Shown: positions 1-64,000, counted from the first letter of the stretch. The stretch is DNA of 64,000 bases from Fibrobacter sp. (GCA_017965445.1 JAGCPZ010000048.1:1-64000), one strand, 5' to 3'. Numbers and translations are program-made. The notes: generated by a model not told the origin, from the letters alone.

Positions 1-2
1 GG

Positions 3-92
3 AACTATATCGAATACTACAACAACGACCGGATAAAGCTGCGCCTAAAAGGAATGAGCCCGGTGCAATACCGGACTCACAACTCAATTTAA
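3..92 (+). CDS. IS3-family transposase, C-terminal end (partial)
   Basis: The window opens inside a reading frame that ends with a stop at 90-92. The 29 visible residues include YIEYYNNDRI and GMSPVQYR, the hallmark C-terminus of the DDE transposase (OrfB) of IS3-family elements, mostly the IS150 subgroup. In this family the enzyme catalyses copy-out/paste-in transposition through a circular intermediate. Only the tail is visible, so the catalytic DDE residues and OrfA lie outside the window and intactness cannot be judged. A plausible right terminal repeat follows directly, so this is probably the downstream end of a complete element. Identification is confident from the motif; the subgroup is inferred. 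Confidence 0.85.
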   Translation, partial: NYIEYYNNDRIKLRLKGMSPVQYRTHNSI

Positions 93-107
93 TTTTAACT
101 TTAAACC

Positions 108-131
108 GTCCAACTTTTTGGGGTCAGCTCA
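108..131 (+). repeat. Right terminal inverted repeat of the IS3-family element
   Basis: The segment ends in GGGGTCAGCTCA shortly after the transposase stop. Its reverse complement begins TGAGCTGACCCC, the TGA...GACCCC pattern of IS150-type ends, and the element finishes with the usual terminal CA. The left end lies outside the window, so the pairing and any target-site duplication (3-5 bp expected just after 131) cannot be confirmed. Confidence 0.7.
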
Positions 132-217
132 GTGCCGGGGTTTGTTTTTTTTACGAAAATGAATTTTTCCACGAAAAAGATATATCTTTAGAAATAACTT
201 CAAAAAGACTATCAAAT

Positions 218-1165
218 ATGGAAGATTTAATTACATTATCAGGGAGCGATAACCTCAAAACCGCCGATGCTAAAGCGTGGCTGCGATTCGTGCAGGCATT
301 TACGCTGACGTTAGGCTCAGGGTTGATGTTGGCGGGCATAATTTTCTTTTTTGCCTACAACTGGGCGCTGATGCATCGTTGGGTAAAAATGGGCATCGCC
401 GTCGCGTTGATCCTTGCCGTTTTTGCTGTGGCTATAAAAGTGAAAATGAGCGATTTTACCTACAAAATCACGTTGTCTGTCCTGTGTGGGCTTGTGGGCG
501 TGTTTTGGGCTATATTCGGACAGGTTTATCAGACCACGGCCGACTCTTACGTATTTTTCCTCACATGGGCATGCTGCATCTTAGTATGGGTGTATGTCAC
601 TGATTTCTATCCGCTTTGGGCGATTTTTATTGCACTTGTGTCGATGGGCGTAATTCCGCTATTTCCAGATAACAGTTGGTTTCTGACTCTGCTGATGCTC
701 TACGGCGCGGTGTGGACAGCGTTCTTTATTTTTGCTCCAAAATATCTGCTGAATTTGTCTGCTCCGCCGTCTTGGTTTATTAGCAATATGTTTGTGATTG
801 AATTTGGTATGGCGGTGTTTGTTGTGTGCCTTGTGATTTTTCGTGAAACGGATATGCTTAATGGCGGAATAACTGCGCTTAATCTTCTGATGGCTTTGGT
901 CGTAACAGTTGCTACAATATGGTATTCGCTGAGGCAAAAAAATATATGGCTATATTCAATGTTGTTCGTAGGTGCGCTGATTGTGCTGGAATGCGTGTTT
1001 ATCAAATGTCTCACACATGAATTTGGTGGACTATTGCTTCACTTGATACTGAGTACAGCAACCACAATAGGAGCCGCTTTTGCTATTGCAGTACAATACC
1101 AAAAGTGGAAAAAAGAAAAATCTGAAACGTCAACAAATCAATCGGTAATTGACAATGGAAAATAA
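218..1165 (+). CDS. DUF2157 multi-pass membrane protein
   Basis: An integral inner-membrane protein of 315 residues. The N-terminal stretch with LRFVQ and the first hydrophobic segment, which ends FFFAYNW, match the DUF2157 family; about eight to ten hydrophobic segments follow. Function is unknown. It is the first gene of a three-gene operon whose other members (DUF4401 and GDYXXLXY) are its usual partners. The start at 218 has no clear Shine-Dalgarno. The same frame is open upstream through 92-217 and across the IS end, so the natural N-terminus may have been lost or altered by the IS insertion about 85 nt upstream. DUF2157 proteins often carry extra N-terminal residues missing here. Family call is good, start uncertain. 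Confidence 0.75.
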   Translation: MEDLITLSGSDNLKTADAKAWLRFVQAFTLTLGSGLMLAGIIFFFAYNWALMHRWVKMGIAVALILAVFAVAIKVKMSDFTYKITLSVLCGLVGVFWAIFGQVYQTTADSYVFFLTWACCILVWVYVTDFYPLWAIFIALVSMGVIPLFPDNSWFLTLLMLYGAVWTAFFIFAPKYLLNLSAPPSWFISNMFVIEFGMAVFVVCLVIFRETDMLNGGITALNLLMALVVTVATIWYSLRQKNIWLYSMLFVGALIVLECVFIKCLTHEFGGLLLHLILSTATTIGAAFAIAVQYQKWKKEKSETSTNQSVIDNGK

Positions 1166-2123
1166 CAGCCATAAATCTAAACATTTGCCTTGGCCCTTGT
1201 TGATTGTGATGGGTTTGGGTGGAGTAATCATTGCCGCACTGTTGGTTGGCATAGTGGCGATTAATGTGCGTGACAACAAGATTGTGTACGTTGTGTTTTC
1301 GGTAATTGCGATTATTTTAGCAATTGCGGTTTCGCGAAGCGATGAGTCAGAGGACAAAGAAGTAAAATCGCTGTTGGCATCATATCCGCTGTTTATCATC
1401 GGCTTTACATTCGGGTATATCGCGGGAATCGATTTCTTGACGCAGACTCTGGTGCTGCAATTTGTGGTAGCCCTTTTATCATTTGCGCTGAGCAAGATTC
1501 ATTTATGCCGGCAGATGCTGCTCTGTTATGCTTCGGTAGTACTGCCGCTCATTTTCTTCTCGTATTTTGACCATTTATTCTCTGGTCGTGCCATGAAAGA
1601 TGGCAATATCGAAATGTCCTGTTTTGCGATTATCGTTGCCTATATGGGTATATTTGCCGCGACCATCAAAGATAATTGGTTTGCCTCGACCGCGATTGGA
1701 GATTATTTGAAAACCATCAGGTTTGCGACCGCCGCTGTATCAGTAGTGCTTTTGAAGTTTATTCAAAGCGACAATACTGTTTTTACAATAGTCTTTGCTG
1801 CAACCAGTTTCGTTATTGCCTTTACCTTGCTGCGTAAATACGTTACGGGCAAAAGGTTGATTGGTGGTTCTATACTTGTGTTGCTATGCTGTGTATCTAC
1901 GGCGATGTATCCTGCTATGGCATTGCCGATGGTGGGGATTCTTTTGTCGTTTTTGATTCTCGACTATGCGTGCTTGGTTATTTTTTCTGCAGCCTTTGTT
2001 TGTGGAATTGCAAAGTTCTACTACGATTTAGATATGTTGCTGATAAACAAGTCGTATCTGCTGCTGGCTTCGGGAGCGTTATTCCTGCTGATGTTTTACT
2101 TTATTAAACGAGTCACCAAATGA
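1155..2123 (+). CDS. DUF4401 multi-pass membrane protein
   Basis: A hydrophobic protein of about 322 residues with roughly ten predicted membrane segments and few soluble regions. It resembles DUF4401, which is typically encoded beside or fused to DUF2157. The ATG at 1155 lies inside the end of the upstream gene, an 11 bp overlap that implies translational coupling; a TTG two codons earlier (1149) is less likely. The downstream gene overlaps its stop by 4 bp. The family has no established biochemical role. The call rests on the operon partners and overall topology more than on a sharp motif. Confidence 0.7.
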   Translation: MENNSHKSKHLPWPLLIVMGLGGVIIAALLVGIVAINVRDNKIVYVVFSVIAIILAIAVSRSDESEDKEVKSLLASYPLFIIGFTFGYIAGIDFLTQTLVLQFVVALLSFALSKIHLCRQMLLCYASVVLPLIFFSYFDHLFSGRAMKDGNIEMSCFAIIVAYMGIFAATIKDNWFASTAIGDYLKTIRFATAAVSVVLLKFIQSDNTVFTIVFAATSFVIAFTLLRKYVTGKRLIGGSILVLLCCVSTAMYPAMALPMVGILLSFLILDYACLVIFSAAFVCGIAKFYYDLDMLLINKSYLLLASGALFLLMFYFIKRVTK

Positions 2124-2596
2124 GCAAAAAATATAAAATTGTATTGGCCGTCAACTTGATTTTGGTGCTCGCGTTTTTTGCCTTTTCGGTAATCCAAAAA
2201 GAAACGCTGATTGCTAAAGGTACTGAAGTTTTGCTGCGCCTTGCGCCCGTTGACCCACGCTCGCTTATGCAGGGCGACTATATGGCGTTAGATTTTGAAG
2301 TTACGCGTAAAATTAGCTATGATTCTAAATCCGGTTACGTCGTGGTAAAAGTGGGCAGCGACAGGGTGGCGGAATTTGTACGCTTTCAGGACGGTAAGGA
2401 TGTGAACGATGGAGAACTTATAGTCCGTTATTCGAGACATAAGGGAAGGTTGACTATCGGAGCGGACAACTACTTTTTCCAGGAAGGTTCTGCAAAAAAA
2501 TTCGAAAAAGCCAAATATGGCTTGCTAAAAGTAGATTCCGATGGCAACAGCATACTCATTGGATTATGCAATGAAGATGGGCAATTCATTGAGTAG
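2120..2596 (+). CDS. GDYXXLXY-motif membrane-anchored protein
   Basis: A protein of 158 residues with one N-terminal membrane anchor followed by an extracytoplasmic beta-rich domain. It carries RSLMQGDYMALDFEV near residues 48-62, the defining GDYxxLxY-type motif of the family; the last position here is Phe instead of Tyr. The ATG overlaps the preceding stop (ATGA), so all three genes at 218-2596 form one coupled operon. In this family the protein accompanies DUF2157 and DUF4401, probably as a membrane complex of unknown function. A gene-free stretch of about 130 nt follows. Confidence 0.85.
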   Translation: MSKKYKIVLAVNLILVLAFFAFSVIQKETLIAKGTEVLLRLAPVDPRSLMQGDYMALDFEVTRKISYDSKSGYVVVKVGSDRVAEFVRFQDGKDVNDGELIVRYSRHKGRLTIGADNYFFQEGSAKKFEKAKYGLLKVDSDGNSILIGLCNEDGQFIE

Positions 2597-2730
2597 GGAA
2601 ACGTTGAAAAGCGCTCCGGTTGTAAATCACAACAACAAAAATTAGTTTACATTAGGGCTTGAAATTAATTTTGGGCTTAAATTTTTATAAAACGTTCCTA
2701 ATTCCAGAAACGTTGTTGTTTGGAGTATAT

Positions 2731-4029
2731 ATGAAAAAATTAATCATAGCGGTTGGTCTCACCGCTGTCTTGTCGTTTGCACAATGGGGCGGCGGATTCG
2801 GTGGGCCTCAAGGTAGTGGCGGTGTGCCAGATGCCGATAAAACGGCCGACGTGAACTACGTAGGTGATGGAAAAACCTATCATACGCTGGACATCTACAT
2901 TCCTAAGCAGGCTAAGGATTCATATCCGGTGGTCATCCATACTTACGGCAGCGCCTGGAGCAGCAATAACATGAAAGGCTCTGCAGATTTGAGCACCATC
3001 TGCGCGGCTTATGTCAAGGCGGGCTATGCTGTGGTGACTCCGAACCACCGTGCTGCAAATGATGCCAAGTATCCGGCGCAGCTGCACGACATCAAGGCCG
3101 TGGTTCGCTTTGTCCGCGGCAATGCGGCCAAGTACAAGTTTGACACGAATTTCGTGGCCGTGTCCGGGTTCTCTTCGGGCGGTCATCTTTCGAGCCTTAC
3201 GGCGACGACTTGCGGTTTGAAAGAGGGCAAGTCCGGCTCGGTGACGGTTGACCTTGTCGGCGACCTCGGTGAATTTACGTCTTTCAGCAGCTGCGTTGAC
3301 GGAGCCGTGCTCTGGTCTCCTCCGACCGACATCTACACGATGAACCCCATCAGCATGGGCGGCTCCGGAACAATGGAAGGTGCTTTCATTGGTGTAGAAC
3401 GCCAAGGTAACAAGGACAAGTGGATGGTCGCCAGTTCGCCCTACTACGCAAGCGACGACGATCCGCCGGTTATCATGTTCCATGGCACGTCCGATAACGT
3501 CGTGAACATTGAACAGAGTCAGGAACTTTATGATTCGCTAAAGCATCACAACGTAGTGACTGAATTTGTCAAGGTCTCGGGCGGTTCCCATGGCGGCGAC
3601 AAGATGAACTCGACGGAAAATTTGAACAAGGCGGTCGCCTTCCTGGATAAGGCTCGCGAGGCAAAGAAGGCTGCTGTGAAGCCTGCGGACACTACTGCGG
3701 TAGCGGATACCTCGAAGAAGGATACCGTGGTTGCTGATACGTCAAAAAAGGATACTACGGTAAAAGATTCCACCGCAAAGGATTCGACAATCGCGTTGCC
3801 CTTGCTTTCGGGCCGTTCTTTTGGGGTCGAAATCCGTAGAAATCGGTTGCTAGTTCGTGGTGAATCAGAAGTATTCCGCTATACGATTGTCTCTGTCAAC
3901 GGTTCCCGCAAGTTTAGCGGTATTTTCCGCAAGGAACTTGATCTGTCGGCCTTGCCGGTCGGCATGTACGGAATCAAGGTGAAAGCGTCTTCGGGTGTGA
4001 CGAATATCATTCGATTCGTGCGGAAATAG
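2731..4029 (+). CDS. Secreted alpha/beta-hydrolase carbohydrate esterase with C-terminal sorting-type domain
   Basis: About 432 residues. The ATG at 2731 follows TGGAG and starts a typical signal peptide (MKKLIIAVGLTAVLSFA); an upstream in-frame start at 2659 lacks these signals. The catalytic domain is an alpha/beta hydrolase with nucleophile elbow VSGFSSGGH, a later GTSDNVVN segment for the acid and GGSHGG for the histidine. It resembles BD-FAE/acetyl-xylan-esterase-like enzymes that deacylate hemicellulose. A linker repeating (V/A)DTSKKDT follows, then a beta-rich C-terminal domain of about 70 residues ending LPVGMYGIKVK...IIRFVRK, like outer-membrane sorting domains. The oxyanion segment reads HTYGSAW instead of the common HGGGW. 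It lies next to two GH9 cellulases. Substrate is inferred. Confidence 0.8.
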   Translation: MKKLIIAVGLTAVLSFAQWGGGFGGPQGSGGVPDADKTADVNYVGDGKTYHTLDIYIPKQAKDSYPVVIHTYGSAWSSNNMKGSADLSTICAAYVKAGYAVVTPNHRAANDAKYPAQLHDIKAVVRFVRGNAAKYKFDTNFVAVSGFSSGGHLSSLTATTCGLKEGKSGSVTVDLVGDLGEFTSFSSCVDGAVLWSPPTDIYTMNPISMGGSGTMEGAFIGVERQGNKDKWMVASSPYYASDDDPPVIMFHGTSDNVVNIEQSQELYDSLKHHNVVTEFVKVSGGSHGGDKMNSTENLNKAVAFLDKAREAKKAAVKPADTTAVADTSKKDTVVADTSKKDTTVKDSTAKDSTIALPLLSGRSFGVEIRRNRLLVRGESEVFRYTIVSVNGSRKFSGIFRKELDLSALPVGMYGIKVKASSGVTNIIRFVRK

Positions 4030-4051
4030 CGCATTGGGTACAGTTGTAACC

Positions 4052-4088
4052 AGATTGTCCAACAAAAAATGGGCAATCTTTTTTTTTT
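4052..4088 (+). terminator. Rho-independent terminator after the esterase gene
   Basis: AGATTGTCC pairs with GGGCAATCT (9 bp with one G-T pair) around a 10-nt loop and is followed by a T-run of about ten. The T-run ends about 30 nt before the Shine-Dalgarno of the next GH9 gene, leaving almost no room for a separate promoter. Read-through or attenuation control of that gene is therefore possible. Confidence 0.8.
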
Positions 4089-4128
4089 AGGGTAGATTAT
4101 GTTTGGTGATTTTCACAAGGAGTGTCTT

Positions 4129-5988
4129 ATGTCTAAGTTCGGCTTGAAACAGCATATTTCAATCGCTGTTGCGGCGTTCTCGTTAGCTTCGTCTGCATTT
4201 GCGGCGACGGCCTATATCAACCAGGTCGGCTACCGCACGACGGACCCGAAGGAATTTACATTGTTTGAGGGCTCGGGCGATGTCGAGATTGTCGATGCGA
4301 CTGGAAAGAGCGTTCTCACGGTGACGCCGAAGGCCGCATCTGAATGGAAACCGAGTGGACAGACCGTTCAGCTTGTCGATTTTTCAGGATTGACTGTTCC
4401 CGGTACTTACAGCATCAAGCAGGGTGGTCAGGTTCTGCGTAATGACCTGAAAATTGCGGACAAGCCGTTTGAAGATGTTGCCAAGGCCGCTTTGAAGTGG
4501 TACTACTATCAGCGTGCGTCGATGCCTTTGGAAGAACAGTATGCGGGCCAGTGGGCACGAGCGGCTGGACACACGAACGAGACTGTGGAATTTCACAAAT
4601 CCGCGGGAACGGGAACGATGACGTCAAGCAAGGGCTGGTATGATGCGGGTGACTTTGGTCGCTACATCGTGAATTCCGGCATTACCACTTACACGCTCAT
4701 TTCGCTCTACGAACATTTCCCGGATTACTTCAAGACGCTCAAGTGGAACATTCCCGCCGAAGGAAATTTGCCGGATTTGCTCGCCGAAATCAAGTGGAAC
4801 TTGGACTGGATGCTCACCATGCAGGCCGAAGACGGCATGGTTTATCATAAGTTGACAACGCTCCAGTTCCCAGGTGACATAATGCCTGCGGACGATAAAG
4901 CTAAACTTTATGTTATCGGAAAAGGCTCTGCGGCTACACTGGACTTTGCTGGTGTAATGGCTGCCGCTTATCGTGTGTATAAGCCGTTTGATGAAGCATA
5001 TGCGAACAAGTGTCTTGAAGCTGCCAAGAAGGCTTACGCTTGGGGTGCTGCAAATCCTAATATGATATTCAACAACCCGAGAGATGTGGGCTCGGGCACG
5101 TATAGTGACGGTAAGTTGGATGATGAAATGATGTTTGCCCGTATGGAACTCTTCATCTCTACGGGAGATGAGTCTTACAAGCCGACTCTTAATGCAAACG
5201 AAACGAGTATTATTCCCGCATGGCCGGAAATGTATGGCTTGGCTGTGTATGGTGCTGCAAGCCATCCGACAGAAGCGGGTGCAGAGGCCGCAACCGCAAA
5301 GACTATGCTTACGGATATTGCCAGTGAATATGCGTATATCGCCACAAAAGGCTTTGGCGTCGTGATGTCTAGCGAAGACTTTGTTTGGGGCTCGAACGCT
5401 GTCGCGGGCAATCAGGGAGTGTTCCTTCTTCATGCTTATTACGTGACGGGAGAACAGAAATATTATGAGGCCGCCAAGAAGGTCCTGGATTACTTGCTCG
5501 GTAAAAACCCGCTTGATATGTCCTTTGTGACTGGATTTGGAACAAAGTCCCCGATGTTGCCGCACCATCGCCCAAGTACGGCTGATGGTGTTGAACCGCC
5601 TGTCCCGGGAATGCTCGTAGGTGGCCCTCAGCCGGGTGGCGAAGATATCGGAAAAGATACCTGGATGTGCAAGGATTACAGAACGGGTAAGACAAACGCA
5701 ACTTCTTATATCGATGACCGCTGTAGCTATGCGACGAACGAAGTGGCTATCAACTGGAATGCTCCGCTTGCATACCTCGCTGGCGCACTTGAAGCTTTGA
5801 ATGCCGGTTACGCTCCGTCATTTGCTGCCGATGGCGTGGCAAAGGGTGGTACCTCGGCGCTCAGGCCGTTCTCTTCTAGAACCCCTGTAAGCACAAGCAA
5901 GGCCGTCCGCCTCCGCTTTGCAGACCAGAAGGTGTTCATTGAGAAAGACGGAAAACGCTTTGACTTGAAGGGTATTCGCATCAAGTAG
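4129..5988 (+). CDS. Secreted glycoside hydrolase family 9 endoglucanase
   Basis: About 619 residues. AAGGAG at 4117-4122 places the start at ATG 4129, giving a clean signal peptide that ends ASSAFA. An N-terminal Ig-like (CelD_N) domain begins AYINQVGYR; the (alpha/alpha)6 GH9 barrel follows. The catalytic pair is in SKGWYDAGDFGRY (Asp172 and Asp175), the GH9 signature PHHRPS is at 478-483, and the proton-donor Glu is in NEVAINWN (Glu538). The family cleaves beta-1,4-glucan with inversion. The C-terminus carries a basic tail, DQKVFIEKDGKRFDLKGIRIK-like, shared with the next gene and probably a sorting or anchoring signal. The protein is about 60% similar by eye to the following paralog, so a tandem duplication is likely. 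All catalytic residues are present. Confidence 0.95.
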   Translation: MSKFGLKQHISIAVAAFSLASSAFAATAYINQVGYRTTDPKEFTLFEGSGDVEIVDATGKSVLTVTPKAASEWKPSGQTVQLVDFSGLTVPGTYSIKQGGQVLRNDLKIADKPFEDVAKAALKWYYYQRASMPLEEQYAGQWARAAGHTNETVEFHKSAGTGTMTSSKGWYDAGDFGRYIVNSGITTYTLISLYEHFPDYFKTLKWNIPAEGNLPDLLAEIKWNLDWMLTMQAEDGMVYHKLTTLQFPGDIMPADDKAKLYVIGKGSAATLDFAGVMAAAYRVYKPFDEAYANKCLEAAKKAYAWGAANPNMIFNNPRDVGSGTYSDGKLDDEMMFARMELFISTGDESYKPTLNANETSIIPAWPEMYGLAVYGAASHPTEAGAEAATAKTMLTDIASEYAYIATKGFGVVMSSEDFVWGSNAVAGNQGVFLLHAYYVTGEQKYYEAAKKVLDYLLGKNPLDMSFVTGFGTKSPMLPHHRPSTADGVEPPVPGMLVGGPQPGGEDIGKDTWMCKDYRTGKTNATSYIDDRCSYATNEVAINWNAPLAYLAGALEALNAGYAPSFAADGVAKGGTSALRPFSSRTPVSTSKAVRLRFADQKVFIEKDGKRFDLKGIRIK

Positions 5989-6041
5989 AATTATTGAACA
6001 CACCTACCTAAACAGAAATAAAATCCATATTCATAGAATCT

Positions 6042-6070
6042 AAACGGCACTCCGCAAGGGGTGCCGTTTT
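6042..6070 (+). terminator. Terminator-like hairpin after the first GH9 gene
   Basis: AAACGGCAC pairs perfectly with GTGCCGTTT across a 10-nt loop, about 50 nt after the GH9 stop. The T-tract is only four long, so termination strength is uncertain. The separate hairpin and the 230-nt gap suggest the two cellulase genes are transcribed independently. Confidence 0.7.
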
Positions 6071-6228
6071 CCATAGCATTGATTCGTTTTGATTGCAGGG
6101 GTCGGTTCCTTTGCTAAAACACTTGCTACAGTTTTCTGTGAAATAACGCAACAACGGGTGGGATAATCGTCAAAACGGCTCTATATTATATGAGCTAGAT
6201 AATAGCCAATTTTAGTGCGAGGATGTTT

Positions 6229-8268
6229 GTGAAAAATCATGTTTTAAAGCCTGTGGTGCTTGCCACGCTCGTTGTCGCCCAAGCCTTTGCGGCGACTGCC
6301 TACATCAATCAAATCGGATACCGTCCAGGCGATTTCAAGGAACTCGCCCTCGTCGATGCGAACGGCAATGTGGATTTCGTAAATTCCGCAGGTCAGGTTG
6401 TGCTCTCCGTCACACCGAAGGCAGCCTCTTTTTGGAATGCAAGCGGTCAGAATGTCCAGCTCGTCGATTTCTCTAAACTTTCCGAAGCGGGCAAGTACAG
6501 TATCAAGGTAGGCGGCAATGTTCTCCGTTCCGATCTCGTGGTGAAATCCCAGACATACGAAGAAATTTTCAAGGCTGCCATCAAGTGGTTCTATTACCAA
6601 CGTGCGTCTATGGCGTTGGAACAGCAGTACGCGGGCAAGTGGAGCCGCGCCGCAGGCCATACGAACGCAACCGTTGAACTCCACAATTCCACGGGCGCTT
6701 CGGGCACAATCAATTCAAGTAAGGGCTGGTACGATGCAGGCGACTATGGCCGCTATATCGTAAACTCCGGCATTACGACATACACGCTCCTTTCGCTGTA
6801 TGAACATTTCCCGGCGTACTTCAAGACGCTCAAGTGGAACATCCCCGCCGAAGGCTCGCTCCCGGATTTGCTTGCCGAAATCAAGTGGAACTTGGATTGG
6901 ATGCTCACCATGCAGGCGGCCGATGGCGGCGTTTATCACAAACTCACTTCTCTCGGTTTCCCGGGCGATGTGATGCCGGCGCAGGATAATTCCAAGCTTT
7001 ATGTTATCGGTAAAAGTACGGCGGCCACTTTTGACTTTGCTGCAATAATGGCGATGGCGTCTCGTATCTATAAACCGTTTGATGCAACTTATGCAACCAA
7101 GTGCCTCGATGCAGCCAAGAAGGCTTTTGCTTGGGGACAACAGCATCCGAACCAGAATTTTACAGCGAATCCTAGCGGTGTTTCGACGGGCACGTACGAA
7201 GATTCGACACCGAATGACGAAAAAGTTTTAGCCGGTACGGAACTGTTCATTACGACTGGCGATGCTTCGTATAAGCAGTCGGGCTCGACGGAATACATTT
7301 CGTACTGGGGCGACGTTATGGGACTTGCAACATACGAAAAGGCAACGCACCAGACGCAGTTCGGTGGCGATGCGAACGAAGCCAAACAGAAAATTTTAGG
7401 TACGGCGAATGAGTTCGCCAATCGTGCAGAAAAAGGTTTTGGCGTTGTCATGGCAAAGGATGACTTTGTATGGGGTTCCAACGCAGTCGCATCTAACCAG
7501 GGCGTATGGCTTTTGCATGCCTATTACCTCACTGGTGAACAGAAATATTACAAGGCTGCGGTCAAGGTTCTTGATTACCTGCTCGGCAAGAACCCGCTCG
7601 ATATGTCGTTTGTAACCGGTTACGGCTCGAAATATGCGAAACACCCGCATCATCGCCCGAGTACATCGGATAACGTAGAAGAGCCAATTCCGGGAATGCT
7701 TGTGGGTGGTCCGCAGCCGGGTGGCGAAGATGTTGGCCCCAAGGCGGAATGGAAGTGCGATGACTACAGAACGGGGCAGGCGGCAACTGCCTACACCGAC
7801 CAGCAGTGCAGTTATGCCACAAACGAAGTCGCTATTAACTGGAACGCACCTCTCGCTTATCTTGCGGGCGCCATTGAAGCACTCAATGCGGGTCACGCTC
7901 CTGAATTTGCGGTTTCCGGCGTTGCCAAAAAAGATGCTCCTGCATCTAGTTCTTCCGAACAAAAGAGCAGTTCCTCGGTGGCCTCCAGCTCGTCGGTTGT
8001 GTCGAGTTCTTCTGTAGCTTCGAGTTCCGCGACGGCGCCGTCTTCTTCGATCGTGCCACAGAGTTCATCGTCTGCAAAGCAGGGCGTGTCTTCGAGTTCC
8101 TCCGCAACCGCTGTTTCTTCCAGTTCGCAGGCTTCGGACGCCATTCGTGTCGTACCGATTGATCGCAATGGCCAAAGCTATCAGCCACGTCTGCGCTTCG
8201 ATGACCAGAAACTCTTCATCGAAAAGAACGGCAAGCGCTTTGATTTGAAAGGCCATAGAATCAAGTAA
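6229..8268 (+). CDS. Secreted glycoside hydrolase family 9 endoglucanase with serine-rich linker
   Basis: About 679 residues. GCGAGG at 6217-6222 is well spaced (6 nt) for GTG 6229 but abuts ATG 6223, so GTG is preferred; the protein differs by two residues. A signal peptide ends AQAFA and is followed by the Ig-like domain (AYINQIGYR) and the GH9 barrel. Catalytic features are DAGD (about residues 169-172), PHHRPS and the Glu in NEVAINWN (about 533). Unlike the upstream paralog it has about 60 extra residues of Ser-rich linker before the conserved tail DQKLFIEKNGKRFDLKG, typical of spacers in secreted Fibrobacter enzymes. A TATATTATA stretch at 6183-6190 could be a -10 box. Expected role: endo-cleavage of cellulose outside the cell. 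Confidence 0.95.
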   Translation: MKNHVLKPVVLATLVVAQAFAATAYINQIGYRPGDFKELALVDANGNVDFVNSAGQVVLSVTPKAASFWNASGQNVQLVDFSKLSEAGKYSIKVGGNVLRSDLVVKSQTYEEIFKAAIKWFYYQRASMALEQQYAGKWSRAAGHTNATVELHNSTGASGTINSSKGWYDAGDYGRYIVNSGITTYTLLSLYEHFPAYFKTLKWNIPAEGSLPDLLAEIKWNLDWMLTMQAADGGVYHKLTSLGFPGDVMPAQDNSKLYVIGKSTAATFDFAAIMAMASRIYKPFDATYATKCLDAAKKAFAWGQQHPNQNFTANPSGVSTGTYEDSTPNDEKVLAGTELFITTGDASYKQSGSTEYISYWGDVMGLATYEKATHQTQFGGDANEAKQKILGTANEFANRAEKGFGVVMAKDDFVWGSNAVASNQGVWLLHAYYLTGEQKYYKAAVKVLDYLLGKNPLDMSFVTGYGSKYAKHPHHRPSTSDNVEEPIPGMLVGGPQPGGEDVGPKAEWKCDDYRTGQAATAYTDQQCSYATNEVAINWNAPLAYLAGAIEALNAGHAPEFAVSGVAKKDAPASSSSEQKSSSSVASSSSVVSSSSVASSSATAPSSSIVPQSSSSAKQGVSSSSSATAVSSSSQASDAIRVVPIDRNGQSYQPRLRFDDQKLFIEKNGKRFDLKGHRIK

Positions 8269-8294
8269 GTTTTCTCATATTCATAGAATGCAAA

Positions 8295-8332
8295 GCGGCG
8301 TTTCCATTTTGAAATTGGGAGCGCCGTTTTTT
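8295..8332 (+). terminator. Terminator after the second GH9 gene
   Basis: A long imperfect hairpin (CGGCG...TTCCATTT paired with AAATTGGGAGCGCCG, tolerating G-T pairs) is followed by TTTTTT. It separates the cellulase gene from rseP, whose start is only about 15 nt further on. Confidence 0.75.
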
Positions 8333-8346
8333 ACTAAATTAGTTGT

Positions 8347-9729
8347 ATGATGTCGAGTGTATTGAACAATTTGTTGATGTTTGTTCTTGGCCTGTTGGCC
8401 TTGAGTTTCCTTGTCACGATTCATGAACTTGGCCATTTTTTGGTCGCCAAATGGAATAAGGTTAAGGTCAATACTTTCTCGGTCGGCTTTGGCAAGAAAC
8501 TTTTTCGCTTTAAGAAGGGGGAGACGGAATATTGCATTTCGGCAATTCCCTTTGGCGGTTATGTGGCTATGGCCGGCGAAAATCCTGACAGCATCGAAGA
8601 AGGCGCAACTCCAAGCGAAGATGATTTTTTGGGAAAGTCTGTGGGGGCTCGTGCCGCGATTGCATTTGCAGGGCCGTTCGTGAACATTGCTTTTGCCTTT
8701 ATCCTCTTGATTTTCCTTTACATGGTCGGCGTTCAGGAACCTGACAGCAAGAACCTCATTATTGGATTTGTTGCAAAGAATTCTTCTGCAGAAATTGCGG
8801 GGATTCAGCCGGGCGATACGATTACGGCGATAAACGGCAAGGCGACTCAAGGCTGGGACGATTTCCGCGAACAGATTGGCGTAAGTCTCGGTGCGGATGT
8901 AACGCTTGAAGTGCATCGTGGTGGCGAACCTCTCGCTATCAAGGTTATCCCGCAAGAACTCGTGATTCCGGCTGTAGATTCGACGTCGGAACCCATCAAG
9001 ATGGGCATCGGCGATATCGGTATTTATCCGCGTAACCGTGTCATCGTGCGCTTGCCGCCAAAAGAAGGCTCTGCGGCCGAAAAAGCGGGAATCATGCGCG
9101 GCGATACCATCTTTGAAATCAACGGAGAACATATTTCCCGCTACGAAGACGTTGTACGCCTTATTGACGGTTCCAAGGGAGCCGAAGTTAACGTGACATT
9201 GAAGCGAGATGGAAAAAAAGTTGACGTGAAAATGACTCCGGCCTACAGCGAAGAATTCGACCGTTACATTGTCGGAATCCAGATGGGTTACGTGATGTTC
9301 AGCGAAACGCATCTTGTGCGTCGCGGCCCGATTGAAGCGTTCGAAAAAACGTGCGCGACCAGCTGGAAAATGACGACGAGCATTTTCCGCTACTTCCAGC
9401 GTTTGTTCAAAGGCCAAGTCAAAGTCGAAGCGTTCTCCGGTCCGGTTTCTATTGTCGCTGTCATGGGTAACGTTTGGATGAGCGGTTTTCAGGATTTCCT
9501 GATGTTGCTCGCTCTCATCAGCATTAACTTGGGCGTGATGAACCTCTTGCCGCTTGCGATTACCGATGGCGGACTCCTCATGTTCCTCGCTATTGAAAAA
9601 GTGCGCGGCAAGCCTCTGAGTCTCAAGACTCAATCCATTATCCAGAATGTCGCGGCGGCGTTCTTTATCAGCTTCTTCGTGTTTATCACCGTACTCGATT
9701 TCGGCAAACTTTCGTTGTTCTTGAAGTAG
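8347..9729 (+). CDS. rseP: RIP zinc metalloprotease RseP (site-2 protease)
   Basis: A membrane-embedded zinc protease of 460 residues. The HELGH motif at residues 26-30 lies in the first membrane segment, and the second metal-ligand segment, NLLPLAITDGG, is at 399-409. Two PDZ domains lie between: one around 125-200 (NSSAEIAGIQPGDTI) and one around 220-300 (AAEKAGIMRGDTI). In the family it performs the second, intramembrane cut of regulatory substrates such as anti-sigma factors and clears remnant signal peptides. Length and order of elements are normal. It stands alone here rather than in the common dxr-rseP-bamA group. The start is followed by an immediate second Met; either could be used. 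Confidence 0.95.
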   Translation: MMSSVLNNLLMFVLGLLALSFLVTIHELGHFLVAKWNKVKVNTFSVGFGKKLFRFKKGETEYCISAIPFGGYVAMAGENPDSIEEGATPSEDDFLGKSVGARAAIAFAGPFVNIAFAFILLIFLYMVGVQEPDSKNLIIGFVAKNSSAEIAGIQPGDTITAINGKATQGWDDFREQIGVSLGADVTLEVHRGGEPLAIKVIPQELVIPAVDSTSEPIKMGIGDIGIYPRNRVIVRLPPKEGSAAEKAGIMRGDTIFEINGEHISRYEDVVRLIDGSKGAEVNVTLKRDGKKVDVKMTPAYSEEFDRYIVGIQMGYVMFSETHLVRRGPIEAFEKTCATSWKMTTSIFRYFQRLFKGQVKVEAFSGPVSIVAVMGNVWMSGFQDFLMLLALISINLGVMNLLPLAITDGGLLMFLAIEKVRGKPLSLKTQSIIQNVAAAFFISFFVFITVLDFGKLSLFLK

Positions 9730-9738
9730 CGTGTTGGG

Positions 9739-9815
9739 CGTCATCCTGAGCGAAGTGCGTAGCACGGAGTCGAAGGATCCAGTGCAGTTATTGAACGCGT
9801 AGCGTGCGAAGGATC
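9739..9815. repeat. Intergenic repeat with CATCCTGAGCGAAG and CGAAGGATC motifs
   Basis: The segment between rseP and the MATE gene contains CGTCATCCTGAGCGAAG, then CGAAGGATC twice (9771-9779 and 9807-9815). This resembles dispersed, non-coding intergenic repeats found in many bacterial genomes. It lies between two convergent genes. Only one copy is in the window, so the dispersed nature is inferred from general familiarity with the motif. Confidence 0.5.
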
Positions 9816-11155
9816 TATTTTAGCCGCTTAATATTGTAAAAATAGATTCCCATGATGACCGAAATCGTGAGAATCCAGCTTATGGGATAAACTACCATCA
9901 GCGAGGCGAACGAGTTGTATTTGGGGAACACGAAAATTACCCAAAGAATGCGGATGCCGCAGACTCCTACCATACAGGTGAGCGCCGGAGCTAGGGACTT
10001 GCCCATTCCAGAAAGTGCGCCCGAAAATACATCCAAGAAAACATTAATTACTAGAAGCCCCACCACAACGTACATGCGGATAGATGCGATTTCAATGATT
10101 TCGGTATTGGACGTAAACACGCTCAACATGGGTCTTGCAAAAATGCAACAGAGCGCGCTCAATACGATGGTGGACGAACACCCGAGCAGAAGCGTCCAGC
10201 GGACCGTGCGGTGGCAACGTTCCATGTTCTTTGCGCCGAAGTTTTGCCCCACGAAAGTCACGCAGGCCTGCGAGAATGAACTCAGCCAGTAATACACAAT
10301 AAACTCGTAAATGAGGGCGATGGATGAGGCCGCCACCGTCGCAGAACCGAGGCTGTTGATGGCCGACTGCAAACACACATTGCTGAACGAGAATACGACG
10401 CCGCGAAACCCCGTTGGGAGTCCAACGCGCAAAATACGGCTCAAGAAGAGTGGCGTCACGCGCAACTTCCAGAATTCCAGCTTGAAGGGACCCACTTCAT
10501 GTAAGAGCATGTAGAACAAGGTAATTCCGCTGATGACGTTGGCGATGACCGTCGCAATGGCCACGCCTGCCACATCCATGCCGAAACCCGCCACAAGAAT
10601 CAGGTTCAGCACCACGTTTACGGCGCCCGCCACCATGAGCACGTAAAGCGGCCGCTTTGTGTCGCCCTTGCTGCGCAGGATGGCGGAGACAAAGTTGTAG
10701 ATCATCACGAAGGGCATCCCGGCAAAGTAGATTTGCAGGTAGAGCACCGCCATGTCCAAAACGTCCGGAGGCGTCGAAATCAGTTCGAGAATTGGCCTTG
10801 CAAAGAAGATTCCCACGAACGAGAGGAATATCCCGCTGAAGAACGCCACCATTACCGACGTATGGACGCTGCGGGTCACGGAGCGGTAGCTGCGTGCACC
10901 GATGGAGTTGGCCACCACCACGTTCGCGCCCACGGAAATCCCGACGAACAGGTTGATGAGCATGTTAATGACGAACGTGTTCGCGCCCACGGCCGCCAAA
11001 GCCTTGTCGCCCGCGAACTGCCCCACAACGGCGACGTCCGCCAGGTTGAACATCTGTTGGAAAATGCTGCTCAAGGCAATAGGGATGGCAAACCTCAGGA
11101 TTTTTCTCCCGAGGGGCCCGTTCAGCATATCGATGTTCGTCTTTGATGCCGCCAT
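9815..11155 (-). CDS. MATE-family efflux transporter
   Basis: An inner-membrane protein of 446 residues with about twelve hydrophobic segments. The N-terminal IALSSIFQQMFNLADVAVVG and the symmetric second half (starting near RILRVGLPTGFRGVVFSF) are typical of MATE exporters of the DinF/NorM/VmrA type, which extrude cationic drugs in exchange for Na+ or H+. The ATG follows AAGGTACTGC, a good Shine-Dalgarno. The substrate cannot be deduced. It converges on rseP and has its own promoter region in the roughly 245-nt gap towards 11400. Confidence 0.9.
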   Translation of the reverse strand: MAASKTNIDMLNGPLGRKILRFAIPIALSSIFQQMFNLADVAVVGQFAGDKALAAVGANTFVINMLINLFVGISVGANVVVANSIGARSYRSVTRSVHTSVMVAFFSGIFLSFVGIFFARPILELISTPPDVLDMAVLYLQIYFAGMPFVMIYNFVSAILRSKGDTKRPLYVLMVAGAVNVVLNLILVAGFGMDVAGVAIATVIANVISGITLFYMLLHEVGPFKLEFWKLRVTPLFLSRILRVGLPTGFRGVVFSFSNVCLQSAINSLGSATVAASSIALIYEFIVYYWLSSFSQACVTFVGQNFGAKNMERCHRTVRWTLLLGCSSTIVLSALCCIFARPMLSVFTSNTEIIEIASIRMYVVVGLLVINVFLDVFSGALSGMGKSLAPALTCMVGVCGIRILWVIFVFPKYNSFASLMVVYPISWILTISVIMGIYFYNIKRLK

Positions 11156-11225
11156 GCAGTACCTTGAAAACGGGCGTAAATTTAGTTTTTAAATTGCGGG
11201 GACAGAAAGGACGGTGCTTCAATGA

Positions 11226-11357
11226 ACTCTATTATCATTTACGGTAGCCGATTGTGAAGGGGCTCGTGAAGGTGCTGACGTTGAACACTACATTCTCGTG
11301 AGCGAATATGGCAAAAACGGCACCGACGCCGAAATCGTCGGATTCAGAAGACGGTAA
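11226..11357 (+). pseudogene. Possible 3' remnant of an unrecognised gene
   Basis: A frame of about 43 codons ends at TAA 11355-11357 and reads, in part, CEGAREGADVEHYILVSEYG and then KNGTDAEIVGFRRR. It looks protein-like (balanced composition, ends in a basic cluster) but has no start codon or ribosome site; an in-frame stop at 11223 closes it upstream. In another frame an ATG at 11222 begins a flavodoxin-like MNSIIIYGS before a stop. I read it as debris of a deleted gene and cannot name the family. This is the main content of the gap between the MATE and lipoprotein genes. Confidence 0.3.
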
Positions 11358-11399
11358 TCTTTGAATTTTCCTTTTGAAAATAAACTATTTTTAGAAGGG

Positions 11400-12287
11400 A
11401 TGAAAACATCAACGATCAAATATTTTGCTTTTTTCTTTTTTTTGTCGCTTCTTTTTACAGGGTGCAGTTATACCTATATTGAAAAGGGAACTTTTGAGGC
11501 GTTCGTACCTGAAACATTTACAGGAGTTGCGTACCCCATAGGGAATGATACCACCAATGTCTGGAAGGCGAATGTTTCCATTCGTAATTATAACAATAGA
11601 TATTTGCAATTGCATGGAATAGAAAACAAGTATGAAGAAACGCAAAATAGTCATTTGTATGTAGATTGTTCGGAATGTCCTAAAGATACGAATATAAAAG
11701 CCGACCTTAGCTATGCTTTCAAGACTTTCCCGGTAACAGGATCGATAGATTATTTTCTTAATGTAAAGCGGATCCTCATTGGATTTGGAGCATCCTTTAA
11801 TCCCTATCCCAGCATACGCTCATCAGTAGGTTTTAATAGCGATTATTTTGAAGTTGGTGGTTTTGCTTCATTTGGATATGCTCATGTTGACTACTCCGTG
11901 AAACAAATCAATTATATGGAGCAAGGAAACATGGCCGGAGGAAATGTGACATGGATTGATAGCATATATTGCGACGATTGTTCTGAATGGAAACTTAATG
12001 GTAATTTTGGAGCGTACTTAAATGTTTTCCCAACAAAAAAACTATCCTTATCCTATTCTTTATCGGCCTTTTCACCTTGGCTCTATGGCGATATAAAGTG
12101 TTATGAGGATGGGACTACGGATTGTTCTTTAGCTTTTGATTTCCCTTACATATTTGCCCAGTATTTCGGTGCGAGTTATTTGTTTACAAAGCATGTTCAA
12201 TCATCCCTAGGTGCGAAAGTTTACTTTGGCAATGCTTTTGATGAACGTATTTGGAATCTTGATATCAAAACATCATTCTTATTTTGA
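11400..12287 (+). CDS. Lipoprotein with probable outer-membrane barrel, function unknown
   Basis: About 295 residues. ATG 11400 starts a lipoprotein signal, MKTSTIKYFAFFF...LLFTGC, with the lipidated Cys at residue 22. The rest is rich in alternating aromatic and polar residues (for example VGGFASFGYAHVDYSV and KLSLSYSLSAF) and ends with WNLDIKTSFLF, a terminal Phe typical of outer-membrane beta-barrels. A lipidated protein with a barrel-like body is unusual. Two Cys pairs lie in CSECP (about 100) and CDDC (about 195). The Shine-Dalgarno AGAAGGG abuts the ATG. I do not recognise a family. Confidence 0.7.
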   Translation: MKTSTIKYFAFFFFLSLLFTGCSYTYIEKGTFEAFVPETFTGVAYPIGNDTTNVWKANVSIRNYNNRYLQLHGIENKYEETQNSHLYVDCSECPKDTNIKADLSYAFKTFPVTGSIDYFLNVKRILIGFGASFNPYPSIRSSVGFNSDYFEVGGFASFGYAHVDYSVKQINYMEQGNMAGGNVTWIDSIYCDDCSEWKLNGNFGAYLNVFPTKKLSLSYSLSAFSPWLYGDIKCYEDGTTDCSLAFDFPYIFAQYFGASYLFTKHVQSSLGAKVYFGNAFDERIWNLDIKTSFLF

Positions 12288-12304
12288 ACAATGAGTAAGG
12301 ACCT

Positions 12305-12790
12305 ATGAAAATGAAACGTGTGCGCGATTTCTTTGGATACCTGTTGGGTGGCATTCTCTTTGTCTGCCTGATTCCGACAATCATGTGGCTTGCGTCGGGG
12401 GTGCCCGCGCTTTGGCCGGTCGATGCGTGGCGCTGTGTCGTGGCGCCTATCGTGATGCTTATTGGCCTCGTGCTGAGCGTATGGACTATTGTTTATATGC
12501 GTAGTCGCGGTAAGGGGAATCCGATGGATGCTTTTGGCCACGAAGTAGCGCCGCGTACAAAGCACCTGATGGTCGAAGGCCCGTACAAGATAAACCGCAA
12601 CCCCATGCTGACCGGGACGCTCATTTACCTCGCGGGCGCTGCCGTATGGCTGTGGACCTGGCAAGCCGCCGTCGTGCTAGTGGCTTTCCTCGCCATTATG
12701 ATGGTGCAGGTTTTGAGCGAAGAAAAACGCCTCCGTCGCGATTTCGGCGAAGAATACGAAGAGTACTGCAAGCATTCGCGGCGGTTCTAG
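12305..12790 (+). CDS. Isoprenylcysteine/phospholipid methyltransferase-like membrane protein
   Basis: A protein of 161 residues with four hydrophobic segments. The conserved C-terminal block reads VEGPYKINRNPM and then EEKRLRRDFGEEYEEY, the signature of the ICMT/PEMT (NnrU-related) superfamily, in which this region binds S-adenosylmethionine at the membrane. The likely activity is methylation of a small lipid or isoprenoid substrate. Substrate specificity cannot be read from sequence and many bacterial members are uncharacterised. Two close in-frame starts exist (12305 and 12311). It lies just downstream of the lipoprotein gene, possibly co-transcribed. Confidence 0.8.
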   Translation: MKMKRVRDFFGYLLGGILFVCLIPTIMWLASGVPALWPVDAWRCVVAPIVMLIGLVLSVWTIVYMRSRGKGNPMDAFGHEVAPRTKHLMVEGPYKINRNPMLTGTLIYLAGAAVWLWTWQAAVVLVAFLAIMMVQVLSEEKRLRRDFGEEYEEYCKHSRRF

Positions 12791-12799
12791 AAATTATAA

Positions 12800-14599
12800 T
12801 CAGTGGGCAATGTGCCACAAAAATATGCGCCAACCGTTAACCGTGTTGGCTCTTTGTTTTTCGCTTGCTCCGTTGTAAATGTAGCCGAAATCGTTCCTGG
12901 CGAACTGCCTTAGGAACGTTGCAAGAACATCCACGACTTGCTTTGGAGTGTATTGCTTCACGTTTTTGCTTGCAGGGGGATATGCAAGCGTGATGAGAGG
13001 CACCGCGAGTTCTCTTCGGTCGTCCATCAGGCAAATCATGGCTGCGGCGGAGGATTTTCCCAATTTCTCAAGACTTTCATAGGCGCGTTTTGCAGTTGAA
13101 TCAACCAGCATGTCTTCGATGATTGATTTGACTTCTGTGAAATGCTGTGCGATTTTGCAAACGGAGCTGTATTGCTTGTTGTCGATGATATCTTTTTGCT
13201 TGGCTATTTCACTTATAATTTTGGTTTTGTTCTCCTCGGTTTCTAATAAAATAGATTTTGCGTTACTGCCCGTAAATGCATACTTGTTTGTATCGGAAGT
13301 ACTTTCGTTTATAGGCGCAATGATTCTTTGATTGTTGTATTTGAATAAGCTAGAATCGTAGCAGTGAATCCCGGTTTCTTGTCCAGCGCAGATTGTTTTT
13401 CTGATGACGATTTCTTTTGCTGAGATATCCCCTTTATAAACGGAGTCAATGACGAAGTTTATTTCGATGCGTTCTGTTGCTTTCTGCTTGATTTCGTTGA
13501 TTTTATTCGTATCGACGTGAAGTACGCCAGAAACAATATGCTGGGACCTAGCGACAGCTCTCCACAAGAATTCGTACTCCTCGTCAACTTTAGGCTTTTC
13601 TTGGGTTTGTTTGCCGACTAAGTCAGCGAAGGGGACGACTTTTTTCCAATTCTCGATGGAATCGTTGAATTTATTCGAAAAGTAATTGCTTGCAATGCCA
13701 ATGTCGTAACCATAAATAATGGTGATTGAAAGAGTTTCGCCATCTTCAAATTTAAAACCTGAATTGAAAATGACTTTTGCAATTTTTATAGCTAATAAAG
13801 TATCATTTTCATCTTTGTTAATCTTGGCGGCGGTGACTTCTATGAGCTTGACTTGGGTTGTCTCTCCATTTAAATTGGTGGTCGTTGTCTTGTTGCGGTA
13901 CATTGATATGCTTGAAATTGGCAGTTCGTGACTAGCAACACTAATAATCTTTTGCATGTCCGTGACATATATGAGCTTATTTGAAACAGTAGCACTGCCT
14001 GCGATGGTTACAATTAAAATTAGGATTGGCAATGCGACTCCCGCATAAAGATATACTTTTTGGTTGGCAATGTTGATGTTTCCTTCGCTTTTTACGGAGA
14101 CGACGAATGTCTTTGCTATCATGTCGTGCAATGACTGTAAGGATTTGTTGTTGACTATGACAAAGTAAGTTTCAAGAACTGGAATGGAAAATAGGATTGT
14201 ACCGAGAATGAGGCTTGGGTAAAGGTCCGCAGAATCAGAAACCGGCAAACCGTTTAGCAAAATATAAGCGGCAAAAGGGATGGTTCTCAAGAAACTTTTC
14301 TGAACAGAAATTGCTTCGGAACTTTTGCCGACCACGCGGATTTTGAGCAATTTTTTAGCGACTGTCTGTCCGTTTAAAATCTTGCTGTTGCCAATTCCGA
14401 AGTAAAATAAGACTACGATGAAGCCTACGATTTTTCCGAGATCTCCAAGTTCAATGAAAAAATCTCCGAATAACAAACCGAGCAGTTTACCGATTAAAAC
14501 GATGATTAAGGCATCTATTAAAAATGCGAAAAATCTTCTCTTTCTTGTCGCAAGATTTATTGTTGTTACTTCGTCTGACGTTGCTACAATCTCATCCAT
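12800..14599 (-). CDS. RDD-family membrane protein with large C-terminal region
   Basis: 599 residues. The N-terminus (RKRRFFAFLIDALIIVLIG, then NGQTVAKKLLKIRVVG) is a clear RDD domain of about 150 residues with three membrane segments. A further membrane segment near 180-210 is followed by about 380 soluble residues with no family I recognise, including KEIVIRKTICAGQE and a C-terminal helical block around MDDRRELAVPLITLAYP. RDD proteins are usually about 150-250 residues, so the long extension is unusual. The tail resembles proteins that end by tracking missing or elapsed states, but this is speculation. The ATG follows AAGGGT. It converges on the methyltransferase-like gene. Confidence 0.75.
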   Translation of the reverse strand: MDEIVATSDEVTTINLATRKRRFFAFLIDALIIVLIGKLLGLLFGDFFIELGDLGKIVGFIVVLFYFGIGNSKILNGQTVAKKLLKIRVVGKSSEAISVQKSFLRTIPFAAYILLNGLPVSDSADLYPSLILGTILFSIPVLETYFVIVNNKSLQSLHDMIAKTFVVSVKSEGNINIANQKVYLYAGVALPILILIVTIAGSATVSNKLIYVTDMQKIISVASHELPISSISMYRNKTTTTNLNGETTQVKLIEVTAAKINKDENDTLLAIKIAKVIFNSGFKFEDGETLSITIIYGYDIGIASNYFSNKFNDSIENWKKVVPFADLVGKQTQEKPKVDEEYEFLWRAVARSQHIVSGVLHVDTNKINEIKQKATERIEINFVIDSVYKGDISAKEIVIRKTICAGQETGIHCYDSSLFKYNNQRIIAPINESTSDTNKYAFTGSNAKSILLETEENKTKIISEIAKQKDIIDNKQYSSVCKIAQHFTEVKSIIEDMLVDSTAKRAYESLEKLGKSSAAAMICLMDDRRELAVPLITLAYPPASKNVKQYTPKQVVDVLATFLRQFARNDFGYIYNGASEKQRANTVNGWRIFLWHIAH

Positions 14600-14746
14600 T
14601 TTTTTACCCTTAATTGGCTATAATTAAATTTTGTTTCAAAATATACAATCATTTTGTTGTAAAAAACGTTTTAGGTTATTTTCAGAAAGCTCTGTTTCAT
14701 TTGCATTTAGTAAATTATGATGAGACTATATTGTTATGGGTGTCAC

Positions 14747-15280
14747 ATGAACATTCTGATTCTTTCGGGTAGCCCGCGCAAGGGCGGCAATACGGATTTG
14801 CTGGTGGATGCATTCGTCAAAGGCGCTTCGCCAAAGCACCATGTCGAAGTCATCTCCGTTCACGATTACAAAATCAATCCTTGCATCGGTTGCAATTCGT
14901 GTTTTGCCCGCGAAGACCATGCGTGCTGCCAGAAAGACGACATGCAAATCGTCTATGAGAAAATGACGAAAGCCGAAATGCTCGTCATCGCCTCGCCGGT
15001 GTATTTCTATGGATTGAGCGCTCAACTGAAAACCGTCATCGACCGCTTCCACAATCCGATTCGTGACACGTTTCACATCCACAAGATGGCTTTGCTTTTA
15101 GTGGGTGCCGCCTCGCTCCCGGAACTGTTCGACAGCATCCTTACGCAGTATGAACTTTGCCTCAAGTTCTTCAAGCTGCAAGATATGGGCCGTGTGCTCG
15201 TGCGTGGTGCAAAGGATAAAGGCGATGTCAAAAGTGGCGACTCGCTAAAGCAAGCTTTTGAATTAGGACAAAGTATCTAA
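14747..15280 (+). CDS. NAD(P)H-dependent FMN reductase / flavodoxin-type oxidoreductase
   Basis: About 177 residues from ATG 14747. ILILSGSPRKGGNTDLLVDA is the FMN-phosphate-binding loop of the flavodoxin-like fold, and INPCIGCNSCF plus the DACC region (HACCQKDDM) matches the iron-sulfur-flavoprotein/NADPH-reductase group with a Cys cluster. ASPVYFYGLSAQLKTVIDR is the second FMN-contact segment. Such cytoplasmic enzymes move electrons from NAD(P)H to quinones or other acceptors. The exact substrate is unknown. An upstream in-frame start (14717) lacks a ribosome site. It is monocistronic, with a converging neighbour. Confidence 0.88.
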   Translation: MNILILSGSPRKGGNTDLLVDAFVKGASPKHHVEVISVHDYKINPCIGCNSCFAREDHACCQKDDMQIVYEKMTKAEMLVIASPVYFYGLSAQLKTVIDRFHNPIRDTFHIHKMALLLVGAASLPELFDSILTQYELCLKFFKLQDMGRVLVRGAKDKGDVKSGDSLKQAFELGQSI

Positions 15281-15298
15281 AAATAGAAACGCCTATTA

Positions 15299-16351
15299 TC
15301 AGCGGCTATAATCGACTTTTTCAAGAGCTTTAGGCTCGTTGTTTTCGAGCACCCATTTCACCGCCAACTCGGTCAGCTGATAGAGCGTTTCCTTGCTGCT
15401 CTTGTTGCTTATCGTTTCAGCGAGAGCGCAGGCTTTTTCCGCGGTTTCTCCGCCGACTGTCTTGAAATACGCTGGCAGCGAGGCCGCCATTTTCCTGTAG
15501 TCTTCGTCCCAGTTGGCTCCGCCGTTATCGAGGATTTCGTTCGTGATACGCCCTATCACGCGTATGACTTCGCCCTGCACCGTGTCCGCATGGCCGCTGC
15601 CGGGGACAAGGAGTTCCCAAAGCTCGTCAAACTGTTTTTGCCATGTCGAACTTTTCACGGTTATCGGCTTTTTCTCGTTGTGGAGTTCTCGCCTTGGCAT
15701 TGGCGTCACGTTGAAAATTTTGTACAGTTCATCAAGAGCGTCGCTGAACTCTTCCACTCGTTCACGTGCAAATTTCGAACGATAGAATTCAAAACTCTCG
15801 CCGATTTTCGTGACAAAACTTTTGGTCTTGTCGGAAGTCTTTGCGCCTGCCGCAAGCAGAGCTTTGGCTATGCGTACCATGCTTACGATGTTCGCATTGT
15901 TGCATGAGCGGAGTGATTCGTCAAGGGCCGTATATTTATCCCAACCGCCGCAGGACTCGGGATCCGCTCCGCACGCGAGGAGGTTCTCTACTGCTTGCGC
16001 CTTGTGGTTGCGTGCGTTGGCAAAGAGCGCATTTCCGGTACGTGCGTCGGCTGCAAAGTTGATATCGGCATCGTGTGCGATTAGGCATTTTAGTAGATTC
16101 ACGTCGGCTGCAAGCTTCGTCGCTGGCGTTTCGCCCCAACCGCAATCCGCATTCAAATCGATGCCATTCTCGGCAAGGAATGCGACGTGTTCCTCAGTTA
16201 GACCTTTGAACGAAAATGCATTTTCTGTCGTTCTGCTGCGTGCTGTGGCGGACACCTCGCATTTGTCGAATACCGCCTTGAATTTGTCCATATCGCCGCT
16301 GTCGATAATTTCCTGAAAATCTTCTGGGAGCGTCTTGCGTTTCTTTGCCAT
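15299..16351 (-). CDS. Ankyrin-repeat-like cytoplasmic protein
   Basis: 350 residues with no signal peptide. Residues about 45-190 contain degenerate ankyrin units (GLTEEHVAFLAENGIDLNAD, LLKCLIAHDADINFAADART, AVENLLACGADPES, KALLAAGAKTSD), which normally mediate protein binding. The rest is helical and charged, with no enzymatic motif. The ATG follows AAGGACAAAAG. It is the first of three minus-strand genes of similar style (to 17556). Such ankyrin and HEAT-like proteins often occur as immunity or accessory proteins of polymorphic-toxin loci, but no toxin is visible here. Confidence 0.7.
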   Translation of the reverse strand: MAKKRKTLPEDFQEIIDSGDMDKFKAVFDKCEVSATARSRTTENAFSFKGLTEEHVAFLAENGIDLNADCGWGETPATKLAADVNLLKCLIAHDADINFAADARTGNALFANARNHKAQAVENLLACGADPESCGGWDKYTALDESLRSCNNANIVSMVRIAKALLAAGAKTSDKTKSFVTKIGESFEFYRSKFARERVEEFSDALDELYKIFNVTPMPRRELHNEKKPITVKSSTWQKQFDELWELLVPGSGHADTVQGEVIRVIGRITNEILDNGGANWDEDYRKMAASLPAYFKTVGGETAEKACALAETISNKSSKETLYQLTELAVKWVLENNEPKALEKVDYSR

Positions 16352-16395
16352 AATCTTTTGTCCTTAATTCTTAAAATGGAAATTCTACAGTTCTT

Positions 16396-17034
16396 CTATC
16401 TCAGCTTTACATACTTGCCTTTCAAGGAATTTTCCGCTACATATTTAACAGGTACATCACCTGTAGCAATGCAATGCAACAAAAAATCTCTCACAAGACT
16501 AGGCTCCCACCCCGCACAAGCCGCCACCAATCCATAACGGGGGTCGCAAAATCCTTTTCCTATATTTTTCCCGAAATCCCAAACCGCATCAATTATAGTC
16601 TTTATGTCCTCGTTGTTGGGTTGCATTTTATCATATCCAAGAGCGTCGAGCATGCCATATCCCAAAGAATAACCCATTGTGCTTAATCTTTTGAGCAACT
16701 CGGAAACGTCTGATTTATCTTTTCTCTTGACTCTGATTAACGCTCTACCAGCGACATTCGTAATCGTATCGAATTCTTCATTTATTTCTGCGATTTGCTC
16801 GAGAAACGGCGTGGCTTTCTTATAATCGTTAATCCCGATACAGTGTATTAATTCACACTTTGTTTCCCAAGATTTTTGATTCCGCAACAACTCATTTTGC
16901 AACGCATCTATAACGAAATCTTCCAATTCCGGCATCAAATTTTTTTGCAAGAACTTTGCGGCTTTTCTCACGTCGGTCGTTTTCATGCTTGACAACAACG
17001 TTTTTATTTCGTCCACATTTTTACAGTTTCCCAT
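16396..17034 (-). CDS. Helical-repeat (HEAT-like) protein, function unknown
   Basis: About 212 residues. GGAGGG at 17043-17048 is 8 nt from the ATG at 17034 but only 2 nt from an earlier ATG at 17040, so 17034 is preferred. The sequence is built of short amphipathic helices (for example TTDVRKAAKFLQKNLMPELE and WETKCELIHCIGINDYKKAT), like HEAT or armadillo repeats. It has no signal peptide or catalytic motif. It probably binds a protein partner; the setting between an ankyrin-like and a Cys-rich protein suggests an immunity-type role. The family is not identified. Confidence 0.6.
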   Translation of the reverse strand: MGNCKNVDEIKTLLSSMKTTDVRKAAKFLQKNLMPELEDFVIDALQNELLRNQKSWETKCELIHCIGINDYKKATPFLEQIAEINEEFDTITNVAGRALIRVKRKDKSDVSELLKRLSTMGYSLGYGMLDALGYDKMQPNNEDIKTIIDAVWDFGKNIGKGFCDPRYGLVAACAGWEPSLVRDFLLHCIATGDVPVKYVAENSLKGKYVKLR

Positions 17035-17103
17035 TCGCATATCCCTCCGTCGCTGCAGTCAATCATTTATCTATGCTGTTAAATATATCATTCTTTATAA
17101 TCA

Positions 17104-17556
17104 TTAGTAATGAGCGATTATCACATTTATCTCGCAATCTAAGATTTTCTGAATAGATTCAATTAACGCTTCGTCATCGTCTATCAGTTTTTTGGGATTC
17201 GTAACATTTATACTGCAACAAGCAAAGCCACATTTAAAATCATATTTCAAGTCATTAAGCGACGAAGCTTCGCCGCAACACGGCAGGGTAATATCGAGCT
17301 TTTTAAATTCATCTTCACATGCGATACCCATAGCTTCATTCCACCAGTCAAAGCTTATTTCTTTTCCGCATTTAGGGCACGTTATATTCACGAGATTGCT
17401 TCCACAATCAATAAACTCCGGATTATCCGTGACTTCCAAATCGACACAATCGCATGTAACCGTAGATTCAATAAACGACTTTGCTGCGTTTAACTTGTCC
17501 TGAGAAACCTTCGTGTATGGACTTTTGGGAATTATCTTGTAAACTTGATCTGACAT
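17104..17556 (-). CDS. Cysteine-rich small protein with zinc-ribbon-like motif, function unknown
   Basis: 150 residues. A central ITCPKCGKEISFDWWNEA is followed by LPCCGEAS and CGFACCS, giving several CxxC-type pairs that could bind zinc; an N-terminal CDC pair is also present. It has no signal peptide. Start chosen at 17556 because GGGGG lies five bases upstream. It is the last of the minus-strand trio. Small Cys-rich proteins of this kind are common orphan immunity-like genes. I do not recognise a named family. Confidence 0.6.
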   Translation of the reverse strand: MSDQVYKIIPKSPYTKVSQDKLNAAKSFIESTVTCDCVDLEVTDNPEFIDCGSNLVNITCPKCGKEISFDWWNEAMGIACEDEFKKLDITLPCCGEASSLNDLKYDFKCGFACCSINVTNPKKLIDDDEALIESIQKILDCEINVIIAHY

Positions 17557-17653
17557 TTTTGCCCCCGATGAATGTATTTTAAGTTTAATAAATTTTTTAT
17601 TTTGGGGAATAGAAATTTGAGGAAATGATGGTTAAACGGATTGGATTCGTCAA

Positions 17654-18103
17654 ATGAAAATCGAAATAGCAAACATAGAAGATGTTCCAGAGCTTTTGGA
17701 ATTGCACGACAAGGCGTTCTTTGCCATTGCCGCAGAAGTAGATTGGCTCGATGCCCCCGGTTTGAAGGAATCTCTGGAGCAGGCCTGCGAAGACTTTCCG
17801 AAATACACGACACTAAAGATGCTCTCTGACGAGGGCAAGATTGTCGGCTCGGTCCGCGGGCGTGTGGAAGATGGTTCGCTGTATATCGGCCGCCTGATGG
17901 TGCAGCCGGAATGCCAAGGGCGGGGATACGGCAAAATCCTGTTTCGTGAGATCCAGAAGAGGATGTCCCACAATCGTGCATGGCTGTTCACCTGTGGCGA
18001 AGTTCGACGTATCGTTTCGTTCTACGAGCGCGAAGGCTTCCGCACTTTCCATACGGAACGCTTCGAAAATGGCCACACGTGGGTTTCGATGGAGAAAAAG
18101 TAA
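17654..18103 (+). CDS. GNAT-family N-acetyltransferase
   Basis: 149 residues of cytoplasmic GNAT fold. IGRLMVQPECQGRGYGKILF is the acetyl-CoA pyrophosphate loop (Q-x2-G-x-G form), and the C-terminal EVRRIVSFYEREGFRTFHTE is the usual beta5-alpha4 segment ending with the F-Y-E-x-G-F motif. The enzyme transfers an acetyl group to an amine; the acceptor is unknown. Ribosome site weak. It converges on the broken ORF6N gene. Confidence 0.9.
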   Translation: MKIEIANIEDVPELLELHDKAFFAIAAEVDWLDAPGLKESLEQACEDFPKYTTLKMLSDEGKIVGSVRGRVEDGSLYIGRLMVQPECQGRGYGKILFREIQKRMSHNRAWLFTCGEVRRIVSFYEREGFRTFHTERFENGHTWVSMEKK

Positions 18104-18112
18104 AAGCGGTGA

Positions 18113-18879
18113 TCATTCCCCCTCTTGCAACAACTTTTCGAACAGTGCACGATACCCCGCGATATCTTCCAGCTGCATGATGGTCGTAATCTTGTTGCCG
18201 GCATCTTTGCGTCGCCAGTGCGACCATCCCCGCAGAAACATCCGGCGCGTTCTCCGCCGCAATGTAGTCCTTCATCTGCTTGAAAAGGCGGATGAGGGCC
18301 TTGCTCTGTGCGGTCGCCTGCTCGCCCTTGAGCACCGTCATGAGCATGTAGATGCCCTGCTCGGTAAAGGCGTAGGGAGCGTACCTGGCGCCACCCCAAC
18401 TTGAGGTGCAATTTGCACCTCAAGATACCGTGCGGTTCAACTTTGCTCTCATCACTTGAGGTCCATTTTGGACCTCAAGTTTCCTTTTTTATAAAAATTG
18501 TCGAAATTCGGCGAATTTTCGCAGTTTGAAGTCGAAATTTTGGACTTCAAGATTTCAAATTCCTCTGAATTCAGCCGAAACCGAAAATCTTCATCGAATT
18601 TTTCGATATTGTTCTTGACTTGTCTGTTAAAATCTTTCGTGCTATACCCGTAAATCTCCGCCAAATCGGCATCGAGCATGACCTTTACCCCGCGGATGGT
18701 GTAAAATCCGCAATTGGCGAGTGTCGCGACAATCAAGCTTGCTTGAATTGGCATGACCGAGCCTTAGCGGATAGAACGAAGTACATCCGCGATTTGAGCA
18801 AATCCTCGTCTATCAGGGAAAATTCGGGCTTTTTCGGCGCGACGGCCCCGGCCGCACTGGCCGCAACATCTTTCTTCAT
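18113..18879 (-). pseudogene. ORF6N-domain (KilA-N-related) protein, broken
   Basis: Fragments of one gene are spread over frames. The start (18879, after GGAGT) gives MKKDVAASAAG...SLIDEDLLKSRMY, then the frame runs into a stop. A second frame resumes with YTIRGVKVMLDADLAEIYGY and KNNIEKFDEDFRFRLNSEEF, the core ORF6N motif, and stops near 18452. The 3' part reads AFTEQGIYMLMTVLKGEQA and, after another shift, KITTIMQLEDIAGYRALFEK, ending at 18113. An insert of about 80 nt (18701-18780) splits RMY from YTIRGV, and palindromic repeats (18400-18480) break the middle. ORF6N proteins are phage-related DNA-binding domains common in accessory regions. It has at least three lesions, so it is not functional as a whole. 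Confidence 0.8.
18400..18480. repeat. Two perfect 12-bp-arm palindromes inside the ORF6N pseudogene
   Basis: At 18400-18424 CTTGAGGTGCAA is followed by one base and its exact complement. At 18454-18480 ACTTGAGGTCCA is followed by three bases and its exact complement. A third, weaker version (TTGAAGTCC...GACTTCAA) lies at about 18528-18552, where an intact ORF6N gene encodes ILKSKISTS. The copies look like variants of one coding palindrome that has been amplified with intervening sequence. Confidence 0.8.
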
Positions 18880-18938
18880 CGTCAACTCCTCTGGCATACA
18901 AGCGGAAAAAATACCAAAGACTATACACTTGTGCACTA

Positions 18939-18967
18939 AATATAAACTCGAAAATCTTGTTTGTCAA
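18939..18967 (-). promoter_or_regulatory. Sigma-70-type promoter of the ORF6N pseudogene
   Basis: On the minus strand a TTGACA box (18962-18967) and TATATT box (18939-18944) are separated by exactly 17 bases, a near-consensus promoter about 60 nt upstream of the ORF6N start at 18879. The promoter therefore remains intact although the gene is broken. Confidence 0.7.
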
Positions 18968-19052
18968 TAGGCTTGTCTATTTTTTTGAAAATATGCGAAA
19001 AAAGCCGTTCTTGTCATTCTTGTGACACGAAATTAGGGTATATTTCCTACGA

Positions 19053-20111
19053 ATGAATAGCACTGATCAGAATACAAAAACAGCATCTAAAACTCAGGTT
19101 GTGGATATCAGCGAAGATTTTGTTGATAGTCTCGCTCCTTCTGTATTGAGGAATCTTTTGCAGGATCATACCAGGTCAACTTCCAAAGTGTATGTTCCTA
19201 TTTTTTGGGCAACCGACAACTATAAACGGCATGGACTTGATTACAGTTATTCTATGCCGATAAAACCCGAGCTAATTACCGGGAAACACGGTAAGATTGT
19301 GCAACCTCGTGTTGTCAAAAGTAAAGCGATACAGACGGCTAGAATCAAGAACATGGCCGAGGTGTTTACCCCTTGTTGGGTGTGTAACAAGCAGAACAAC
19401 CAGATTGACGAGAACTGGTTTGGCCGAAAGAATGTTTTCAATACCGAAATAGATGGCGAAGATGGTTCCCATAGTTGGAAACCAACAACAAAATCAATTC
19501 AGTTTCCTAAGGGGAAAGATTGGAAAGCATATGTTTGTGATAATCGGCTTGAAATAACTTGTGGTGAAGGCCCCTACGTTGTAAGTCGATATGATGCGAC
19601 GACGGGTGAGTTTATTTCTGTAGAAAATCGTATTGGCATCCTGGATCGTAAGCTTCGTGTGGTCGGTGAAAATAGTAAGACTAAGGAAGAGTGGCTCGAA
19701 TGGGCGGAACGCGCTTATAAGGCCACATATGGTTTTGAATGGCAAGGAGACAATCTGCTTCTTGCCCGTGAGGCGCTTCTTATTTCTCTTTTAGACTACT
19801 TCAATATCAAATTCCCTGGTGAGAAATTAGAGCCTGAAACGCTTGAGCGTTTTGCTGAGATTATCAGTTGGAATTTTTGGCAAATGGATGGCCTTAAAGG
19901 GGTTGTTCCTAATTCTTGCAAGGAAGAAGAAACGCATTCATTGGATTTGTTCAGTGGAGACACTGTTACAAAAACCATTTGTGAAGGATGCACAAAAAAT
20001 AATATAAAAAAACACAATGGCATTTACTGCAAAATTAAGGATTGGAATGAAATCGATCCGCGTACAAAGAAACTTGGCAGGGTTATCAAATTTATAGATA
20101 CAATGAGGTGA
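19053..20111 (+). CDS. Restriction-modification subunit M-like protein
   Basis: 352 residues. AEVFTPCWVCNKQNN (about residue 105-119) matches the FTP-type motif near motif X of adenine-N6 methyltransferases, and LEITCGEGPYVVSRYD (about 168-183) and YGFEWQGDNLLLAREALL (about 228-245) match proteins annotated as restriction endonuclease subunit M. A C-terminal CEGCTKNNIKKHNGIYC segment has two Cys pairs. No NPPY motif is present; that lies in the next gene, so the two genes may form one split methylase. The ATG lacks a ribosome site and lies 8 nt after a TATATT, compatible with a leaderless transcript. The downstream gene begins 4 nt after the stop. Confidence 0.7.
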   Translation: MNSTDQNTKTASKTQVVDISEDFVDSLAPSVLRNLLQDHTRSTSKVYVPIFWATDNYKRHGLDYSYSMPIKPELITGKHGKIVQPRVVKSKAIQTARIKNMAEVFTPCWVCNKQNNQIDENWFGRKNVFNTEIDGEDGSHSWKPTTKSIQFPKGKDWKAYVCDNRLEITCGEGPYVVSRYDATTGEFISVENRIGILDRKLRVVGENSKTKEEWLEWAERAYKATYGFEWQGDNLLLAREALLISLLDYFNIKFPGEKLEPETLERFAEIISWNFWQMDGLKGVVPNSCKEEETHSLDLFSGDTVTKTICEGCTKNNIKKHNGIYCKIKDWNEIDPRTKKLGRVIKFIDTMR

Positions 20112-20115
20112 CGAT

Positions 20116-23100
20116 ATGGGTTATCAAACATCGTTTTTCAAAGTCATTTATGCTTTTCGCATACCTGATAAAGCCCATAAGGGGTGCATTAAAGTAGGTG
20201 ATGCGTCGCTTGCAGATTTTGGCGATATAAGCAATAATAGCCCTGCTTTGAATAAAGCAGCAAAAGAAAGGATAAACCAATATACTAGAACTGCAGGGGT
20301 GAAGTATGAACTTCTCCACACAGAGATCGCATTTTATACGAAAGGAAAAACGAAGAAAATTATTGGTTTTCGGGATAACGATGTTCATGAGGTCTTGAAA
20401 CGTAGCGGTATTGCCAAAAAAGACTTCAACATAGAAGCGAAATCGGACGAATGGTTCATTACGGATTTGGAAACCGTAAGAAAAGCAATAACTGCGGTTA
20501 AGGAAGGTCGCAAAGCTCTTGATGCTGGTGAAATCACACAAGATCGAAGCCCAGTAGAATTTCGCCCGGAACAAATTGACGCTATTGAGAAAACGGTTAA
20601 GCGTTTTAAAAAACACAACAACATGCTCTGGAATGCCAAAATGCGCTTTGGCAAGACGCTATCTGCACTTGAGGTTGTTAAACGTTGTAATTTTAAACGC
20701 ACGCTGATTTTGACACATCGTCCAGTTGTGAATGAAGGTTGGTTTGAAGATTTCATGAAAATCTTTTATGACCGGGACGATTATTTTAAGTATGGTTCTA
20801 AAAATAAAGGGAATACGTTCAATTTACTTGAGCGAAATGCCCAAAAGGGCGCCGGTAGATATGTTTATTTTGCCAGCATGCAGGATTTGCGTGGATCTGA
20901 ACGTGTCGGAGGCAATTTTGATAAGAATCAGGATATTTTTAAGACCAAATGGGATTGTGTAATTGTTGATGAGGCTCATGAAGGAACAAAGACCGAATTG
21001 GGTGAAGCCGTTATAAACGAGTTGGTTAAGAAGGATACAAAACTCCTTAAACTTTCAGGTACGCCTTTCAATCTGCTGAATGATTACGAAGAATCAGAAA
21101 TATTCACATGGGATTATGTGATGGAGCAGAAGGCGAAGGCTGAGTGGGATTTAACGCATTTTGGTGATCCGAACCCTTATTCCTCTTTGCCAAAGCTGAA
21201 TATTTATACTTTTGATTTGGGAAAACTGGTTGCGAATTTCAGCGATAGCGACTTGGCGTTTAATTTTTACGAATTCTTCCGTTGTAATGATGATGGGGAG
21301 TTTATTCATTATGAAAATGTACGATCTTTCCTTAATTTAATATGCAAAAAAGATGACAAGAGCAACTATCCCTATTCTACTGAAGAGTTTCGCAAAAATT
21401 TCAGACATTCTCTTTGGATGGTTCCAGGTGTTGCTGCTGCAAAGGCTCTTTCCAAAATGCTAAAGGAACATAAAGTATTTGGAAATTTTGATATTGTGAA
21501 TGTGGCTGGTGATGGAGATGAGGAAGAGGAACATGAGGAGGCTCTAAAAAAAGTCCGCAAAGCCATTGGCGACGATCCAGAGGCAACATACACTATCACA
21601 CTTAGCTGTGGTAGACTGACTACTGGAGTAACCGTACCCGAATGGACTGCGGTCTTTATGCTTGCGGGAACAGCCAATACGGGTGCTGCAAACTATATGC
21701 AAACTATATTCCGAGTTCAGTCTCCGGCTACTATTAATGGCCGTGTGAAAGAGGAATGTTTCGTCTTTGATTTTGCTCCTGATCGCACGCTGAAGGTTCT
21801 TGCCCAAACTGCTAAAATTTCTGCACGTGTTGGAAGAACTACTACTAATGATCGAATAATCATGGGCGATTTTTTGAATTTCTGTCCTGTAATAAGTTTT
21901 GATGGTACTTGCATGAAGACATTCGATGTGGACAAAATGCTTGGCCAGTTGAAACGCGTGTATGTGGAAAGAGTGGTTCGCAATGGCTTTGAAGACGGAT
22001 GTCTATATAATGATGAATTATTGAAATTGGATAAGAACGCTCTTAAAGCGTTTGATGAATTGAAGAAAATCATCGGAACAACTAAGGCAATGCCCAAGGC
22101 AGGAGATATAGATGTTAATAATATGGGCCTTACTGATGAGGAATATGAGAAATTAGTAGGTAAAGGCGGTAAAAAGAAAAAAAAGGAGCTCACTAAAAAA
22201 GAAAAGGAGCTTCTTGAAAAAAGAATGCAGGCTCGTAAAGTACGCGATACAGCTATTTCAATATTAAGGGGAATAAGTATCCGTATGCCGCTTATGATTT
22301 ATGGTGCGGATTTACAAAATGAAACCGAACAGATTACAATTGATAACTTTACAAGATTGGTTGACGATGTGTCGTGGAAAGAATTTATGCCTCGTGGCGT
22401 CACCAAGAAAAAGTTTAATGAATTCAAGAAATATTATGAGGCGGATATTTTTAGGGAAGCTGGAATACGAATTCGGGAAATGGCCCGCGCAGCAGATCAG
22501 CTTTCTGTAGAAGAACGTATAGGACGTGTAGCAGATATTTTCAATAATTTTAGGAATCCAGATAAAGAAACGGTTCTCACTCCATGGCGCGTGGTGAATA
22601 TGCATATTGGAGGGGCTTTGGGAGGATTTGTATTCTTTGATGATTCGTTTGAAGACAATAATATTCTTTCGAATCCGCGTTTTATAGACAATGGAAAAAT
22701 TACCAAAGATGTCTTTGACGTGGATAGCAGGATTCTTGAAATCAATAGTAAGTCGGGTCTCTATCCGCTCTATATGGCTTATACAATTTATAGGAATGAA
22801 GTTAAGCGGATTCATGAGCGAATGAATACCATTTCGTCTGATATGCAGAAGAAATTGTGGGATAAGGTTGTCGCAGATAATATCTTTGTTGTTTGCAAGA
22901 CTCCAATGGCGGTGAGCATAACCAAACGTACGCTGATGGGATTTAGAACTGGTCGTGTGAATGCAAAATATTTTGAGGATTTAGAAACGGTTATCTCAGA
23001 AGAACCTGAAAAATTTGTGAATGCCGTAAACAAGAATACCTTCTGGAAGAATGGTACCATCAAAAAGACTAAAGAGGATGAAATGAAATTCAATGCAGTA

Positions 23101-24099
23101 GTAGGAAACCCTCCATATCAAATAACTACAGTACGAACGAGTGATAATCCTATTTATCATGAGTTTATGGATGTCTCGTTTGAACTATCGAAGATTGTTT
23201 CTCTAATTACGCCGGGAAGATATTTATTCAATGCGGGTAAGACACCAAAGGACTGGAATGAGAAGGTATTGAACGATGAACATTTCAAAGTTGTTCAATA
23301 TTGGGCGGAAAGTACTGATGTGTTTCCGACGGTGGATATTAAGGGTGGCGTTGCAGTAATGTTGCGAAATGCAGATGAAATATTTGAAAAAATTGTTACT
23401 TATACGCCCTATGCAGAGGTAAAATGTATTTTGGAACATGTCCTTGCAGATGCGAATTTTAAATCCATAGATTCTATAATTTATTCGCAAAACAAGTTTG
23501 ATTTGAAAAAACTTTATAAGGATTTTCCAAAGTATAAAAAAATTGTTGGTAGCAATGGAAAAGAACGTCGTTTAACTACATCTATTTTCGAACAACTGGA
23601 TGTCTTTAAAGAAACAAAAAAGAAAGACGGAGATGCTGAAATAATTGGATTAATAAAGAATGAACGAGTGAATAGATACCTACCACAAAAATATCTTGAC
23701 GAACATGCCAATTTTATGAATTACAAAGTGCTTCTGCCCAAAAGTAATGGCACCGGAGCAATGGGAGAAGCTTTATCAACACCCCTTGTGGGAGACCCCC
23801 TTGTGGGATATACCCAATCTTTTATAAGTTTTGGGTGCTTTGATAGTAAAAAAGAGGCGAAAGCATGCTTAAAGTACATAAAGACTCAGTTTGCACGAGT
23901 CATGTTGGGCGTATTGAAAGTTACTCAAGATAATAGTCGTGAAGTATGGAAATATGTCCCGATGCAGGATTTTGCTTCAAACAACGACATTGATTGGACT
24001 CAATCTATTGAAGATATTGACAACCAGCTCTTCAATAAATATAAGCTATCTAAGCAAGAACGCGAATTTATTAAAACCCACGTCAAAGAAATGAAATAA
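20116..24099 (+). CDS. GIY-YIG-like / SF2 helicase / Eco57I-type adenine methylase fusion
   Basis: 1327 residues. The N-terminus (FFKVIYAFRIPDKAHKGCIK, then VGDASL) resembles a GIY-YIG nuclease core. A superfamily-2 helicase follows with Walker A-like AKMRFGKTLS (about 176-181), DEAH (about 285-288), LKLSGTPFN (about 312) and a motif VI-like QTIFRVQSP. The C-terminal half carries an Eco57I-type methylase with a motif I variant, RILEINSKSGLYPLY, and the catalytic AVVGNPPYQITT (NPPY about 998-1001). This order fits a single-chain restriction enzyme that cuts, translocates and methylates adenine. It is translated from ATG 20116 after GAGGTGACGAT. It is preceded by subunit M and followed by a small unknown gene and a DUF262 protein. 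The domain calls are strong for the helicase and NPPY, weaker for GIY-YIG. Confidence 0.88.
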   Translation: MGYQTSFFKVIYAFRIPDKAHKGCIKVGDASLADFGDISNNSPALNKAAKERINQYTRTAGVKYELLHTEIAFYTKGKTKKIIGFRDNDVHEVLKRSGIAKKDFNIEAKSDEWFITDLETVRKAITAVKEGRKALDAGEITQDRSPVEFRPEQIDAIEKTVKRFKKHNNMLWNAKMRFGKTLSALEVVKRCNFKRTLILTHRPVVNEGWFEDFMKIFYDRDDYFKYGSKNKGNTFNLLERNAQKGAGRYVYFASMQDLRGSERVGGNFDKNQDIFKTKWDCVIVDEAHEGTKTELGEAVINELVKKDTKLLKLSGTPFNLLNDYEESEIFTWDYVMEQKAKAEWDLTHFGDPNPYSSLPKLNIYTFDLGKLVANFSDSDLAFNFYEFFRCNDDGEFIHYENVRSFLNLICKKDDKSNYPYSTEEFRKNFRHSLWMVPGVAAAKALSKMLKEHKVFGNFDIVNVAGDGDEEEEHEEALKKVRKAIGDDPEATYTITLSCGRLTTGVTVPEWTAVFMLAGTANTGAANYMQTIFRVQSPATINGRVKEECFVFDFAPDRTLKVLAQTAKISARVGRTTTNDRIIMGDFLNFCPVISFDGTCMKTFDVDKMLGQLKRVYVERVVRNGFEDGCLYNDELLKLDKNALKAFDELKKIIGTTKAMPKAGDIDVNNMGLTDEEYEKLVGKGGKKKKKELTKKEKELLEKRMQARKVRDTAISILRGISIRMPLMIYGADLQNETEQITIDNFTRLVDDVSWKEFMPRGVTKKKFNEFKKYYEADIFREAGIRIREMARAADQLSVEERIGRVADIFNNFRNPDKETVLTPWRVVNMHIGGALGGFVFFDDSFEDNNILSNPRFIDNGKITKDVFDVDSRILEINSKSGLYPLYMAYTIYRNEVKRIHERMNTISSDMQKKLWDKVVADNIFVVCKTPMAVSITKRTLMGFRTGRVNAKYFEDLETVISEEPEKFVNAVNKNTFWKNGTIKKTKEDEMKFNAVVGNPPYQITTVRTSDNPIYHEFMDVSFELSKIVSLITPGRYLFNAGKTPKDWNEKVLNDEHFKVVQYWAESTDVFPTVDIKGGVAVMLRNADEIFEKIVTYTPYAEVKCILEHVLADANFKSIDSIIYSQNKFDLKKLYKDFPKYKKIVGSNGKERRLTTSIFEQLDVFKETKKKDGDAEIIGLIKNERVNRYLPQKYLDEHANFMNYKVLLPKSNGTGAMGEALSTPLVGDPLVGYTQSFISFGCFDSKKEAKACLKYIKTQFARVMLGVLKVTQDNSREVWKYVPMQDFASNNDIDWTQSIEDIDNQLFNKYKLSKQEREFIKTHVKEMK

Positions 24100-24112
24100 A
24101 AAAGGAGTTTCT

Positions 24113-24568
24113 ATGTCATCATATCCCAATACAAAGGATGAATTTAAAAATTATGTAAAAAGTGCTTTGGCGGCAAACGCCTTTTATGGAAAAGATGATA
24201 AGCACAACGTCAATACATACGATGGTTCCACGTCTGCTTGTAGATATTTTTCGGTGTTCAATGAAGATTTGTCAGACCCGCAGAAATTAAAAACATGGAT
24301 TGATGAAGGACAGTATTCAGTAAGTGCGTTTAGTGCTCAGAACGGGAAAATGGAGTATATTGTTCATCCTAGTGATACAACGTGGTCTGATGGTTCATAC
24401 GTTGGTTCTGCATATAATCCAGGTGATTATATGCCGTTAGTTGGGCTGGAATACTTTGATGTTGTTTCTGGGACAAATATTGGGCCTCATGGATTTCCTG
24501 TAGATGATTCATATTTTGCCAGTAGAATGGCAAATAATGAGCTGACATTTGTTAAAGAGTTGAAATGA
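24113..24568 (+). CDS. Small protein of unknown function in the restriction operon
   Basis: 151 residues, start after AAAAAGGAGTTTCT, 13 nt downstream of the helicase-methylase gene and so surely co-transcribed. It has no signal peptide or membrane segment; it is Tyr/Asp/Ser-rich with segments such as SACRYFSVFNEDLSDPQKLK and GDYMPLVGLEYFDVVSG. I recognise no motif or family. Its place between the methylase and the DUF262-HNH gene suggests a role as accessory, inhibitor or specificity partner, but that is inference only. Confidence 0.65.
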   Translation: MSSYPNTKDEFKNYVKSALAANAFYGKDDKHNVNTYDGSTSACRYFSVFNEDLSDPQKLKTWIDEGQYSVSAFSAQNGKMEYIVHPSDTTWSDGSYVGSAYNPGDYMPLVGLEYFDVVSGTNIGPHGFPVDDSYFASRMANNELTFVKELK

Positions 24569-24621
24569 TGGCGTTGCCAAATATATTTCATGCATGATCA
24601 TAATTTAAAAGGATGAATAGA

Positions 24622-25842
24622 ATGGACATCTACAAAGAACCTTGGCCTCTTTCAACTACTTTTAACCTTAAAGAACGTATTAATACCGATACGGACTATC
24701 AGCGCCCTGCTGTTTGGACAACAGCACAAAAGCAGATGCTTATGGACTCCATTTTACGGGGATACGATGTTCCCAAATTTTACTGGCATAAAATTAGCAA
24801 AAAACCGGCAAAATATGAAGTTGTTGATGGTCAACAACGACTCAGAGCAATTTGGGATTTTATGGACAATAAATACGCTTTGGCCAAAGATGCAGATCCA
24901 ATCGATGGTGTAGAAATAGCCAAGAGAAAATATAAAGATCTTGAGCCGGAGCAGATGATCCAATTGGGGCAGTATGCATTGGATGTAGCTATTATTGAAG
25001 ACTCAACTGATGAGGAAGTTCGCGAAATGTTCCTTCGTTTGCAGAATGGAACTAGTTTGAAAGCCCAGGAAAAACGCCATGCTCGTGTTGGCAAAATGCG
25101 CGACTTTATTTGTAAATTGTCCAAGCATTTTTTTTTCAGTTCGGTTAATTTTGATAATAGTCGATTCACATATGAGCATATTGCTGCTCAAATGACATTG
25201 CTCACACTTCGTGGCGACATTTGCAACGTCAAAGACCACGATTTGAATTTAATGTATGATGAACAAAAAGACTTTAATTCAAAGTCCTCAACAGCAAATC
25301 AGATAAAAAGAGTTCTTAATTTTTTATACACAATGTTTCCGGAAAAATCTCCGGAATTGAAACGATATAATGTACTATCTCTTTATATTTTGATTTCTGA
25401 ATTAATGGAAAATTATGTAATTAAAGGACGTGAAAAAGAGCTTGCTGATTGGTTTGTTGATTTTGAGGTGCGTCGAGCTCAAGAAGATTTAAAGCCTGCA
25501 GAAGAACAAAATCCGGCTTTTGTGACCTATCATGAAAAAACTACAAATAGTACAGATGGAGCCGATTCTCTTAAATATCGTAATAGTTTCCTTATGGAAG
25601 ATTTGTTCCAACATGTCAAGAAATTATGTCCAAAAGATCCTAAACGTTTGTTTGATGAGGTTCAGCGTCGTGTTATTTATAGAAAGTATAACGGTATTTG
25701 TCAAAAATGTGGGAAAAAGTGTGGCTGGAATAATTACCAAGCAGATCATATAAAGCCATGGAGTAAGGGCGGTAAAACAACTATAGAAAACGGGCAACTC
25801 CTATGCTCTGAATGTAACCAGGAAAAAGGTGCGAGTGATTAA
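24622..25842 (+). CDS. DUF262 (GmrSD-like) protein with C-terminal HNH nuclease
   Basis: About 406 residues. AAAAGG at 24607-24612 is 9 nt from ATG 24622 but abuts ATG 24613, so the later start is chosen. The N-terminal DUF262 domain has NTDTDYQRPAVW, ILRGYDVPKFYW and VVDGQQRLRAI (about residues 70-80), the DGQQR motif thought to bind and hydrolyse nucleotide in GmrS-like proteins. The C-terminal 50 residues are an HNH nuclease: CQKCGKKCGWNNYQADHIKPW, then ENGQLLCSECNQ, with a four-Cys zinc site. GmrSD enzymes cut glucosylated-cytosine phage DNA; whether this one does is unknown. It is in the same operon as the restriction genes. Confidence 0.88.
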   Translation: MDIYKEPWPLSTTFNLKERINTDTDYQRPAVWTTAQKQMLMDSILRGYDVPKFYWHKISKKPAKYEVVDGQQRLRAIWDFMDNKYALAKDADPIDGVEIAKRKYKDLEPEQMIQLGQYALDVAIIEDSTDEEVREMFLRLQNGTSLKAQEKRHARVGKMRDFICKLSKHFFFSSVNFDNSRFTYEHIAAQMTLLTLRGDICNVKDHDLNLMYDEQKDFNSKSSTANQIKRVLNFLYTMFPEKSPELKRYNVLSLYILISELMENYVIKGREKELADWFVDFEVRRAQEDLKPAEEQNPAFVTYHEKTTNSTDGADSLKYRNSFLMEDLFQHVKKLCPKDPKRLFDEVQRRVIYRKYNGICQKCGKKCGWNNYQADHIKPWSKGGKTTIENGQLLCSECNQEKGASD

Positions 25843-25850
25843 AGTCGTTC

Positions 25851-27407
25851 ATGATTACTTATCAATACGCGCAAAGCGATGATGGCTCTTTAAAAAACAT
25901 CAGTGATGTAACTGATGCGTATAGAAAGGTTCATAACTTTACATGCTTTGGATGCAATAATGAATTGACTGCGATTCTTGGAAAACAGCGTGAACGTCAT
26001 TTTAGGCATATTCCAGGTTGTATTTGCAATCCCGAAACATATTTGCATCAAGTCGGGAAAAAGATGTTTGTCGATTTGTTTGAATTGGCAAAGAAAACAA
26101 ATAAAAGATTGTTGGTTGATTTTCTTCAAACGAAAATATGCGTAAACCCCGACTGTCCTTTAGGAAAAGATCATTGCATTGAAAATGAGGGGGAATACGA
26201 AGAATTCGAGCTTTTTCCTCACTTCAACCATTATGAAGTAGAAAAATATGATCCCGATACCGGTTTGAAGCCAGATATCATACTAACTAATGATGATGGC
26301 GAAAAAGTTTATATTGAAATATTTGTAAAACATGAATCAAGTGATGAAAAGATAAATTCCAAAGTTCCTATTGTAGAAATAAGCCTTTCTGAGGAATCCG
26401 ATTTAAAGTGTTTACAACCTGAATTGAATGATGACGATATAAAAATAGACAACGCGTTCGCAGAATGTTTTAATATTCCTAATTCAACAATACTTGCGGA
26501 AAAACCAATCTGTCTAAAAGGTCTTGATAAAGTTCGACAACATTTTTTAGACTATTTTCAGTACTATCAGAAAAATGAACAGCCTGTTGAGCTTGTTTAT
26601 TCATGTACAAAAATATGTGAGTCAAAAAATTGTCCTCATTTAGAAAAAGGACACTGCGTTAAACCTTCAGGATACGATCGGCTTGATTTGGCAGAAATAT
26701 TCAATGCATTCATAAAAAAAGAAAATATTGAGAATTTATCACAAGATTTAATTATTACGAATAGTAAAAAAACGAAAATACGATTTCAGTTTGGATTGAT
26801 GTTGTCAGAAACCAGCAAATATGATGATGCCGAGCATGTTGTTCAATATGCAATCAATCTAGATTCTGATACATATCCGTGGCAAGAACGCTCTGTGATT
26901 CAAGAAGGTTCTAAAGTCCGCTTCTTAAATTTTGAGAAGAAAAATGAATTAGATTGCAAGAGACAATTTTTTAACGCTGTAGTCATTTATAAAAATGGTC
27001 GCTGCATGCCATTGAGTGAACATAAAATTACGGATATTAGAAAAAAAATTTTAGAACAGAAACAAGCTATCGTTGAATATATCCTTATCCCAATATCAAG
27101 ACTAGAACAAGAATTAGGATTCCCTACTTATAAGGAACAATTCAAAGCCGCCATTTCCGTTTTCAAATTAAAGAAACTAAATGTGAAAAACTGCTTTCTT
27201 TGCAAGTATAGTGGCGATAATTCGTATAACTGGGATGATGAAAGTAAACCCGTTTTTTGCAAGACATTTCGATTCCCATGCTCTTCTGGTCAAGCCGTTG
27301 GCTGTGAGCGGTATAGGATTAAGTACGATGCTGTTCAAGAGTATTTGAGTAATGATGGTATGAAAAAGTTGTTGTTTGAATGTATTGAAACTTATCGGAT
27401 AAAATAA
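25851..27407 (+). CDS. CoiA-like nuclease with multiple Cys clusters
   Basis: 518 residues. The N-terminus has FTCFGCNNELTAILGKQRER followed by HFRHIPGC, the CoiA-type zinc region, then YLHQVGKKMF. A PD-(D/E)xK-like site follows (GLKPDIILTNDDGEKVYIEI, about 138-157). Three Cys/His clusters recur: CVNPDCPLGKDHC, CESKNCPHLEKGHC and a C-terminal CFLCKYSG...CKTFRFPC. CoiA proteins act in competence and related domains occur in defence genes. The two internal clusters look like one duplicated zinc knuckle. It starts 8 nt after the DUF262 gene, with a weak ribosome site. Function is inferred, not demonstrated. Confidence 0.75.
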   Translation: MITYQYAQSDDGSLKNISDVTDAYRKVHNFTCFGCNNELTAILGKQRERHFRHIPGCICNPETYLHQVGKKMFVDLFELAKKTNKRLLVDFLQTKICVNPDCPLGKDHCIENEGEYEEFELFPHFNHYEVEKYDPDTGLKPDIILTNDDGEKVYIEIFVKHESSDEKINSKVPIVEISLSEESDLKCLQPELNDDDIKIDNAFAECFNIPNSTILAEKPICLKGLDKVRQHFLDYFQYYQKNEQPVELVYSCTKICESKNCPHLEKGHCVKPSGYDRLDLAEIFNAFIKKENIENLSQDLIITNSKKTKIRFQFGLMLSETSKYDDAEHVVQYAINLDSDTYPWQERSVIQEGSKVRFLNFEKKNELDCKRQFFNAVVIYKNGRCMPLSEHKITDIRKKILEQKQAIVEYILIPISRLEQELGFPTYKEQFKAAISVFKLKKLNVKNCFLCKYSGDNSYNWDDESKPVFCKTFRFPCSSGQAVGCERYRIKYDAVQEYLSNDGMKKLLFECIETYRIK

Positions 27408-27466
27408 AAATAGTCGATTGGATGCATTCACTGAAAATAACGACGTAATAAAGGTACTTCCCCCCC

Positions 27467-28744
27467 ATGCTCTTCACTTCCTCCGGCGCATTCTATTCCA
27501 AAGTTCAGTTCAAGACCGAAGAAGAGGTCGAGAAGGTTGTCGCCCACAACTTCAAGCTTCTCTTCGGGGACTATTCCATCTTGCTGCCGAAAAGCAAGAT
27601 TCTCACTTATGGCGGCAAGGGGACGATTCCCGATGGCATTATCGTCGATTTCAAGGAGAATCGGTGGTTCGTCTTGGAGGTGGAACGTGGCGACCACGAA
27701 ACGTGGAGGCACATCGCTCCGCAAATCAGTAAGCAGCTTGTCGCGGTGATGAATCGCGAGACGAAGAACAAGATTGCGGAACTTTGCATCGCAGAAATCG
27801 GAAAGCAGAAGGAGTTCTCGAAGCTTCTTGAATCCGACCTGAAAATCCAGCAAATTCATGTGCACGGTTTTGTCCAGAAGATTCTGGAAAAGGACCCGAT
27901 TGTCTCTTTGCCGATAGACTATTCCCCGAGCGACCTTGAGGAATGGGCTTCGATGCAGAAGGTCGATGTGCAAATTCAGCATATCGAAAAATATATGAAC
28001 GGCAAGGGCGAGGTGCTTTACGACTTCCCGGATTTGGAATTGACGCAGGAAAATGAATCCTTGAAGACGACGGACAAGAGCAACGCTTTGTACGAGATTG
28101 TGAAGGCGGGGCTTTTGAACGTGGGCGATGTCGTGCATTTCGATTACGGCCCGAAGGGCAAACTCAAGACGCATTTCGAAGGAAAAATCTGTTCCGACGG
28201 AATCGAGGTGGACGGAATCGTTTCTTCGGCCAGCGTTTCTGCCTTGCGTTGCATCCAGCAAATCAGCCCATCGCGCACAACGACGAACGGCTGGGTCACC
28301 TGGAAAACCGCCGATGGAAAATTCCTCGAAGAAAAGTGGAACGCCCTGCTTAAAAAGAGTGACGACGCGGAACAACCATCGAGACCCAAAAAGCATAAAA
28401 AGAAATCTCGCAAGACATCGGCGGTGACGTATCCTGAAAATGGCGATAATGATATGTTGTATCACTTCGCGAAAGGCGGGGCGATTATCGCAAAAGTCCG
28501 GCGTGTTGGCTCGCAGTTCGTCCTTCTTGCCGGCAGCAAACTTTCGCTGAAATATGACTTCCGTGGCTCGGGTTGGATGAATGTCCGAAAGAACGCTTCT
28601 GTTGGTGCTGATGGAACACTCCGCGAGGATATCGAATGCGATTCCCCGTCAATGGCGGCTGCGTTCGTTGCCGGCGGCGCCCGAAACGGCCTCACCTTCT
28701 GGAAAAATAAGGATAGGAAGGAATTGAAAAGCCTCGGAAAATAG
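27467..28744 (+). CDS. PD-(D/E)xK-like nuclease with C-terminal DUF4357 domain
   Basis: 425 residues. The N-terminal half contains GTIPDGIIVDFKENRWFVLE (about 47-66), a nuclease-like PD...(E/V)xE pattern in which the last catalytic position is Glu rather than Lys, so activity is uncertain. The C-terminal 90 residues (KGGAIIAKVRRVGSQFVLLA to GGARNGLTFWK) match DUF4357, found in restriction and abortive-infection genes. A basic linker PKKHKKKSRK joins them. The ATG lies in a C-run with no clear ribosome site. GC content is visibly higher than in the flanking defence genes, suggesting a separate origin. It follows a 59-nt gap after the CoiA-like gene. Confidence 0.75.
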   Translation: MLFTSSGAFYSKVQFKTEEEVEKVVAHNFKLLFGDYSILLPKSKILTYGGKGTIPDGIIVDFKENRWFVLEVERGDHETWRHIAPQISKQLVAVMNRETKNKIAELCIAEIGKQKEFSKLLESDLKIQQIHVHGFVQKILEKDPIVSLPIDYSPSDLEEWASMQKVDVQIQHIEKYMNGKGEVLYDFPDLELTQENESLKTTDKSNALYEIVKAGLLNVGDVVHFDYGPKGKLKTHFEGKICSDGIEVDGIVSSASVSALRCIQQISPSRTTTNGWVTWKTADGKFLEEKWNALLKKSDDAEQPSRPKKHKKKSRKTSAVTYPENGDNDMLYHFAKGGAIIAKVRRVGSQFVLLAGSKLSLKYDFRGSGWMNVRKNASVGADGTLREDIECDSPSMAAAFVAGGARNGLTFWKNKDRKELKSLGK

Positions 28745-28761
28745 TTGCATTTTGTCAAGAG

Positions 28762-28783
28762 ATTTTCCACACGTGTGGAAAAT
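28762..28783. promoter_or_regulatory. Perfect 22-bp palindrome, operator-like
   Basis: ATTTTCCACAC is followed immediately by its exact complement GTGTGGAAAAT. It lies 18 nt upstream of a sequence block (28802-28852) that is also found, again behind a palindrome, before the DUF1016 gene. The short spacerless palindrome is more like a protein-binding operator than a terminator. Confidence 0.7.
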
Positions 28784-28801
28784 TTGCACAGCAGCTACTT
28801 A

Positions 28802-28852
28802 TGTAAAATTTTCCTGTCCCCCTTGCCAGCTTTTTAGATATTAGGTACATTA
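28802..28852 (+). promoter_or_regulatory. Conserved upstream block shared with the DUF1016 gene
   Basis: The order TGTAAAATT, TTCCT, CCCCTTGCCAG, TATTA, TACATTA matches 31013-31062 base for base at most positions, although the genes behind it are unrelated. TTGCCA and TATTA are about 10 nt apart, too close for a standard -35/-10 pair, so the promoter elements are not assigned. Likely a shared promoter or regulator site. Confidence 0.5.
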
Positions 28853-28858
28853 ATGCAG

Positions 28859-28899
28859 CACGTGATTCTCTGTCAAATGGAGAATCGCGTCTTTTTTTT
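28859..28899 (+). terminator. Hairpin plus T-run upstream of the AlbA_2 gene
   Basis: GATTCTC pairs with GAGAATC and the stem extends outwards (ACG with CGT); a T8 tract follows. The hairpin ends 50 nt before the start at 28951, downstream of the conserved block, so it would sit in the leader. It could stop transcription from upstream genes or act as an attenuator. Confidence 0.65.
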
Positions 28900-28950
28900 C
28901 CGTGATTTTGGAATAAGGGGACGCCTCTAATATTCAAGGAGGTGCTACTG

Positions 28951-30687
28951 ATGAAAATTTATTCAGCTCAAGAGCTGTTTCACATGCTTTGTGTTGTTGA
29001 TGAAAGCGTGTGGGTTGAAGCCAAGGGTAAAAGCGATTCCACTCAATCACTTATGGAATCAGTCTGTTCGTTTAGCAATGAGCCTGGTTTGGGTGGGGGC
29101 TATATTCTGCTTGGCATCGGCGAAAATACCAGGAGTCGGGACAACCGTTTTTATGTTGAGGGCGTTGCAGATGCGGATAAAGCTCAGCTTGACATTTCTA
29201 CGCAGTGTTCGACTATGTTCAATTTTCCAGTTCGTCCGCGTATTGATGTGGAACAGATTGAAGGCAAGAATATTTTGAAGATTTTTGTGCCGGAACTTCC
29301 GAGTGTGCAGAAACCCGTATATTTCAAAAGCAGGGGTTTGCCACAGGGTGCTTGGCGTCGTATTGGTTCTAGCGATCAGCGTTGTACCGAGGAGGATTTG
29401 TACACGTTCTACCAAGATAACACGAATTTCGATTCATCAATCATCAAGAATACAAGTTTCGAAGATGTTGATTTGGAAGCTGTCAAATATTATCGACGGT
29501 GTCGTAAGGAAGTAAATCCCAAAGCTGAAGAACTTGGCTACAACGACAGGGATCTTTTGATATCGCTGGAGTGCCTCTCGCCAAATGGCAATTTGACTTT
29601 TGCGGGAATTATGCTTTTTGGAACGAAGCAGGTTTTAAGGCGCTTTTATCCACTGATGCGGACGGACTATATTCGCGTGCGTGGCAATGAATGGGTAGAA
29701 GATGTTGACGAACGTTTTTCAGCAATAGAATTCATGGGCCCGCTTATGCTTCAAATAGACAGGATGATTGATGCTGTACTTTCTGATTTGCCGCAGAATT
29801 TTTCGTTGAAAGAAGGGCAGATTCATGCAACGACAAAGCCCGACTTGCCGGAACGAGTGATAAGGGAGGCGATTGTGAATGCCGTCATGCATAGGTCGTA
29901 TCACCATAATCGCCCGACGCAAATTATTCGCTACAATAATCGAATTGAGATTATTAATTCGGGTTATTCCTTGAAACCGCAGGAAGATATTGGTACAGCG
30001 GGGAGCGATACGCGAAATCAGTTGATCGCGTCGATTCTTCATGAGACGAATCTTGCGGAATTCAAGGGAACAGGAATCCGCACTATGCGTCGTTTGACAA
30101 TGGAGGCGGGGCTCTCTATGCCCACATTTGAATCGAACAGAAAAAGCGACACTTTCACGATTCGTTTGCTATTGCACAAATTTTTTAATGAAGAAGATAA
30201 TGTTTGGCTTGAACGGTATAGCGGAGTTTCTCTGTCGCGGGATCAGCAGATTGCCTTGATTTTTGCGCGCGAAGTTGGCGCTGTAGATACGCTTGCCTAT
30301 GCACAGTTGATTGGCGTTAAAATGAACCTTGCTGATGAAAATCTCGGATTCATGAAAGAATTAGGGATTTTGGAACAAAAGGGTCGTTCGCTAGAAACAG
30401 CGTATTATGTGTTGAATCAAGCATTTGAATCCACCCCCCAAGTCACCCCCCAAGTCACCCCCCAAGTCGCCCCCCAAGATGATATACAAACTAAATGCAA
30501 TGAACTGGTCTTGTTCTGTAGAATCCCTCGGTCTAAAAAGGAGATGATGGCATTCTTGAAGTTGTCTGACCGGAAGAGTTTTGACAAATTGTACCTCAAG
30601 CCATTGCTTAACAAAAGAATACGCTATACCATTCCAGATAAGCCGAATAGTCGAATCCAGAAATATGTGGCGATTGATGAGAATTAG
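28951..30687 (+). CDS. Schlafen AlbA_2 / HATPase_c_4 helicase-like transcriptional regulator
   Basis: About 578 residues. AAGGAGGT at 28937-28944 is 6 nt upstream of ATG 28951, overriding an in-frame start at 28942. The N-terminal AlbA_2 (Schlafen-type) domain has ESVWVEAKGKSDSTQSLMES and GGGYILLGIGEN. The C-terminal ATPase-like HATPase_c_4 domain has ERVIREAIVNAVMHRSYHH, NRIEIINSGYSL and GTGIRTMRRL. Near the end is a (PQVT)n repeat, then a winged-helix-like tail. Such proteins bind DNA and sense nucleotides; roles in defence or regulation are suspected. A hairpin-bearing leader precedes it. Confidence 0.85.
   Translation: MKIYSAQELFHMLCVVDESVWVEAKGKSDSTQSLMESVCSFSNEPGLGGGYILLGIGENTRSRDNRFYVEGVADADKAQLDISTQCSTMFNFPVRPRIDVEQIEGKNILKIFVPELPSVQKPVYFKSRGLPQGAWRRIGSSDQRCTEEDLYTFYQDNTNFDSSIIKNTSFEDVDLEAVKYYRRCRKEVNPKAEELGYNDRDLLISLECLSPNGNLTFAGIMLFGTKQVLRRFYPLMRTDYIRVRGNEWVEDVDERFSAIEFMGPLMLQIDRMIDAVLSDLPQNFSLKEGQIHATTKPDLPERVIREAIVNAVMHRSYHHNRPTQIIRYNNRIEIINSGYSLKPQEDIGTAGSDTRNQLIASILHETNLAEFKGTGIRTMRRLTMEAGLSMPTFESNRKSDTFTIRLLLHKFFNEEDNVWLERYSGVSLSRDQQIALIFAREVGAVDTLAYAQLIGVKMNLADENLGFMKELGILEQKGRSLETAYYVLNQAFESTPQVTPQVTPQVAPQDDIQTKCNELVLFCRIPRSKKEMMAFLKLSDRKSFDKLYLKPLLNKRIRYTIPDKPNSRIQKYVAIDEN
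30433..30478. repeat. 12-nt tandem repeat encoding PQVT
   Basis: Nearly four copies of the unit CAAGTCACCCCC lie in frame within the AlbA_2 gene and encode PQVTPQVTPQV(A)PQ. The unit is a multiple of three, so copy changes would alter linker length without shifting the frame. Confidence 0.9.
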
Positions 30688-30759
30688 GTAAAACAGTCCC
30701 CAACGGAGCAAATAAAAACAGAACATATTCTTTGAAAAAAAATAACACAGGGACTAACT

Positions 30760-30966
30760 ATGCAACCACTAAAACTTGAAGATCTCAATGCCCAGTTCGA
30801 CAGCATCCTCCGCAGGTATCGCGACGATGGCCTTATCGCTTACCGCGACGCGGGCGAACTGCTCAAGTACGAAGGCGGCCTCCCGGAAGTCAACCGGCTG
30901 AAAATATCTTGGCTGTCGCGGTTCAAGAATCGCCCCGCCATGAGAGACGAACTGGAAAAAATTTAG
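30760..30966 (+). CDS. Small protein of unknown function
   Basis: 68 residues, MQPLKLEDLNAQFDSILRRY and onwards to RLKISWLSRFKNRPAM. It is charged and mostly helical with no membrane segment or motif I recognise. It starts 8 nt after a modest purine-rich AGGGA and fills the space between the AlbA_2 and DUF1016 genes. Codon use is normal. It could be a small regulator of its neighbours, but nothing in the sequence shows this. Confidence 0.5.
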   Translation: MQPLKLEDLNAQFDSILRRYRDDGLIAYRDAGELLKYEGGLPEVNRLKISWLSRFKNRPAMRDELEKI

Positions 30967-30976
30967 TCTCGTCAGC

Positions 30977-30995
30977 TGTTCGGAAATTCCGAACA
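30977..30995. promoter_or_regulatory. Perfect 19-bp palindrome, operator-like
   Basis: TGTTCGGAA, one base, then TTCCGAACA. It lies 17 nt before the conserved block at 31013-31062, the same arrangement as at 28762-28802, but the palindrome sequence differs completely. This suggests cognate but different binding proteins. Confidence 0.65.
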
Positions 30996-31012
30996 ACTGC
31001 GGCTGAGCCTAG

Positions 31013-31062
31013 TGTAAAATTTCCTTAAGCCCCTTGCCAGAATCCCAATATTATCTACATTT
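31013..31062 (+). promoter_or_regulatory. Conserved upstream block (second copy)
   Basis: It shares TGTAAAATTTCC, CCCCTTGCCAG, TATTA and TACATT in order with 28802-28852. It precedes the DUF1016 gene by about 80 nt. The repeat spans only non-coding sequence, so it is likely regulatory rather than a duplicated gene end. Confidence 0.5.
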
Positions 31063-31097
31063 CAGCTGCGGTTCCTAATAGTGCAGGCTCCGAAAGG

Positions 31098-31130
31098 CAT
31101 TTGATGATTATCAAATGTTTTTCTTTTTTT
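31098..31130 (+). terminator. Hairpin plus T-run directly before the DUF1016 ribosome site
   Basis: CATTTGAT and ATCAAATG pair around a 4-nt loop, followed by TTTTTCTTTTTTT. The Shine-Dalgarno AAAGGAG begins 2 nt later and ATG 31144 follows. A terminator-like structure this close to translation start would make an attenuator; it could also be a true terminator with read-through. Confidence 0.65.
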
Positions 31131-31143
31131 CAAAGGAGTCACT

Positions 31144-32322
31144 ATGTCTAAAGAGAAAACCACTTCGTCAAAGAGCAACGCGAACCTCAACGCCGACTTC
31201 ATAACGGATTTGAAGAGCATCGTTTCTACGGCACGGAATATGAGTTTTCGTGCGGCAAATCTGATGCAGGTTGCCTGCAATTGGCTGCTAGGCTGGCGAA
31301 TTGTGGAACAGGAACAGCAGGGAAAGGCGAGGGCTGATTATGGGAAACATGTTGTTGAAGCGGCTTCCGAAAATTTAACTGCTGAATTCGGAAAGGGTTT
31401 CTCGATCGCATCGTTAAAAAGTTATAGGAAATTTTATCTTAATTTTCAGGATTTACAGGTATTTCAAACTCTGCCTGTAGAGTTTAAGAAAGCGATTGCT
31501 GCAAAAGGGCAGGCATTGCCTGCCCTTTTTGAAAGTGAGGAAATAAGGCAGGCTCTGCCTACCCAATTATCGTGGAGTCATTACGAATGCCTTATGCGTG
31601 TCACTGACATCGATGCTCGAACGTGGTATATGCAGGAAGCCGCTTCACAGCAATGGGATTATCGCACCCTAAAGCGGAATATTGCGTCTCAATATTACTA
31701 TCGGTTAATGCAAACGCCCAAGGCTAAAAGGGCTACCGTTGTCAAGGAAATGAAAAAAATGACGGCCGATTATCAGAAGGAGCGTTCGGAGTTTATCAAG
31801 AATCCTTTGATTGCAGAATTTCTTGGAGTAAATCAGGATGCAGCGGTGACTGAGTCAACATTGGAAAATGCGATTTTGAATCACTTGCAAAAATTCCTGA
31901 TGGAAATGGGGAAAGGCTATGCTTTTGTTGGTCGTCAGCAACATATTCATACAGAAGATGACGACTATTATATTGACTTGGTGTTTTACAATTACATGCT
32001 GAAATGTTTTGTTTTGATAGACTTGAAAACAAGAAAAATATCGTACGAAGATGTCGGGCAAATGGATATGTATCTCAAGCTCTACGACACTTACAAAAAG
32101 ACCGAAGGAGATAACCCGACAATTGGCATAATTCTCTGTTCAGACACTAATGCCGATGTCGCTCGTTTTTCAACACTTGCAATAAATAAACGTATGTATG
32201 CTGCAAAATATTTGACCTACATTCCGTCTAAGGAAATTCTGGCCCGTGAGATTGAAATGCAAAAGGAACAGTTTATTGAGCAATACGGAAAATTAAAGAA
32301 AAAAAGTAAAGCAAAGAGCTAA
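31144..32322 (+). CDS. DUF1016 (YhcG-like) PD-(D/E)xK nuclease
   Basis: 392 residues. The N-terminal DUF1016_N helical domain has ARADYGKHVVEAASENLTAE and FGKGFSIASLKSYRKFYL; the C-terminal nuclease has DDDYYIDLVFYNYMLKCFVL and IDLKTRKISYEDVGQMDMYL, with Asp where other PD-(D/E)xK enzymes have Glu, as in many family members. The family is found in mobile and accessory regions and linked to DNA recombination or phage defence. ATG follows AAAGGAG. Residues about 119-136 are encoded by a palindromic segment (31503-31529). Lys-rich C-terminal tail KLKKKSKAKS. Confident family call. Confidence 0.9.
   Translation: MSKEKTTSSKSNANLNADFITDLKSIVSTARNMSFRAANLMQVACNWLLGWRIVEQEQQGKARADYGKHVVEAASENLTAEFGKGFSIASLKSYRKFYLNFQDLQVFQTLPVEFKKAIAAKGQALPALFESEEIRQALPTQLSWSHYECLMRVTDIDARTWYMQEAASQQWDYRTLKRNIASQYYYRLMQTPKAKRATVVKEMKKMTADYQKERSEFIKNPLIAEFLGVNQDAAVTESTLENAILNHLQKFLMEMGKGYAFVGRQQHIHTEDDDYYIDLVFYNYMLKCFVLIDLKTRKISYEDVGQMDMYLKLYDTYKKTEGDNPTIGIILCSDTNADVARFSTLAINKRMYAAKYLTYIPSKEILAREIEMQKEQFIEQYGKLKKKSKAKS
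31503..31529. repeat. 13-bp-arm palindrome inside the DUF1016 coding sequence
   Basis: AAAAGGGCAGGCA, one base, then TGCCTGCCCTTTT, encoding part of KGQALPALF. Shorter related pairs flank it: ACAGG...CCTGT at about 31455-31479 and AGGCA...TGCCT at 31546-31560, which encodes QALP again. All share the CTGCCT core, so this is a local cluster of palindromes at a variable loop of the protein. Confidence 0.85.
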
Positions 32323-32341
32323 GGTTTCAGAGATTGTCGAG

Positions 32342-32380
32342 AACCATTTTGCCAACGTCGGCAAAATGGTTTTCTTTTTT
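32342..32380 (+). terminator. Perfect 12-bp hairpin with T-run after the DUF1016 gene
   Basis: AACCATTTTGCC, a 6-nt loop and its exact complement, followed by TTTTCTTTTTT. It begins 20 nt after the DUF1016 stop and ends 13 nt before a small ORF, whose start context (CAACGAGCCACTATG) resembles that of the DUF1016 gene (CAAAGGAGTCACTATG). Confidence 0.8.
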
Positions 32381-32392
32381 CAACGAGCCACT

Positions 32393-32515
32393 ATGACAAA
32401 ATCAGAGGATCTTATAAAGCTCGAAGTTTCCGCTGGTTGCGGAAGATTTGTTGTCGTCGGCAAAAAGGCAATTCTGAAAACATTTTTTATAAATTTGCAT
32501 AAGCTTTACGAGTAA
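32393..32515 (+). CDS. Small ORF, possible gene remnant
   Basis: A frame of 40 codons starting MTKSEDLIKLEVSAGCGRF, downstream of a hairpin leader like that of the DUF1016 gene. A second tiny frame at 32518-32583 ends VGAGRGTKYLRK, which resembles the winged-helix tail of AlbA_2-type regulators (GRGTxY). Together they may be remains of an accessory regulator gene of the kind at 28951. No family is assigned and expression is uncertain. Confidence 0.35.
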   Translation: MTKSEDLIKLEVSAGCGRFVVVGKKAILKTFFINLHKLYE

Positions 32516-32585
32516 TTATGCAAAAAAAAAGATGCAACACGACAGTCGGCGCCGGCCGCGGCACGAAGTATCTGAGGAAGTAGTT

Positions 32586-33110
32586 TTATTTTGAAACGTT
32601 TTCGACGTAAAGAATTAGATTGTAAAGCCGTGTATCTGCTTTGGACGATTCCATTGAACGATGTTCAATTTGTGTGAAGTAGGTTGAATCGGTTGTGTAG
32701 TATGTTAAAGGAATTGCGTCTAACTCTTCGTTGTTGGAAATCGGCTTTATTATATAGCGGTCATTGATAGTGCCGTTCTTGTCTCGGTATGGGAAAAACA
32801 TCGCTTTCAAGTCATGTGGCTTTTTGGAAATGTGAATGGTTTCGTACTTTTGATAATCTTGGCTGTCATCTGTTTTCTTGTAGATGTTGTATTCAAAATA
32901 CAAACTGTCATTTCTGATGCCAATGGCGTTGTGAATGCCGTTATAATGTGCTGCATCGTCAACGGCAAGGAAAATACATGCTTCGGGGGCTGAAGTTGCT
33001 TCTTGGGAAATGCTGGGTAGAGCATGATAGGATATTGCTGGTGCGCAGCCGCAAATTGATATGGCGATAATGGATAAGATTGCGAGTGCCCAGTAACGAG
33101 TTCTTTTCAT
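32586..33110 (-). CDS. Lipoprotein of unknown function
   Basis: 174 residues. Signal peptide MKRTRYWALAILSIIAISIC ends at a lipobox (ICGC), so it is lipidated at Cys22. The start follows GGAGAAAAT. The mature protein is polar with Tyr/Asp-rich segments (NDSLYFEYNIYKKTDDSQD) and no motif I recognise. It is on the minus strand, so it converges on the small ORF and diverges from purD. Likely envelope-located in Fibrobacter style. Confidence 0.75.
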   Translation of the reverse strand: MKRTRYWALAILSIIAISICGCAPAISYHALPSISQEATSAPEACIFLAVDDAAHYNGIHNAIGIRNDSLYFEYNIYKKTDDSQDYQKYETIHISKKPHDLKAMFFPYRDKNGTINDRYIIKPISNNEELDAIPLTYYTTDSTYFTQIEHRSMESSKADTRLYNLILYVENVSK

Positions 33111-33237
33111 ATTTTCTCCAGAGGTGACGTGTTGAGGGGCTTGGGTAACTCTAATTATACATTATTCTGTATGTTGGCAAATTTCTTATAATGCATTTTT
33201 TCTAAATTATCCCCCGTACAAGTATAAGGACTCGCTT

Positions 33238-34521
33238 ATGAATATTCTCGTCGTTGGTAGCGGTGGTCGCGAACATGCCATCGCTCTTGCAGTCAAGAAG
33301 TCGCCGCTGTGTGACACTCTCGTGTGCGCTCCGGGCAACCCGGGCATGGCAAACCTCGGCAAGTGCGTGCCGGTGGATGTGGCCGACCCGAAGGCGATCG
33401 CTGACCTCGCGGTTGCCGAAAAGATTGACCTCGCGGTCATCGGCCCCGAAATTCCGCTGGTCGCTGGCGTAGTGGATGAATTCCGCCGTCGCGGGCTGCG
33501 TGCTTTCGGCCCGACTGCGGCTGCTGCCGCGCTCGAAGGCTCCAAGGCTTTCAGCAAGGATATCATGAAGAAGTACAACGTGCCGACGGCAGCCTTCGAG
33601 ACCTTCACCGATCTCGCCTCCGCCAAGAAGTTCCTCGCCGAACACCCGGCTCCGATCGTGGTGAAGGCGTCGGGCCTCGCTGCGGGCAAGGGCGCTATCG
33701 TCTGCATGACCGACAAGGAAGCGAACGACGCTGTGGAAGAAATGCTCGGCGACAAGGCCGTGTTTGGCGAATCCGGCAAGACGGTCGTGATCGAAGAATT
33801 CATGGACGGCGAAGAAGCCTCCATCTTCGTGGTTTGCGACGGCAAGGACTACGTGATTCTCTCTTCTGCCCAGGACCACAAGCGCGTCTTTGATGACGAC
33901 AAGGGTCCGAATACTGGCGGAATGGGCGCTTACAGCCCGGCTCCGGTCGTGACGGACGCTCTCCTCGACGAGGTGAAAAAGACGATTATCGAACCGACCC
34001 TCAAGGGCATGGCTGCCGAAGGCAAACCCTACACGGGTGTGCTCTACGTGGGCATCATGGTGACTGCGAAGGGCCCGAAGGTCGTGGAATACAACTGCCG
34101 CCTCGGTGACCCCGAATGCCAGATTGTGCTCCCGCTCTATGACGGCGATGTGCTCGCTTTGTTCGATGCTGCTGAAAAGGGTGAACTCGCCAAGCTCGGT
34201 GCCCCGAAGGCTCCGAAGGGCAGCTCCGCAATCGTGGTGCTTGCAAGCGCCGGTTATCCGGGTTCCTACGAAAAGGGTAAGGTTGTTACAGGTATCGAAG
34301 AAGCCGAAAAGAACGGCGCCCAGGTGCTCCATGCCGGTACCAAGATGGTGGACGGCAAGCTGGTCACGAACGGTGGCCGCGTGTTTGGCGTGGTCGGTCA
34401 CGGTGCAACGCTCCAGGAAGCCTTGAACATCGCTTACGCCGCTTGCGAAAAGGTTCAGTTCGAAGGCAAGTTCTACCGCAAGGACATCGGCAAGAAGGGC
34501 CTTGCAAGACTCGCAAAATAA
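33238..34521 (+). CDS. purD: Phosphoribosylamine-glycine ligase
   Basis: 427 residues. GAR synthetase, which joins glycine to 5-phosphoribosylamine with ATP in de novo purine synthesis. N-terminal MNILVVGSGGREHAIALAV starts the fold, the ATP-grasp core includes VVKASGLAAGKGAIV and EEFMDGEEASIFV, and the metal-binding EYNCRLGDPECQ follows. ATG 33238 is preceded by AAGGA. Length is normal. It is separated from purE by a repeat of about 70 nt but the same direction and pathway suggest a shared purine unit. Confidence 0.97.
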   Translation: MNILVVGSGGREHAIALAVKKSPLCDTLVCAPGNPGMANLGKCVPVDVADPKAIADLAVAEKIDLAVIGPEIPLVAGVVDEFRRRGLRAFGPTAAAAALEGSKAFSKDIMKKYNVPTAAFETFTDLASAKKFLAEHPAPIVVKASGLAAGKGAIVCMTDKEANDAVEEMLGDKAVFGESGKTVVIEEFMDGEEASIFVVCDGKDYVILSSAQDHKRVFDDDKGPNTGGMGAYSPAPVVTDALLDEVKKTIIEPTLKGMAAEGKPYTGVLYVGIMVTAKGPKVVEYNCRLGDPECQIVLPLYDGDVLALFDAAEKGELAKLGAPKAPKGSSAIVVLASAGYPGSYEKGKVVTGIEEAEKNGAQVLHAGTKMVDGKLVTNGGRVFGVVGHGATLQEALNIAYAACEKVQFEGKFYRKDIGKKGLARLAK

Positions 34522-34536
34522 AGAAAATTGACTAGA

Positions 34537-34609
34537 GATTGCTTCGCTTCGCTCGCAATGACGTGTTTTTTTGAACGTCATTGCGAGGAGTGAAACGACG
34601 AAGCAATCC
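34537..34609. repeat. Long inverted repeat between purD and purE
   Basis: GATTGCTTCGCTTCGCTCGC with AATGACG is answered by CGTCATTGCGAG...GACGAAGCAATC around a short T-rich centre. It is a strong hairpin with a REP-like GCTTCGC core, similar to dispersed intergenic repeats in many genomes. It may moderate read-through from purD into purE. Confidence 0.75.
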
Positions 34610-34643
34610 AAGCCTGAAGGGATTAGTTTAAAAGGATACGCAA

Positions 34644-35114
34644 ATGGATTTGAAAGAAAATGCAAAGGTCGGTATCGTTGCCGGTAGCAAGTCCGACCAG
34701 GAAACTGTAGATAAGATTACCGCGGTGCTTGACAGCTTCGGCATCGTGTGGGAATTCAACATCCTCTCCGCACACCGCACCCCGAACGCCACCGCGAAGT
34801 ATGCTCGCGAAGCCGCCGGGCGAGGCCTCCAGGTCCTCATCGGTGTCGCAGGCCTCGCTGCAGCCCTCCCGGGCGTGCTCGCAGGGCACACGATTCTTCC
34901 GGTAATTGGCCTGCCCTGCGCCGGCGGCCCGCTCAACGGCGTCGATGCCCTGCACTCCATCGTGCAGATGCCCCCGGGAATCCCGGTGGCAACAGTCGGC
35001 ATCGGCAACGGCAAGAATGCCGGTTACCTCGCCGCCCACATCGTCGCCATCGCAGATCCGGCTGTCCGCGAGAAGCTCATTGCTTACCGCAAGAGCCTGG
35101 GGGATATAGATTAG
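34644..35114 (+). CDS. purE: 5-(carboxyamino)imidazole ribonucleotide mutase / AIR carboxylase
   Basis: 156 residues. VGIVAGSKSDQETVDKI is the nucleotide-binding start, FNILSAHRTPN carries the conserved His, and GLAAALPGVLAGHTILPVIG plus GGPLNGVDALHSIVQMPPG define the fold. PurE converts N5-CAIR, or AIR plus CO2 in class II, to CAIR. The GxAxALPGVLAGHT and GPLNG segments look closer to class II (direct AIR carboxylase) than to E. coli PurE, by eye only. AAAAGGAT precedes the ATG. No purK is seen next to it. Confidence 0.92.
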   Translation: MDLKENAKVGIVAGSKSDQETVDKITAVLDSFGIVWEFNILSAHRTPNATAKYAREAAGRGLQVLIGVAGLAAALPGVLAGHTILPVIGLPCAGGPLNGVDALHSIVQMPPGIPVATVGIGNGKNAGYLAAHIVAIADPAVREKLIAYRKSLGDID

Positions 35115-35288
35115 ACGAAAGAAAAATAATGGCGTTTCGCTCAATATAAAGTTCGTTGGCATTTCCGCCAGCGTTTTTTCGTATTAAATAAAATGTATAT
35201 TGAATCTATTGGAAGAGGGTTGTTTGCGGCCAAATAAAATACGGCTAATTAAAGTCAACAACGAAAAATAATCTTGTTAGGAGGAAAA

Positions 35289-36437
35289 ATGGTGAAAAAA
35301 CTGTCTTGTGTTATCCCGCTGATGGTGTTGTTGTCGTGCTCGAGCGATTCGAACGAACCGATTATGCCGATTGCTGGCGAATCCAATCTTTCATCAAGTG
35401 TTGCCGAGAATTTGCAGGGGACTTCTTCTGGCAACGGCTCCAGCGAAATTCTTTCTAGCGCTAGTTCTGACAAGCCTCTCTCTAATGGAGTTCCTCTCTC
35501 CAATGAAGTCCCTATCTCCAATGGAGTTCCTATCTCTAGCGAAATGGCTTTAGTCTCTTCTGCTTCTGTCTCTAGCGGATCTGTGCCCGCGTCTTCCGTG
35601 GCTGAGACGGGTGCTGAACTCAAATATCAAGTTTTCGATGTTACCACAAGCGCTTCAAGCCAAAGCTATATTGCTGGCCGTGAGGTTCAATTCATTGGTA
35701 AAGAATCTCTTTCTGACGGAAATGTCCCGTTGCCAGCGGATGTCAGCTACATAAATCTCAATGCCAATGGGGAATATGACCGTGTCAGCTTTGTTCGTCC
35801 TACGATGAAAAACGGGATTTTGGACACGGTGACTTTAGCCCTTGAGGGGAATTGCACTCTACATGGGCTTTGCTACATCGGCTCTACTCAAATTGTTTGC
35901 TATTCGAAAAATGATTGCTCTAGGTGCCCCTCTGCATCGACGTACTACCCTCCAAAGATTACGGAGAAAACGCTATTTATCAATTATGGCCCGAATAAAA
36001 TAACGGATGCAATGCCTATATATGATATCCCAGCGTTGGATTCTGTGGCCTTCCGTGCAGCTTTTGCTCAGTTGGACTATAAAACGGAAGACTATCTCAG
36101 CGGTCAAATTCTTAGCAATTACCAGCTTCAAGCGAAGGGTCTTCCTGAAGGAATGTCTTTCAAAAGTAGCCCCACGATTCCGCAATCATCGTCCAGTTAT
36201 TATCCGTCTCCCTTCAGTTCGTCACAAACAATTTATGTTATGAATGCTTGTATCGATCAAGTTCACGATCGATATCCTTTTGCTTATGTGGATAAACGGA
36301 AAGTAAATTTGTACAATGCTAGTGCTCAAGCTTTGAAAACGGATACGACCATTGCTTGGACGCTGATTTACACCGATCAGTTTGGTAGACAGGATTCGCT
36401 AGCGGTTACGACGAAGTTTATAGCAGCGAAGAAGTAG
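35289..36437 (+). CDS. Serine-rich lipoprotein, function unknown
   Basis: About 382 residues. AGGAGG at 35280-35285 is 4 nt before ATG 35289; signal MVKKLSCVIPLMVLLSC gives lipobox LLSC. Residues about 20-110 are Ser-rich with a repeat of about 7 residues (PLSNGVPLSNEVPISNGVPI), a low-complexity neck that holds the domain away from the membrane. The remaining beta-rich domain has a Cys-rich spot CTLHGLCYIGSTQIVCYSKN and CSRC. No family recognised. A low-complexity gap of about 155 nt follows. Confidence 0.75.
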   Translation: MVKKLSCVIPLMVLLSCSSDSNEPIMPIAGESNLSSSVAENLQGTSSGNGSSEILSSASSDKPLSNGVPLSNEVPISNGVPISSEMALVSSASVSSGSVPASSVAETGAELKYQVFDVTTSASSQSYIAGREVQFIGKESLSDGNVPLPADVSYINLNANGEYDRVSFVRPTMKNGILDTVTLALEGNCTLHGLCYIGSTQIVCYSKNDCSRCPSASTYYPPKITEKTLFINYGPNKITDAMPIYDIPALDSVAFRAAFAQLDYKTEDYLSGQILSNYQLQAKGLPEGMSFKSSPTIPQSSSSYYPSPFSSSQTIYVMNACIDQVHDRYPFAYVDKRKVNLYNASAQALKTDTTIAWTLIYTDQFGRQDSLAVTTKFIAAKK

Positions 36438-36503
36438 TGTGATTTTCCTCACCTTGCTTCGTTGTCATTCCTCTTATCCCACTAATCACTCGTCTTGTCA
36501 TAA

Positions 36504-36536
36504 TTCTCTCGTCTCTCGTCTCTTGTCTCTCGTCTA
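36504..36536. repeat. Degenerate heptamer-like repeat TCTCGTC
   Basis: The intergenic stretch reads CTCTCGTCTCTCGTCTCTTG and then TCTCTCGTC, near-tandem units of seven bases. Similar runs of other heptamers lie at 38981, 51675 and 54801. No gene or hairpin is associated. Confidence 0.6.
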
Positions 36537-36593
36537 ACGAATCACGACTTTTGTATATTGTCGTTATCTTAAATTTTAGCCTATGTTGTGCTT

Positions 36594-37541
36594 ATGTTCT
36601 ATCGCATTTTAAAAAACGTTTTATTGTTCGAGCTCGTGCTGCTCTTGACGGTCTCGTTTGCCGATGAGACGGCCGTACTTTCTTCGTCTTCAAATACCGC
36701 TCTTTCGTCGCAGTCCGCTATAGGGTCCCTTTCTGATCAGGTTGCTATTCCGCAGTCTGTTTCTGCCCAGGCCCCTGTTTCGCAAACTGCTGAATCCTTA
36801 TCGTCTAGCTCCAGCGCCCCGCTCCCTAAATGGCGGACCCTTCCCGAAGTCCAAAAACCTTGGATGAAAGGCGAACGCCTTGAATTTGAACTTCGCTGGG
36901 GGTTCATCACGGCCGGTTACGCCACTCTCGAGGTCAAGCCGCGCAAGGACGGCAAAACGGAATTTTTGACGTTCGCGACCGCCAATAAGACCGTCAACAA
37001 GTTCTATCCGGTTTACGATACCGTTTATACGCTTGTCAACAACAAAGGCCTCATGACCGATATTTTCCGCAAGTCCCTCCACGAAGGCAAGTTCCATAAC
37101 AAGTCGCTCATTAAATTCGACCGCGACGGCAAGAAAGCCGTCCTTTCCGATACGGTTTTCAAGGACCCGGTCAAGCACACGGTCAAACGCTCTGCCGATA
37201 CCTCCGTGACCATCGACGGACTCGAACACAGCATCATGTCGGCGTTTTATCTTGTCCGCACCATGCCGCTTAAAGTGGGGGAAACCTCCCGTTTTTCTGC
37301 TGTAAGCGGCAAAAAACGCTACGAACTGAAAGTCATCATCCATGGGCGGGAAACGATTGAGACCGATTTGGGCACGTTCAAGACGGTCAAGGTGGAACCT
37401 GTGCTCGACGGCGACGGCATTTTCAACTCCAAGGGGCGAATTTTCATCTGGTTTACCGACGACGAAAAGCGAATTCCGGTGCTCATGGAGTGCGAAATTG
37501 CGCTCGGTTCTATCAAAGCTAAGTTAATAAAGGCTCAATAG
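36594..37541 (+). CDS. DUF3108-domain periplasmic protein
   Basis: About 315 residues from ATG 36594 (a GTG two codons earlier is possible). An N-terminal signal segment is followed by a Ser/Ala/Pro-rich stretch, then DUF3108: GERLEFELRWGFITAGYATL, KFYPVYDTVYTLVNNKGLMT and a C-terminal GRIFIWFTDDEKRIPVLMEC. DUF3108 proteins are periplasmic beta-rich proteins of unknown role, often encoded near envelope genes. No ribosome site is evident. The next gene, a barrel protein, lies 122 nt downstream. Confidence 0.82.
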   Translation: MFYRILKNVLLFELVLLLTVSFADETAVLSSSSNTALSSQSAIGSLSDQVAIPQSVSAQAPVSQTAESLSSSSSAPLPKWRTLPEVQKPWMKGERLEFELRWGFITAGYATLEVKPRKDGKTEFLTFATANKTVNKFYPVYDTVYTLVNNKGLMTDIFRKSLHEGKFHNKSLIKFDRDGKKAVLSDTVFKDPVKHTVKRSADTSVTIDGLEHSIMSAFYLVRTMPLKVGETSRFSAVSGKKRYELKVIIHGRETIETDLGTFKTVKVEPVLDGDGIFNSKGRIFIWFTDDEKRIPVLMECEIALGSIKAKLIKAQ

Positions 37542-37663
37542 TTATACTAGAATCTTACGAAAATGTAAAATCAAACGAAAACACAAGTTTTACATGAAGT
37601 TTTTGATAAAAAACAGGGATAAAAAGTTATATTCCAAGCGTAGTTTTCTATTAGAGGCTTTTG

Positions 37664-38683
37664 ATGCTGAAAAAATTGTTGTTGCTGGTGTGCTTAGCAT
37701 GTTTGGTTGCTTGGGCTGCCCCTACAAAGTCACGTAGGGCGGCGTTAAAATCTAAAAAGGCCCGTGTTGCCGCAGAAAAAACGGTTGAAGCTCCGGAGGC
37801 CCCAGCCTCAGAAGTAGCCGCTCCTGCTGAGACGGATGCCAATGACGGGGCTGCTGCAACTCCTGAGAGTGCTCCTGCCGCCCAGGCGGTTTCTGCCGAC
37901 GATGATGACGAAGAGGAAAATGTCGAAGTTTCTACGGCGGGCATGAGTGCCGCCCAGAAGCAGGACTTCCTTACCCGCAAAAAGTTCGAAGAAGACCAGC
38001 GTGCCGATGAATACGCGAACTCGGAACGCCGCCGCGACTGGCTGAAAGACCGCCTCATTATGGAAATCGGTCTTGGTTCCCGTATGCCGTTCATGGGCGA
38101 GACTGGCGTGGGCTTGGGTATCGGTGCTGAGTATATCACGCGTTGGCATATTGGCGCCTTTGCTTCTTTCGGTTTTTTGCCGAAGGTCAAGGACAACGAG
38201 TTTGACTACATGGAACTTGAAGGTGGTACGGGCTATAAAGTTGGCCTCAACTACTACTTCTTTCCGAAGATTCCTATCCACTTGGGCTTGTCCGCTTCTT
38301 ACGGTACGGTTTACTACGACCATGACATGGAACCGGATGAAAATAATCTCCGTAAGTTGATTTCGGTAAATGGATTCCAGTTTGACATTCTGGTGTCCTA
38401 TCTCTCGAACGAATGGTACTATTTGCAGTTCTCCTTCGGCATGTATTATGCACCGGAACTGGGCAAGGCCCCGGAAAAGAACCCCAGCTTCAAGAAGACC
38501 GTGGACTCCAGGACCGAAGCCGAAGATACTTACGCATCCCGCGTCGTGAACAAGCCGAACGGTATGGACAAGACCGGTATCGTGTTCGGTGTGACTATCG
38601 GTTATGCGTTCCCGGAATTCTTCCCGGACGATACCGAAAAGCGTCGCCGTTTGCGTGAAAAGGAACGCAAGAACGCCAAATAA
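37664..38683 (+). CDS. Outer-membrane beta-barrel protein
   Basis: About 339 residues. Signal peptide MLKKLLLLVCLACLVAWAA; start ATG 37664 one codon after the first frame Met-like codon. Residues about 20-90 are Ala/Glu-rich and disordered. A charged helix (NSERRRDWLKDRL) is followed by a barrel of alternating aromatic and small residues (LIMEIGLGSRMPF, GLGIGAEYITRWHIGAFASF, YYLQFSFGMYY). The end is basic. Substrate or function unknown. It may be a porin or an anchor. Confidence 0.75.
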   Translation: MLKKLLLLVCLACLVAWAAPTKSRRAALKSKKARVAAEKTVEAPEAPASEVAAPAETDANDGAAATPESAPAAQAVSADDDDEEENVEVSTAGMSAAQKQDFLTRKKFEEDQRADEYANSERRRDWLKDRLIMEIGLGSRMPFMGETGVGLGIGAEYITRWHIGAFASFGFLPKVKDNEFDYMELEGGTGYKVGLNYYFFPKIPIHLGLSASYGTVYYDHDMEPDENNLRKLISVNGFQFDILVSYLSNEWYYLQFSFGMYYAPELGKAPEKNPSFKKTVDSRTEAEDTYASRVVNKPNGMDKTGIVFGVTIGYAFPEFFPDDTEKRRRLREKERKNAK

Positions 38684-38701
38684 TCCGCCTAAGCGTTTAA
38701 G

Positions 38702-38738
38702 CAAAAAAGCCCAGCAGTTCAACACTGCGGGCTTTTTT
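38702..38738 (+). terminator. Strong terminator after the barrel gene
   Basis: AAAAAAGCCC...GCAGT pairs with ACTGC...GGGCTTTTTT around TTCAA. A-runs and T-runs on both sides make it bidirectional, serving also the tRNA gene read from the minus strand. Confidence 0.9.
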
Positions 38739-38748
38739 GTTGTCTTAA

Positions 38749-38820
38749 TACCCATGTCCGGAATCGAACCGGAATACCTTCCTTCGGAGGGAAGGACACT
38801 ATCCATTGTGATACACGGGC
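38749..38820 (-). tRNA. tRNA-Arg (anticodon CCG)
   Basis: Read on the minus strand it begins GCCCGTG and ends CATGGGT plus A, forming a 7-bp acceptor stem with G-U pairs. The anticodon arm is CTTCC, loop CTCCGAA, GGAAG, giving anticodon CCG (Arg, CGG codon). The T arm is CCGG-TTCGATT-CCGG, with the invariant TTCGA. The 3' CCA is not encoded. The D arm is short (CAC/GTG). The apparent ORFs across it are artefacts. Confidence 0.9.
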
Positions 38821-38980
38821 GTGTGCGTTTTCGTGCGGTTAATATAGTAAAAAGGCGATGGGGCTTGAGCTATTAGCAATGAGCCATGAGTAATAATTTG
38901 GAGCCAAAGGCTCGATAATTAAAACTCAAAGGACCGAAGGCCCGATCTCAATGCTCACGGCACTGCCGCCTTACTTTAAT

Positions 38981-39016
38981 CTAGTAACTCAGAACTAGTA
39001 ACTAGTAACTCGCTAG
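38981..39016. repeat. Degenerate repeat of ACTAGTA units before rimO's end
   Basis: CTAGTAACTCAGAACTAGTA and then ACTAGTAACTCGCTAG gives several copies of a 7-base ACTAGTA core. It abuts the 3' end of rimO. Two short inverted pairs (GAGCC...GGCTC at 38901) lie upstream. Non-coding. Confidence 0.55.
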
Positions 39017-40326
39017 TCGACGAGTTTCACTACAAGCTCATGCGGTTCGGCATCGACTACAAGTGCGTTGTGGAATTCGCCCACGTCGCCGTCGCCTTCG
39101 ATGACCTTCACGATATCGTCGTTTTCCATCGAGTTGCCTTCCGTGCGGCCGTAGAAGTGGTATTCGCTTTCTTCGGCGACCTGGTCGATGATGATGCGGA
39201 CCGTTTTGCCAATCATGTTCTCGGCGTATTCGGCGGCAAGTTCTTCCTGAAAGTCCGTCACCGCTTCGAGCCTTGCGCGGGCGTCGCTTTCATCCACGGC
39301 GGGGAGGTCCATCGACATTACCGGAGTTCCTTCTTCGGGGCTGAACACGAACCCGCCCAGATGGTCGAACTGCACGTCCTGCAACAGTTCCATAAGCTCT
39401 TCGAAGTCCTCGTGCGTCTCGCCGGGGAATCCCACAAGCACTGTGCTGCGGAGCGTCACGCCCGGGATGCGTTCGCGAATTTTGTGCAAAAGTTCGACAA
39501 GTTCCGCCTTGCGGTAGTTCCTCTTCATGAGTTTCAGCATCTTGTCGCTGGCGTGTTGGATAGGCATATCCACGTACTTTACGAGGCGCGGTTCCTTTGC
39601 CATCAAGTCCAACAGTTCGTCATCCACGAACATCGGGTACCAGTAGAGCATGCGAATCCACGGGATGCTCGTGTTGTCGAGGAGGGCCCGCAAAAGTTGC
39701 GTAAGCGTTCCGCCCTTCTTTCCCTTTTCACGTCCAAAGTAAGTCGTGTCTTGTGCAATCAAAGTAATTTCCTTGACGCCTTGGGCTTCGAGGTCCTTCG
39801 CTTCGGCTACGATATCTTCGATGGAACGCGAATCTTGCTTGCCGCGAATCAGCGGAATGGCGCAATAGGCGCAACGGCGGTTGCAACCTTCCGCAATTTT
39901 CAGATAAGCGTGGTGCGGGAAACCGCCCAGATTCATGCGGGCGAGATTCTCTGCCTCACAGCCCTTCGGGGCCACAATGCCCATCTTCTTCAAAAGTTCG
40001 CCCGGCTTGTACGTGCCGACCCAGAAATCCACTTCGGGCAGTTCCTTCATCAGCTCTTCGCCATAGCGGCCGCTCAGGCAACCCGAGACAATCAGCTTCT
40101 GCTTCGCCTTTTTCGCCTTCGCCTGCGCGAGAATCGCATTGATGGACTCTTCCTTCGCGGCTTCAATAAAACCGCACGTGTTCACGAGGACGTAGTCCGC
40201 CTTGGCGGCGGAATCGCAAGTGACGAACCCAGCGTGGAGCATTTCGCCGACGAGGTTTTCCGCATCGACCTGGTTTTTAGCGCATCCGAGATGCACGACA
40301 AATACTTTGGGCTTTTTTGTAGGCAT
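39013..40326 (-). CDS. rimO: Ribosomal protein S12 methylthiotransferase RimO
   Basis: 437 residues. The MTTase N-terminal domain holds three Cys (HLGCAKNQVDAENLVGEML, VNTCGFI, VSGCLSGRY) for one 4Fe-4S cluster. The radical-SAM motif EGCNRRCAYCAIPLIRGKQ (about 147-165) binds the second cluster. A TRAM domain lies at the C-terminus. Together they add a methylthio group to Asp of ribosomal protein S12. Length and domains are normal. Alone here, divergent from the lipoprotein cluster. Confidence 0.96.
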   Translation of the reverse strand: MPTKKPKVFVVHLGCAKNQVDAENLVGEMLHAGFVTCDSAAKADYVLVNTCGFIEAAKEESINAILAQAKAKKAKQKLIVSGCLSGRYGEELMKELPEVDFWVGTYKPGELLKKMGIVAPKGCEAENLARMNLGGFPHHAYLKIAEGCNRRCAYCAIPLIRGKQDSRSIEDIVAEAKDLEAQGVKEITLIAQDTTYFGREKGKKGGTLTQLLRALLDNTSIPWIRMLYWYPMFVDDELLDLMAKEPRLVKYVDMPIQHASDKMLKLMKRNYRKAELVELLHKIRERIPGVTLRSTVLVGFPGETHEDFEELMELLQDVQFDHLGGFVFSPEEGTPVMSMDLPAVDESDARARLEAVTDFQEELAAEYAENMIGKTVRIIIDQVAEESEYHFYGRTEGNSMENDDIVKVIEGDGDVGEFHNALVVDAEPHELVVKLVD

Positions 40327-40512
40327 ACCCCCAAATATAGAATTTGAGGCAAGCCTATATGAAAAGGAATATCAGGAAACTTGGCAAACAAGGCTGTTTC
40401 TTTTTTTACCAGTGTTTTTTTTTGTGTTAAAATATTTATATTGTTTTAAAGGTTTTGCTTGAACATGTTTTGTTTTTTGCAGGACCGTTTAGGAGTTTGA
40501 AAAGGAGAGACC

Positions 40513-40986
40513 GTGAATCTGAAATTTTTGTTTTTTGTAGTTGCACTTGCAGTCCCGTTTAGTTTGGTTGCCTTGACTGCTTGTGATTCCGATACTGGTA
40601 GTAATCCTTCAAGTGAAGGCGCTAAAAGCGGATTCCAGTGCGATGTCCGTCGCTCCGGCAATAGTGTTCATGTGACTGAATCATATAAAGGTATAGTTCA
40701 CGAAGTGACCATCGAAGTGTCTTTGGACGATGATGGTCGCAAAAAAGCGGACATTACCGAAAAAGTCACATATCCGGATGCTTCCGTTGCTCAAAGAATG
40801 TGTGCCGAAGAAAAGGAAGAAGCTTCTTCCAATCAGAACCAATCTGAACGTGTAGATTGCGACGGTAATACTGTTGTAAGTTATTTTGTTGAACGCGATG
40901 ATTTGGAACCGAATGAATATCAAGCATACCGACAAGAACGGTGTGCGAAAATGCGTAAGGCTGCCGAACGTGGCGAACTAGAATAG
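40513..40986 (+). CDS. Lipoprotein, single-module member of a tandem family
   Basis: 157 residues. GTG 40513 follows AAAAGGAGAG; the signal ends LTAC, giving Cys24. After a Ser/Asn-rich neck one module follows: CDVRRSGNSVHVTESYKG, AQRMCAEEKEEAS, DCDGNTVVSYF and ERCAKM, with Cys at fixed spacing. It aligns by eye with the second module of the lipoprotein at 42485 (CEVSRSGKAVTILQSYKG). Function unknown. First of four lipoprotein genes in a row. Confidence 0.75.
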   Translation: MNLKFLFFVVALAVPFSLVALTACDSDTGSNPSSEGAKSGFQCDVRRSGNSVHVTESYKGIVHEVTIEVSLDDDGRKKADITEKVTYPDASVAQRMCAEEKEEASSNQNQSERVDCDGNTVVSYFVERDDLEPNEYQAYRQERCAKMRKAAERGELE

Positions 40987-41002
40987 CAAAGAACGTATTT
41001 AT

Positions 41003-41500
41003 ATGAAAAATTTTATTCTCGCATTTGCATTCTTGTTTGCCATGGTCGCCTGTTCTGATTCTGCCGATTCTACAGGTGGCAGTGCCGTGCAATCCCAAAA
41101 TGAAGGGCCGCAAAACTCCAGTGCTTTGCAATGGTCTTATTCGCAACATTCGGATGATCTTTCTAATTGGCTTGATGTAACAAGATGCAACGTATTGAGA
41201 AATGATAGCCTGGTGCTCGTACAATCGAGCCTGGCCGGTCGAGAATCCTGTATCTTTTATTTTTTTCCAAAAGGATTGGGGGCCGAATTTTTCGATGAAT
41301 GCTTGTATATAAATTCGGAAGAAGCCGATTTTCAATATGACATTGTGACATCGTATGCCGATGATGTTGAATTTCGAATTCTAAACTTGGTTCGTACGGA
41401 TAATCGCATTGTAGTTCACGCAATTCATCCTACAAAAGATTTGGATGATTATGAAATAGAATATAAGGCATATTGCCGTAATTATCAAAAATGGATGTGA
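41003..41500 (+). CDS. Lipoprotein, divergent member of the tandem family
   Basis: 165 residues. Signal MKNFILAFAFLFAMVAC gives lipobox MVAC. The mature part has Cys at spaced positions (VTRCNVLRNDSLVLVQSS, ESCIFYFF, DECLYIN, AYCRNYQKW) resembling the family but with little else conserved. It starts 17 nt after the previous stop, so it is probably co-transcribed. Function unknown. Confidence 0.7.
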   Translation: MKNFILAFAFLFAMVACSDSADSTGGSAVQSQNEGPQNSSALQWSYSQHSDDLSNWLDVTRCNVLRNDSLVLVQSSLAGRESCIFYFFPKGLGAEFFDECLYINSEEADFQYDIVTSYADDVEFRILNLVRTDNRIVVHAIHPTKDLDDYEIEYKAYCRNYQKWM

Positions 41501-41523
41501 TTGAATTTTTTTAAGGAGATACT

Positions 41524-42426
41524 ATGAATTTTAAGCATTTGTTCTTGACAACTTTGCTTGCCGCTTCGTTCGGCCTCGTCGCCTGTGACAATAGCAGCAG
41601 TGCTGAATCTTCGGACGACAATTCGAACAAGAATGGTAAACAGGATGTAATTTCCCATTCGGGACAGACATACTGCAACGTGACTACTACCGCTAAATCT
41701 GTGACTGTCAGCATGGCCTTGGAAGGTGAGGCTACCTATACTTCGACAGTCACTGATGCTGGCAGTAGATATAAGACGATTTCTTCGGAATATTGGTATG
41801 CAAGTTCTTCCGATGCGAATAAGGAATGCAATGACCAGAAGAAAGAAGCCGCATCATGGAGAGATGGTTCGTATCAAGTGTCCTGTTCTGGCAATAAAAT
41901 CTATGTAAGCGAAATAGATGAAGGTTCGTTGAGTGCCCACGAAAGCAACTTTAGAGATTTGTGCCTCCAGTTCGATGCCCGGTATGGTTCATCGTCAGGA
42001 CAAAATAATTCTACAGCGAATAATGGAAGTAATAATTCCAAGGGCGAGCCCGAGTGCAATGTTAGCCGGACAGACAAATCCATTGCAATCTCGTTTTCGT
42101 ACAAGAATTTTATATTCGAAACAACCGCGTCTTTGCAAGGGACTGGATCTGATGTTTCTTCTGTGACAACTTCGAAGAATACATATCCGACTCAAACACG
42201 GGCTGATTATGAATGCGAATCTACGAAACGGACGGCTGCGGGGTATCCTGAGGGATCCTATCAACTATCTTGTTCTGGCAAGACTGTTTCGATGACAACG
42301 ATTACAGATGGCAACGAAGATTATTTTTATGTTGATGCTGTTGCCGATAATTTTTGCAAAGCTCTTCGAGAGGCTTATAATAACGGTGAACTTGATGACA
42401 TGTATGAAGGCTTTTACGACATTTAG
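41524..42426 (+). CDS. Lipoprotein with two related modules
   Basis: 300 residues. AAGGAG precedes ATG 41524; lipobox LVAC. The first module reads YCNVTTTAKSVTVSMALEGE, EYWYASSSDANKECNDQKKE, YQVSCSGNKIYVSEIDEGSL. The second begins CNVSRTDKSIAISFSYKN and repeats YQLSCSGKTVSMTTITDG. Both have the same Cys pattern. Between them is an Asn/Ser linker. The module pair is shared with the next gene. No known function; perhaps substrate or surface binding. Confidence 0.8.
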   Translation: MNFKHLFLTTLLAASFGLVACDNSSSAESSDDNSNKNGKQDVISHSGQTYCNVTTTAKSVTVSMALEGEATYTSTVTDAGSRYKTISSEYWYASSSDANKECNDQKKEAASWRDGSYQVSCSGNKIYVSEIDEGSLSAHESNFRDLCLQFDARYGSSSGQNNSTANNGSNNSKGEPECNVSRTDKSIAISFSYKNFIFETTASLQGTGSDVSSVTTSKNTYPTQTRADYECESTKRTAAGYPEGSYQLSCSGKTVSMTTITDGNEDYFYVDAVADNFCKALREAYNNGELDDMYEGFYDI

Positions 42427-42484
42427 TTTTGTAAAAGTTTAGACAGCTAGCCTAATGCGTTAATTTAAAAATGGATTTATTTAT

Positions 42485-43420
42485 ATGAAAAAGCTTATTC
42501 TTGCATCGGCGATAATGTTCGCCATGACTGCTTGTGACGAAGGTAGCCCGACATCCAGCAATACCCCATCTACGCCGGATACTGGAAACCAGACTGTTGA
42601 CAATCCGGTTGGTGGTGAATCCCAAAATCCTCAAAATCCAGGTAATCCAAATAGTCAAGTCGTCAATGCTGGCGAGCCGTCTTGCACGGTTACTACGACT
42701 GCTAATTCCGTAACCACAGAGCAGATTTTGCCCGGTGTGGGGACCTATATCTCGACCGCCGTCAATAACGGTTCGCGTTATTCTAGCATCACGTCGGAAT
42801 ACTGGTATGCCGACAACGCGACTGCCGCTGACGAGTGTCAAAAAAATAAAGAGGAGGCAAGCCACTGGCTGGATGGCTCCATGAAGGTGACCTGCTCTGG
42901 CAACAAGATTTTTGTTGAAGAAGTAGATGAGGGCGACCTGAGCGAATATGAAGCTGACTTCAGGGAGAACTGTGAAGATTTCGAAGCCTGGGCAAAGAGC
43001 TATTCAACTTCAAACAATCCGGGTTCGTCCACCGATCCCTCATCCACGATTGTTGACATTGGCGGCTATAAATGCGAAGTATCCCGTTCCGGCAAAGCTG
43101 TTACAATCCTCCAGTCCTATAAGGGACTTGGCTTTGAGGAGACTATTTCGTTTGAAAGCGGCACACCGGTAGGTGTTCGGAAGATGACGTTTACCGACGC
43201 CCAAGAAGCTGCCGAGGAATGCAGAGATCAAAAAGAAGAGGCCGAAGATTCCAACGACCCGCTGTACAAGGTTGAATGTTCCGGCAAAACCGTCGTGGTG
43301 ACCAAGAAGGCTAAGGATGAGTTTGGTTGGGGCGTTGACGGCTTTGAGGACTATTACAAGGCCTGGTGCGAAGACCAGAAACGCCGCCTGAAAAACGGCG
43401 AAATAGACATGCTCATCTGA
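42485..43420 (+). CDS. Lipoprotein with two related modules (paralog)
   Basis: 311 residues. Signal MKKLILASAIMFAMTAC gives lipobox MTAC, with an Asn/Pro/Ser-rich neck. Module 1: CTVTTTANSVTTEQILPG, EYWYADNATAADECQKNKEE, MKVTCSGNKIFVEEVDEGDL; module 2: CEVSRSGKAVTILQSYKGLG, ECRDQKEEAEDS, YKVECSGKTVVVTKKA. It is the closest paralog of the gene at 41524. A bidirectional terminator follows. Expansion by duplication of module and gene seems likely. Confidence 0.8.
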   Translation: MKKLILASAIMFAMTACDEGSPTSSNTPSTPDTGNQTVDNPVGGESQNPQNPGNPNSQVVNAGEPSCTVTTTANSVTTEQILPGVGTYISTAVNNGSRYSSITSEYWYADNATAADECQKNKEEASHWLDGSMKVTCSGNKIFVEEVDEGDLSEYEADFRENCEDFEAWAKSYSTSNNPGSSTDPSSTIVDIGGYKCEVSRSGKAVTILQSYKGLGFEETISFESGTPVGVRKMTFTDAQEAAEECRDQKEEAEDSNDPLYKVECSGKTVVVTKKAKDEFGWGVDGFEDYYKAWCEDQKRRLKNGEIDMLI

Positions 43421-43435
43421 TGATGGAAACATCTC

Positions 43436-43466
43436 AAAAAGACTCCGCGTTTTGCGGAGTCTTTTT
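43436..43466. terminator. Bidirectional terminator between convergent genes
   Basis: AAAAAGACTCCGC pairs with GCGGAGTCTTTTT around GTTTT (13 bp). It closes the lipoprotein cluster and the minus-strand SPOR gene. Confidence 0.95.
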
Positions 43467-43493
43467 CATATTCAGTTCGTTGCTTTTGTGAAA

Positions 43494-44039
43494 TTACATG
43501 TCTTCGCTTGCGCCTGGCTGACCGATGCGGTCGTTCTTGCGGTTATCAACCCAGCCGGCGTAACCCTGCGGGGCAAGCACTTCCTTGCCAAACTGCTGGG
43601 CGTTTGCAATCGTGGAGAAGTAGCCCACGCGTACGCGGTAGAACGTACCTTCCAGTTCACCCGGGTTTTCGACTTCGGCGACGTAGGCCTTGATGCCTTG
43701 GTCGGAGAGCCTGCTCACAACGCTGTTGGCGGCCCTTCTAGAAGGCTGGATGCTCACCTGGATGACGAACGGACCCGAGGAACCCTGTTCGATGTTTGAC
43801 GATACCGGGGTGGGTGCTGCGGCGGGAGCGCTTTTTTCCTCTGTTTCGCTAAGGGACTGGATGGGGACGAGTGCCGGTTCTTCCTCTGCAGGCGCGGCTT
43901 CGGTTGTTGCGTTTTGTTCTGCGGCGGGAGTGGCTTCTGCTTGCGGAGTCTTTTGTTCTTCTTCCTTGCTACCGCATGCCGAAAGTAGTGAACAGGACAG
44001 GGCGATAACCCCGATGAGTGAGACCGATTGCAGCTTCAT
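43494..44039 (-). CDS. SPOR-domain lipoprotein
   Basis: About 181 residues. TGGAGT upstream places the start at ATG 44039, not at longer in-frame ATGs. Signal MKLQSVSLIGVIALSCSLL ends at lipobox LSAC. A Glu/Ala/Pro-rich neck of about 70 residues is followed by a SPOR domain: FVIQVSIQPSRRAANSVVSR, YRVRVGYFSTIANAQQFGKE. SPOR domains bind denuded peptidoglycan, often at the division septum. Likely lipidated in the outer membrane. It converges on the lipoprotein cluster. Confidence 0.88.
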   Translation of the reverse strand: MKLQSVSLIGVIALSCSLLSACGSKEEEQKTPQAEATPAAEQNATTEAAPAEEEPALVPIQSLSETEEKSAPAAAPTPVSSNIEQGSSGPFVIQVSIQPSRRAANSVVSRLSDQGIKAYVAEVENPGELEGTFYRVRVGYFSTIANAQQFGKEVLAPQGYAGWVDNRKNDRIGQPGASEDM

Positions 44040-44384
44040 GGCTAAACTCCACATTAAAAATTTTTTCTCCGGAATTAAATGGGATTTTCTTACAAAGAAT
44101 ATACATAAGTCTTTGATACTTCGCAAGTTATGGATATTTATTTTTGTAAAAATTAATGAAATTTTACAAAGAAAACCGTGCAAAATCGTGGAATTTTTGT
44201 AAATTTAGTGCTCAAATGTTTATGTGCTCGTAAGGTGTTTCTCTTTTTTGCCTGATCGAACGAATTTTTTTTGAAAAAATTTCGGTAAAATTCTCGGGAG
44301 CGTCTCGTTAATGTGCAAATAAGTTTCATATATTTCTACTTGAAAAAGAAGTTTTTTTGCTTATAGCGGGAAAAAAGGTTTTTT

Positions 44385-46304
44385 GTGAAACTCAATATAC
44401 ATGGTTTGGCGTTCAAACAGTCGATGCTGACGTTGGTGGGGTTCAGCATCGTTTTTGCCGTGTTGTTTGGGGTTCTCAGTACCCGTGTGAAAACTGAATT
44501 CTCGACGTTGCTGACGCAAAAGGGCGAGGAAATCAGCCTTGCGAATGTGGCGATTATCGAAAAGCTCTTTGAAAAAGGTAAAAAACTGGGCGATGAGTAC
44601 GCCGAAGTGCTTGGAAAAGAGATGCTTTCCGGCAAGGAACTGGAGGACTTTTTAACCCAGGCCGTCTTTGACGCGAGACAGTCGATTCCGCAAGTGATGG
44701 CTGTCGTGGTCGCTTACGAGCCGGGTATGGCGCCCAATGCGAAATGGCACCAGGAGGTGATGCTCCTCGCACAGTATTCGGGGAACGATATCAAGCTGAT
44801 GAAGGGCAAGAACTATCTCGACAAAACTTGGTACACGACCACGAAAAACTTGCAGGCCGGTATTTGGCAGGAACCGTTTGTCGGTGATTTTATTCAGGAA
44901 CCGATAGCTATTTACACGGCTCCCATTTACCAAAAGGATGCTTATGGGAATACTGTTTTTGCGGGAGTCCTCTGCATTGACATGTCGATTGCGTTCCTCG
45001 AGGAGACGGTCGCTTCGATTCCCGTGTCCAATTCGGGGTACGTTGTTATCTTGTCTGCAAACGGTACGGTGATTGCCCATCCCAAAAGCGATATCGTGTT
45101 CAAGGAAACTCTTTCGGGCCTCACGCGCGGAATTGAAGGGGCTGCGTCCGATTTCGAAAAGACCATACGTAGCATGAAAAAGGGACTATTCATGGGGCGT
45201 ACTCCCAATGAAACGGAAGCCGCCATCTATTTCAACGTGATGGAATCGAACGGCTGGACGTTCATGATTGTGTGGCCGGCGCAGAAATATATGGAAAGTC
45301 AGCGCTCGGTGGAACAGCTGTTCGTATGGTTCTGTGTTGCAGGCTATGTCGTTATGCTGATTTTGATTGTCGTGATTTCGACAAGGGTGTCCCGTCCGCT
45401 CAACGAACTTGCCGCTGCGGCGACCAAACTGGGGCAGGGGGATTTCAACGTGTCGATCCCGCATCTTTCGGGCCGTGACGAAATTGCTCATTTTGCATGG
45501 GCGTTCTTGAACATGCGCACTTCGCTCAAGGAATATATTGAAAAGCAGAAGGACATGGACCGCATCGAAAGCGAACTGGACTTTGCAAAAGATATCCAGC
45601 TGGGCTTTTTGCCCATGACCGAAGAAGAAGAGGATTCCGGCGACGCTCTCCACGAACTGACTCCGTTCCTTCGTCCGGCAAAGGAAGTCGGTGGCGATTT
45701 CTATGACTTCTTCAAGCTTGACGATGGCCGCCTGTGTGTTGTCGTGGGTGATGTCTCGGGGAAGGGCGTGCCTGCGGCCTTGTTCATGATGGTCTCGCGA
45801 ATCGTGCTCCGTACCATGGCGAAAAACTTGAAGTCCGTTGTCGAAACCTTTGACAATACGAACCACGAACTGGCTATACGCAACAGGGCGAACATGTTTG
45901 TAACGATATGGATGGGGTTCGTTGACTTGAAGACGGGGCATGTGGAATTTGCATCGGCTGGCCATAATCCGCCTGTCATTCGGCATAAGGATGGCTCGGT
46001 CGAGTTTGCGAAGAGCAAGGCGGGGATGGTCATGGCGGCTATGGATAACACGCATTACAAGATGCAGACGCTGGACCTTGTTCCCGGCGATATGCTGTTC
46101 CTTTATACCGACGGCGTGACCGAGGCGACGAACGGGCGTGACGAACTGTTCGGAAATGACAGGCTACTCGAAGCTCTGGCCAAGGGTGGCAGTGGCGGCA
46201 CTAAGGAAACGTGCCGCTTCGTCAAACAGCAAATTGACGCTTTTGTGGGGAACGCATCGCAATTTGACGATATTACGATGTTGGCAATGGACTATAAGGG
46301 GTAA
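44385..46304 (+). CDS. Membrane sensor serine phosphatase (Cache-HAMP-PP2C/SpoIIE)
   Basis: 639 residues; GTG 44385 with AAAGG upstream. First membrane helix about 10-30, then a dCache-type sensor domain (WYTTTKNLQAGIWQEPFVGD, AGVLCIDMSIAFLEE), second membrane helix about 305-330 and HAMP (SRPLNELAAAATKLGQGDF). The C-terminal half is a PP2C/SpoIIE phosphatase (AKEVGGDFYDFF, VVGDVSGKGVPAALFM, GDMLFLYTDGVTEATN), with Asp residues for Mn/Mg. It would dephosphorylate an anti-anti-sigma-type partner in response to a periplasmic ligand. No partner is encoded nearby. Confidence 0.92.
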   Translation: MKLNIHGLAFKQSMLTLVGFSIVFAVLFGVLSTRVKTEFSTLLTQKGEEISLANVAIIEKLFEKGKKLGDEYAEVLGKEMLSGKELEDFLTQAVFDARQSIPQVMAVVVAYEPGMAPNAKWHQEVMLLAQYSGNDIKLMKGKNYLDKTWYTTTKNLQAGIWQEPFVGDFIQEPIAIYTAPIYQKDAYGNTVFAGVLCIDMSIAFLEETVASIPVSNSGYVVILSANGTVIAHPKSDIVFKETLSGLTRGIEGAASDFEKTIRSMKKGLFMGRTPNETEAAIYFNVMESNGWTFMIVWPAQKYMESQRSVEQLFVWFCVAGYVVMLILIVVISTRVSRPLNELAAAATKLGQGDFNVSIPHLSGRDEIAHFAWAFLNMRTSLKEYIEKQKDMDRIESELDFAKDIQLGFLPMTEEEEDSGDALHELTPFLRPAKEVGGDFYDFFKLDDGRLCVVVGDVSGKGVPAALFMMVSRIVLRTMAKNLKSVVETFDNTNHELAIRNRANMFVTIWMGFVDLKTGHVEFASAGHNPPVIRHKDGSVEFAKSKAGMVMAAMDNTHYKMQTLDLVPGDMLFLYTDGVTEATNGRDELFGNDRLLEALAKGGSGGTKETCRFVKQQIDAFVGNASQFDDITMLAMDYKG

Positions 46305-46382
46305 AATGTTCCCCTTGACGGATTTTGGAATTTTAAATATATTTGGCTATCCAAAAATTGAATTTTTAACCAAAGGATTATC

Positions 46383-46592
46383 GTGATCGGCGTTATTGTT
46401 AAGTCCAACGAACCTTTCGAACGCGCACTCAAGCGTTTCACCAAGTCTTGCGAAAAGAACGGCATCATTTCCGATGTCAAGAAGCGCCAGCGCTTCGAAA
46501 AGCCCTCCGAAGAAAAGAAGCGCATTGAAACGGCTGCTCGTCGCAAGCGTCTCAAAGAGATTGCTGACCAGAACCGCAAGCGTCTCTACTAA
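46383..46592 (+). CDS. rpsU: 30S ribosomal protein S21
   Basis: 69 residues from GTG 46383. VKSNEPFERALKRFTKSCEK is the typical S21 core with the basic C-terminal RRKRLKEIADQNRKRLY. Short gap and terminator behind. It is a component of the small ribosomal subunit needed at initiation. Start codon GTG with AAAGGA upstream. Its tandem with a YqeY-domain gene is a common rpsU-yqeY arrangement. Confidence 0.95.
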   Translation: MIGVIVKSNEPFERALKRFTKSCEKNGIISDVKKRQRFEKPSEEKKRIETAARRKRLKEIADQNRKRLY

Positions 46593-46617
46593 TTCCAATC
46601 GGATTTTTGCTAAAATT

Positions 46618-46660
46618 TAATGAGTTGTCGGCGTCTGCCGATGACTCATTAGGTGTTTTT
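46618..46660 (+). terminator. Terminator between rpsU and the YqeY gene
   Basis: TAATGAGTTGTCGGC and GCCGATGACTCATTA form a 15-bp stem (with two wobble pairs) around GTCT and are followed by a T-rich run. It lies 26 nt behind rpsU and 30 nt ahead of the YqeY start, so partial read-through is plausible. Confidence 0.8.
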
Positions 46661-46689
46661 AGAACGCGGGCATCCGCGAAGGAAATAAT

Positions 46690-47160
46690 ATGGCAAGTGA
46701 ACTTTTGACAAAAATTCTCGACGACATCAAGACTGCCATGAAGGCTCACGATGCCGGAACTCTCGGAACGCTCCGTACGCTCCATTCTGATATCAAGAAC
46801 GAAGCCATGAAGGCCGGTGCCGCTCCGGCTCAAATCATGGACACTATTACCGATGCTATGTGTATCGACGTTCTTGCCAAGAGCGTGAAGCAGAAACAGG
46901 AATCCATCGAAATCCTCAAGAAGGGTGGCTTCTTGGACAAGATTCCCGAAGAAGAAGCTTGCATTGCCCTTTACCGCAAGTATATGCCTGCCGAAATGAG
47001 CGAAGACGAAGTCAAGGCCCTCATCGCCGAAATCAAGGCCGCGACTGGCGCTTCTAGCCCGAAGGACATGGGCAAGATCATGAAGGAACTCTCCCCGAAG
47101 GTCAAGGGCCGTTTTGACGCCAAGCGCGCATCCGCTCTTGTGCAAGAAGCTTTGAAGTAA
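46690..47160 (+). CDS. GatB/YqeY-domain protein
   Basis: 156 residues. LLTKILDDIKTAMKAHDAGT with LRTLHSDIKNEAM begins the YqeY-like helical region, and VKALIAEIKAATGASSPKDM with MGKIMKELSPKVKGRFDAKR ends it. YqeY is homologous to the GatB tail, binds tRNA-like elements and has unclear function. ATG 46690 follows GAAGGAAATA. Adjacent to rpsU as in many genomes. Confidence 0.93.
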   Translation: MASELLTKILDDIKTAMKAHDAGTLGTLRTLHSDIKNEAMKAGAAPAQIMDTITDAMCIDVLAKSVKQKQESIEILKKGGFLDKIPEEEACIALYRKYMPAEMSEDEVKALIAEIKAATGASSPKDMGKIMKELSPKVKGRFDAKRASALVQEALK

Positions 47161-47345
47161 TATTAAGAGGGGAAAGCCTTCCCCTCGCTTCCATCGACAG
47201 TCTCAGCGACAAAGGTCCCTGAGCTCGGTTGGTGAGCTCAGCCGAACCATGTCGAAGGGCCGCTACCCTTTCGCCTAGGGGCTCTGCCCCTAAGACCCCG
47301 TATTGTCATGCCCGGCTTGACCGGGCATCTCCTTTTTATATGGTT
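47161..47345. repeat. Repeat-rich intergenic region with terminator-like hairpins
   Basis: After the YqeY stop are GAGGGGA...TCCCCTC, a GAGCTC pair near 47220-47240, a TAGGGGC...GCCCCTA pair, and ATGCCCGG...CCGGGCAT with TTTTTAT at 47307-47340, which is a good terminator. The region also has GTCCCTGAGC and CATGTCGAAGGG, resembling dispersed intergenic repeats. No gene. Confidence 0.6.
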
Positions 47346-47368
47346 CTAAAAATTTATATTGTTAGTCC

Positions 47369-48898
47369 ATGCCCACCGCTCAATCCAAAATCCAGGAACT
47401 GGAACTGCTCTACAAGATTAGTTCCATCTTGAACCAGACGCTCGATTTCGAGAGCGTCGCGCATCCGATTTTGGAAGTGGTGGAATCGACAATGGGCGTG
47501 GAGCATGCGACTCTTACCCTGTACAACCGCCACACCGGCGAAATTTCCATCGAAATTGCGGAAGGCCTTTCGAGCCGCCAGGCGCGCAAGGGCCGCTACA
47601 AAGTGGGCGAGGGCATTACTGGCCGTGTCGTCGAGACGGGTAAGCCGATTATTATTCCCTCCGTGGCGAAGGACCCGGATTTTTTGGACCGTACAGGTCG
47701 CGGCAAGACGGAGGACAAGGCTTTCCTCTGCGTTCCCGTCATCATGGAACATCAAGTAATCGGCGCCTTCAGTGCTGACGTGCAAAATCCCGTCGAGAGT
47801 GAACTTCCCGAGAAACTTCGCTTGTTGGAAATTATTGCGCAAATGTTGGCTGCGGCGGTCAAGCTCCGTCGTGAAGCCCGCGAAGAGAACGAAATCCTCA
47901 AGGCCGAAAACGAACGCCTCACGCTGGAACTCAAGGACCGTTTCCAGCCGGACAACATCATCGGGCGTTCCGGAGAGATGCAGCGCGTGTACGCGCAGAT
48001 TGACCAAGTTTCCCGTAGTCCCCTGCCAGCGCTCATTGTGGGCGAGGTCGGTACTGGCAAGGGCCTTGTGGCCGAGGCCATCCATTACCGCTCTGACCGC
48101 AATATGGGCCCGTTCGTCCGCGTTCACTGCGCATCGATGCCCGAATCCGTTTTGGACCGTGAACTTTTCGGTATCGAACGTGGTGCCTTGATTGGCGTGG
48201 TTGCCGAAACGCCGGGCCGCGTTGAACAGGCCGAAGGCGGTACGCTGTTCCTCGACGAAGTGGGCGAACTCTCGCCGAACTTGCAGGTGAAACTCTTGCG
48301 GCTGTTGCAGCAGGGCGAAGTGGAACGCATCGGTGCCCGCATCGCAAAAAAGGTGAACGTCCGCGTGATTGCGGCCACCACCAAGAATCTACAGCAGATG
48401 GTGGAAGAGGGAACCTTCCGCGAGGATCTCTATTACCAGCTGCACATTTTCCCGATTTACGTGCCGCCTCTCAGAAACCGCAAGACGGACATCGTGCTGT
48501 TGGCGGACCATTTCGTGGAGCATTACTGCCGTATCGTCGGGAAGAACGTCCGCCGCCTTGCGCGCACGACCATCAACATGCTCATGAGTTACCCGTGGCC
48601 GGGCAACGTGCGCGAACTGGAAAACGGCATTGAGCGTGCGGTCCTCGTGACCGACGAGGACGTCATCTACCCGCATCATTTCCCGACCACGCTCCAGACT
48701 GCCGAAACAAGCGACACTCCTGTTTCAGGAAATTTCAAGCGCATGGTCGAGGCCTACGAACGCGATATCATTTGCGATGCCCTCAAGAGCAGCAAGGGCA
48801 AAATCGCTGCGGCCGCCCGCAGTCTATCTACCACGCCTCGCATATTGACATATAAAATAAACCAGCTTGGCATTGACCTCGCTGGCTTCGGAAAGTAA
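47369..48898 (+). CDS. GAF-AAA+-Fis regulator (NifA-like) lacking a canonical GAFTGA loop
   Basis: 509 residues. GAF domain about 20-160 (TMGVEHATLTLYNRHTGEIS), AAA+ domain about 195-425 with Walker A GEVGTGKGLVAEA, Walker B GGTLFLDEVGEL and arginine-finger region REDLYYQLHIFPIYVPPLRN, then Fis-type helix-turn-helix AAAARSLSTTPRILTYKINQ. Overall like NifA/NtrC enhancer-binding proteins. The sigma-54 contact loop, normally GAFTGA, reads GALIGV (ELFGIERGALIGV, about 266-277), so contact with sigma-54 is doubtful. Ligand and targets unknown. Start 47369. Confidence 0.88.
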   Translation: MPTAQSKIQELELLYKISSILNQTLDFESVAHPILEVVESTMGVEHATLTLYNRHTGEISIEIAEGLSSRQARKGRYKVGEGITGRVVETGKPIIIPSVAKDPDFLDRTGRGKTEDKAFLCVPVIMEHQVIGAFSADVQNPVESELPEKLRLLEIIAQMLAAAVKLRREAREENEILKAENERLTLELKDRFQPDNIIGRSGEMQRVYAQIDQVSRSPLPALIVGEVGTGKGLVAEAIHYRSDRNMGPFVRVHCASMPESVLDRELFGIERGALIGVVAETPGRVEQAEGGTLFLDEVGELSPNLQVKLLRLLQQGEVERIGARIAKKVNVRVIAATTKNLQQMVEEGTFREDLYYQLHIFPIYVPPLRNRKTDIVLLADHFVEHYCRIVGKNVRRLARTTINMLMSYPWPGNVRELENGIERAVLVTDEDVIYPHHFPTTLQTAETSDTPVSGNFKRMVEAYERDIICDALKSSKGKIAAAARSLSTTPRILTYKINQLGIDLAGFGK

Positions 48899-48938
48899 GT
48901 CGCAAATTGCGATATCGACTGTTGTTGTCTTGGCGATT

Positions 48939-50021
48939 CTAGAACTGTTCGATGAATTTGCGGACGTCTTGGGGAACCCAGGTGTCTGCTGGTCTGCCGT
49001 TGTCGGATGCGAGCCAATCGTGGGCGCCTCCCCAAGTGCAGACTCGGACAGGGAATCGCGGATCTACCTTCTTGAAATTGTAGCAAACGTGTGTTTTGCC
49101 CATGTCTTCGGTGTATCGTTCCATAACCCCGATTTCGTCGCTGACGTCGGTAAAGTTCCCGTTGCCGTCTTCGGGACCGTTATTCTTTAGGATTCGGGTA
49201 ATGGCGTTGTCCAACCTGTCATAAGGACACAAATTGTCGCTGATACCATGAACTTCCATCCAGGCGATAGGCTTGCCTTTGTTTTCGGGCATATAGATGT
49301 TGTAGTCAGCTACGCTATAGGTAACCACGGCGCGGATTCGGTGCTGGAAATCCTGGGCCAGCGAGTTGCTGAACATGGCTCCGAAGCTGAAACCCGTGAC
49401 AAATACACGCGAGGTGTCGATGCAGAGGTTCTCTTCCAGGAGGCTCAGCATTTCGGCAAAGAAAACGTGGTCCTTGTCGTCATCGTGGCGCCAAATATTG
49501 TAATCGGTTTCTCCTTTCGGGGCAACAAAGATGTAGTTTCCTTCGGCGTCCAGTTTCTTTTGTCCGTAATACGGCGAAAGGAAGGACAGGTTGTCGGTTG
49601 TCGATGCGATGTTTTCTGGGGATGAACCCATAAAGTAATTGGCGAATAGAATCTTGTAGGGCTTGTTGTTGTCGTAGTTCTCGGGCAAATCCATGTAGAA
49701 TTCGCGCTGAAGGCCGGCACTCTGCATCTTGTAGAGTTTGGAGGTGCCGTTGCTTAAGACCTTTATGGCTTCCAGGGTGGACTGCGTTCCGCATCCCTTA
49801 CTGGGGGTGGGCGCGTTTTTCAGCTCGTAAACGGGGAAGGAACTGTGATTGACTTGCGTACTGGAGCTTACAATGCTGGAACTAGAGCTCTCTATGCTGG
49901 AACTGGAAGGAGGCGGAATTTCAGGCCCATTGGGGGTTGGAGAACTTGTGTCGTCTGAACAGGATAGGAGTGCTGTTGCCATCAAGGCGATGCTTGCAAA
50001 ATGGAATTTGAATCTTGTCAT
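48939..50021 (-). CDS. Lipid-anchored esterase (PHB-depolymerase/feruloyl-esterase-like)
   Basis: About 360 residues. Start at ATG 50021 rather than 50081 because it yields MTRFKFHFASIALMATALL and lipobox LLSC. A Pro/Ser-rich neck of about 40 residues follows. The hydrolase has FYMDLPENYDNNKPYKIL, nucleophile VTGFSFGAMFS (GFSFG), VHGISDNLCPYDR with the acid, and TWGGAHDW with the His. Matches CE1/PHB-type esterases, which in Fibrobacter cleave acetyl or feruloyl groups from xylan. It is next to barrel-protein genes and diverges from the AAA+ regulator. Confidence 0.85.
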   Translation of the reverse strand: MTRFKFHFASIALMATALLSCSDDTSSPTPNGPEIPPPSSSSIESSSSSIVSSSTQVNHSSFPVYELKNAPTPSKGCGTQSTLEAIKVLSNGTSKLYKMQSAGLQREFYMDLPENYDNNKPYKILFANYFMGSSPENIASTTDNLSFLSPYYGQKKLDAEGNYIFVAPKGETDYNIWRHDDDKDHVFFAEMLSLLEENLCIDTSRVFVTGFSFGAMFSNSLAQDFQHRIRAVVTYSVADYNIYMPENKGKPIAWMEVHGISDNLCPYDRLDNAITRILKNNGPEDGNGNFTDVSDEIGVMERYTEDMGKTHVCYNFKKVDPRFPVRVCTWGGAHDWLASDNGRPADTWVPQDVRKFIEQF

Positions 50022-50068
50022 AAAAACTCTAATAGAGGTTGTTCTAAAAATTATTTTAGTAAAAAAAC

Positions 50069-50091
50069 GCCTCCATGTCAAACATAGAGGC
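50069..50091 (-). terminator. Terminator of the upstream barrel gene
   Basis: GCCTCCATGTC, AAA-type centre, then GACAT-related complement ...TAGAGGC, read from the minus strand with T-rich flanks. It nearly matches the hairpin at 50782-50806, so gene and terminator were probably duplicated together. Confidence 0.75.
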
Positions 50092-50111
50092 TTTTCTTAT
50101 TTTTTTGAGGA

Positions 50112-50738
50112 TTAGTTGAATGTAAACGTTGCTACGGCTGAAATCGAATTGAAAGAGACCTTGCCTTCATAATCGAAAATTTTGCTCTTTGCAGAATAGT
50201 GGTTGAACGAAAGTGCGACACCGATACCCAATTCGTTATTTACCCACCATTCTTTACCTGCTGATAAGTTAAAGCTAAAGTTAGGGTCATAATTGGTAAC
50301 GATTTCGCCCATGACGCATATTTCGGTATAATCGGATATGCCGGCTGAAGCGCTGAAAAAAACGTTGGCTGCACCGGGAACATAATACGTGATGCCGGCT
50401 CCTAAAAAGATACTTCTGAATGATTTGTTGTTACCGATTGTCAATGTTGATTCGTTGCCGCTCTTGTCGGAAAATCTAATGTCATCAAATATGCCATTTA
50501 TATCTATAGTCCCGTGCAAAATAAAGTTTTGGATAATGGCTCCGCCAATTTTAAGTCCTGTTTCGAATTGGGCGCCTTTGCTCTCCATTTTGACACCGTT
50601 TGCTTGGAATTCGTTCAGAAAGTTTCCGTAGCCGAATCCGAAAGTGCCACTGAGAAAGAATCCGTCGTGGGTTTTCGGGGCCGATGTGGCGAGTGCGCAA
50701 CTCACAGCCAAGGCTATGAATAAAAGAAATTTCTTCAT
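50112..50738 (-). CDS. Outer-membrane beta-barrel protein (paralog 1)
   Basis: About 208 residues. AGGAGCCC upstream of ATG 50738 sets the start. Signal peptide MKKFLLFIALAVSCALATSA is followed by TRTHDGFFLSGTFG-like residues and a small eight-strand-type barrel (LKIGGAIIQNFILHGTIDIN, EWWVNNELGIGVALSFNHYS), ending in AVATFTFN with a terminal aromatic-polar pair. Fold like OmpW/OmpX-type proteins. Partner paralog lies immediately upstream. Confidence 0.82.
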   Translation of the reverse strand: MKKFLLFIALAVSCALATSAPKTHDGFFLSGTFGFGYGNFLNEFQANGVKMESKGAQFETGLKIGGAIIQNFILHGTIDINGIFDDIRFSDKSGNESTLTIGNNKSFRSIFLGAGITYYVPGAANVFFSASAGISDYTEICVMGEIVTNYDPNFSFNLSAGKEWWVNNELGIGVALSFNHYSAKSKIFDYEGKVSFNSISAVATFTFN

Positions 50739-50781
50739 GATTGGGCTCCTTTTGTATAAATTCAATGGACCGGTAAAAAAA

Positions 50782-50806
50782 TGCCTCCATGTTTGACACA
50801 GAGGCA
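50782..50806 (-). terminator. Terminator of the second barrel gene
   Basis: TGCCTC(C)ATGT, TTG, ACAC(A)GAGGCA, followed on the minus strand by T-rich bases. Nearly the same sequence as the hairpin at 50069. Confidence 0.75.
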
Positions 50807-50829
50807 CTTTTAGAAATTTTATCTAATGA

Positions 50830-51447
50830 TTAGTTGAAAGTCAAGGATGCTACGAGGGCGAATGTGTTGTTGCTTGCTTCAATTTTATAATCACGGACTT
50901 TGCCGTTTGCAGAGTTGTGGGTGTATGAAAATGCTATACCTAGACCAAGTTCGCTGTTCATCCACCATTCTTTTCCAAGCGTGATGTTGAAACCCAAGCC
51001 TGCGTCAAGGTCAGTAAAACTGAGATCGTCGCCATTGATGGTGATGCTATAATCGGTTGCGCCAATAGAGGCGCTCGCATAGATGTTGTCTTGTGGCAGG
51101 AAATAATAGGTGAAGCCAGCGCCAATCATGACGATGTTGAAACCATCATGTTTTAAAGTTGCTTTTTCATATCCAGAGGAAGCTTTAAGATCAGAGAAAA
51201 GAATGTCGACGCCAATTGTTCCGTGCAGAATGAAGTTTGGAGTAATGGCTCCGCCAATTTTTAAGCCGGTATCATAGGCAATCCCTTCGCATGTCAGCTT
51301 AGCACGGACTCCGGAGACTTCTTCAGTGAATGAAGAATATCCAAGGCCCATCGTGGCGTTCAAGAAGAAACCGTCATGGGTTCTCGGTGCGGAAATAGCG
51401 AATGCGTAACTTGCTGCGATGGCGAAAATTAAAAGGATCTTTTTCAT
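50830..51447 (-). CDS. Outer-membrane beta-barrel protein (paralog 2)
   Basis: 205 residues; AGGAAAAACAA before ATG. MKKILLIFAIAASYAFAISA signal, then APRTHDGFFLNATMGLGYSS, LKIGGAITPNFILHGTIGVD and EWWMNSELGLGIAFSYTHNS, the same landmarks as the gene at 50112, ending ALVASLTFN. A recent tandem duplication is clear from residue and terminator similarity. Function unknown. Confidence 0.82.
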   Translation of the reverse strand: MKKILLIFAIAASYAFAISAPRTHDGFFLNATMGLGYSSFTEEVSGVRAKLTCEGIAYDTGLKIGGAITPNFILHGTIGVDILFSDLKASSGYEKATLKHDGFNIVMIGAGFTYYFLPQDNIYASASIGATDYSITINGDDLSFTDLDAGLGFNITLGKEWWMNSELGLGIAFSYTHNSANGKVRDYKIEASNNTFALVASLTFN

Positions 51448-51674
51448 TTGTTTTTCCTGTTTATATAATTGATGGCGAAATATTAATAAAATAATGAATT
51501 TTATGGTAGTAAAATAAAATTAACGATACGCCGGTTTTTTTATGCACTGTATTCGCGCCTGCTATTCCTTAAATTTTACGCTCCGTTCCCAAATTACTAT
51601 CTTTACCCCCGTTATGATTATCCATTCCTTCTACATGGGCTTCCAGTGATTAGCGGTTTAAACTTGTAATTTCC

Positions 51675-51706
51675 CTAACCACTAACCACCAACCACTAAC
51701 CACTTA
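51675..51706. repeat. Degenerate heptamer repeat CTAACCA
   Basis: CTAACCACTAACCACCAACC and ACTAACCACTTA give four near copies of CTAACCA, between the barrel paralog and tyrS. The same motif recurs at 54801. No ribosome site, ORF or hairpin in the roughly 270-nt gap explains it. Confidence 0.65.
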
Positions 51707-51719
51707 CATAATACCTAAA

Positions 51720-52937
51720 ATGCAATTCCGTCCTGTTAAAGAACAGCTTGAAATTTTGATGCGCGGCGTCGTTGATATCGTGCCGCAAGATGAACTCGAA
51801 AAGAAACTCCAGAAGTCCTACGAGACGGGCAAGCCTCTCCGTATCAAGATGGGCGTGGATCCAACGGCTCCGGATGTTCACTTCGGCCACACGGTCGTGA
51901 TGCGCAAGCTCCGCCAGTTCCAGGATTTGGGCCACACCGTCGTGCTCATCGTGGGCGACTACACGGCACAGATTGGCGACCCCAGCGGCCGCAACAAGGC
52001 CCGTCCTCGCCTCAGCCATGAACAAGTGCTCGAAAACGCGAAGGAATACCAGGAACAGTTCTTCAAGGTGGTCCGCCGCGACCAGGTGGAAATCCACTAC
52101 AACGGCGAATGGTTCAGTAAGCTCCCGTTCAGCAAGGTGACCGAACTCATGGGCCAGTTCACCGTGGCCCAGATGCTCGAACGCGAAGACTTCCACAACC
52201 GCTATACGGCAAATACGCCTATTAGCTTGCACGAATTCATGTACCCGATGATGCAGGGCTACGATTCCGTCGCCATCCAGAGCGATGTGGAACTGGGAGG
52301 AACCGACCAGAAGTTCAATGTGCTTCGCGGTCGCGACTTGCAACTTTTCGAAGGCATGGAACCGCAAATCGGTCTCTTTATGCCGATTCTCCTCGGTACC
52401 GACGGCAAGGTCAAGATGTCTAAGTCCATCGGTAACTACGTGGGCCTCAATGAACCCGCCGACGTGATGTACCACAAGATTTACAGCCTCGCCGACAGCA
52501 TTGTCGAAAACTGGTTCGAACTTCTGACCAATATTCCGCTTGCAGAAATCAAGCAGATGATGGCTGACATCGCCGCAGGCAAGATGAACCCCAACGATGC
52601 GAAGCATCGCCTCGCCATCGATATCGTGACGCAGTACTACGGCGCAGAAGCCGCCGAGGCCGCTGCTGCCAAGGAACGCGAAATCCACAGCGGTAATGCC
52701 ATCCCGAGCGATGCTGCCGAATGTTCCGTCGATGCCGGTACGTATGGCGCTCTCGACTTGCTCGTGAATATCAAGGCATTTGCCAGTAAGGGCGAAGCAC
52801 GCCGCATGGTGCAGAACGGCGGTGTGAGAATTGGCGGCGAAAAACTTGCCGACCCGCAGTCCCAGATTGAAATCAAGGGCGGCGACCAGCTGGTGGTCCA
52901 GGTGGGCAAGCGCAAGTTCTACAAGGTGAATTTCTAA
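51720..52937 (+). CDS. tyrS: Tyrosyl-tRNA synthetase
   Basis: 405 residues. MGVDPTAPDVHFGHTVVMRK gives the HIGH-type motif (HFGH, about 49-52); VKMSKSIGNYVGL is the KMSKS loop (about 230-235). An S4 RNA-binding domain ends the protein (VQNGGVRIGGEKLADPQSQI). It charges tRNA-Tyr. The HFGH motif and the length resemble the TyrZ/TyrS type 2 class. Complete. Just upstream of pfkB and mqnB. Confidence 0.96.
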   Translation: MQFRPVKEQLEILMRGVVDIVPQDELEKKLQKSYETGKPLRIKMGVDPTAPDVHFGHTVVMRKLRQFQDLGHTVVLIVGDYTAQIGDPSGRNKARPRLSHEQVLENAKEYQEQFFKVVRRDQVEIHYNGEWFSKLPFSKVTELMGQFTVAQMLEREDFHNRYTANTPISLHEFMYPMMQGYDSVAIQSDVELGGTDQKFNVLRGRDLQLFEGMEPQIGLFMPILLGTDGKVKMSKSIGNYVGLNEPADVMYHKIYSLADSIVENWFELLTNIPLAEIKQMMADIAAGKMNPNDAKHRLAIDIVTQYYGAEAAEAAAAKEREIHSGNAIPSDAAECSVDAGTYGALDLLVNIKAFASKGEARRMVQNGGVRIGGEKLADPQSQIEIKGGDQLVVQVGKRKFYKVNF

Positions 52938-52945
52938 GGCGTCTT

Positions 52946-53902
52946 ATGTCTCGCGAAATCTTAGTTCTCGGTCTCAATCCCGCATGGCAGAGAGTCTTCT
53001 TCTTGGACAAGTTTGTTCCGGGAGAAGTCCATCGCATATCCAAAGTCAAGGAATATGCGTCGGGCAAGGGAATCAACTGCTGCCGTGTTTTGCAACTGCT
53101 GGGAGGAACTCCTCGTCTGATGCACTTCCTCGGTGCCGGGAACGGCGAGAAAATCTTTGACGAACTTTCGGTCTGCGGCATTCAGCAGGTCCCGGTTTGG
53201 ATTCGCGAAAATACCCGCATCTGCACGACGATTGCCTGTAATGGAGATACCACGGAACTTGTGGAACCGTCGCCGTCTCTCGCTTCGTCCGAGAACGATG
53301 ATTTTGCACAAACGCTGATTGACCATTGGGATTCGACGCAGTATGTGGCTCTTTGTGGGACTTTCCCGCATGGTTTTGACGTGAGGATGTTCAATTCTCT
53401 TGATTTTAACGGCAAGCACGTTTTCGTGGATGCCATAGATGACATAGACGAACTTCTTGCGAAAGGCGTCGAACTTCTCAAGATAAACATGTCGGAATAT
53501 TGCAAGTTGCTGGAGCGCATGAGCATTCCGCTTGTAAAGTCTAGCCCGCAGTTCTGGAAGATGACGGCTATGGCTGTCCTTGAACGCCTTCCCATCAAGA
53601 ACCTCGTGGTGACCGATGAGGATTCTCCTGTCCGTGCGTTCCGCTTGGTCGAAAAGAAGTTCCAAGGTATCCAGTTGCAGCCTGCTGCAATCAATGTGAA
53701 AAACGATATTGGCGCCGGAGATTCTTTCTTTGCCGGTTGGCTTTATGCTTGCGACCAGGGACTCAGCTTTGAAAGCTGCTTGGCCAAGGCAACCGCTGTC
53801 GCTTGTGCCCGTTGTGAAGTCGAACGTCCGTGGAACTTGAGTATGGACCGCGTTGTCGAGCTCGAAAACGAACTGGCGACAAAGGTTGAACGCCTCGAAT
53901 AA
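52946..53902 (+). CDS. PfkB-family sugar kinase (1-phosphofructokinase-like)
   Basis: 318 residues, 8 nt after tyrS. ILVLGLNPAWQRVFFLDKFV and KVKEYASGKGINCCRVLQLL match the FruK/LacC branch of PfkB kinases; the C-terminal NDIGAGDSFFAGWLYACDQG carries the catalytic Asp259 in GAGD. Expected reaction: ATP-dependent phosphorylation of a sugar phosphate (fructose-1-P or tagatose-6-P type). The substrate is not fixed by sequence. It is followed 11 nt later by mqnB. Confidence 0.88.
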   Translation: MSREILVLGLNPAWQRVFFLDKFVPGEVHRISKVKEYASGKGINCCRVLQLLGGTPRLMHFLGAGNGEKIFDELSVCGIQQVPVWIRENTRICTTIACNGDTTELVEPSPSLASSENDDFAQTLIDHWDSTQYVALCGTFPHGFDVRMFNSLDFNGKHVFVDAIDDIDELLAKGVELLKINMSEYCKLLERMSIPLVKSSPQFWKMTAMAVLERLPIKNLVVTDEDSPVRAFRLVEKKFQGIQLQPAAINVKNDIGAGDSFFAGWLYACDQGLSFESCLAKATAVACARCEVERPWNLSMDRVVELENELATKVERLE

Positions 53903-53913
53903 AGGCCTCGCTG

Positions 53914-54621
53914 ATGGATGAACGTTTTGTTCCTTTGTTTGCCTTTGCGTCAAATGTGGAATTTTTCGGAACGTTCCCGGAATGCAGGTCTTTTGTTCAA
54001 AAAAATATTCGTTTAGGCGAAATCGTTGAATTGGCTGGAGGCCGAGGCTTTGCTGTTGTTCTAGGCGTTGGCTTGCTTGAGTTTGCAACAAACTTATCTC
54101 TATTGCTTTCTCGGTTTTCTGCTGAAGGCCCATTTACGCATGTTGTTCTTGCCGGTATTTGCGGCGCCTATCCTGGCCGTTCCTTGAATATTGGTGATGT
54201 TGTTCGTGTGGATTCCGAGAGAATAGGTGATTTGGGCGTTGCCGAACGGGATGGTTCGTTTACGCCTTGGCATAAAGTTTGCAACGCTGCGAGTTCGCAA
54301 GATTTGAGCAATTCCGTGCAAGTTTACGAGTCTTCGCCGCTTCGTTATGTTCCTGCCTGGCTAGAGCGTTTAAGGGCCGTTTCTGGCCTGACGGTCAACT
54401 GCTGCACGGGTACAGCCGCTATGGCTGCAGAACGCGTCCAGAACTTCGATGTGGATGTGGAATCGATGGAAGGGGCCGCCTGCTTTTCCGTTTGCCGTGC
54501 ATTTGGCATGCCCTGCTTCGAAGTCCGTGCCGTGAGCAACTTGGCCACCACCCGCGACAAGTCCACCTGGCGCATCGACGATGCTTTAAAAGCACTGAAT
54601 TCGCTTGTAAACGGTCTTTGA
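53914..54621 (+). CDS. mqnB: Futalosine hydrolase
   Basis: 235 residues of the nucleoside-phosphorylase/hydrolase fold: VVLAGICGAYPGRSLNIGDV, TVNCCTGTAAMAAERVQNFD, VDVESMEGAACFSVCRAFGM and AVSNLATTRDKSTWRIDDAL. These are the hallmarks of MqnB, which removes hypoxanthine from futalosine in the menaquinone pathway. Adjacent mqnD supports this. Start after a purine stretch in the pfkB-mqnB gap. No mqnA/C seen in the window. Confidence 0.9.
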   Translation: MDERFVPLFAFASNVEFFGTFPECRSFVQKNIRLGEIVELAGGRGFAVVLGVGLLEFATNLSLLLSRFSAEGPFTHVVLAGICGAYPGRSLNIGDVVRVDSERIGDLGVAERDGSFTPWHKVCNAASSQDLSNSVQVYESSPLRYVPAWLERLRAVSGLTVNCCTGTAAMAAERVQNFDVDVESMEGAACFSVCRAFGMPCFEVRAVSNLATTRDKSTWRIDDALKALNSLVNGL

Positions 54622-54674
54622 ATCGTTGACTTTGCTCCGCAATTGGTCTCTCTGGAGGCTATGAGTTCGGGGCT

Positions 54675-54712
54675 AAAGCCCCTTTGAACGCGCATCGCTT
54701 TGGGCTTTTTTT
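54675..54712 (+). terminator. Terminator after mqnB
   Basis: AAAGCCC pairs with GGGCTTT across about 20 nt and is followed by a T-run. It ends the tyrS-pfkB-mqnB unit. Confidence 0.7.
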
Positions 54713-54737
54713 ACTAATTTCTTACAGGATTGCAAAA

Positions 54738-54816
54738 TGAAAAATTAAAAATGACAATTTCATTCTTCATTCTTAATTTTTAATTCATAATTTCTAATTC
54801 CTAACCACTAACCACA
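54738..54816. repeat. AT-rich inverted repeat plus CTAACCA run before mqnD
   Basis: ATGAAAAATTAAAAATGACA at 54738 is mirrored by AATTTTTAATTCAT around 54775-54788, a long AT inverted pair. It is followed by CTAACCACTAACCAC at 54801-54815, the same heptamer as at 51675. Non-coding. Confidence 0.55.
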
Positions 54817-54884
54817 AGCATTTCTTATTGCATTTCGCTCACACCCCATACCTCAAAGCGCCGTAGGCGCGACCTCATACCTCT

Positions 54885-55676
54885 ATGCAACTCTCTCTCG
54901 GTATTTCCACTTGCCCTAACGACACCTTCATTTACGAGGCCTTGATTCACGGGCTTGAAAATTCCCCATTTGAATGGAAGGTTACGTACGCCGACGTGCA
55001 AACGCTCAACGAAATGGTGCTGCGTGGCGAACTGGATGTCGCTAAAATTAGCGCGCAAGTCTATCCGCAGATAGCCGAAGCGTACCGCTGCCTTGGTTGC
55101 GGAGGCGCTATCGGCTACGGTTGCGGCCCGCTTTTGCTCTCTTCATCGGGAAATGCGTTCGATTCGGCGCTTTCGACGACGCTCCCTGGCGCAAATACGA
55201 CCGCAGCGCTCCTTTTTAAGTTCTGGTATTCTCGTTGTTATAAAGATGCTCCTAAATTGCAATATGCGCTGTTTAACGAGGTCTATCAGGGGTTGCTGAA
55301 CAAAACCGTTGCTCAGGGCGTTACCATCCACGAACACCGTTTTACGTGGAAACGCGATGGTCTCCACCTGTTGCAGGATTTAGGCGCTTTCTGGGAGCAG
55401 GAGACAGGGGCCCCGATTCCGCTTGGTATTGCGGTTGCTCGGAAGGAACTTGGTTTTGCGGCTATCGAATCTGTCGAGAATGAAATTCGTCGCAGCCTGC
55501 GGATAGCCCGCCAAAGAAGTAATCCGGTGACCCCGTTTATCGTCGAAAAAGCGCAAATCGATGACGAAGAAGTCATCAAGTCTCACATCGCAATGTTCGT
55601 GAATGATTTCTCCGAAAATGTCGGAGAGGCGGGTTGGAGGGCTCTTGAGAATCTGTGGCGGTTATCACACTGTTAA
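54885..55676 (+). CDS. mqnD: 1,4-dihydroxy-6-naphthoate synthase
   Basis: 263 residues. MQLSLGISTCPNDTFIYEAL is the classical MqnD start, with NEMVLRGELDVAKISAQVYP and GYGCGPLLLSSSGN following. The MqnA/MqnD fold is like a solute-binding protein, with HEHRFTWKRDGLHLLQDLGA toward the end. It cleaves cyclic dehypoxanthinyl futalosine to 1,4-dihydroxy-6-naphthoate. Together with mqnB it places the futalosine route in this genome. ATG 54885; no clear ribosome site. Confidence 0.93.
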   Translation: MQLSLGISTCPNDTFIYEALIHGLENSPFEWKVTYADVQTLNEMVLRGELDVAKISAQVYPQIAEAYRCLGCGGAIGYGCGPLLLSSSGNAFDSALSTTLPGANTTAALLFKFWYSRCYKDAPKLQYALFNEVYQGLLNKTVAQGVTIHEHRFTWKRDGLHLLQDLGAFWEQETGAPIPLGIAVARKELGFAAIESVENEIRRSLRIARQRSNPVTPFIVEKAQIDDEEVIKSHIAMFVNDFSENVGEAGWRALENLWRLSHC

Positions 55677-55802
55677 TAAGTTGTTGACTTGTCCAAAACC
55701 TATGTAATAGTTTGTAAACGTAAACGTAATTTTGCAAAACGGCGAATTTTTAGCAAAAACTTTATTTATTTTCCAAAAAGCATCTTTTTTTGGAGTTTGC
55801 TT

Positions 55803-56003
55803 ATGAGTTTAGTGAACGATCTTGAACAAGAAATCGAAAATTTCAAGCGCGAATACGAAAAGTTCGAACGCGGTAACAAGTCAGCTGGCACGCGTGCCCG
55901 CAAGGTCTTGCAGAGTATCAAAAAAACCTGCCAAGAGATCCGTGTTTCAATTCAAGGTGCAAAGAAGGAGGAGGAGAAGGACGGTCTTCGTAGCGAGGAC
56001 TGA
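55803..56003 (+). CDS. Hc1-type histone H1-like protein
   Basis: 66 residues; TTGGAG before ATG 55803. EYEKFERGNKSAGTRARKVL is the helical basic core shared with bacterial Hc1-like proteins, with SIKKTCQEIR following and a Glu/Lys tail. Such proteins bind DNA, probably organising the nucleoid. Longer in-frame starts upstream lack a ribosome site. Standing alone between mqnD and the envelope operon. Confidence 0.85.
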   Translation: MSLVNDLEQEIENFKREYEKFERGNKSAGTRARKVLQSIKKTCQEIRVSIQGAKKEEEKDGLRSED

Positions 56004-56190
56004 CAGATAAATTTTCCCTAAAAGGCTATACCTGTGTTTTTTTTTACACGAAAAATGGCGTTTTTTGAAGAAAATCATTTGACTAAAGTCATTTTTGAAG
56101 GTATATTCCCACATGGGTTTTGTGTTTGCCAAACTGGCAAGCGTATGTTTAACGAATTTAAGTGTTCTATGATTGGAGAAACGTAGCAGT

Positions 56191-57708
56191 ATGACCCTAA
56201 AGAAACTGGTCTTAATTACGGCCGGGGCGATGCTTCTTTCTGGAACCGCCATGGCCAGGAATATCAATGTGCCGGGCGATTTCTCGAAGATTGCTGATGC
56301 TCTCGGAAATGCGGATGCCGGGGATACAATCCTTGTCAAACGCGGTGTTTACAATGAAAACATCACCCTTATCATGGGTGTTGTCCTCAAGGGCGAGGAT
56401 CCTTTGACAACCATCATTGATGGTGGTCGCAGAGGTCCAACCGTCATGGGTACTTCGGGCGCAGAAATGTCGCACTTCACAGTGAGGAACGGTCTCGAAG
56501 GTATCCTTTGCGAAAACGCAGCTCCCTACATTCATCATTGCTATGTGATCGATAACCACGCAACGGGTATCGGTGCTTTTATTTCTTTGCCTTGGCTCCG
56601 CAATAACGTGGTCTATGGCAACCGCTGGTCCGGCATTCTCGCCTGGGGTGCGAAGTCGCTCGATGCTTACGTCGAACAGAACGTCGTGCTCCGCAACGGC
56701 TACTCTGGCCTTGCTTTGAAGGGCCCGACCAACATTATCGCCCGTAACAACATCTTCATGGAAAACCACTACTACGGTGTGTTTGCTGACCCGGCTGCCG
56801 GTCAGACGAAGGTGGAGTACAACAACATCTACAAGAACTACTACCCGTTCAACCAGTTCATCAAGGTGAACCGCACGAACGTGTCTCTGGACCCGAAGTT
56901 CATCAGCCCGTCTCTCGGCAAGCCGAACTTCTTCTGCCAGTCCACCTCGCCGATGATCAAGCGCGGTAAGGGTAAACTGGATATCGGTCTTACCGCAACG
57001 GAAGTTGTGAAGGAAGAAGAGGCCGTTCAGGAAACTCGTAATCCGGATACCGATGGCGATGGCCTTTGCGATCCGTGGGTTTCTGAAGAAGGTCTTGGCG
57101 AAAAGTATGCCGGTACCTGCACGGGCTTCGATAACTGCCCGGAAGAAGCCGAAGACTTCGACGGCTTCCAGGATGACGATGGTTGCCCGGATGCTGACAA
57201 CGATCGTGACGGTCTTTGCGATCCGTGGGTCGAAGCCAAGGGTATGCTTTCTACTTTCGCTCACATCTGTAAGGGTGTTGACCTCTGCCCAGAACAGGCA
57301 GAATCGCTCAACAGCTACAAGGACGACGATGGTTGCCCGGACGAAGTTCCGCAGCCGCCTAAGAAAGTCTTCGTTCTTGAAGGTGTGAACTTCGAATCCG
57401 GTAAGTCCACGATTACTCAGGACTCCTACGTCTCCTTGATGAAGGTTGTCGATATCATGGAAACCTTCCCGGAATCTACGTTTGACATTGTTGGTCATAC
57501 CGACAACATCGGTAGCAAGGACAAGAATATGACTTTGTCTGCAGACCGTGCAAACGCTGTGAAAAACTTCCTTGTCGAAAAGGGCATTGCCGAAAGCCGT
57601 ATGACAACGCAGGGCTTGGGCGATACAAAGCCTGTAGCTTCCAACAAAACACCTGAAGGGCGTGCGCAGAATCGTCGTATCGAATTCATCCGCACGGATA
57701 TTAAGTAA
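56191..57708 (+). CDS. Beta-helix / thrombospondin-3 / OmpA-like protein
   Basis: About 505 residues from ATG 56191. Signal peptide MTLKKLVLITAGAMLLSGTA. A right-handed parallel beta-helix (pectate-lyase-like) fills about 30-270 (NVPGDFSKIADALGNADAGD, IVARN-type turns such as NIIARNNIFMENHYYGVFA). Ca-binding repeats (DTDGDGLCDPWV, DNDRDGLCDPWV, KDDDGCPDE) form the thrombospondin-3-like middle. The OmpA-type C-terminal domain (FDIVGHTDNIGSKDKN, LSADRANAVKNFLVEKG) binds peptidoglycan. First gene of a three-gene operon. Confidence 0.9.
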   Translation: MTLKKLVLITAGAMLLSGTAMARNINVPGDFSKIADALGNADAGDTILVKRGVYNENITLIMGVVLKGEDPLTTIIDGGRRGPTVMGTSGAEMSHFTVRNGLEGILCENAAPYIHHCYVIDNHATGIGAFISLPWLRNNVVYGNRWSGILAWGAKSLDAYVEQNVVLRNGYSGLALKGPTNIIARNNIFMENHYYGVFADPAAGQTKVEYNNIYKNYYPFNQFIKVNRTNVSLDPKFISPSLGKPNFFCQSTSPMIKRGKGKLDIGLTATEVVKEEEAVQETRNPDTDGDGLCDPWVSEEGLGEKYAGTCTGFDNCPEEAEDFDGFQDDDGCPDADNDRDGLCDPWVEAKGMLSTFAHICKGVDLCPEQAESLNSYKDDDGCPDEVPQPPKKVFVLEGVNFESGKSTITQDSYVSLMKVVDIMETFPESTFDIVGHTDNIGSKDKNMTLSADRANAVKNFLVEKGIAESRMTTQGLGDTKPVASNKTPEGRAQNRRIEFIRTDIK

Positions 57709-57719
57709 AGGAGTAGGTG

Positions 57720-59957
57720 ATGTTGCATAAGAGTTTCATCAAAACGTCCGCAATTGGACTTGCCGTAGCAAGCACTTCTTTGTTCGCTGAGGCAACCTAC
57801 ACGCCGAATAAGTATCAGCAGAATGATTGGTTTGCAGAATTTGGTGGCAACACTGCCATGTACGTGAACCCCGCTGGTATTTCTGAAACTGATCAGCTTG
57901 AATTCAGCGCTGCATTCTTTAGCACCATTAGTGGTGAAGCTAGCCAGGAATATGTCAGCTTGACATATCCGATTGACTACAAGCACACTTGGGGCATCTC
58001 CCTTTTCGAAAACGGTGCTTCCATTGAAGGTGGCCAGTCCTATACCGAAATTGCCGCATTGTTCGGCTATTCCTATAGGCTCATGCACTTCCTCTCTCTC
58101 GGTATCGACCTCTCTGTCTTGTACATCAACCAGTTTGATGAACTCAAGCAGCTTACTGTCGGTGCTGACGTGGGCTTGAGCTGGAACCCGCTCGCTTCTT
58201 CGAAGTATGGTTACTTGCTCATTGGCGTTGCCGTCCAGAACCTCCTTGCACCGGCCATCAGCGAAGCTGAAGGTGATGGTAGCTTCAAGTTCGTTCTTAT
58301 GACTGCAAAGGACGCTTACAAGATTCCGACGAACCTCAACCTCTCCCTTTTCTGGCGCGGTTTCAACCGTCTCCTCGAAATGAAGGCAGAACTCTCCTTG
58401 ATCGACATCATCCACGATGCTGACGAAGGTGGTAAGGGTTCCAATCTTGAAATGAGCTTCACCTTGACCTACTACCTCTCTTCTCACCTCGGCGTTCGCG
58501 CTCGTTTCACGAAGGAAGGCTATCCGGTCATCGGTGCAACGGTTAACGTGAAGGATGTGAGCATCTTCCGTTACCTCGCTCTTGATCTTGAAATGTCTCA
58601 CGATGACCTCTGGGCCAAGAAGAACCGTGGCTTTGTCTGGGCTGTCAAGCTGACCAGCCGCTTCGGTGACACTCGTGAAGAGAAGATTGGTGAAGAACGT
58701 TATCGTCGCTTGAAGATCGAACCTGAAAACGACTACCGTGCTGCTATGCGTCTGTACTTGAACCGTCAGTTCCTCGAAGCCGCTTATGCCTTCGGTAAGG
58801 TTCAGACCAAGTACCCGGCATTCCACTTGGTGGACCAGGCTGCGTTCTACAAGGCAAAGTCTTTCGAAAACCTCCGTATGCACAAGGCTGCTAAGAACGT
58901 TTACGAAGACGCTATCAAGCGTTATCCGCAGAGCGACCAGCGCGCCAAGTATCACTTCCAGTTGATGAACATCGACTATAAGGAAGGCAAATATACGGAA
59001 GCTATGGCCAAGTATCAGAACATTGCCCAGAAGTTCGGCGAAAGCGACGTGAAGGCTGACGCTGACTACGTTGCAGGCCAGATCAAGTTCGAACAGGGTC
59101 TCTATCAGGAAGCTGTTGACTTGCTCTCCGCAATTCTTCCGGGTAACGCAAACTACTTCTATGCCCGCTATACCATGGGTATCGCTAACAGCCGCATGGG
59201 CAAGTTCGACGAAGCCGAAAACTGCTTCCGCGACATTACGGAACAGCCGGTTTCCAACCAGTCCGAACGCGACTTGCAGGATGCCGCCAAGGTTAAGCTC
59301 GGCCACCTCTTCTTCTCTGGTGAAAAGCCGGACATCGCAGCAGCTGCTCAGATGTATGGCCAGGTCCAGAAGGGTTCTCCGGTGTTCGACGAAGCTATGC
59401 TCGGTATTGCATGGTCCTTCCTCAAGGTTCACAAACCGGATGACGCTATCAAGCCTGCAAAATGGATCATCAGCAACCTCCCGGAATCCTTCCTCGTGTC
59501 TGAAGCTTATCTCGTGGTGGGTTACTGCTACTTCATGAAGAAAGATTACCAGAACGCACTCGATGCTTTGACTGAGGCTGAAAAGCGCACGGAACAGCCG
59601 ATTGTGTCTGTCGCTTCTCGCGACAGTGCTCGCCAAGCGTATGATGCTATGCAGACCCAGTTCGACTCCGTTCAGGTTCTTGCTTTGGATCTCGCTCGTC
59701 AGTTGCCGACTCCGCGTGTGGAAAGCAAGCGTGAAGCTTTGCGTCCGACGTTCGACAAGGCTAACCAAGCTATTGAAGATTACGCATCGTTCATGCAGAG
59801 ATCTATCCAGAGTGACCGCTTCGAATCTAACCGCAAGCGTATTTTGGATGATGCTGGCTTTACTAAGGCCACCCTCTTGTCCAAGATGGGCGGTGCTGGC
59901 GGCGGATCGAAACCTGCGTTGCCGTCTGACGTTGAACAATTGGGAGATGACCTGTAG
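57720..59957 (+). CDS. Outer-membrane barrel (PorV-like) with C-terminal TPR region
   Basis: About 745 residues; AAGGAG at 57708 is 6 nt from ATG 57720 (GTG 57717 also in frame). The first about 340 residues look like a FadL/PorV-type barrel: FAEFGGNTAMYVNPAGISET, GISLFENGASIEGGQSYTEI. After about 340, TPR units follow (YRAAMRLYLNRQFLEAAYAF, GKYTEAMAKYQNIAQKFGES, DNALDALTEAEKR-type). The fusion of a barrel to a TPR solenoid is uncommon. Gap to previous gene 11 nt, so same operon. Confidence 0.82.
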   Translation: MLHKSFIKTSAIGLAVASTSLFAEATYTPNKYQQNDWFAEFGGNTAMYVNPAGISETDQLEFSAAFFSTISGEASQEYVSLTYPIDYKHTWGISLFENGASIEGGQSYTEIAALFGYSYRLMHFLSLGIDLSVLYINQFDELKQLTVGADVGLSWNPLASSKYGYLLIGVAVQNLLAPAISEAEGDGSFKFVLMTAKDAYKIPTNLNLSLFWRGFNRLLEMKAELSLIDIIHDADEGGKGSNLEMSFTLTYYLSSHLGVRARFTKEGYPVIGATVNVKDVSIFRYLALDLEMSHDDLWAKKNRGFVWAVKLTSRFGDTREEKIGEERYRRLKIEPENDYRAAMRLYLNRQFLEAAYAFGKVQTKYPAFHLVDQAAFYKAKSFENLRMHKAAKNVYEDAIKRYPQSDQRAKYHFQLMNIDYKEGKYTEAMAKYQNIAQKFGESDVKADADYVAGQIKFEQGLYQEAVDLLSAILPGNANYFYARYTMGIANSRMGKFDEAENCFRDITEQPVSNQSERDLQDAAKVKLGHLFFSGEKPDIAAAAQMYGQVQKGSPVFDEAMLGIAWSFLKVHKPDDAIKPAKWIISNLPESFLVSEAYLVVGYCYFMKKDYQNALDALTEAEKRTEQPIVSVASRDSARQAYDAMQTQFDSVQVLALDLARQLPTPRVESKREALRPTFDKANQAIEDYASFMQRSIQSDRFESNRKRILDDAGFTKATLLSKMGGAGGGSKPALPSDVEQLGDDL

Positions 59958-60008
59958 AAATACGGGTTTTTTCCCTTATTATATGAAATCATAGGTGGAT
60001 AGAGAACG

Positions 60009-63000
60009 ATGAAAAATCTAATGCTCGTCTCGGCAATTGTTTGCTCCTTAGTCGGAACATCTTTTGCTGCATCGGATCCGTGTAAAGAAAAAACGACCGA
60101 AGCAAAGAATCTATACGCAAAGTGTAAATCCATTGGAAAAGGCAACTCTGGTTATGAACAGTGCGCCAGCTCCTATAGAGTTCTCAAGAACCAGGCTGAA
60201 CAGGCCTGCCGCTCTGGTGGCCTTGACGAACAGGGTATGCGCGATGCTATTGCGCAGTGGGAAAAACAGGTTGAACGCTGCAAGGGTAAAATCAGCAATC
60301 GTTGCGCTAGCTCTTTGCAACAGCTCGGTCACTACCAGTTCCAGCTCGAAGAAAAGCAGTTCCTCGACAAGAACGCCCAGTATGAAGAGGATGTCGCATG
60401 GTGCGCCGACCGCGACAACAAGCCGCCCAAGTGCGCTAACATAAATCAGTTCCCGAAGGCCGATCACCAGAAGTCTTTGGGCTACTTCCTCGAATACATC
60501 GACAAGTACCCGAAAGAAGCCAAGGCTCCGACTGTGATTTACCAGGCCGCAGCTGTGCAGGAAGCTAGTGGCGAAGATGACAAGGCTTACAAGCTCCGTA
60601 TGCAGCTTGTCAAGGACTTCCCGGATCACGGTCTTGTGCCGAAGGCATGGCTCCGTATCGCTGAATACCACTTCATGAACCGCAAGTTCAAGGACGCTAT
60701 CGGTGCTTACAAGAAAGTGACCGGCTTCGAGAACCTTACGGGTAAGGAAGCGGCTCTTGCCATGTACCACTTGGCCGAATCTTACTACAACACCGCTGAA
60801 TACGAAATCGCAGCCAAGCAGTACTACGATTACATCGTCGGTGCAGACAAGGGTAAATATCCTGCTGACTTGCGTGGTGAAGCTATGGACTTCATGGCAG
60901 CCTCCTTCTCCGACCTCGAAGGTGGTGGTGTTGCCGAAGCTGAAGCTTTCTTGAAGGACAAGAAGGTTCCGTTCAAGGATTCCGTTTACTACCGTATCGG
61001 TATGAAGAACAAGGACCATGACCGTAACGAAGAAGCTGTCCAGTCCTTCAAGCGCTTGATGAACATCAACCCGGACTATATCGACGCTCCGCTCGCCGAT
61101 ATCGCCATGATTGAAATCTTGATTGTCCAGCAGAAGTTCGAAGAAGCTCAGGCTCACCGTTACGAAGTCGTGAAGCGTTATGACCGCAACTCCTCTTGGT
61201 ACAAGAAGAATCAGAAGTATCCGGAATCTGTGAAGAATGCTGAAAAGGCCATCCGTGGCGCTATGCTCGACATTCCGCAGTATCACCATGCTCAGGCTGC
61301 CAAGCTCACCAAGGAAGGTGACATCGAAGGTGGCAAGAAGCAATATACCAAGGCTATCGAAGCTTATGAAGCATTCTTGAAGCGCTATGCCAAGGAACCG
61401 ACCTGGGACGAATACAAGGTTCACATCAACCTCGCTCTCGTTTATCAGGAAATGGGCCAGCATGCTAACGCTGCCAAGATGTTCAACTGGATCGTCGAAA
61501 CGGATACGACTCGTTATGGCCGTCGCGAAATGGGTTCCGCCAACCTCCTCTCCAAGGATGAAGCTGGTTACAACGCCGTTCTCATGATGGACCAGGCCCG
61601 CGAAAATGCTCGCAAGACCAAGGCTAACGACGATGCTGTCCAGGCTTACAGCTTGCCCGAAACCAAGGCTTACTTCGACCAGGTCGATAAGTACATGGCT
61701 AAGTTCGGCAAGAACAAGGAAGCCGCAGAACTTGCATACAACGCTGCTATCGTCCATTACGATGCCAAGCAGTTCAGTGTTGCTGTGAATGTCCTCCGCA
61801 AGCTGAAGCAGGACTTCCCGAAACACCAGTACATTTTGCTCATCAGCCGTATGCTTGCCCAGTCTCTCTTGGAATCTGGCCAGCTCGACGAATCTCTCAC
61901 TGAATTCGAATGGCTCCTCAAGCAGTACAAGTCCAAGGAAACTCGCAATGACTCCATGGCTGCTGAAATTGAAAAGGCTATCGCTTACGTTCTCTTCCAG
62001 AAGGCCGAAACCTCTGTGAAGGAAGGCAAGACCGAAGCCGGTGCCAAGGCTTACTTAGACCTCGTCAAGCGTTATCCGACAATCGACATTGCTGACAAGG
62101 CAATCTTCGAAGCCGCTGCTGCTTACGAAAGCATGAACCAGTTCAACAAGGCTGCTGAAACCTTCATGCTCCTCCCGAAGAACTACAAGAGCTCTCCGCT
62201 TACGGTCAAGGGTATCTTGCGTGCCGCTAGCAACTACAAGAAGGACAAGAAGCCGGTGGTTGCTGCCCAGACGTTCTTGTTCATTACGGACAACTTCCCG
62301 CAGGATTCCATGGCCTTCCCGGCAATTGGCTTTGCCGCTCAGACCTATGACTCCATCCCGGATAAGAAGCAGGCCGCTATTACCTTCGAACTTGCATACA
62401 AACGTTATCCGAAGAACGAAGAAACTCCGTCCTTCCTCTATAGCGCTTGCTTGAGCTACGACGAAGCTAAGATGACGAACGAAGCAATCCGCTGCTCCAA
62501 GGACCTTGTCCGCGACTATCCGAAGAGCTCCTACGCTGTTGACGCTGCCTTCTCTATCCCGATGGCATACGCTAACGCCAAGAAGTGGGACCTCGCCATT
62601 CAGGAATACCGCAACTTCGTGAAGATGTACCCGGATGACAAGGAAAAGCTCATTGCCGCCTATATCGGCATGGCTCGTGCCTACCGCGCTCTCAAGGACG
62701 AAGAAAACTCTGTTGATGCTTACGTGAAGACCCTCGAAGCCTACGACAAGTACGGCTTGCAGATCAAGAACGCCGATGCCGCTATCCCGGCCGAAGCTGC
62801 TTTCTACATGGGTGAACACGAATACAACAAGATGACTCCGGTTGTCTTGAAGGGCAAGGAAAAGGAAAAGGCCAAGATCGTCAAGAGCTTGGTTGAAATC
62901 CTCCAGAAGGCTATGGGTCACTACTCCAAGTCTGCTGCCTACGCATCTGAAAAGTGGACCTTCCGTGCCACGAACAAGATGGGTATGCTCTTCGTGACGA

Positions 63001-63875
63001 TGGCTGCAAAGATTCGTGAACAGCAACTCAATGGTAAGAAGGAAGAAGAGAAGTTTGCCGAACGTATCGGTATCGTGCAACAGCTCCCGGCTTACTACGA
63101 ACAGGCTCGTCCGATCTTCCAGAAGAACATCGACCTCGCTCGTGACCAGGGCTTCTACAACAAGGACGTGATTGCCGCAGAAATGGGCTACATCGAAATG
63201 TACTACCAGGGATGCGCTGTGTTCGTCGAAGTTGCCGATGCATTCGCTAGCTCCCCGATTCCGGATAGTGCTTTGATTGTCCGTGAATACATCGGTCAGG
63301 GCATGGTGAAGGATGACGCTATTACGGCTGCCCACGAAGACTTGGAAGCCTACCGTGAAGAATTGAACAACCGTTCCGATGCCGCCAAGCAGCTCGCCAT
63401 CCCGCAGTGCGCTACGGGTATCAAGGCCTCCGCTCATTATGGCATTGAAAACGAATGGACGACCAAGCTCTATGAAACCTTGAGAAAGCTGGACGAAAGC
63501 AACGAAGATCTCAATACGAAGATCGAAAAGTTCGATCCTTCGACCCTCTTTGCTGACCCGTCTTACTTCAAGCTCAAGGCCCGTATCGAGCAGATCGAAA
63601 AGTCTGACGCTATGACCATGGAAGAAAAGGTTACCACATTCCGCAACATCGTCAAGGAAACTAAGGACGAACGTACCAAGCTTGAAGAAGAACTCGCCAA
63701 GCTTAAGGAATGGACCGCTAACCCGAGCTTGATCCCGGCCTCCGAAAGGGGCGTGGAAGCTACTTCTGAATCTGTGTCCGACGATTCCGCCGAAGAACAG
63801 ACTTCTAAGAAGTCCAAGAAGGCCAAAAAGGAAAAGAAGGCCAAGAAAAAAGCCAAAAAAGGCAAGAAAAAATAG
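60009..63875 (+). CDS. Giant exported TPR protein with lysine-rich tail
   Basis: 1288 residues. Signal peptide MKNLMLVSAIVCSLVGTSFA. N-terminal Cys-rich region (DPCKEKTTEAKNLYAKCKSI), then TPR-like units throughout (FLEYIDKYPKEAKAPTVIYQ, NRKFKDAIGAYKKV, AEYEIAAKQYYDYIV, KGILRAASNYKKDKKPVVAA). C-terminal 40 residues are Ser/Glu then almost all Lys/Ala (KKAKKEKKAKKKAKKGKKK). The operon with OmpA-helix and barrel-TPR proteins suggests a periplasmic scaffold. Related in style to TPR proteins of gliding or secretion machines, but not assignable. Gap to previous gene about 51 nt. Confidence 0.85.
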   Translation: MKNLMLVSAIVCSLVGTSFAASDPCKEKTTEAKNLYAKCKSIGKGNSGYEQCASSYRVLKNQAEQACRSGGLDEQGMRDAIAQWEKQVERCKGKISNRCASSLQQLGHYQFQLEEKQFLDKNAQYEEDVAWCADRDNKPPKCANINQFPKADHQKSLGYFLEYIDKYPKEAKAPTVIYQAAAVQEASGEDDKAYKLRMQLVKDFPDHGLVPKAWLRIAEYHFMNRKFKDAIGAYKKVTGFENLTGKEAALAMYHLAESYYNTAEYEIAAKQYYDYIVGADKGKYPADLRGEAMDFMAASFSDLEGGGVAEAEAFLKDKKVPFKDSVYYRIGMKNKDHDRNEEAVQSFKRLMNINPDYIDAPLADIAMIEILIVQQKFEEAQAHRYEVVKRYDRNSSWYKKNQKYPESVKNAEKAIRGAMLDIPQYHHAQAAKLTKEGDIEGGKKQYTKAIEAYEAFLKRYAKEPTWDEYKVHINLALVYQEMGQHANAAKMFNWIVETDTTRYGRREMGSANLLSKDEAGYNAVLMMDQARENARKTKANDDAVQAYSLPETKAYFDQVDKYMAKFGKNKEAAELAYNAAIVHYDAKQFSVAVNVLRKLKQDFPKHQYILLISRMLAQSLLESGQLDESLTEFEWLLKQYKSKETRNDSMAAEIEKAIAYVLFQKAETSVKEGKTEAGAKAYLDLVKRYPTIDIADKAIFEAAAAYESMNQFNKAAETFMLLPKNYKSSPLTVKGILRAASNYKKDKKPVVAAQTFLFITDNFPQDSMAFPAIGFAAQTYDSIPDKKQAAITFELAYKRYPKNEETPSFLYSACLSYDEAKMTNEAIRCSKDLVRDYPKSSYAVDAAFSIPMAYANAKKWDLAIQEYRNFVKMYPDDKEKLIAAYIGMARAYRALKDEENSVDAYVKTLEAYDKYGLQIKNADAAIPAEAAFYMGEHEYNKMTPVVLKGKEKEKAKIVKSLVEILQKAMGHYSKSAAYASEKWTFRATNKMGMLFVTMAAKIREQQLNGKKEEEKFAERIGIVQQLPAYYEQARPIFQKNIDLARDQGFYNKDVIAAEMGYIEMYYQGCAVFVEVADAFASSPIPDSALIVREYIGQGMVKDDAITAAHEDLEAYREELNNRSDAAKQLAIPQCATGIKASAHYGIENEWTTKLYETLRKLDESNEDLNTKIEKFDPSTLFADPSYFKLKARIEQIEKSDAMTMEEKVTTFRNIVKETKDERTKLEEELAKLKEWTANPSLIPASERGVEATSESVSDDSAEEQTSKKSKKAKKEKKAKKKAKKGKKK

Positions 63876-63890
63876 CGGTAAAAACTATTT

Positions 63891-63922
63891 TACGGGGAAT
63901 CCTAGTTCATGGGATTCCCTTA
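63891..63922 (+). terminator. Terminator after the giant TPR gene
   Basis: GGGGAATCC, an 8-nt loop and GGGATTCCC form a perfect stem, closing the operon. The T-tract behind is weak. The last 80 bases of the window show nothing more. Confidence 0.65.
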
Positions 63923-64000
63923 TTCTATTGGGCTTGAGGGCGATTTGTATGCGGTAAAGAAAGTTTTACTACAAATAATCTCCCATAATGGTTCAAAAAA

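What the first reader, a model, noticed from the sequence alone, without database searches (positions are those of the whole stretch)
28762..31144. Two unrelated accessory genes share the same layered leader
The AlbA_2 gene (28951) and DUF1016 gene (31144) have the same order upstream: a perfect palindrome (28762-28783; 30977-30995), a gap of about 17 nt, a conserved block of about 50 nt (TGTAAAATT, CCCCTTGCCAG, TATTA, TACATT), then a hairpin with T-run, Shine-Dalgarno and ATG. The palindromes differ in sequence while the block is conserved, which suggests a common promoter with gene-specific operators plus an attenuator. Seen in sequence; regulation is inferred.
Basis: partly seen in the sequence, partly recalled or inferred. 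Interest (0 to 1): 0.7.

Follow-up and report, generated by a model that had tools for sequence, protein, structure and literature searches.

The report
Shared leader RNA of swappable defence genes
In Fibrobacter and its closest relatives, many unrelated, interchangeable genes of the phage-defence and toxin-antitoxin type start with the same promoter and folded RNA leader, which is predicted to keep them switched off; this suggests they are held under one common control, although no experiment has yet tested it.

Summary
The block is a sigma-70-like promoter (TGTAAAATT-N8-CCCCTTGCCA-N17-TACATT). It occurs 5 times in this genome and in most Fibrobacter genomes (reversed-pattern control: none). 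It is followed at once by a structured leader of two main types. Type A (AlbA_2 gene) has three hairpins: a terminator-like one at the predicted transcript start, a middle one containing the T-run, and a third that buries the Shine-Dalgarno; covariation supports the structure. Type B (DUF1016 gene) is a near-invariant leader with its own terminator-like hairpin and anti-Shine-Dalgarno. A covariance model built without the window copies finds the type A leader here (E 6e-16), in 28 of 29 good-quality Fibrobacter genomes, and outside Fibrobacter only in two sister genera. The same leaders front DUF1016, AlbA_2, Bro-N, ORF6N, RhuM-Fic and toxin-antitoxin-like genes. At matched chromosomal sites the gene is swapped, with the breakpoint inside the leader. 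Modelling predicts a buried Shine-Dalgarno that opens if the first hairpin fails. The upstream palindromes are not part of the module. No Rfam family matches. Regulation and its signal are untested.

The parts
28802..28851 (+). Promoter block 1: TGTAAAATT upstream element (28802-28810), -35 TTGCCA (28823-28828), 17-nt spacer, -10 TACATT (28846-28851)
28860..28890 (+). H1 of the type A leader: hairpin at the predicted transcript start, followed by a T-run (28892-28899); intrinsic-terminator-like
28887..28924 (+). H2 / alternative helix GCGTCTTTTTTTT...AAGGGGACGC: the T-run is its 5' arm; in its extended form it excludes the base of H1
28923..28943 (+). H3: GCCTC (28923-28927) pairs with the Shine-Dalgarno AAGGAGG (about 28937-28942); the inner stem of other members is missing in this copy
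28951..30687 (+). Gene behind leader 1: SLFN_AlbA_2 + HATPase_c_4 + Fic-like_C protein, 578 aa
31013..31061 (+). Promoter block 2: TGTAAAATT (31013-31021), -35 TTGCCA (31034-31039), 16-nt spacer, -10 TACATT (31056-31061)
31068..31140 (+). Type B leader: near-invariant segment 31074-31105, anti-SD GGCTCC (31086-31091), hairpin GGCATTTGATGATTATCAAATG with T-run (31118-31130), SD AAAGGAG (31132-31138)
31144..32322 (+). Gene behind leader 2: DUF1016/YhcG PDDEXK nuclease, 392 aa
28762..28783 (.). Palindrome 17 nt after the stop codon of the preceding RAMA/DUF4357 gene; not a regular part of the module
30977..30995 (.). Palindrome 10 nt after the stop codon of a 68-aa ORF; shared by loci with other genes downstream (L090, L105); not a regular part of the module

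Best explanation
A family-wide leader module of Fibrobacteraceae. SHOWN: one sigma-70-like promoter is joined to a conserved RNA leader in front of unrelated accessory genes, and the gene behind it is exchanged at fixed chromosomal sites with breakpoints inside the leader. PREDICTED from sequence, covariation and folding: transcription starts at the foot of hairpin H1, which with its U-run acts as a terminator, so most transcripts would stop after about 40 nt. Transcripts that read through would fold H1-H2-H3, and H3 buries the Shine-Dalgarno: a double lock that keeps potentially harmful genes nearly silent. If H1 does not form, because its 5' arm is bound, removed or misfolded, its 3' arm pairs instead with the segment that otherwise holds the Shine-Dalgarno. 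One event would then prevent termination and open the ribosome site. INFERRED, and weakest: that a common signal or factor does this, and that homologous recombination through the shared leader lets newly acquired genes inherit the control. Type B leaders reach a similar end with a terminator hairpin between an anti-Shine-Dalgarno and the Shine-Dalgarno, but the H1 switch is not predicted for them.
For: Block: 5 copies in this genome, 31 of 61 genomes, reversed control essentially 0. Covariance model R1, built without any window copy, hits window 28852-28949 at 70.6 bits, E 6e-16, and 28 of 29 good-quality Fibrobacter genomes. R1 holds no promoter, yet 66 of 77 further hits have the -10 and 51 have both boxes; 19 of 19 type B leaders found without the block carry it. 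Structure: 97.5% of cells paired, 13 pairs with double changes, 76 compensated cells, 0 of 500 shuffles as high; the alternative helix is 98.5% paired. Folding: SD unpaired median 0.018 against 0.32 for other genes (p 9e-23); masking the 5' arm of H1 opens the SD in 73 of 89 leaders, masking the 3' arm in 3 of 89, control genes 9.5%; window type A copy 0.03 to 0.59. Exchange: 15 of 28 locus pairs with matching upstream flanks have different genes, matches ending at +26 to +187 of the block. Leader types are not gene-specific.
Against: No transcript ends, expression data or mutants were available; the transcript start is inferred from the -10 box. Folding is thermodynamic and ignores co-transcriptional kinetics and proteins; H1 is strong, so something must act on it, and no candidate factor was found. 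The key switch bases (CGC/GCG) are invariant and cannot show covariation. Type B does not show the H1-dependent opening (0 of 9). Most DUF1016 genes in the genus lack this leader (7 of 30 inspected have it), so the gene family does not depend on it. Shared ancestry and recombination could explain part of the conservation.
Confidence: 0.58

Rival explanations
1. Static damper: the leader lowers expression of costly genes by a fixed factor (partial termination plus a buried ribosome site), with no signal and no switch.
For: Conserved terminator-like hairpin and SD sequestration. No conserved aptamer or leader peptide was recognised. Type B lacks the predicted H1 switch.
Against: The alternative helix is kept in 98.5% of cells, and opening of the SD depends on the 5' arm but not the 3' arm of H1, which a fixed damper would not need.
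Confidence: 0.25
2. Recombination hook: the block and leader are conserved mainly because genes are exchanged through them by homologous recombination; their regulatory content is ordinary.
For: Matched sites with swapped genes and breakpoints in the leader; near-identical type B leaders before different genes.
Against: Compensatory changes keep the helices while the sequence changes; the leader persists in two sister genera; it is joined to a promoter and start codon each time.
Confidence: 0.12
3. Ligand riboswitch, RNA thermometer or protein-binding leader, in which a metabolite, heat or an RNA-binding protein acts directly on H3 or its conserved A-rich internal loop.
For: A conserved unpaired A-rich stretch (AAC-A-CAAC) in H3; an almost invariant 32-nt type B segment.
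Against: No Rfam family matches; the genes share no metabolic pathway; the inner stem of H3 is missing in the window copy.
Confidence: 0.12
4. One reading: each palindrome is an operator bound by its own gene product, on a common promoter.
For: Two perfect palindromes about 17 nt before the blocks; palindromes at a similar distance in about five independent loci.
Against: 10 of 100 distinct loci against 66 of 971 control windows; the same palindrome precedes unrelated genes; both lie just after upstream stop codons.
Confidence: 0.03
5. Site-specific recombination site of an integron-like cassette system.
For: Modules sometimes lie in short arrays, and hairpins are present.
Against: Breakpoints are scattered over about 160 nt instead of one point; the element lies at the promoter end of the gene, joined to promoter, SD and ATG; it is confined to one bacterial family and absent from viral contigs.
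Confidence: 0.03

Closest known systems
Intrinsic-terminator attenuation leaders of bacterial operons (for example Bacillus subtilis rplJL, PMC4538822)
   Same: Promoter, short structured leader, terminator-like hairpin with T-run before the start codon
   Different: Here one leader serves many unrelated, exchangeable genes; no leader peptide and no gene-specific ligand was recognised; the hairpin sits at the predicted transcript start
Type I toxin mRNAs (tisB, PMC7708055; timP, PMC11228461)
   Same: Primary transcript predicted to be translationally shut by its own fold; removing or blocking a 5' segment is predicted to open the ribosome site
   Different: No antisense promoter above chance; the genes are large proteins, not small membrane toxins; shared by many gene families
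Type III toxin-antitoxin operons (ToxIN type; from general knowledge)
   Same: Order promoter, short RNA, terminator hairpin, Shine-Dalgarno, gene
   Different: No tandem antitoxin repeats and no ToxN-like gene seen; the RNA is shared by unrelated genes
Gene cassettes of integrons (from general knowledge)
   Same: Single accessory genes exchanged at a common DNA element, sometimes in arrays
   Different: The shared element is the promoter and leader, not a 3' recombination site; breakpoints are diffuse, as in homologous recombination

Membership tests
Sigma-70-type promoter | -35 and -10 hexamers with 16-18 nt spacing at a fixed place before the transcript | tested here: met
   Spacer 17 nt in 96, 16 in 11, 18 in 1 of the leaders; TACATT at -10; sense promoter at the expected place in 106 of 107
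Intrinsic terminator / attenuator | GC-rich hairpin directly followed by a U-rich tract, between promoter and gene | tested here: met
   Median stem 15 (type A) and 14 (type B) pairs, 6 and 7 T in 8; both window copies found by the scan
Intrinsic terminator / attenuator | Transcripts end at the T-run and read-through is regulated | not testable with these tools
   Needs 3'-end RNA data
Translational leader with sequestered Shine-Dalgarno | SD paired in a structure supported by covariation | tested here: met
   SD helix intact in 99.3% of cells but invariant; the inner stem covaries; SD accessibility far below other genes
Mutually exclusive switch | An alternative helix that frees the SD when H1 is absent | tested here: inconclusive
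   Predicted in 73 of 89 type A/C leaders, helix kept, but not in type B, and its core bases are invariant
Known Rfam family | Match above the gathering score | tested here: not met
Type I toxin-antitoxin | Antisense antitoxin RNA encoded opposite the leader | tested here: not met
   Antisense promoter-like sites in 15 leaders against 11 shuffled
Integron cassette | Site-specific breakpoint at a fixed base of a 3' site | tested here: not met
   Breakpoints at +26 to +187 of the block
Palindromic operator of the downstream gene | Palindrome recurs upstream of the promoter across members | tested here: not met
   10 of 100 loci against 66 of 971 controls

The most novel reading that the evidence does not exclude
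Fibrobacteraceae hold a changing set of single-gene defence and toxin-antitoxin modules under one dedicated leader-RNA switch. One common cue, phage infection for example, disrupts H1 and releases termination and translation together across the set, and new genes join this regulon by recombining behind the shared leader.
Probability: 0.3. Interest if true: 0.85.

Novelty: new variant of a known kind. Interest (0 to 1): 0.68.

Why it matters
Single-gene defence candidates such as DUF1016 (PADLOC PDC-S02) and AlbA_2 proteins are widespread, but their control and triggers are mostly unknown. A leader shared by a whole exchangeable set gives one short RNA element on which to test when such genes are switched on. 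It also shows a way for newly acquired genes to come under existing control: the gene is swapped and the promoter and leader stay. The leader can serve as a probe for further accessory genes in these poorly studied rumen bacteria.

Tried and rejected
Palindromes as operators: not enriched. Antisense RNA: no antisense promoter above shuffles. Known riboswitch or RNA family: none. Leader peptide: by reading the sequence, the only start codons in the leaders are not conserved (type B GTG is followed by a stop in some copies). Phage-borne element: no match in viral contigs; the genome-contig scan gave Fibrobacter or Fibrobacterales records except one Mucilaginibacter MAG contig, not examined. Block as the general Fibrobacter promoter: at 3 mismatches only the five leader copies appear in this genome; among the relatives a few non-leader matches occur, chiefly one conserved gene in three genomes. 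Leader as necessary for DUF1016 genes: no, most lack it. Literature searches found no description of this leader, but the library holds open-access papers only.

Full report
WHAT IS THERE. The two leaders read as described. The block is a sigma-70-like promoter: TTGCCA-N17-TACATT at 28823-28851 and TTGCCA-N16-TACATT at 31034-31061, with a fixed upstream element TGTAAAATT. Over 118 leaders the consensus is TGTAAAATTTTCTTacnCCCCTTGCCAa-TTTTTgAATATTAGG-TACATT, with a 17-nt spacer in 96, 16 in 11 and 18 in 1. In this genome the block occurs five times and never with the pattern reversed. It is found in 31 of 61 relatives searched, essentially confined to one genus; a scan of 84,980 species gave 51 of 52 records named Fibrobacter or Fibrobacterales/-aceae.

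THE LEADERS. Three forms follow the promoter. In type A (window 28852-28950) the predicted transcript begins at the foot of a strong hairpin H1, followed by a T-run; the T-run is the 5' arm of a second hairpin H2; a third helix H3 pairs GCCTC with the Shine-Dalgarno. On 27 aligned type A leaders 97.5% of cells are paired, 13 pairs show changes on both sides, 76 cells are compensated, and no shuffle of 500 reached these values; sliding the partners by one to three columns drops pairing to about 50%. Type C (GCGCGTCATTCC...GGAATGATGCGC) keeps the same plan with another sequence. Type B (window 31068-31143) is different: a nearly invariant segment with an anti-Shine-Dalgarno GGCTCC, then a terminator-like hairpin with T-run, then the Shine-Dalgarno. 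It was found 19 times in 14 of 61 genomes, and all 19 have the block upstream although the search did not use it.

INDEPENDENT TEST OF THE LINK. A covariance model of the type A leader, without promoter and without any window sequence, finds the window leader at 70.6 bits, E 6e-16. In Fibrobacter it hits 49 of 61 genomes, 28 of 29 of good quality, with one to eight copies each. Of 77 usable hits in newly fetched loci, 66 have the -10 box and 51 both boxes; many of the rest carry a short insert that splits the -35. In a sample of the phylum, matches occur only in Fibrobacter and two sister genera of the same family, where the promoter is mostly conserved too.

THE GENES. Of 72 first genes, 23 match DUF1016_N, 19 SLFN_AlbA_2, 9 Bro-N, 6 ORF6N, 2 DUF2442 and 1 RhuM-Fic; the DUF1016 proteins match the PADLOC candidate PDC-S02. 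Some modules look like toxin-antitoxin pairs by their sequence and size (my reading). Leader types and gene families mix: AlbA_2 genes have A, B and C leaders, Bro-N A and C, DUF1016 A and B. Upstream neighbours are often restriction-type genes; in the window an Eco57I/ResIII protein, a GmrSD/HNH protein and a RAMA protein precede the modules. Most DUF1016 genes in the genus lack this leader, so the leader marks a subset.

EXCHANGE. Among pairs of loci whose upstream flanks match up to the block, 15 of 28 have different genes behind it. The match usually ends inside the leader, at +26 to +187 of the block start. In the window, the flank before the DUF1016 module is also found in L090, where a type C leader and a Bro-N gene follow; the flanks match again from window position 32586. 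Scattered breakpoints fit homologous recombination better than a site-specific recombinase (inference).

HOW IT MAY WORK. The Shine-Dalgarno of type A and C leaders is predicted to be unpaired with a median probability of 0.018, against 0.32 for other genes of the same loci (p 9e-23). Blocking the first 16 nt, the 5' arm of H1, opens it in 73 of 89 leaders; blocking the 3' arm opens it in 3 of 89; the 5' block changes only 9.5% of control genes. The reason is an alternative helix, present in 98.5% of cells, between the 3' arm of H1 and the segment that otherwise holds the Shine-Dalgarno. So the failure of H1 would both prevent termination and free the ribosome site. This is predicted, not shown. 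It is not seen for type B, whose terminator and anti-Shine-Dalgarno may act without such a switch.

COMPARISON. Parts of this are familiar: attenuation leaders with terminators (PMC4538822), and type I toxin mRNAs that are inactive until a 5' segment is removed or refolded (PMC7708055, PMC11228461). Neither label fits as a family: there is no antisense RNA promoter above chance, no Rfam match, and one leader serves many gene families.

LIMITS. Transcript starts are inferred from the -10 box. Many genomes are metagenome assemblies. The covariance model's E-values are rough, and the alignment for one search was made by sequence but the structure was derived from its members. 'Different gene' means no nucleotide match, which can include distant members of one family. 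The literature held here is open access only.

Noticed in passing
L048:1120-1240 and similar (L061, L089, L215, L217, L224, L225, L252, L258): A ~75-nt palindromic insert (CGCAAGCGCCAAATGC...GCATTTGTG) splits the -35 at TTG^CCA in several leaders; 11 copies in leaders against 1 elsewhere in 1.5 Mb of fetched loci.
   Followed up: partly
L054, L063, L064, L080, L096, L124 (leader T-run): A second, REP-like ~80-nt insert (GCCTCGGCAATGGAAATAA...) lies in the T-run after H1; 10 copies in leaders, a few elsewhere.
   Followed up: partly
L046, L080, L107, window 28762, window 30977: Unrelated palindromes start 36-41 nt before the block in about five independent loci; not enriched overall, but the position is unexplained.
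   Followed up: partly
L296, L279, L276 upstream of DUF1016 genes: DUF1016 genes without the block sometimes have another leader of the same plan: CTCC, terminator-like hairpin with T-run, then GGAGATACTATG. More leader families may exist.
   Followed up: no
L212:9593-12234: Three leader modules in a row behind McrBC-like genes: HigBA-like pair, AlbA_2 gene, and a short gene.
   Followed up: partly
L156: One contig labelled Mucilaginibacter carries the promoter pattern; misbinning or chance not checked.
   Followed up: no
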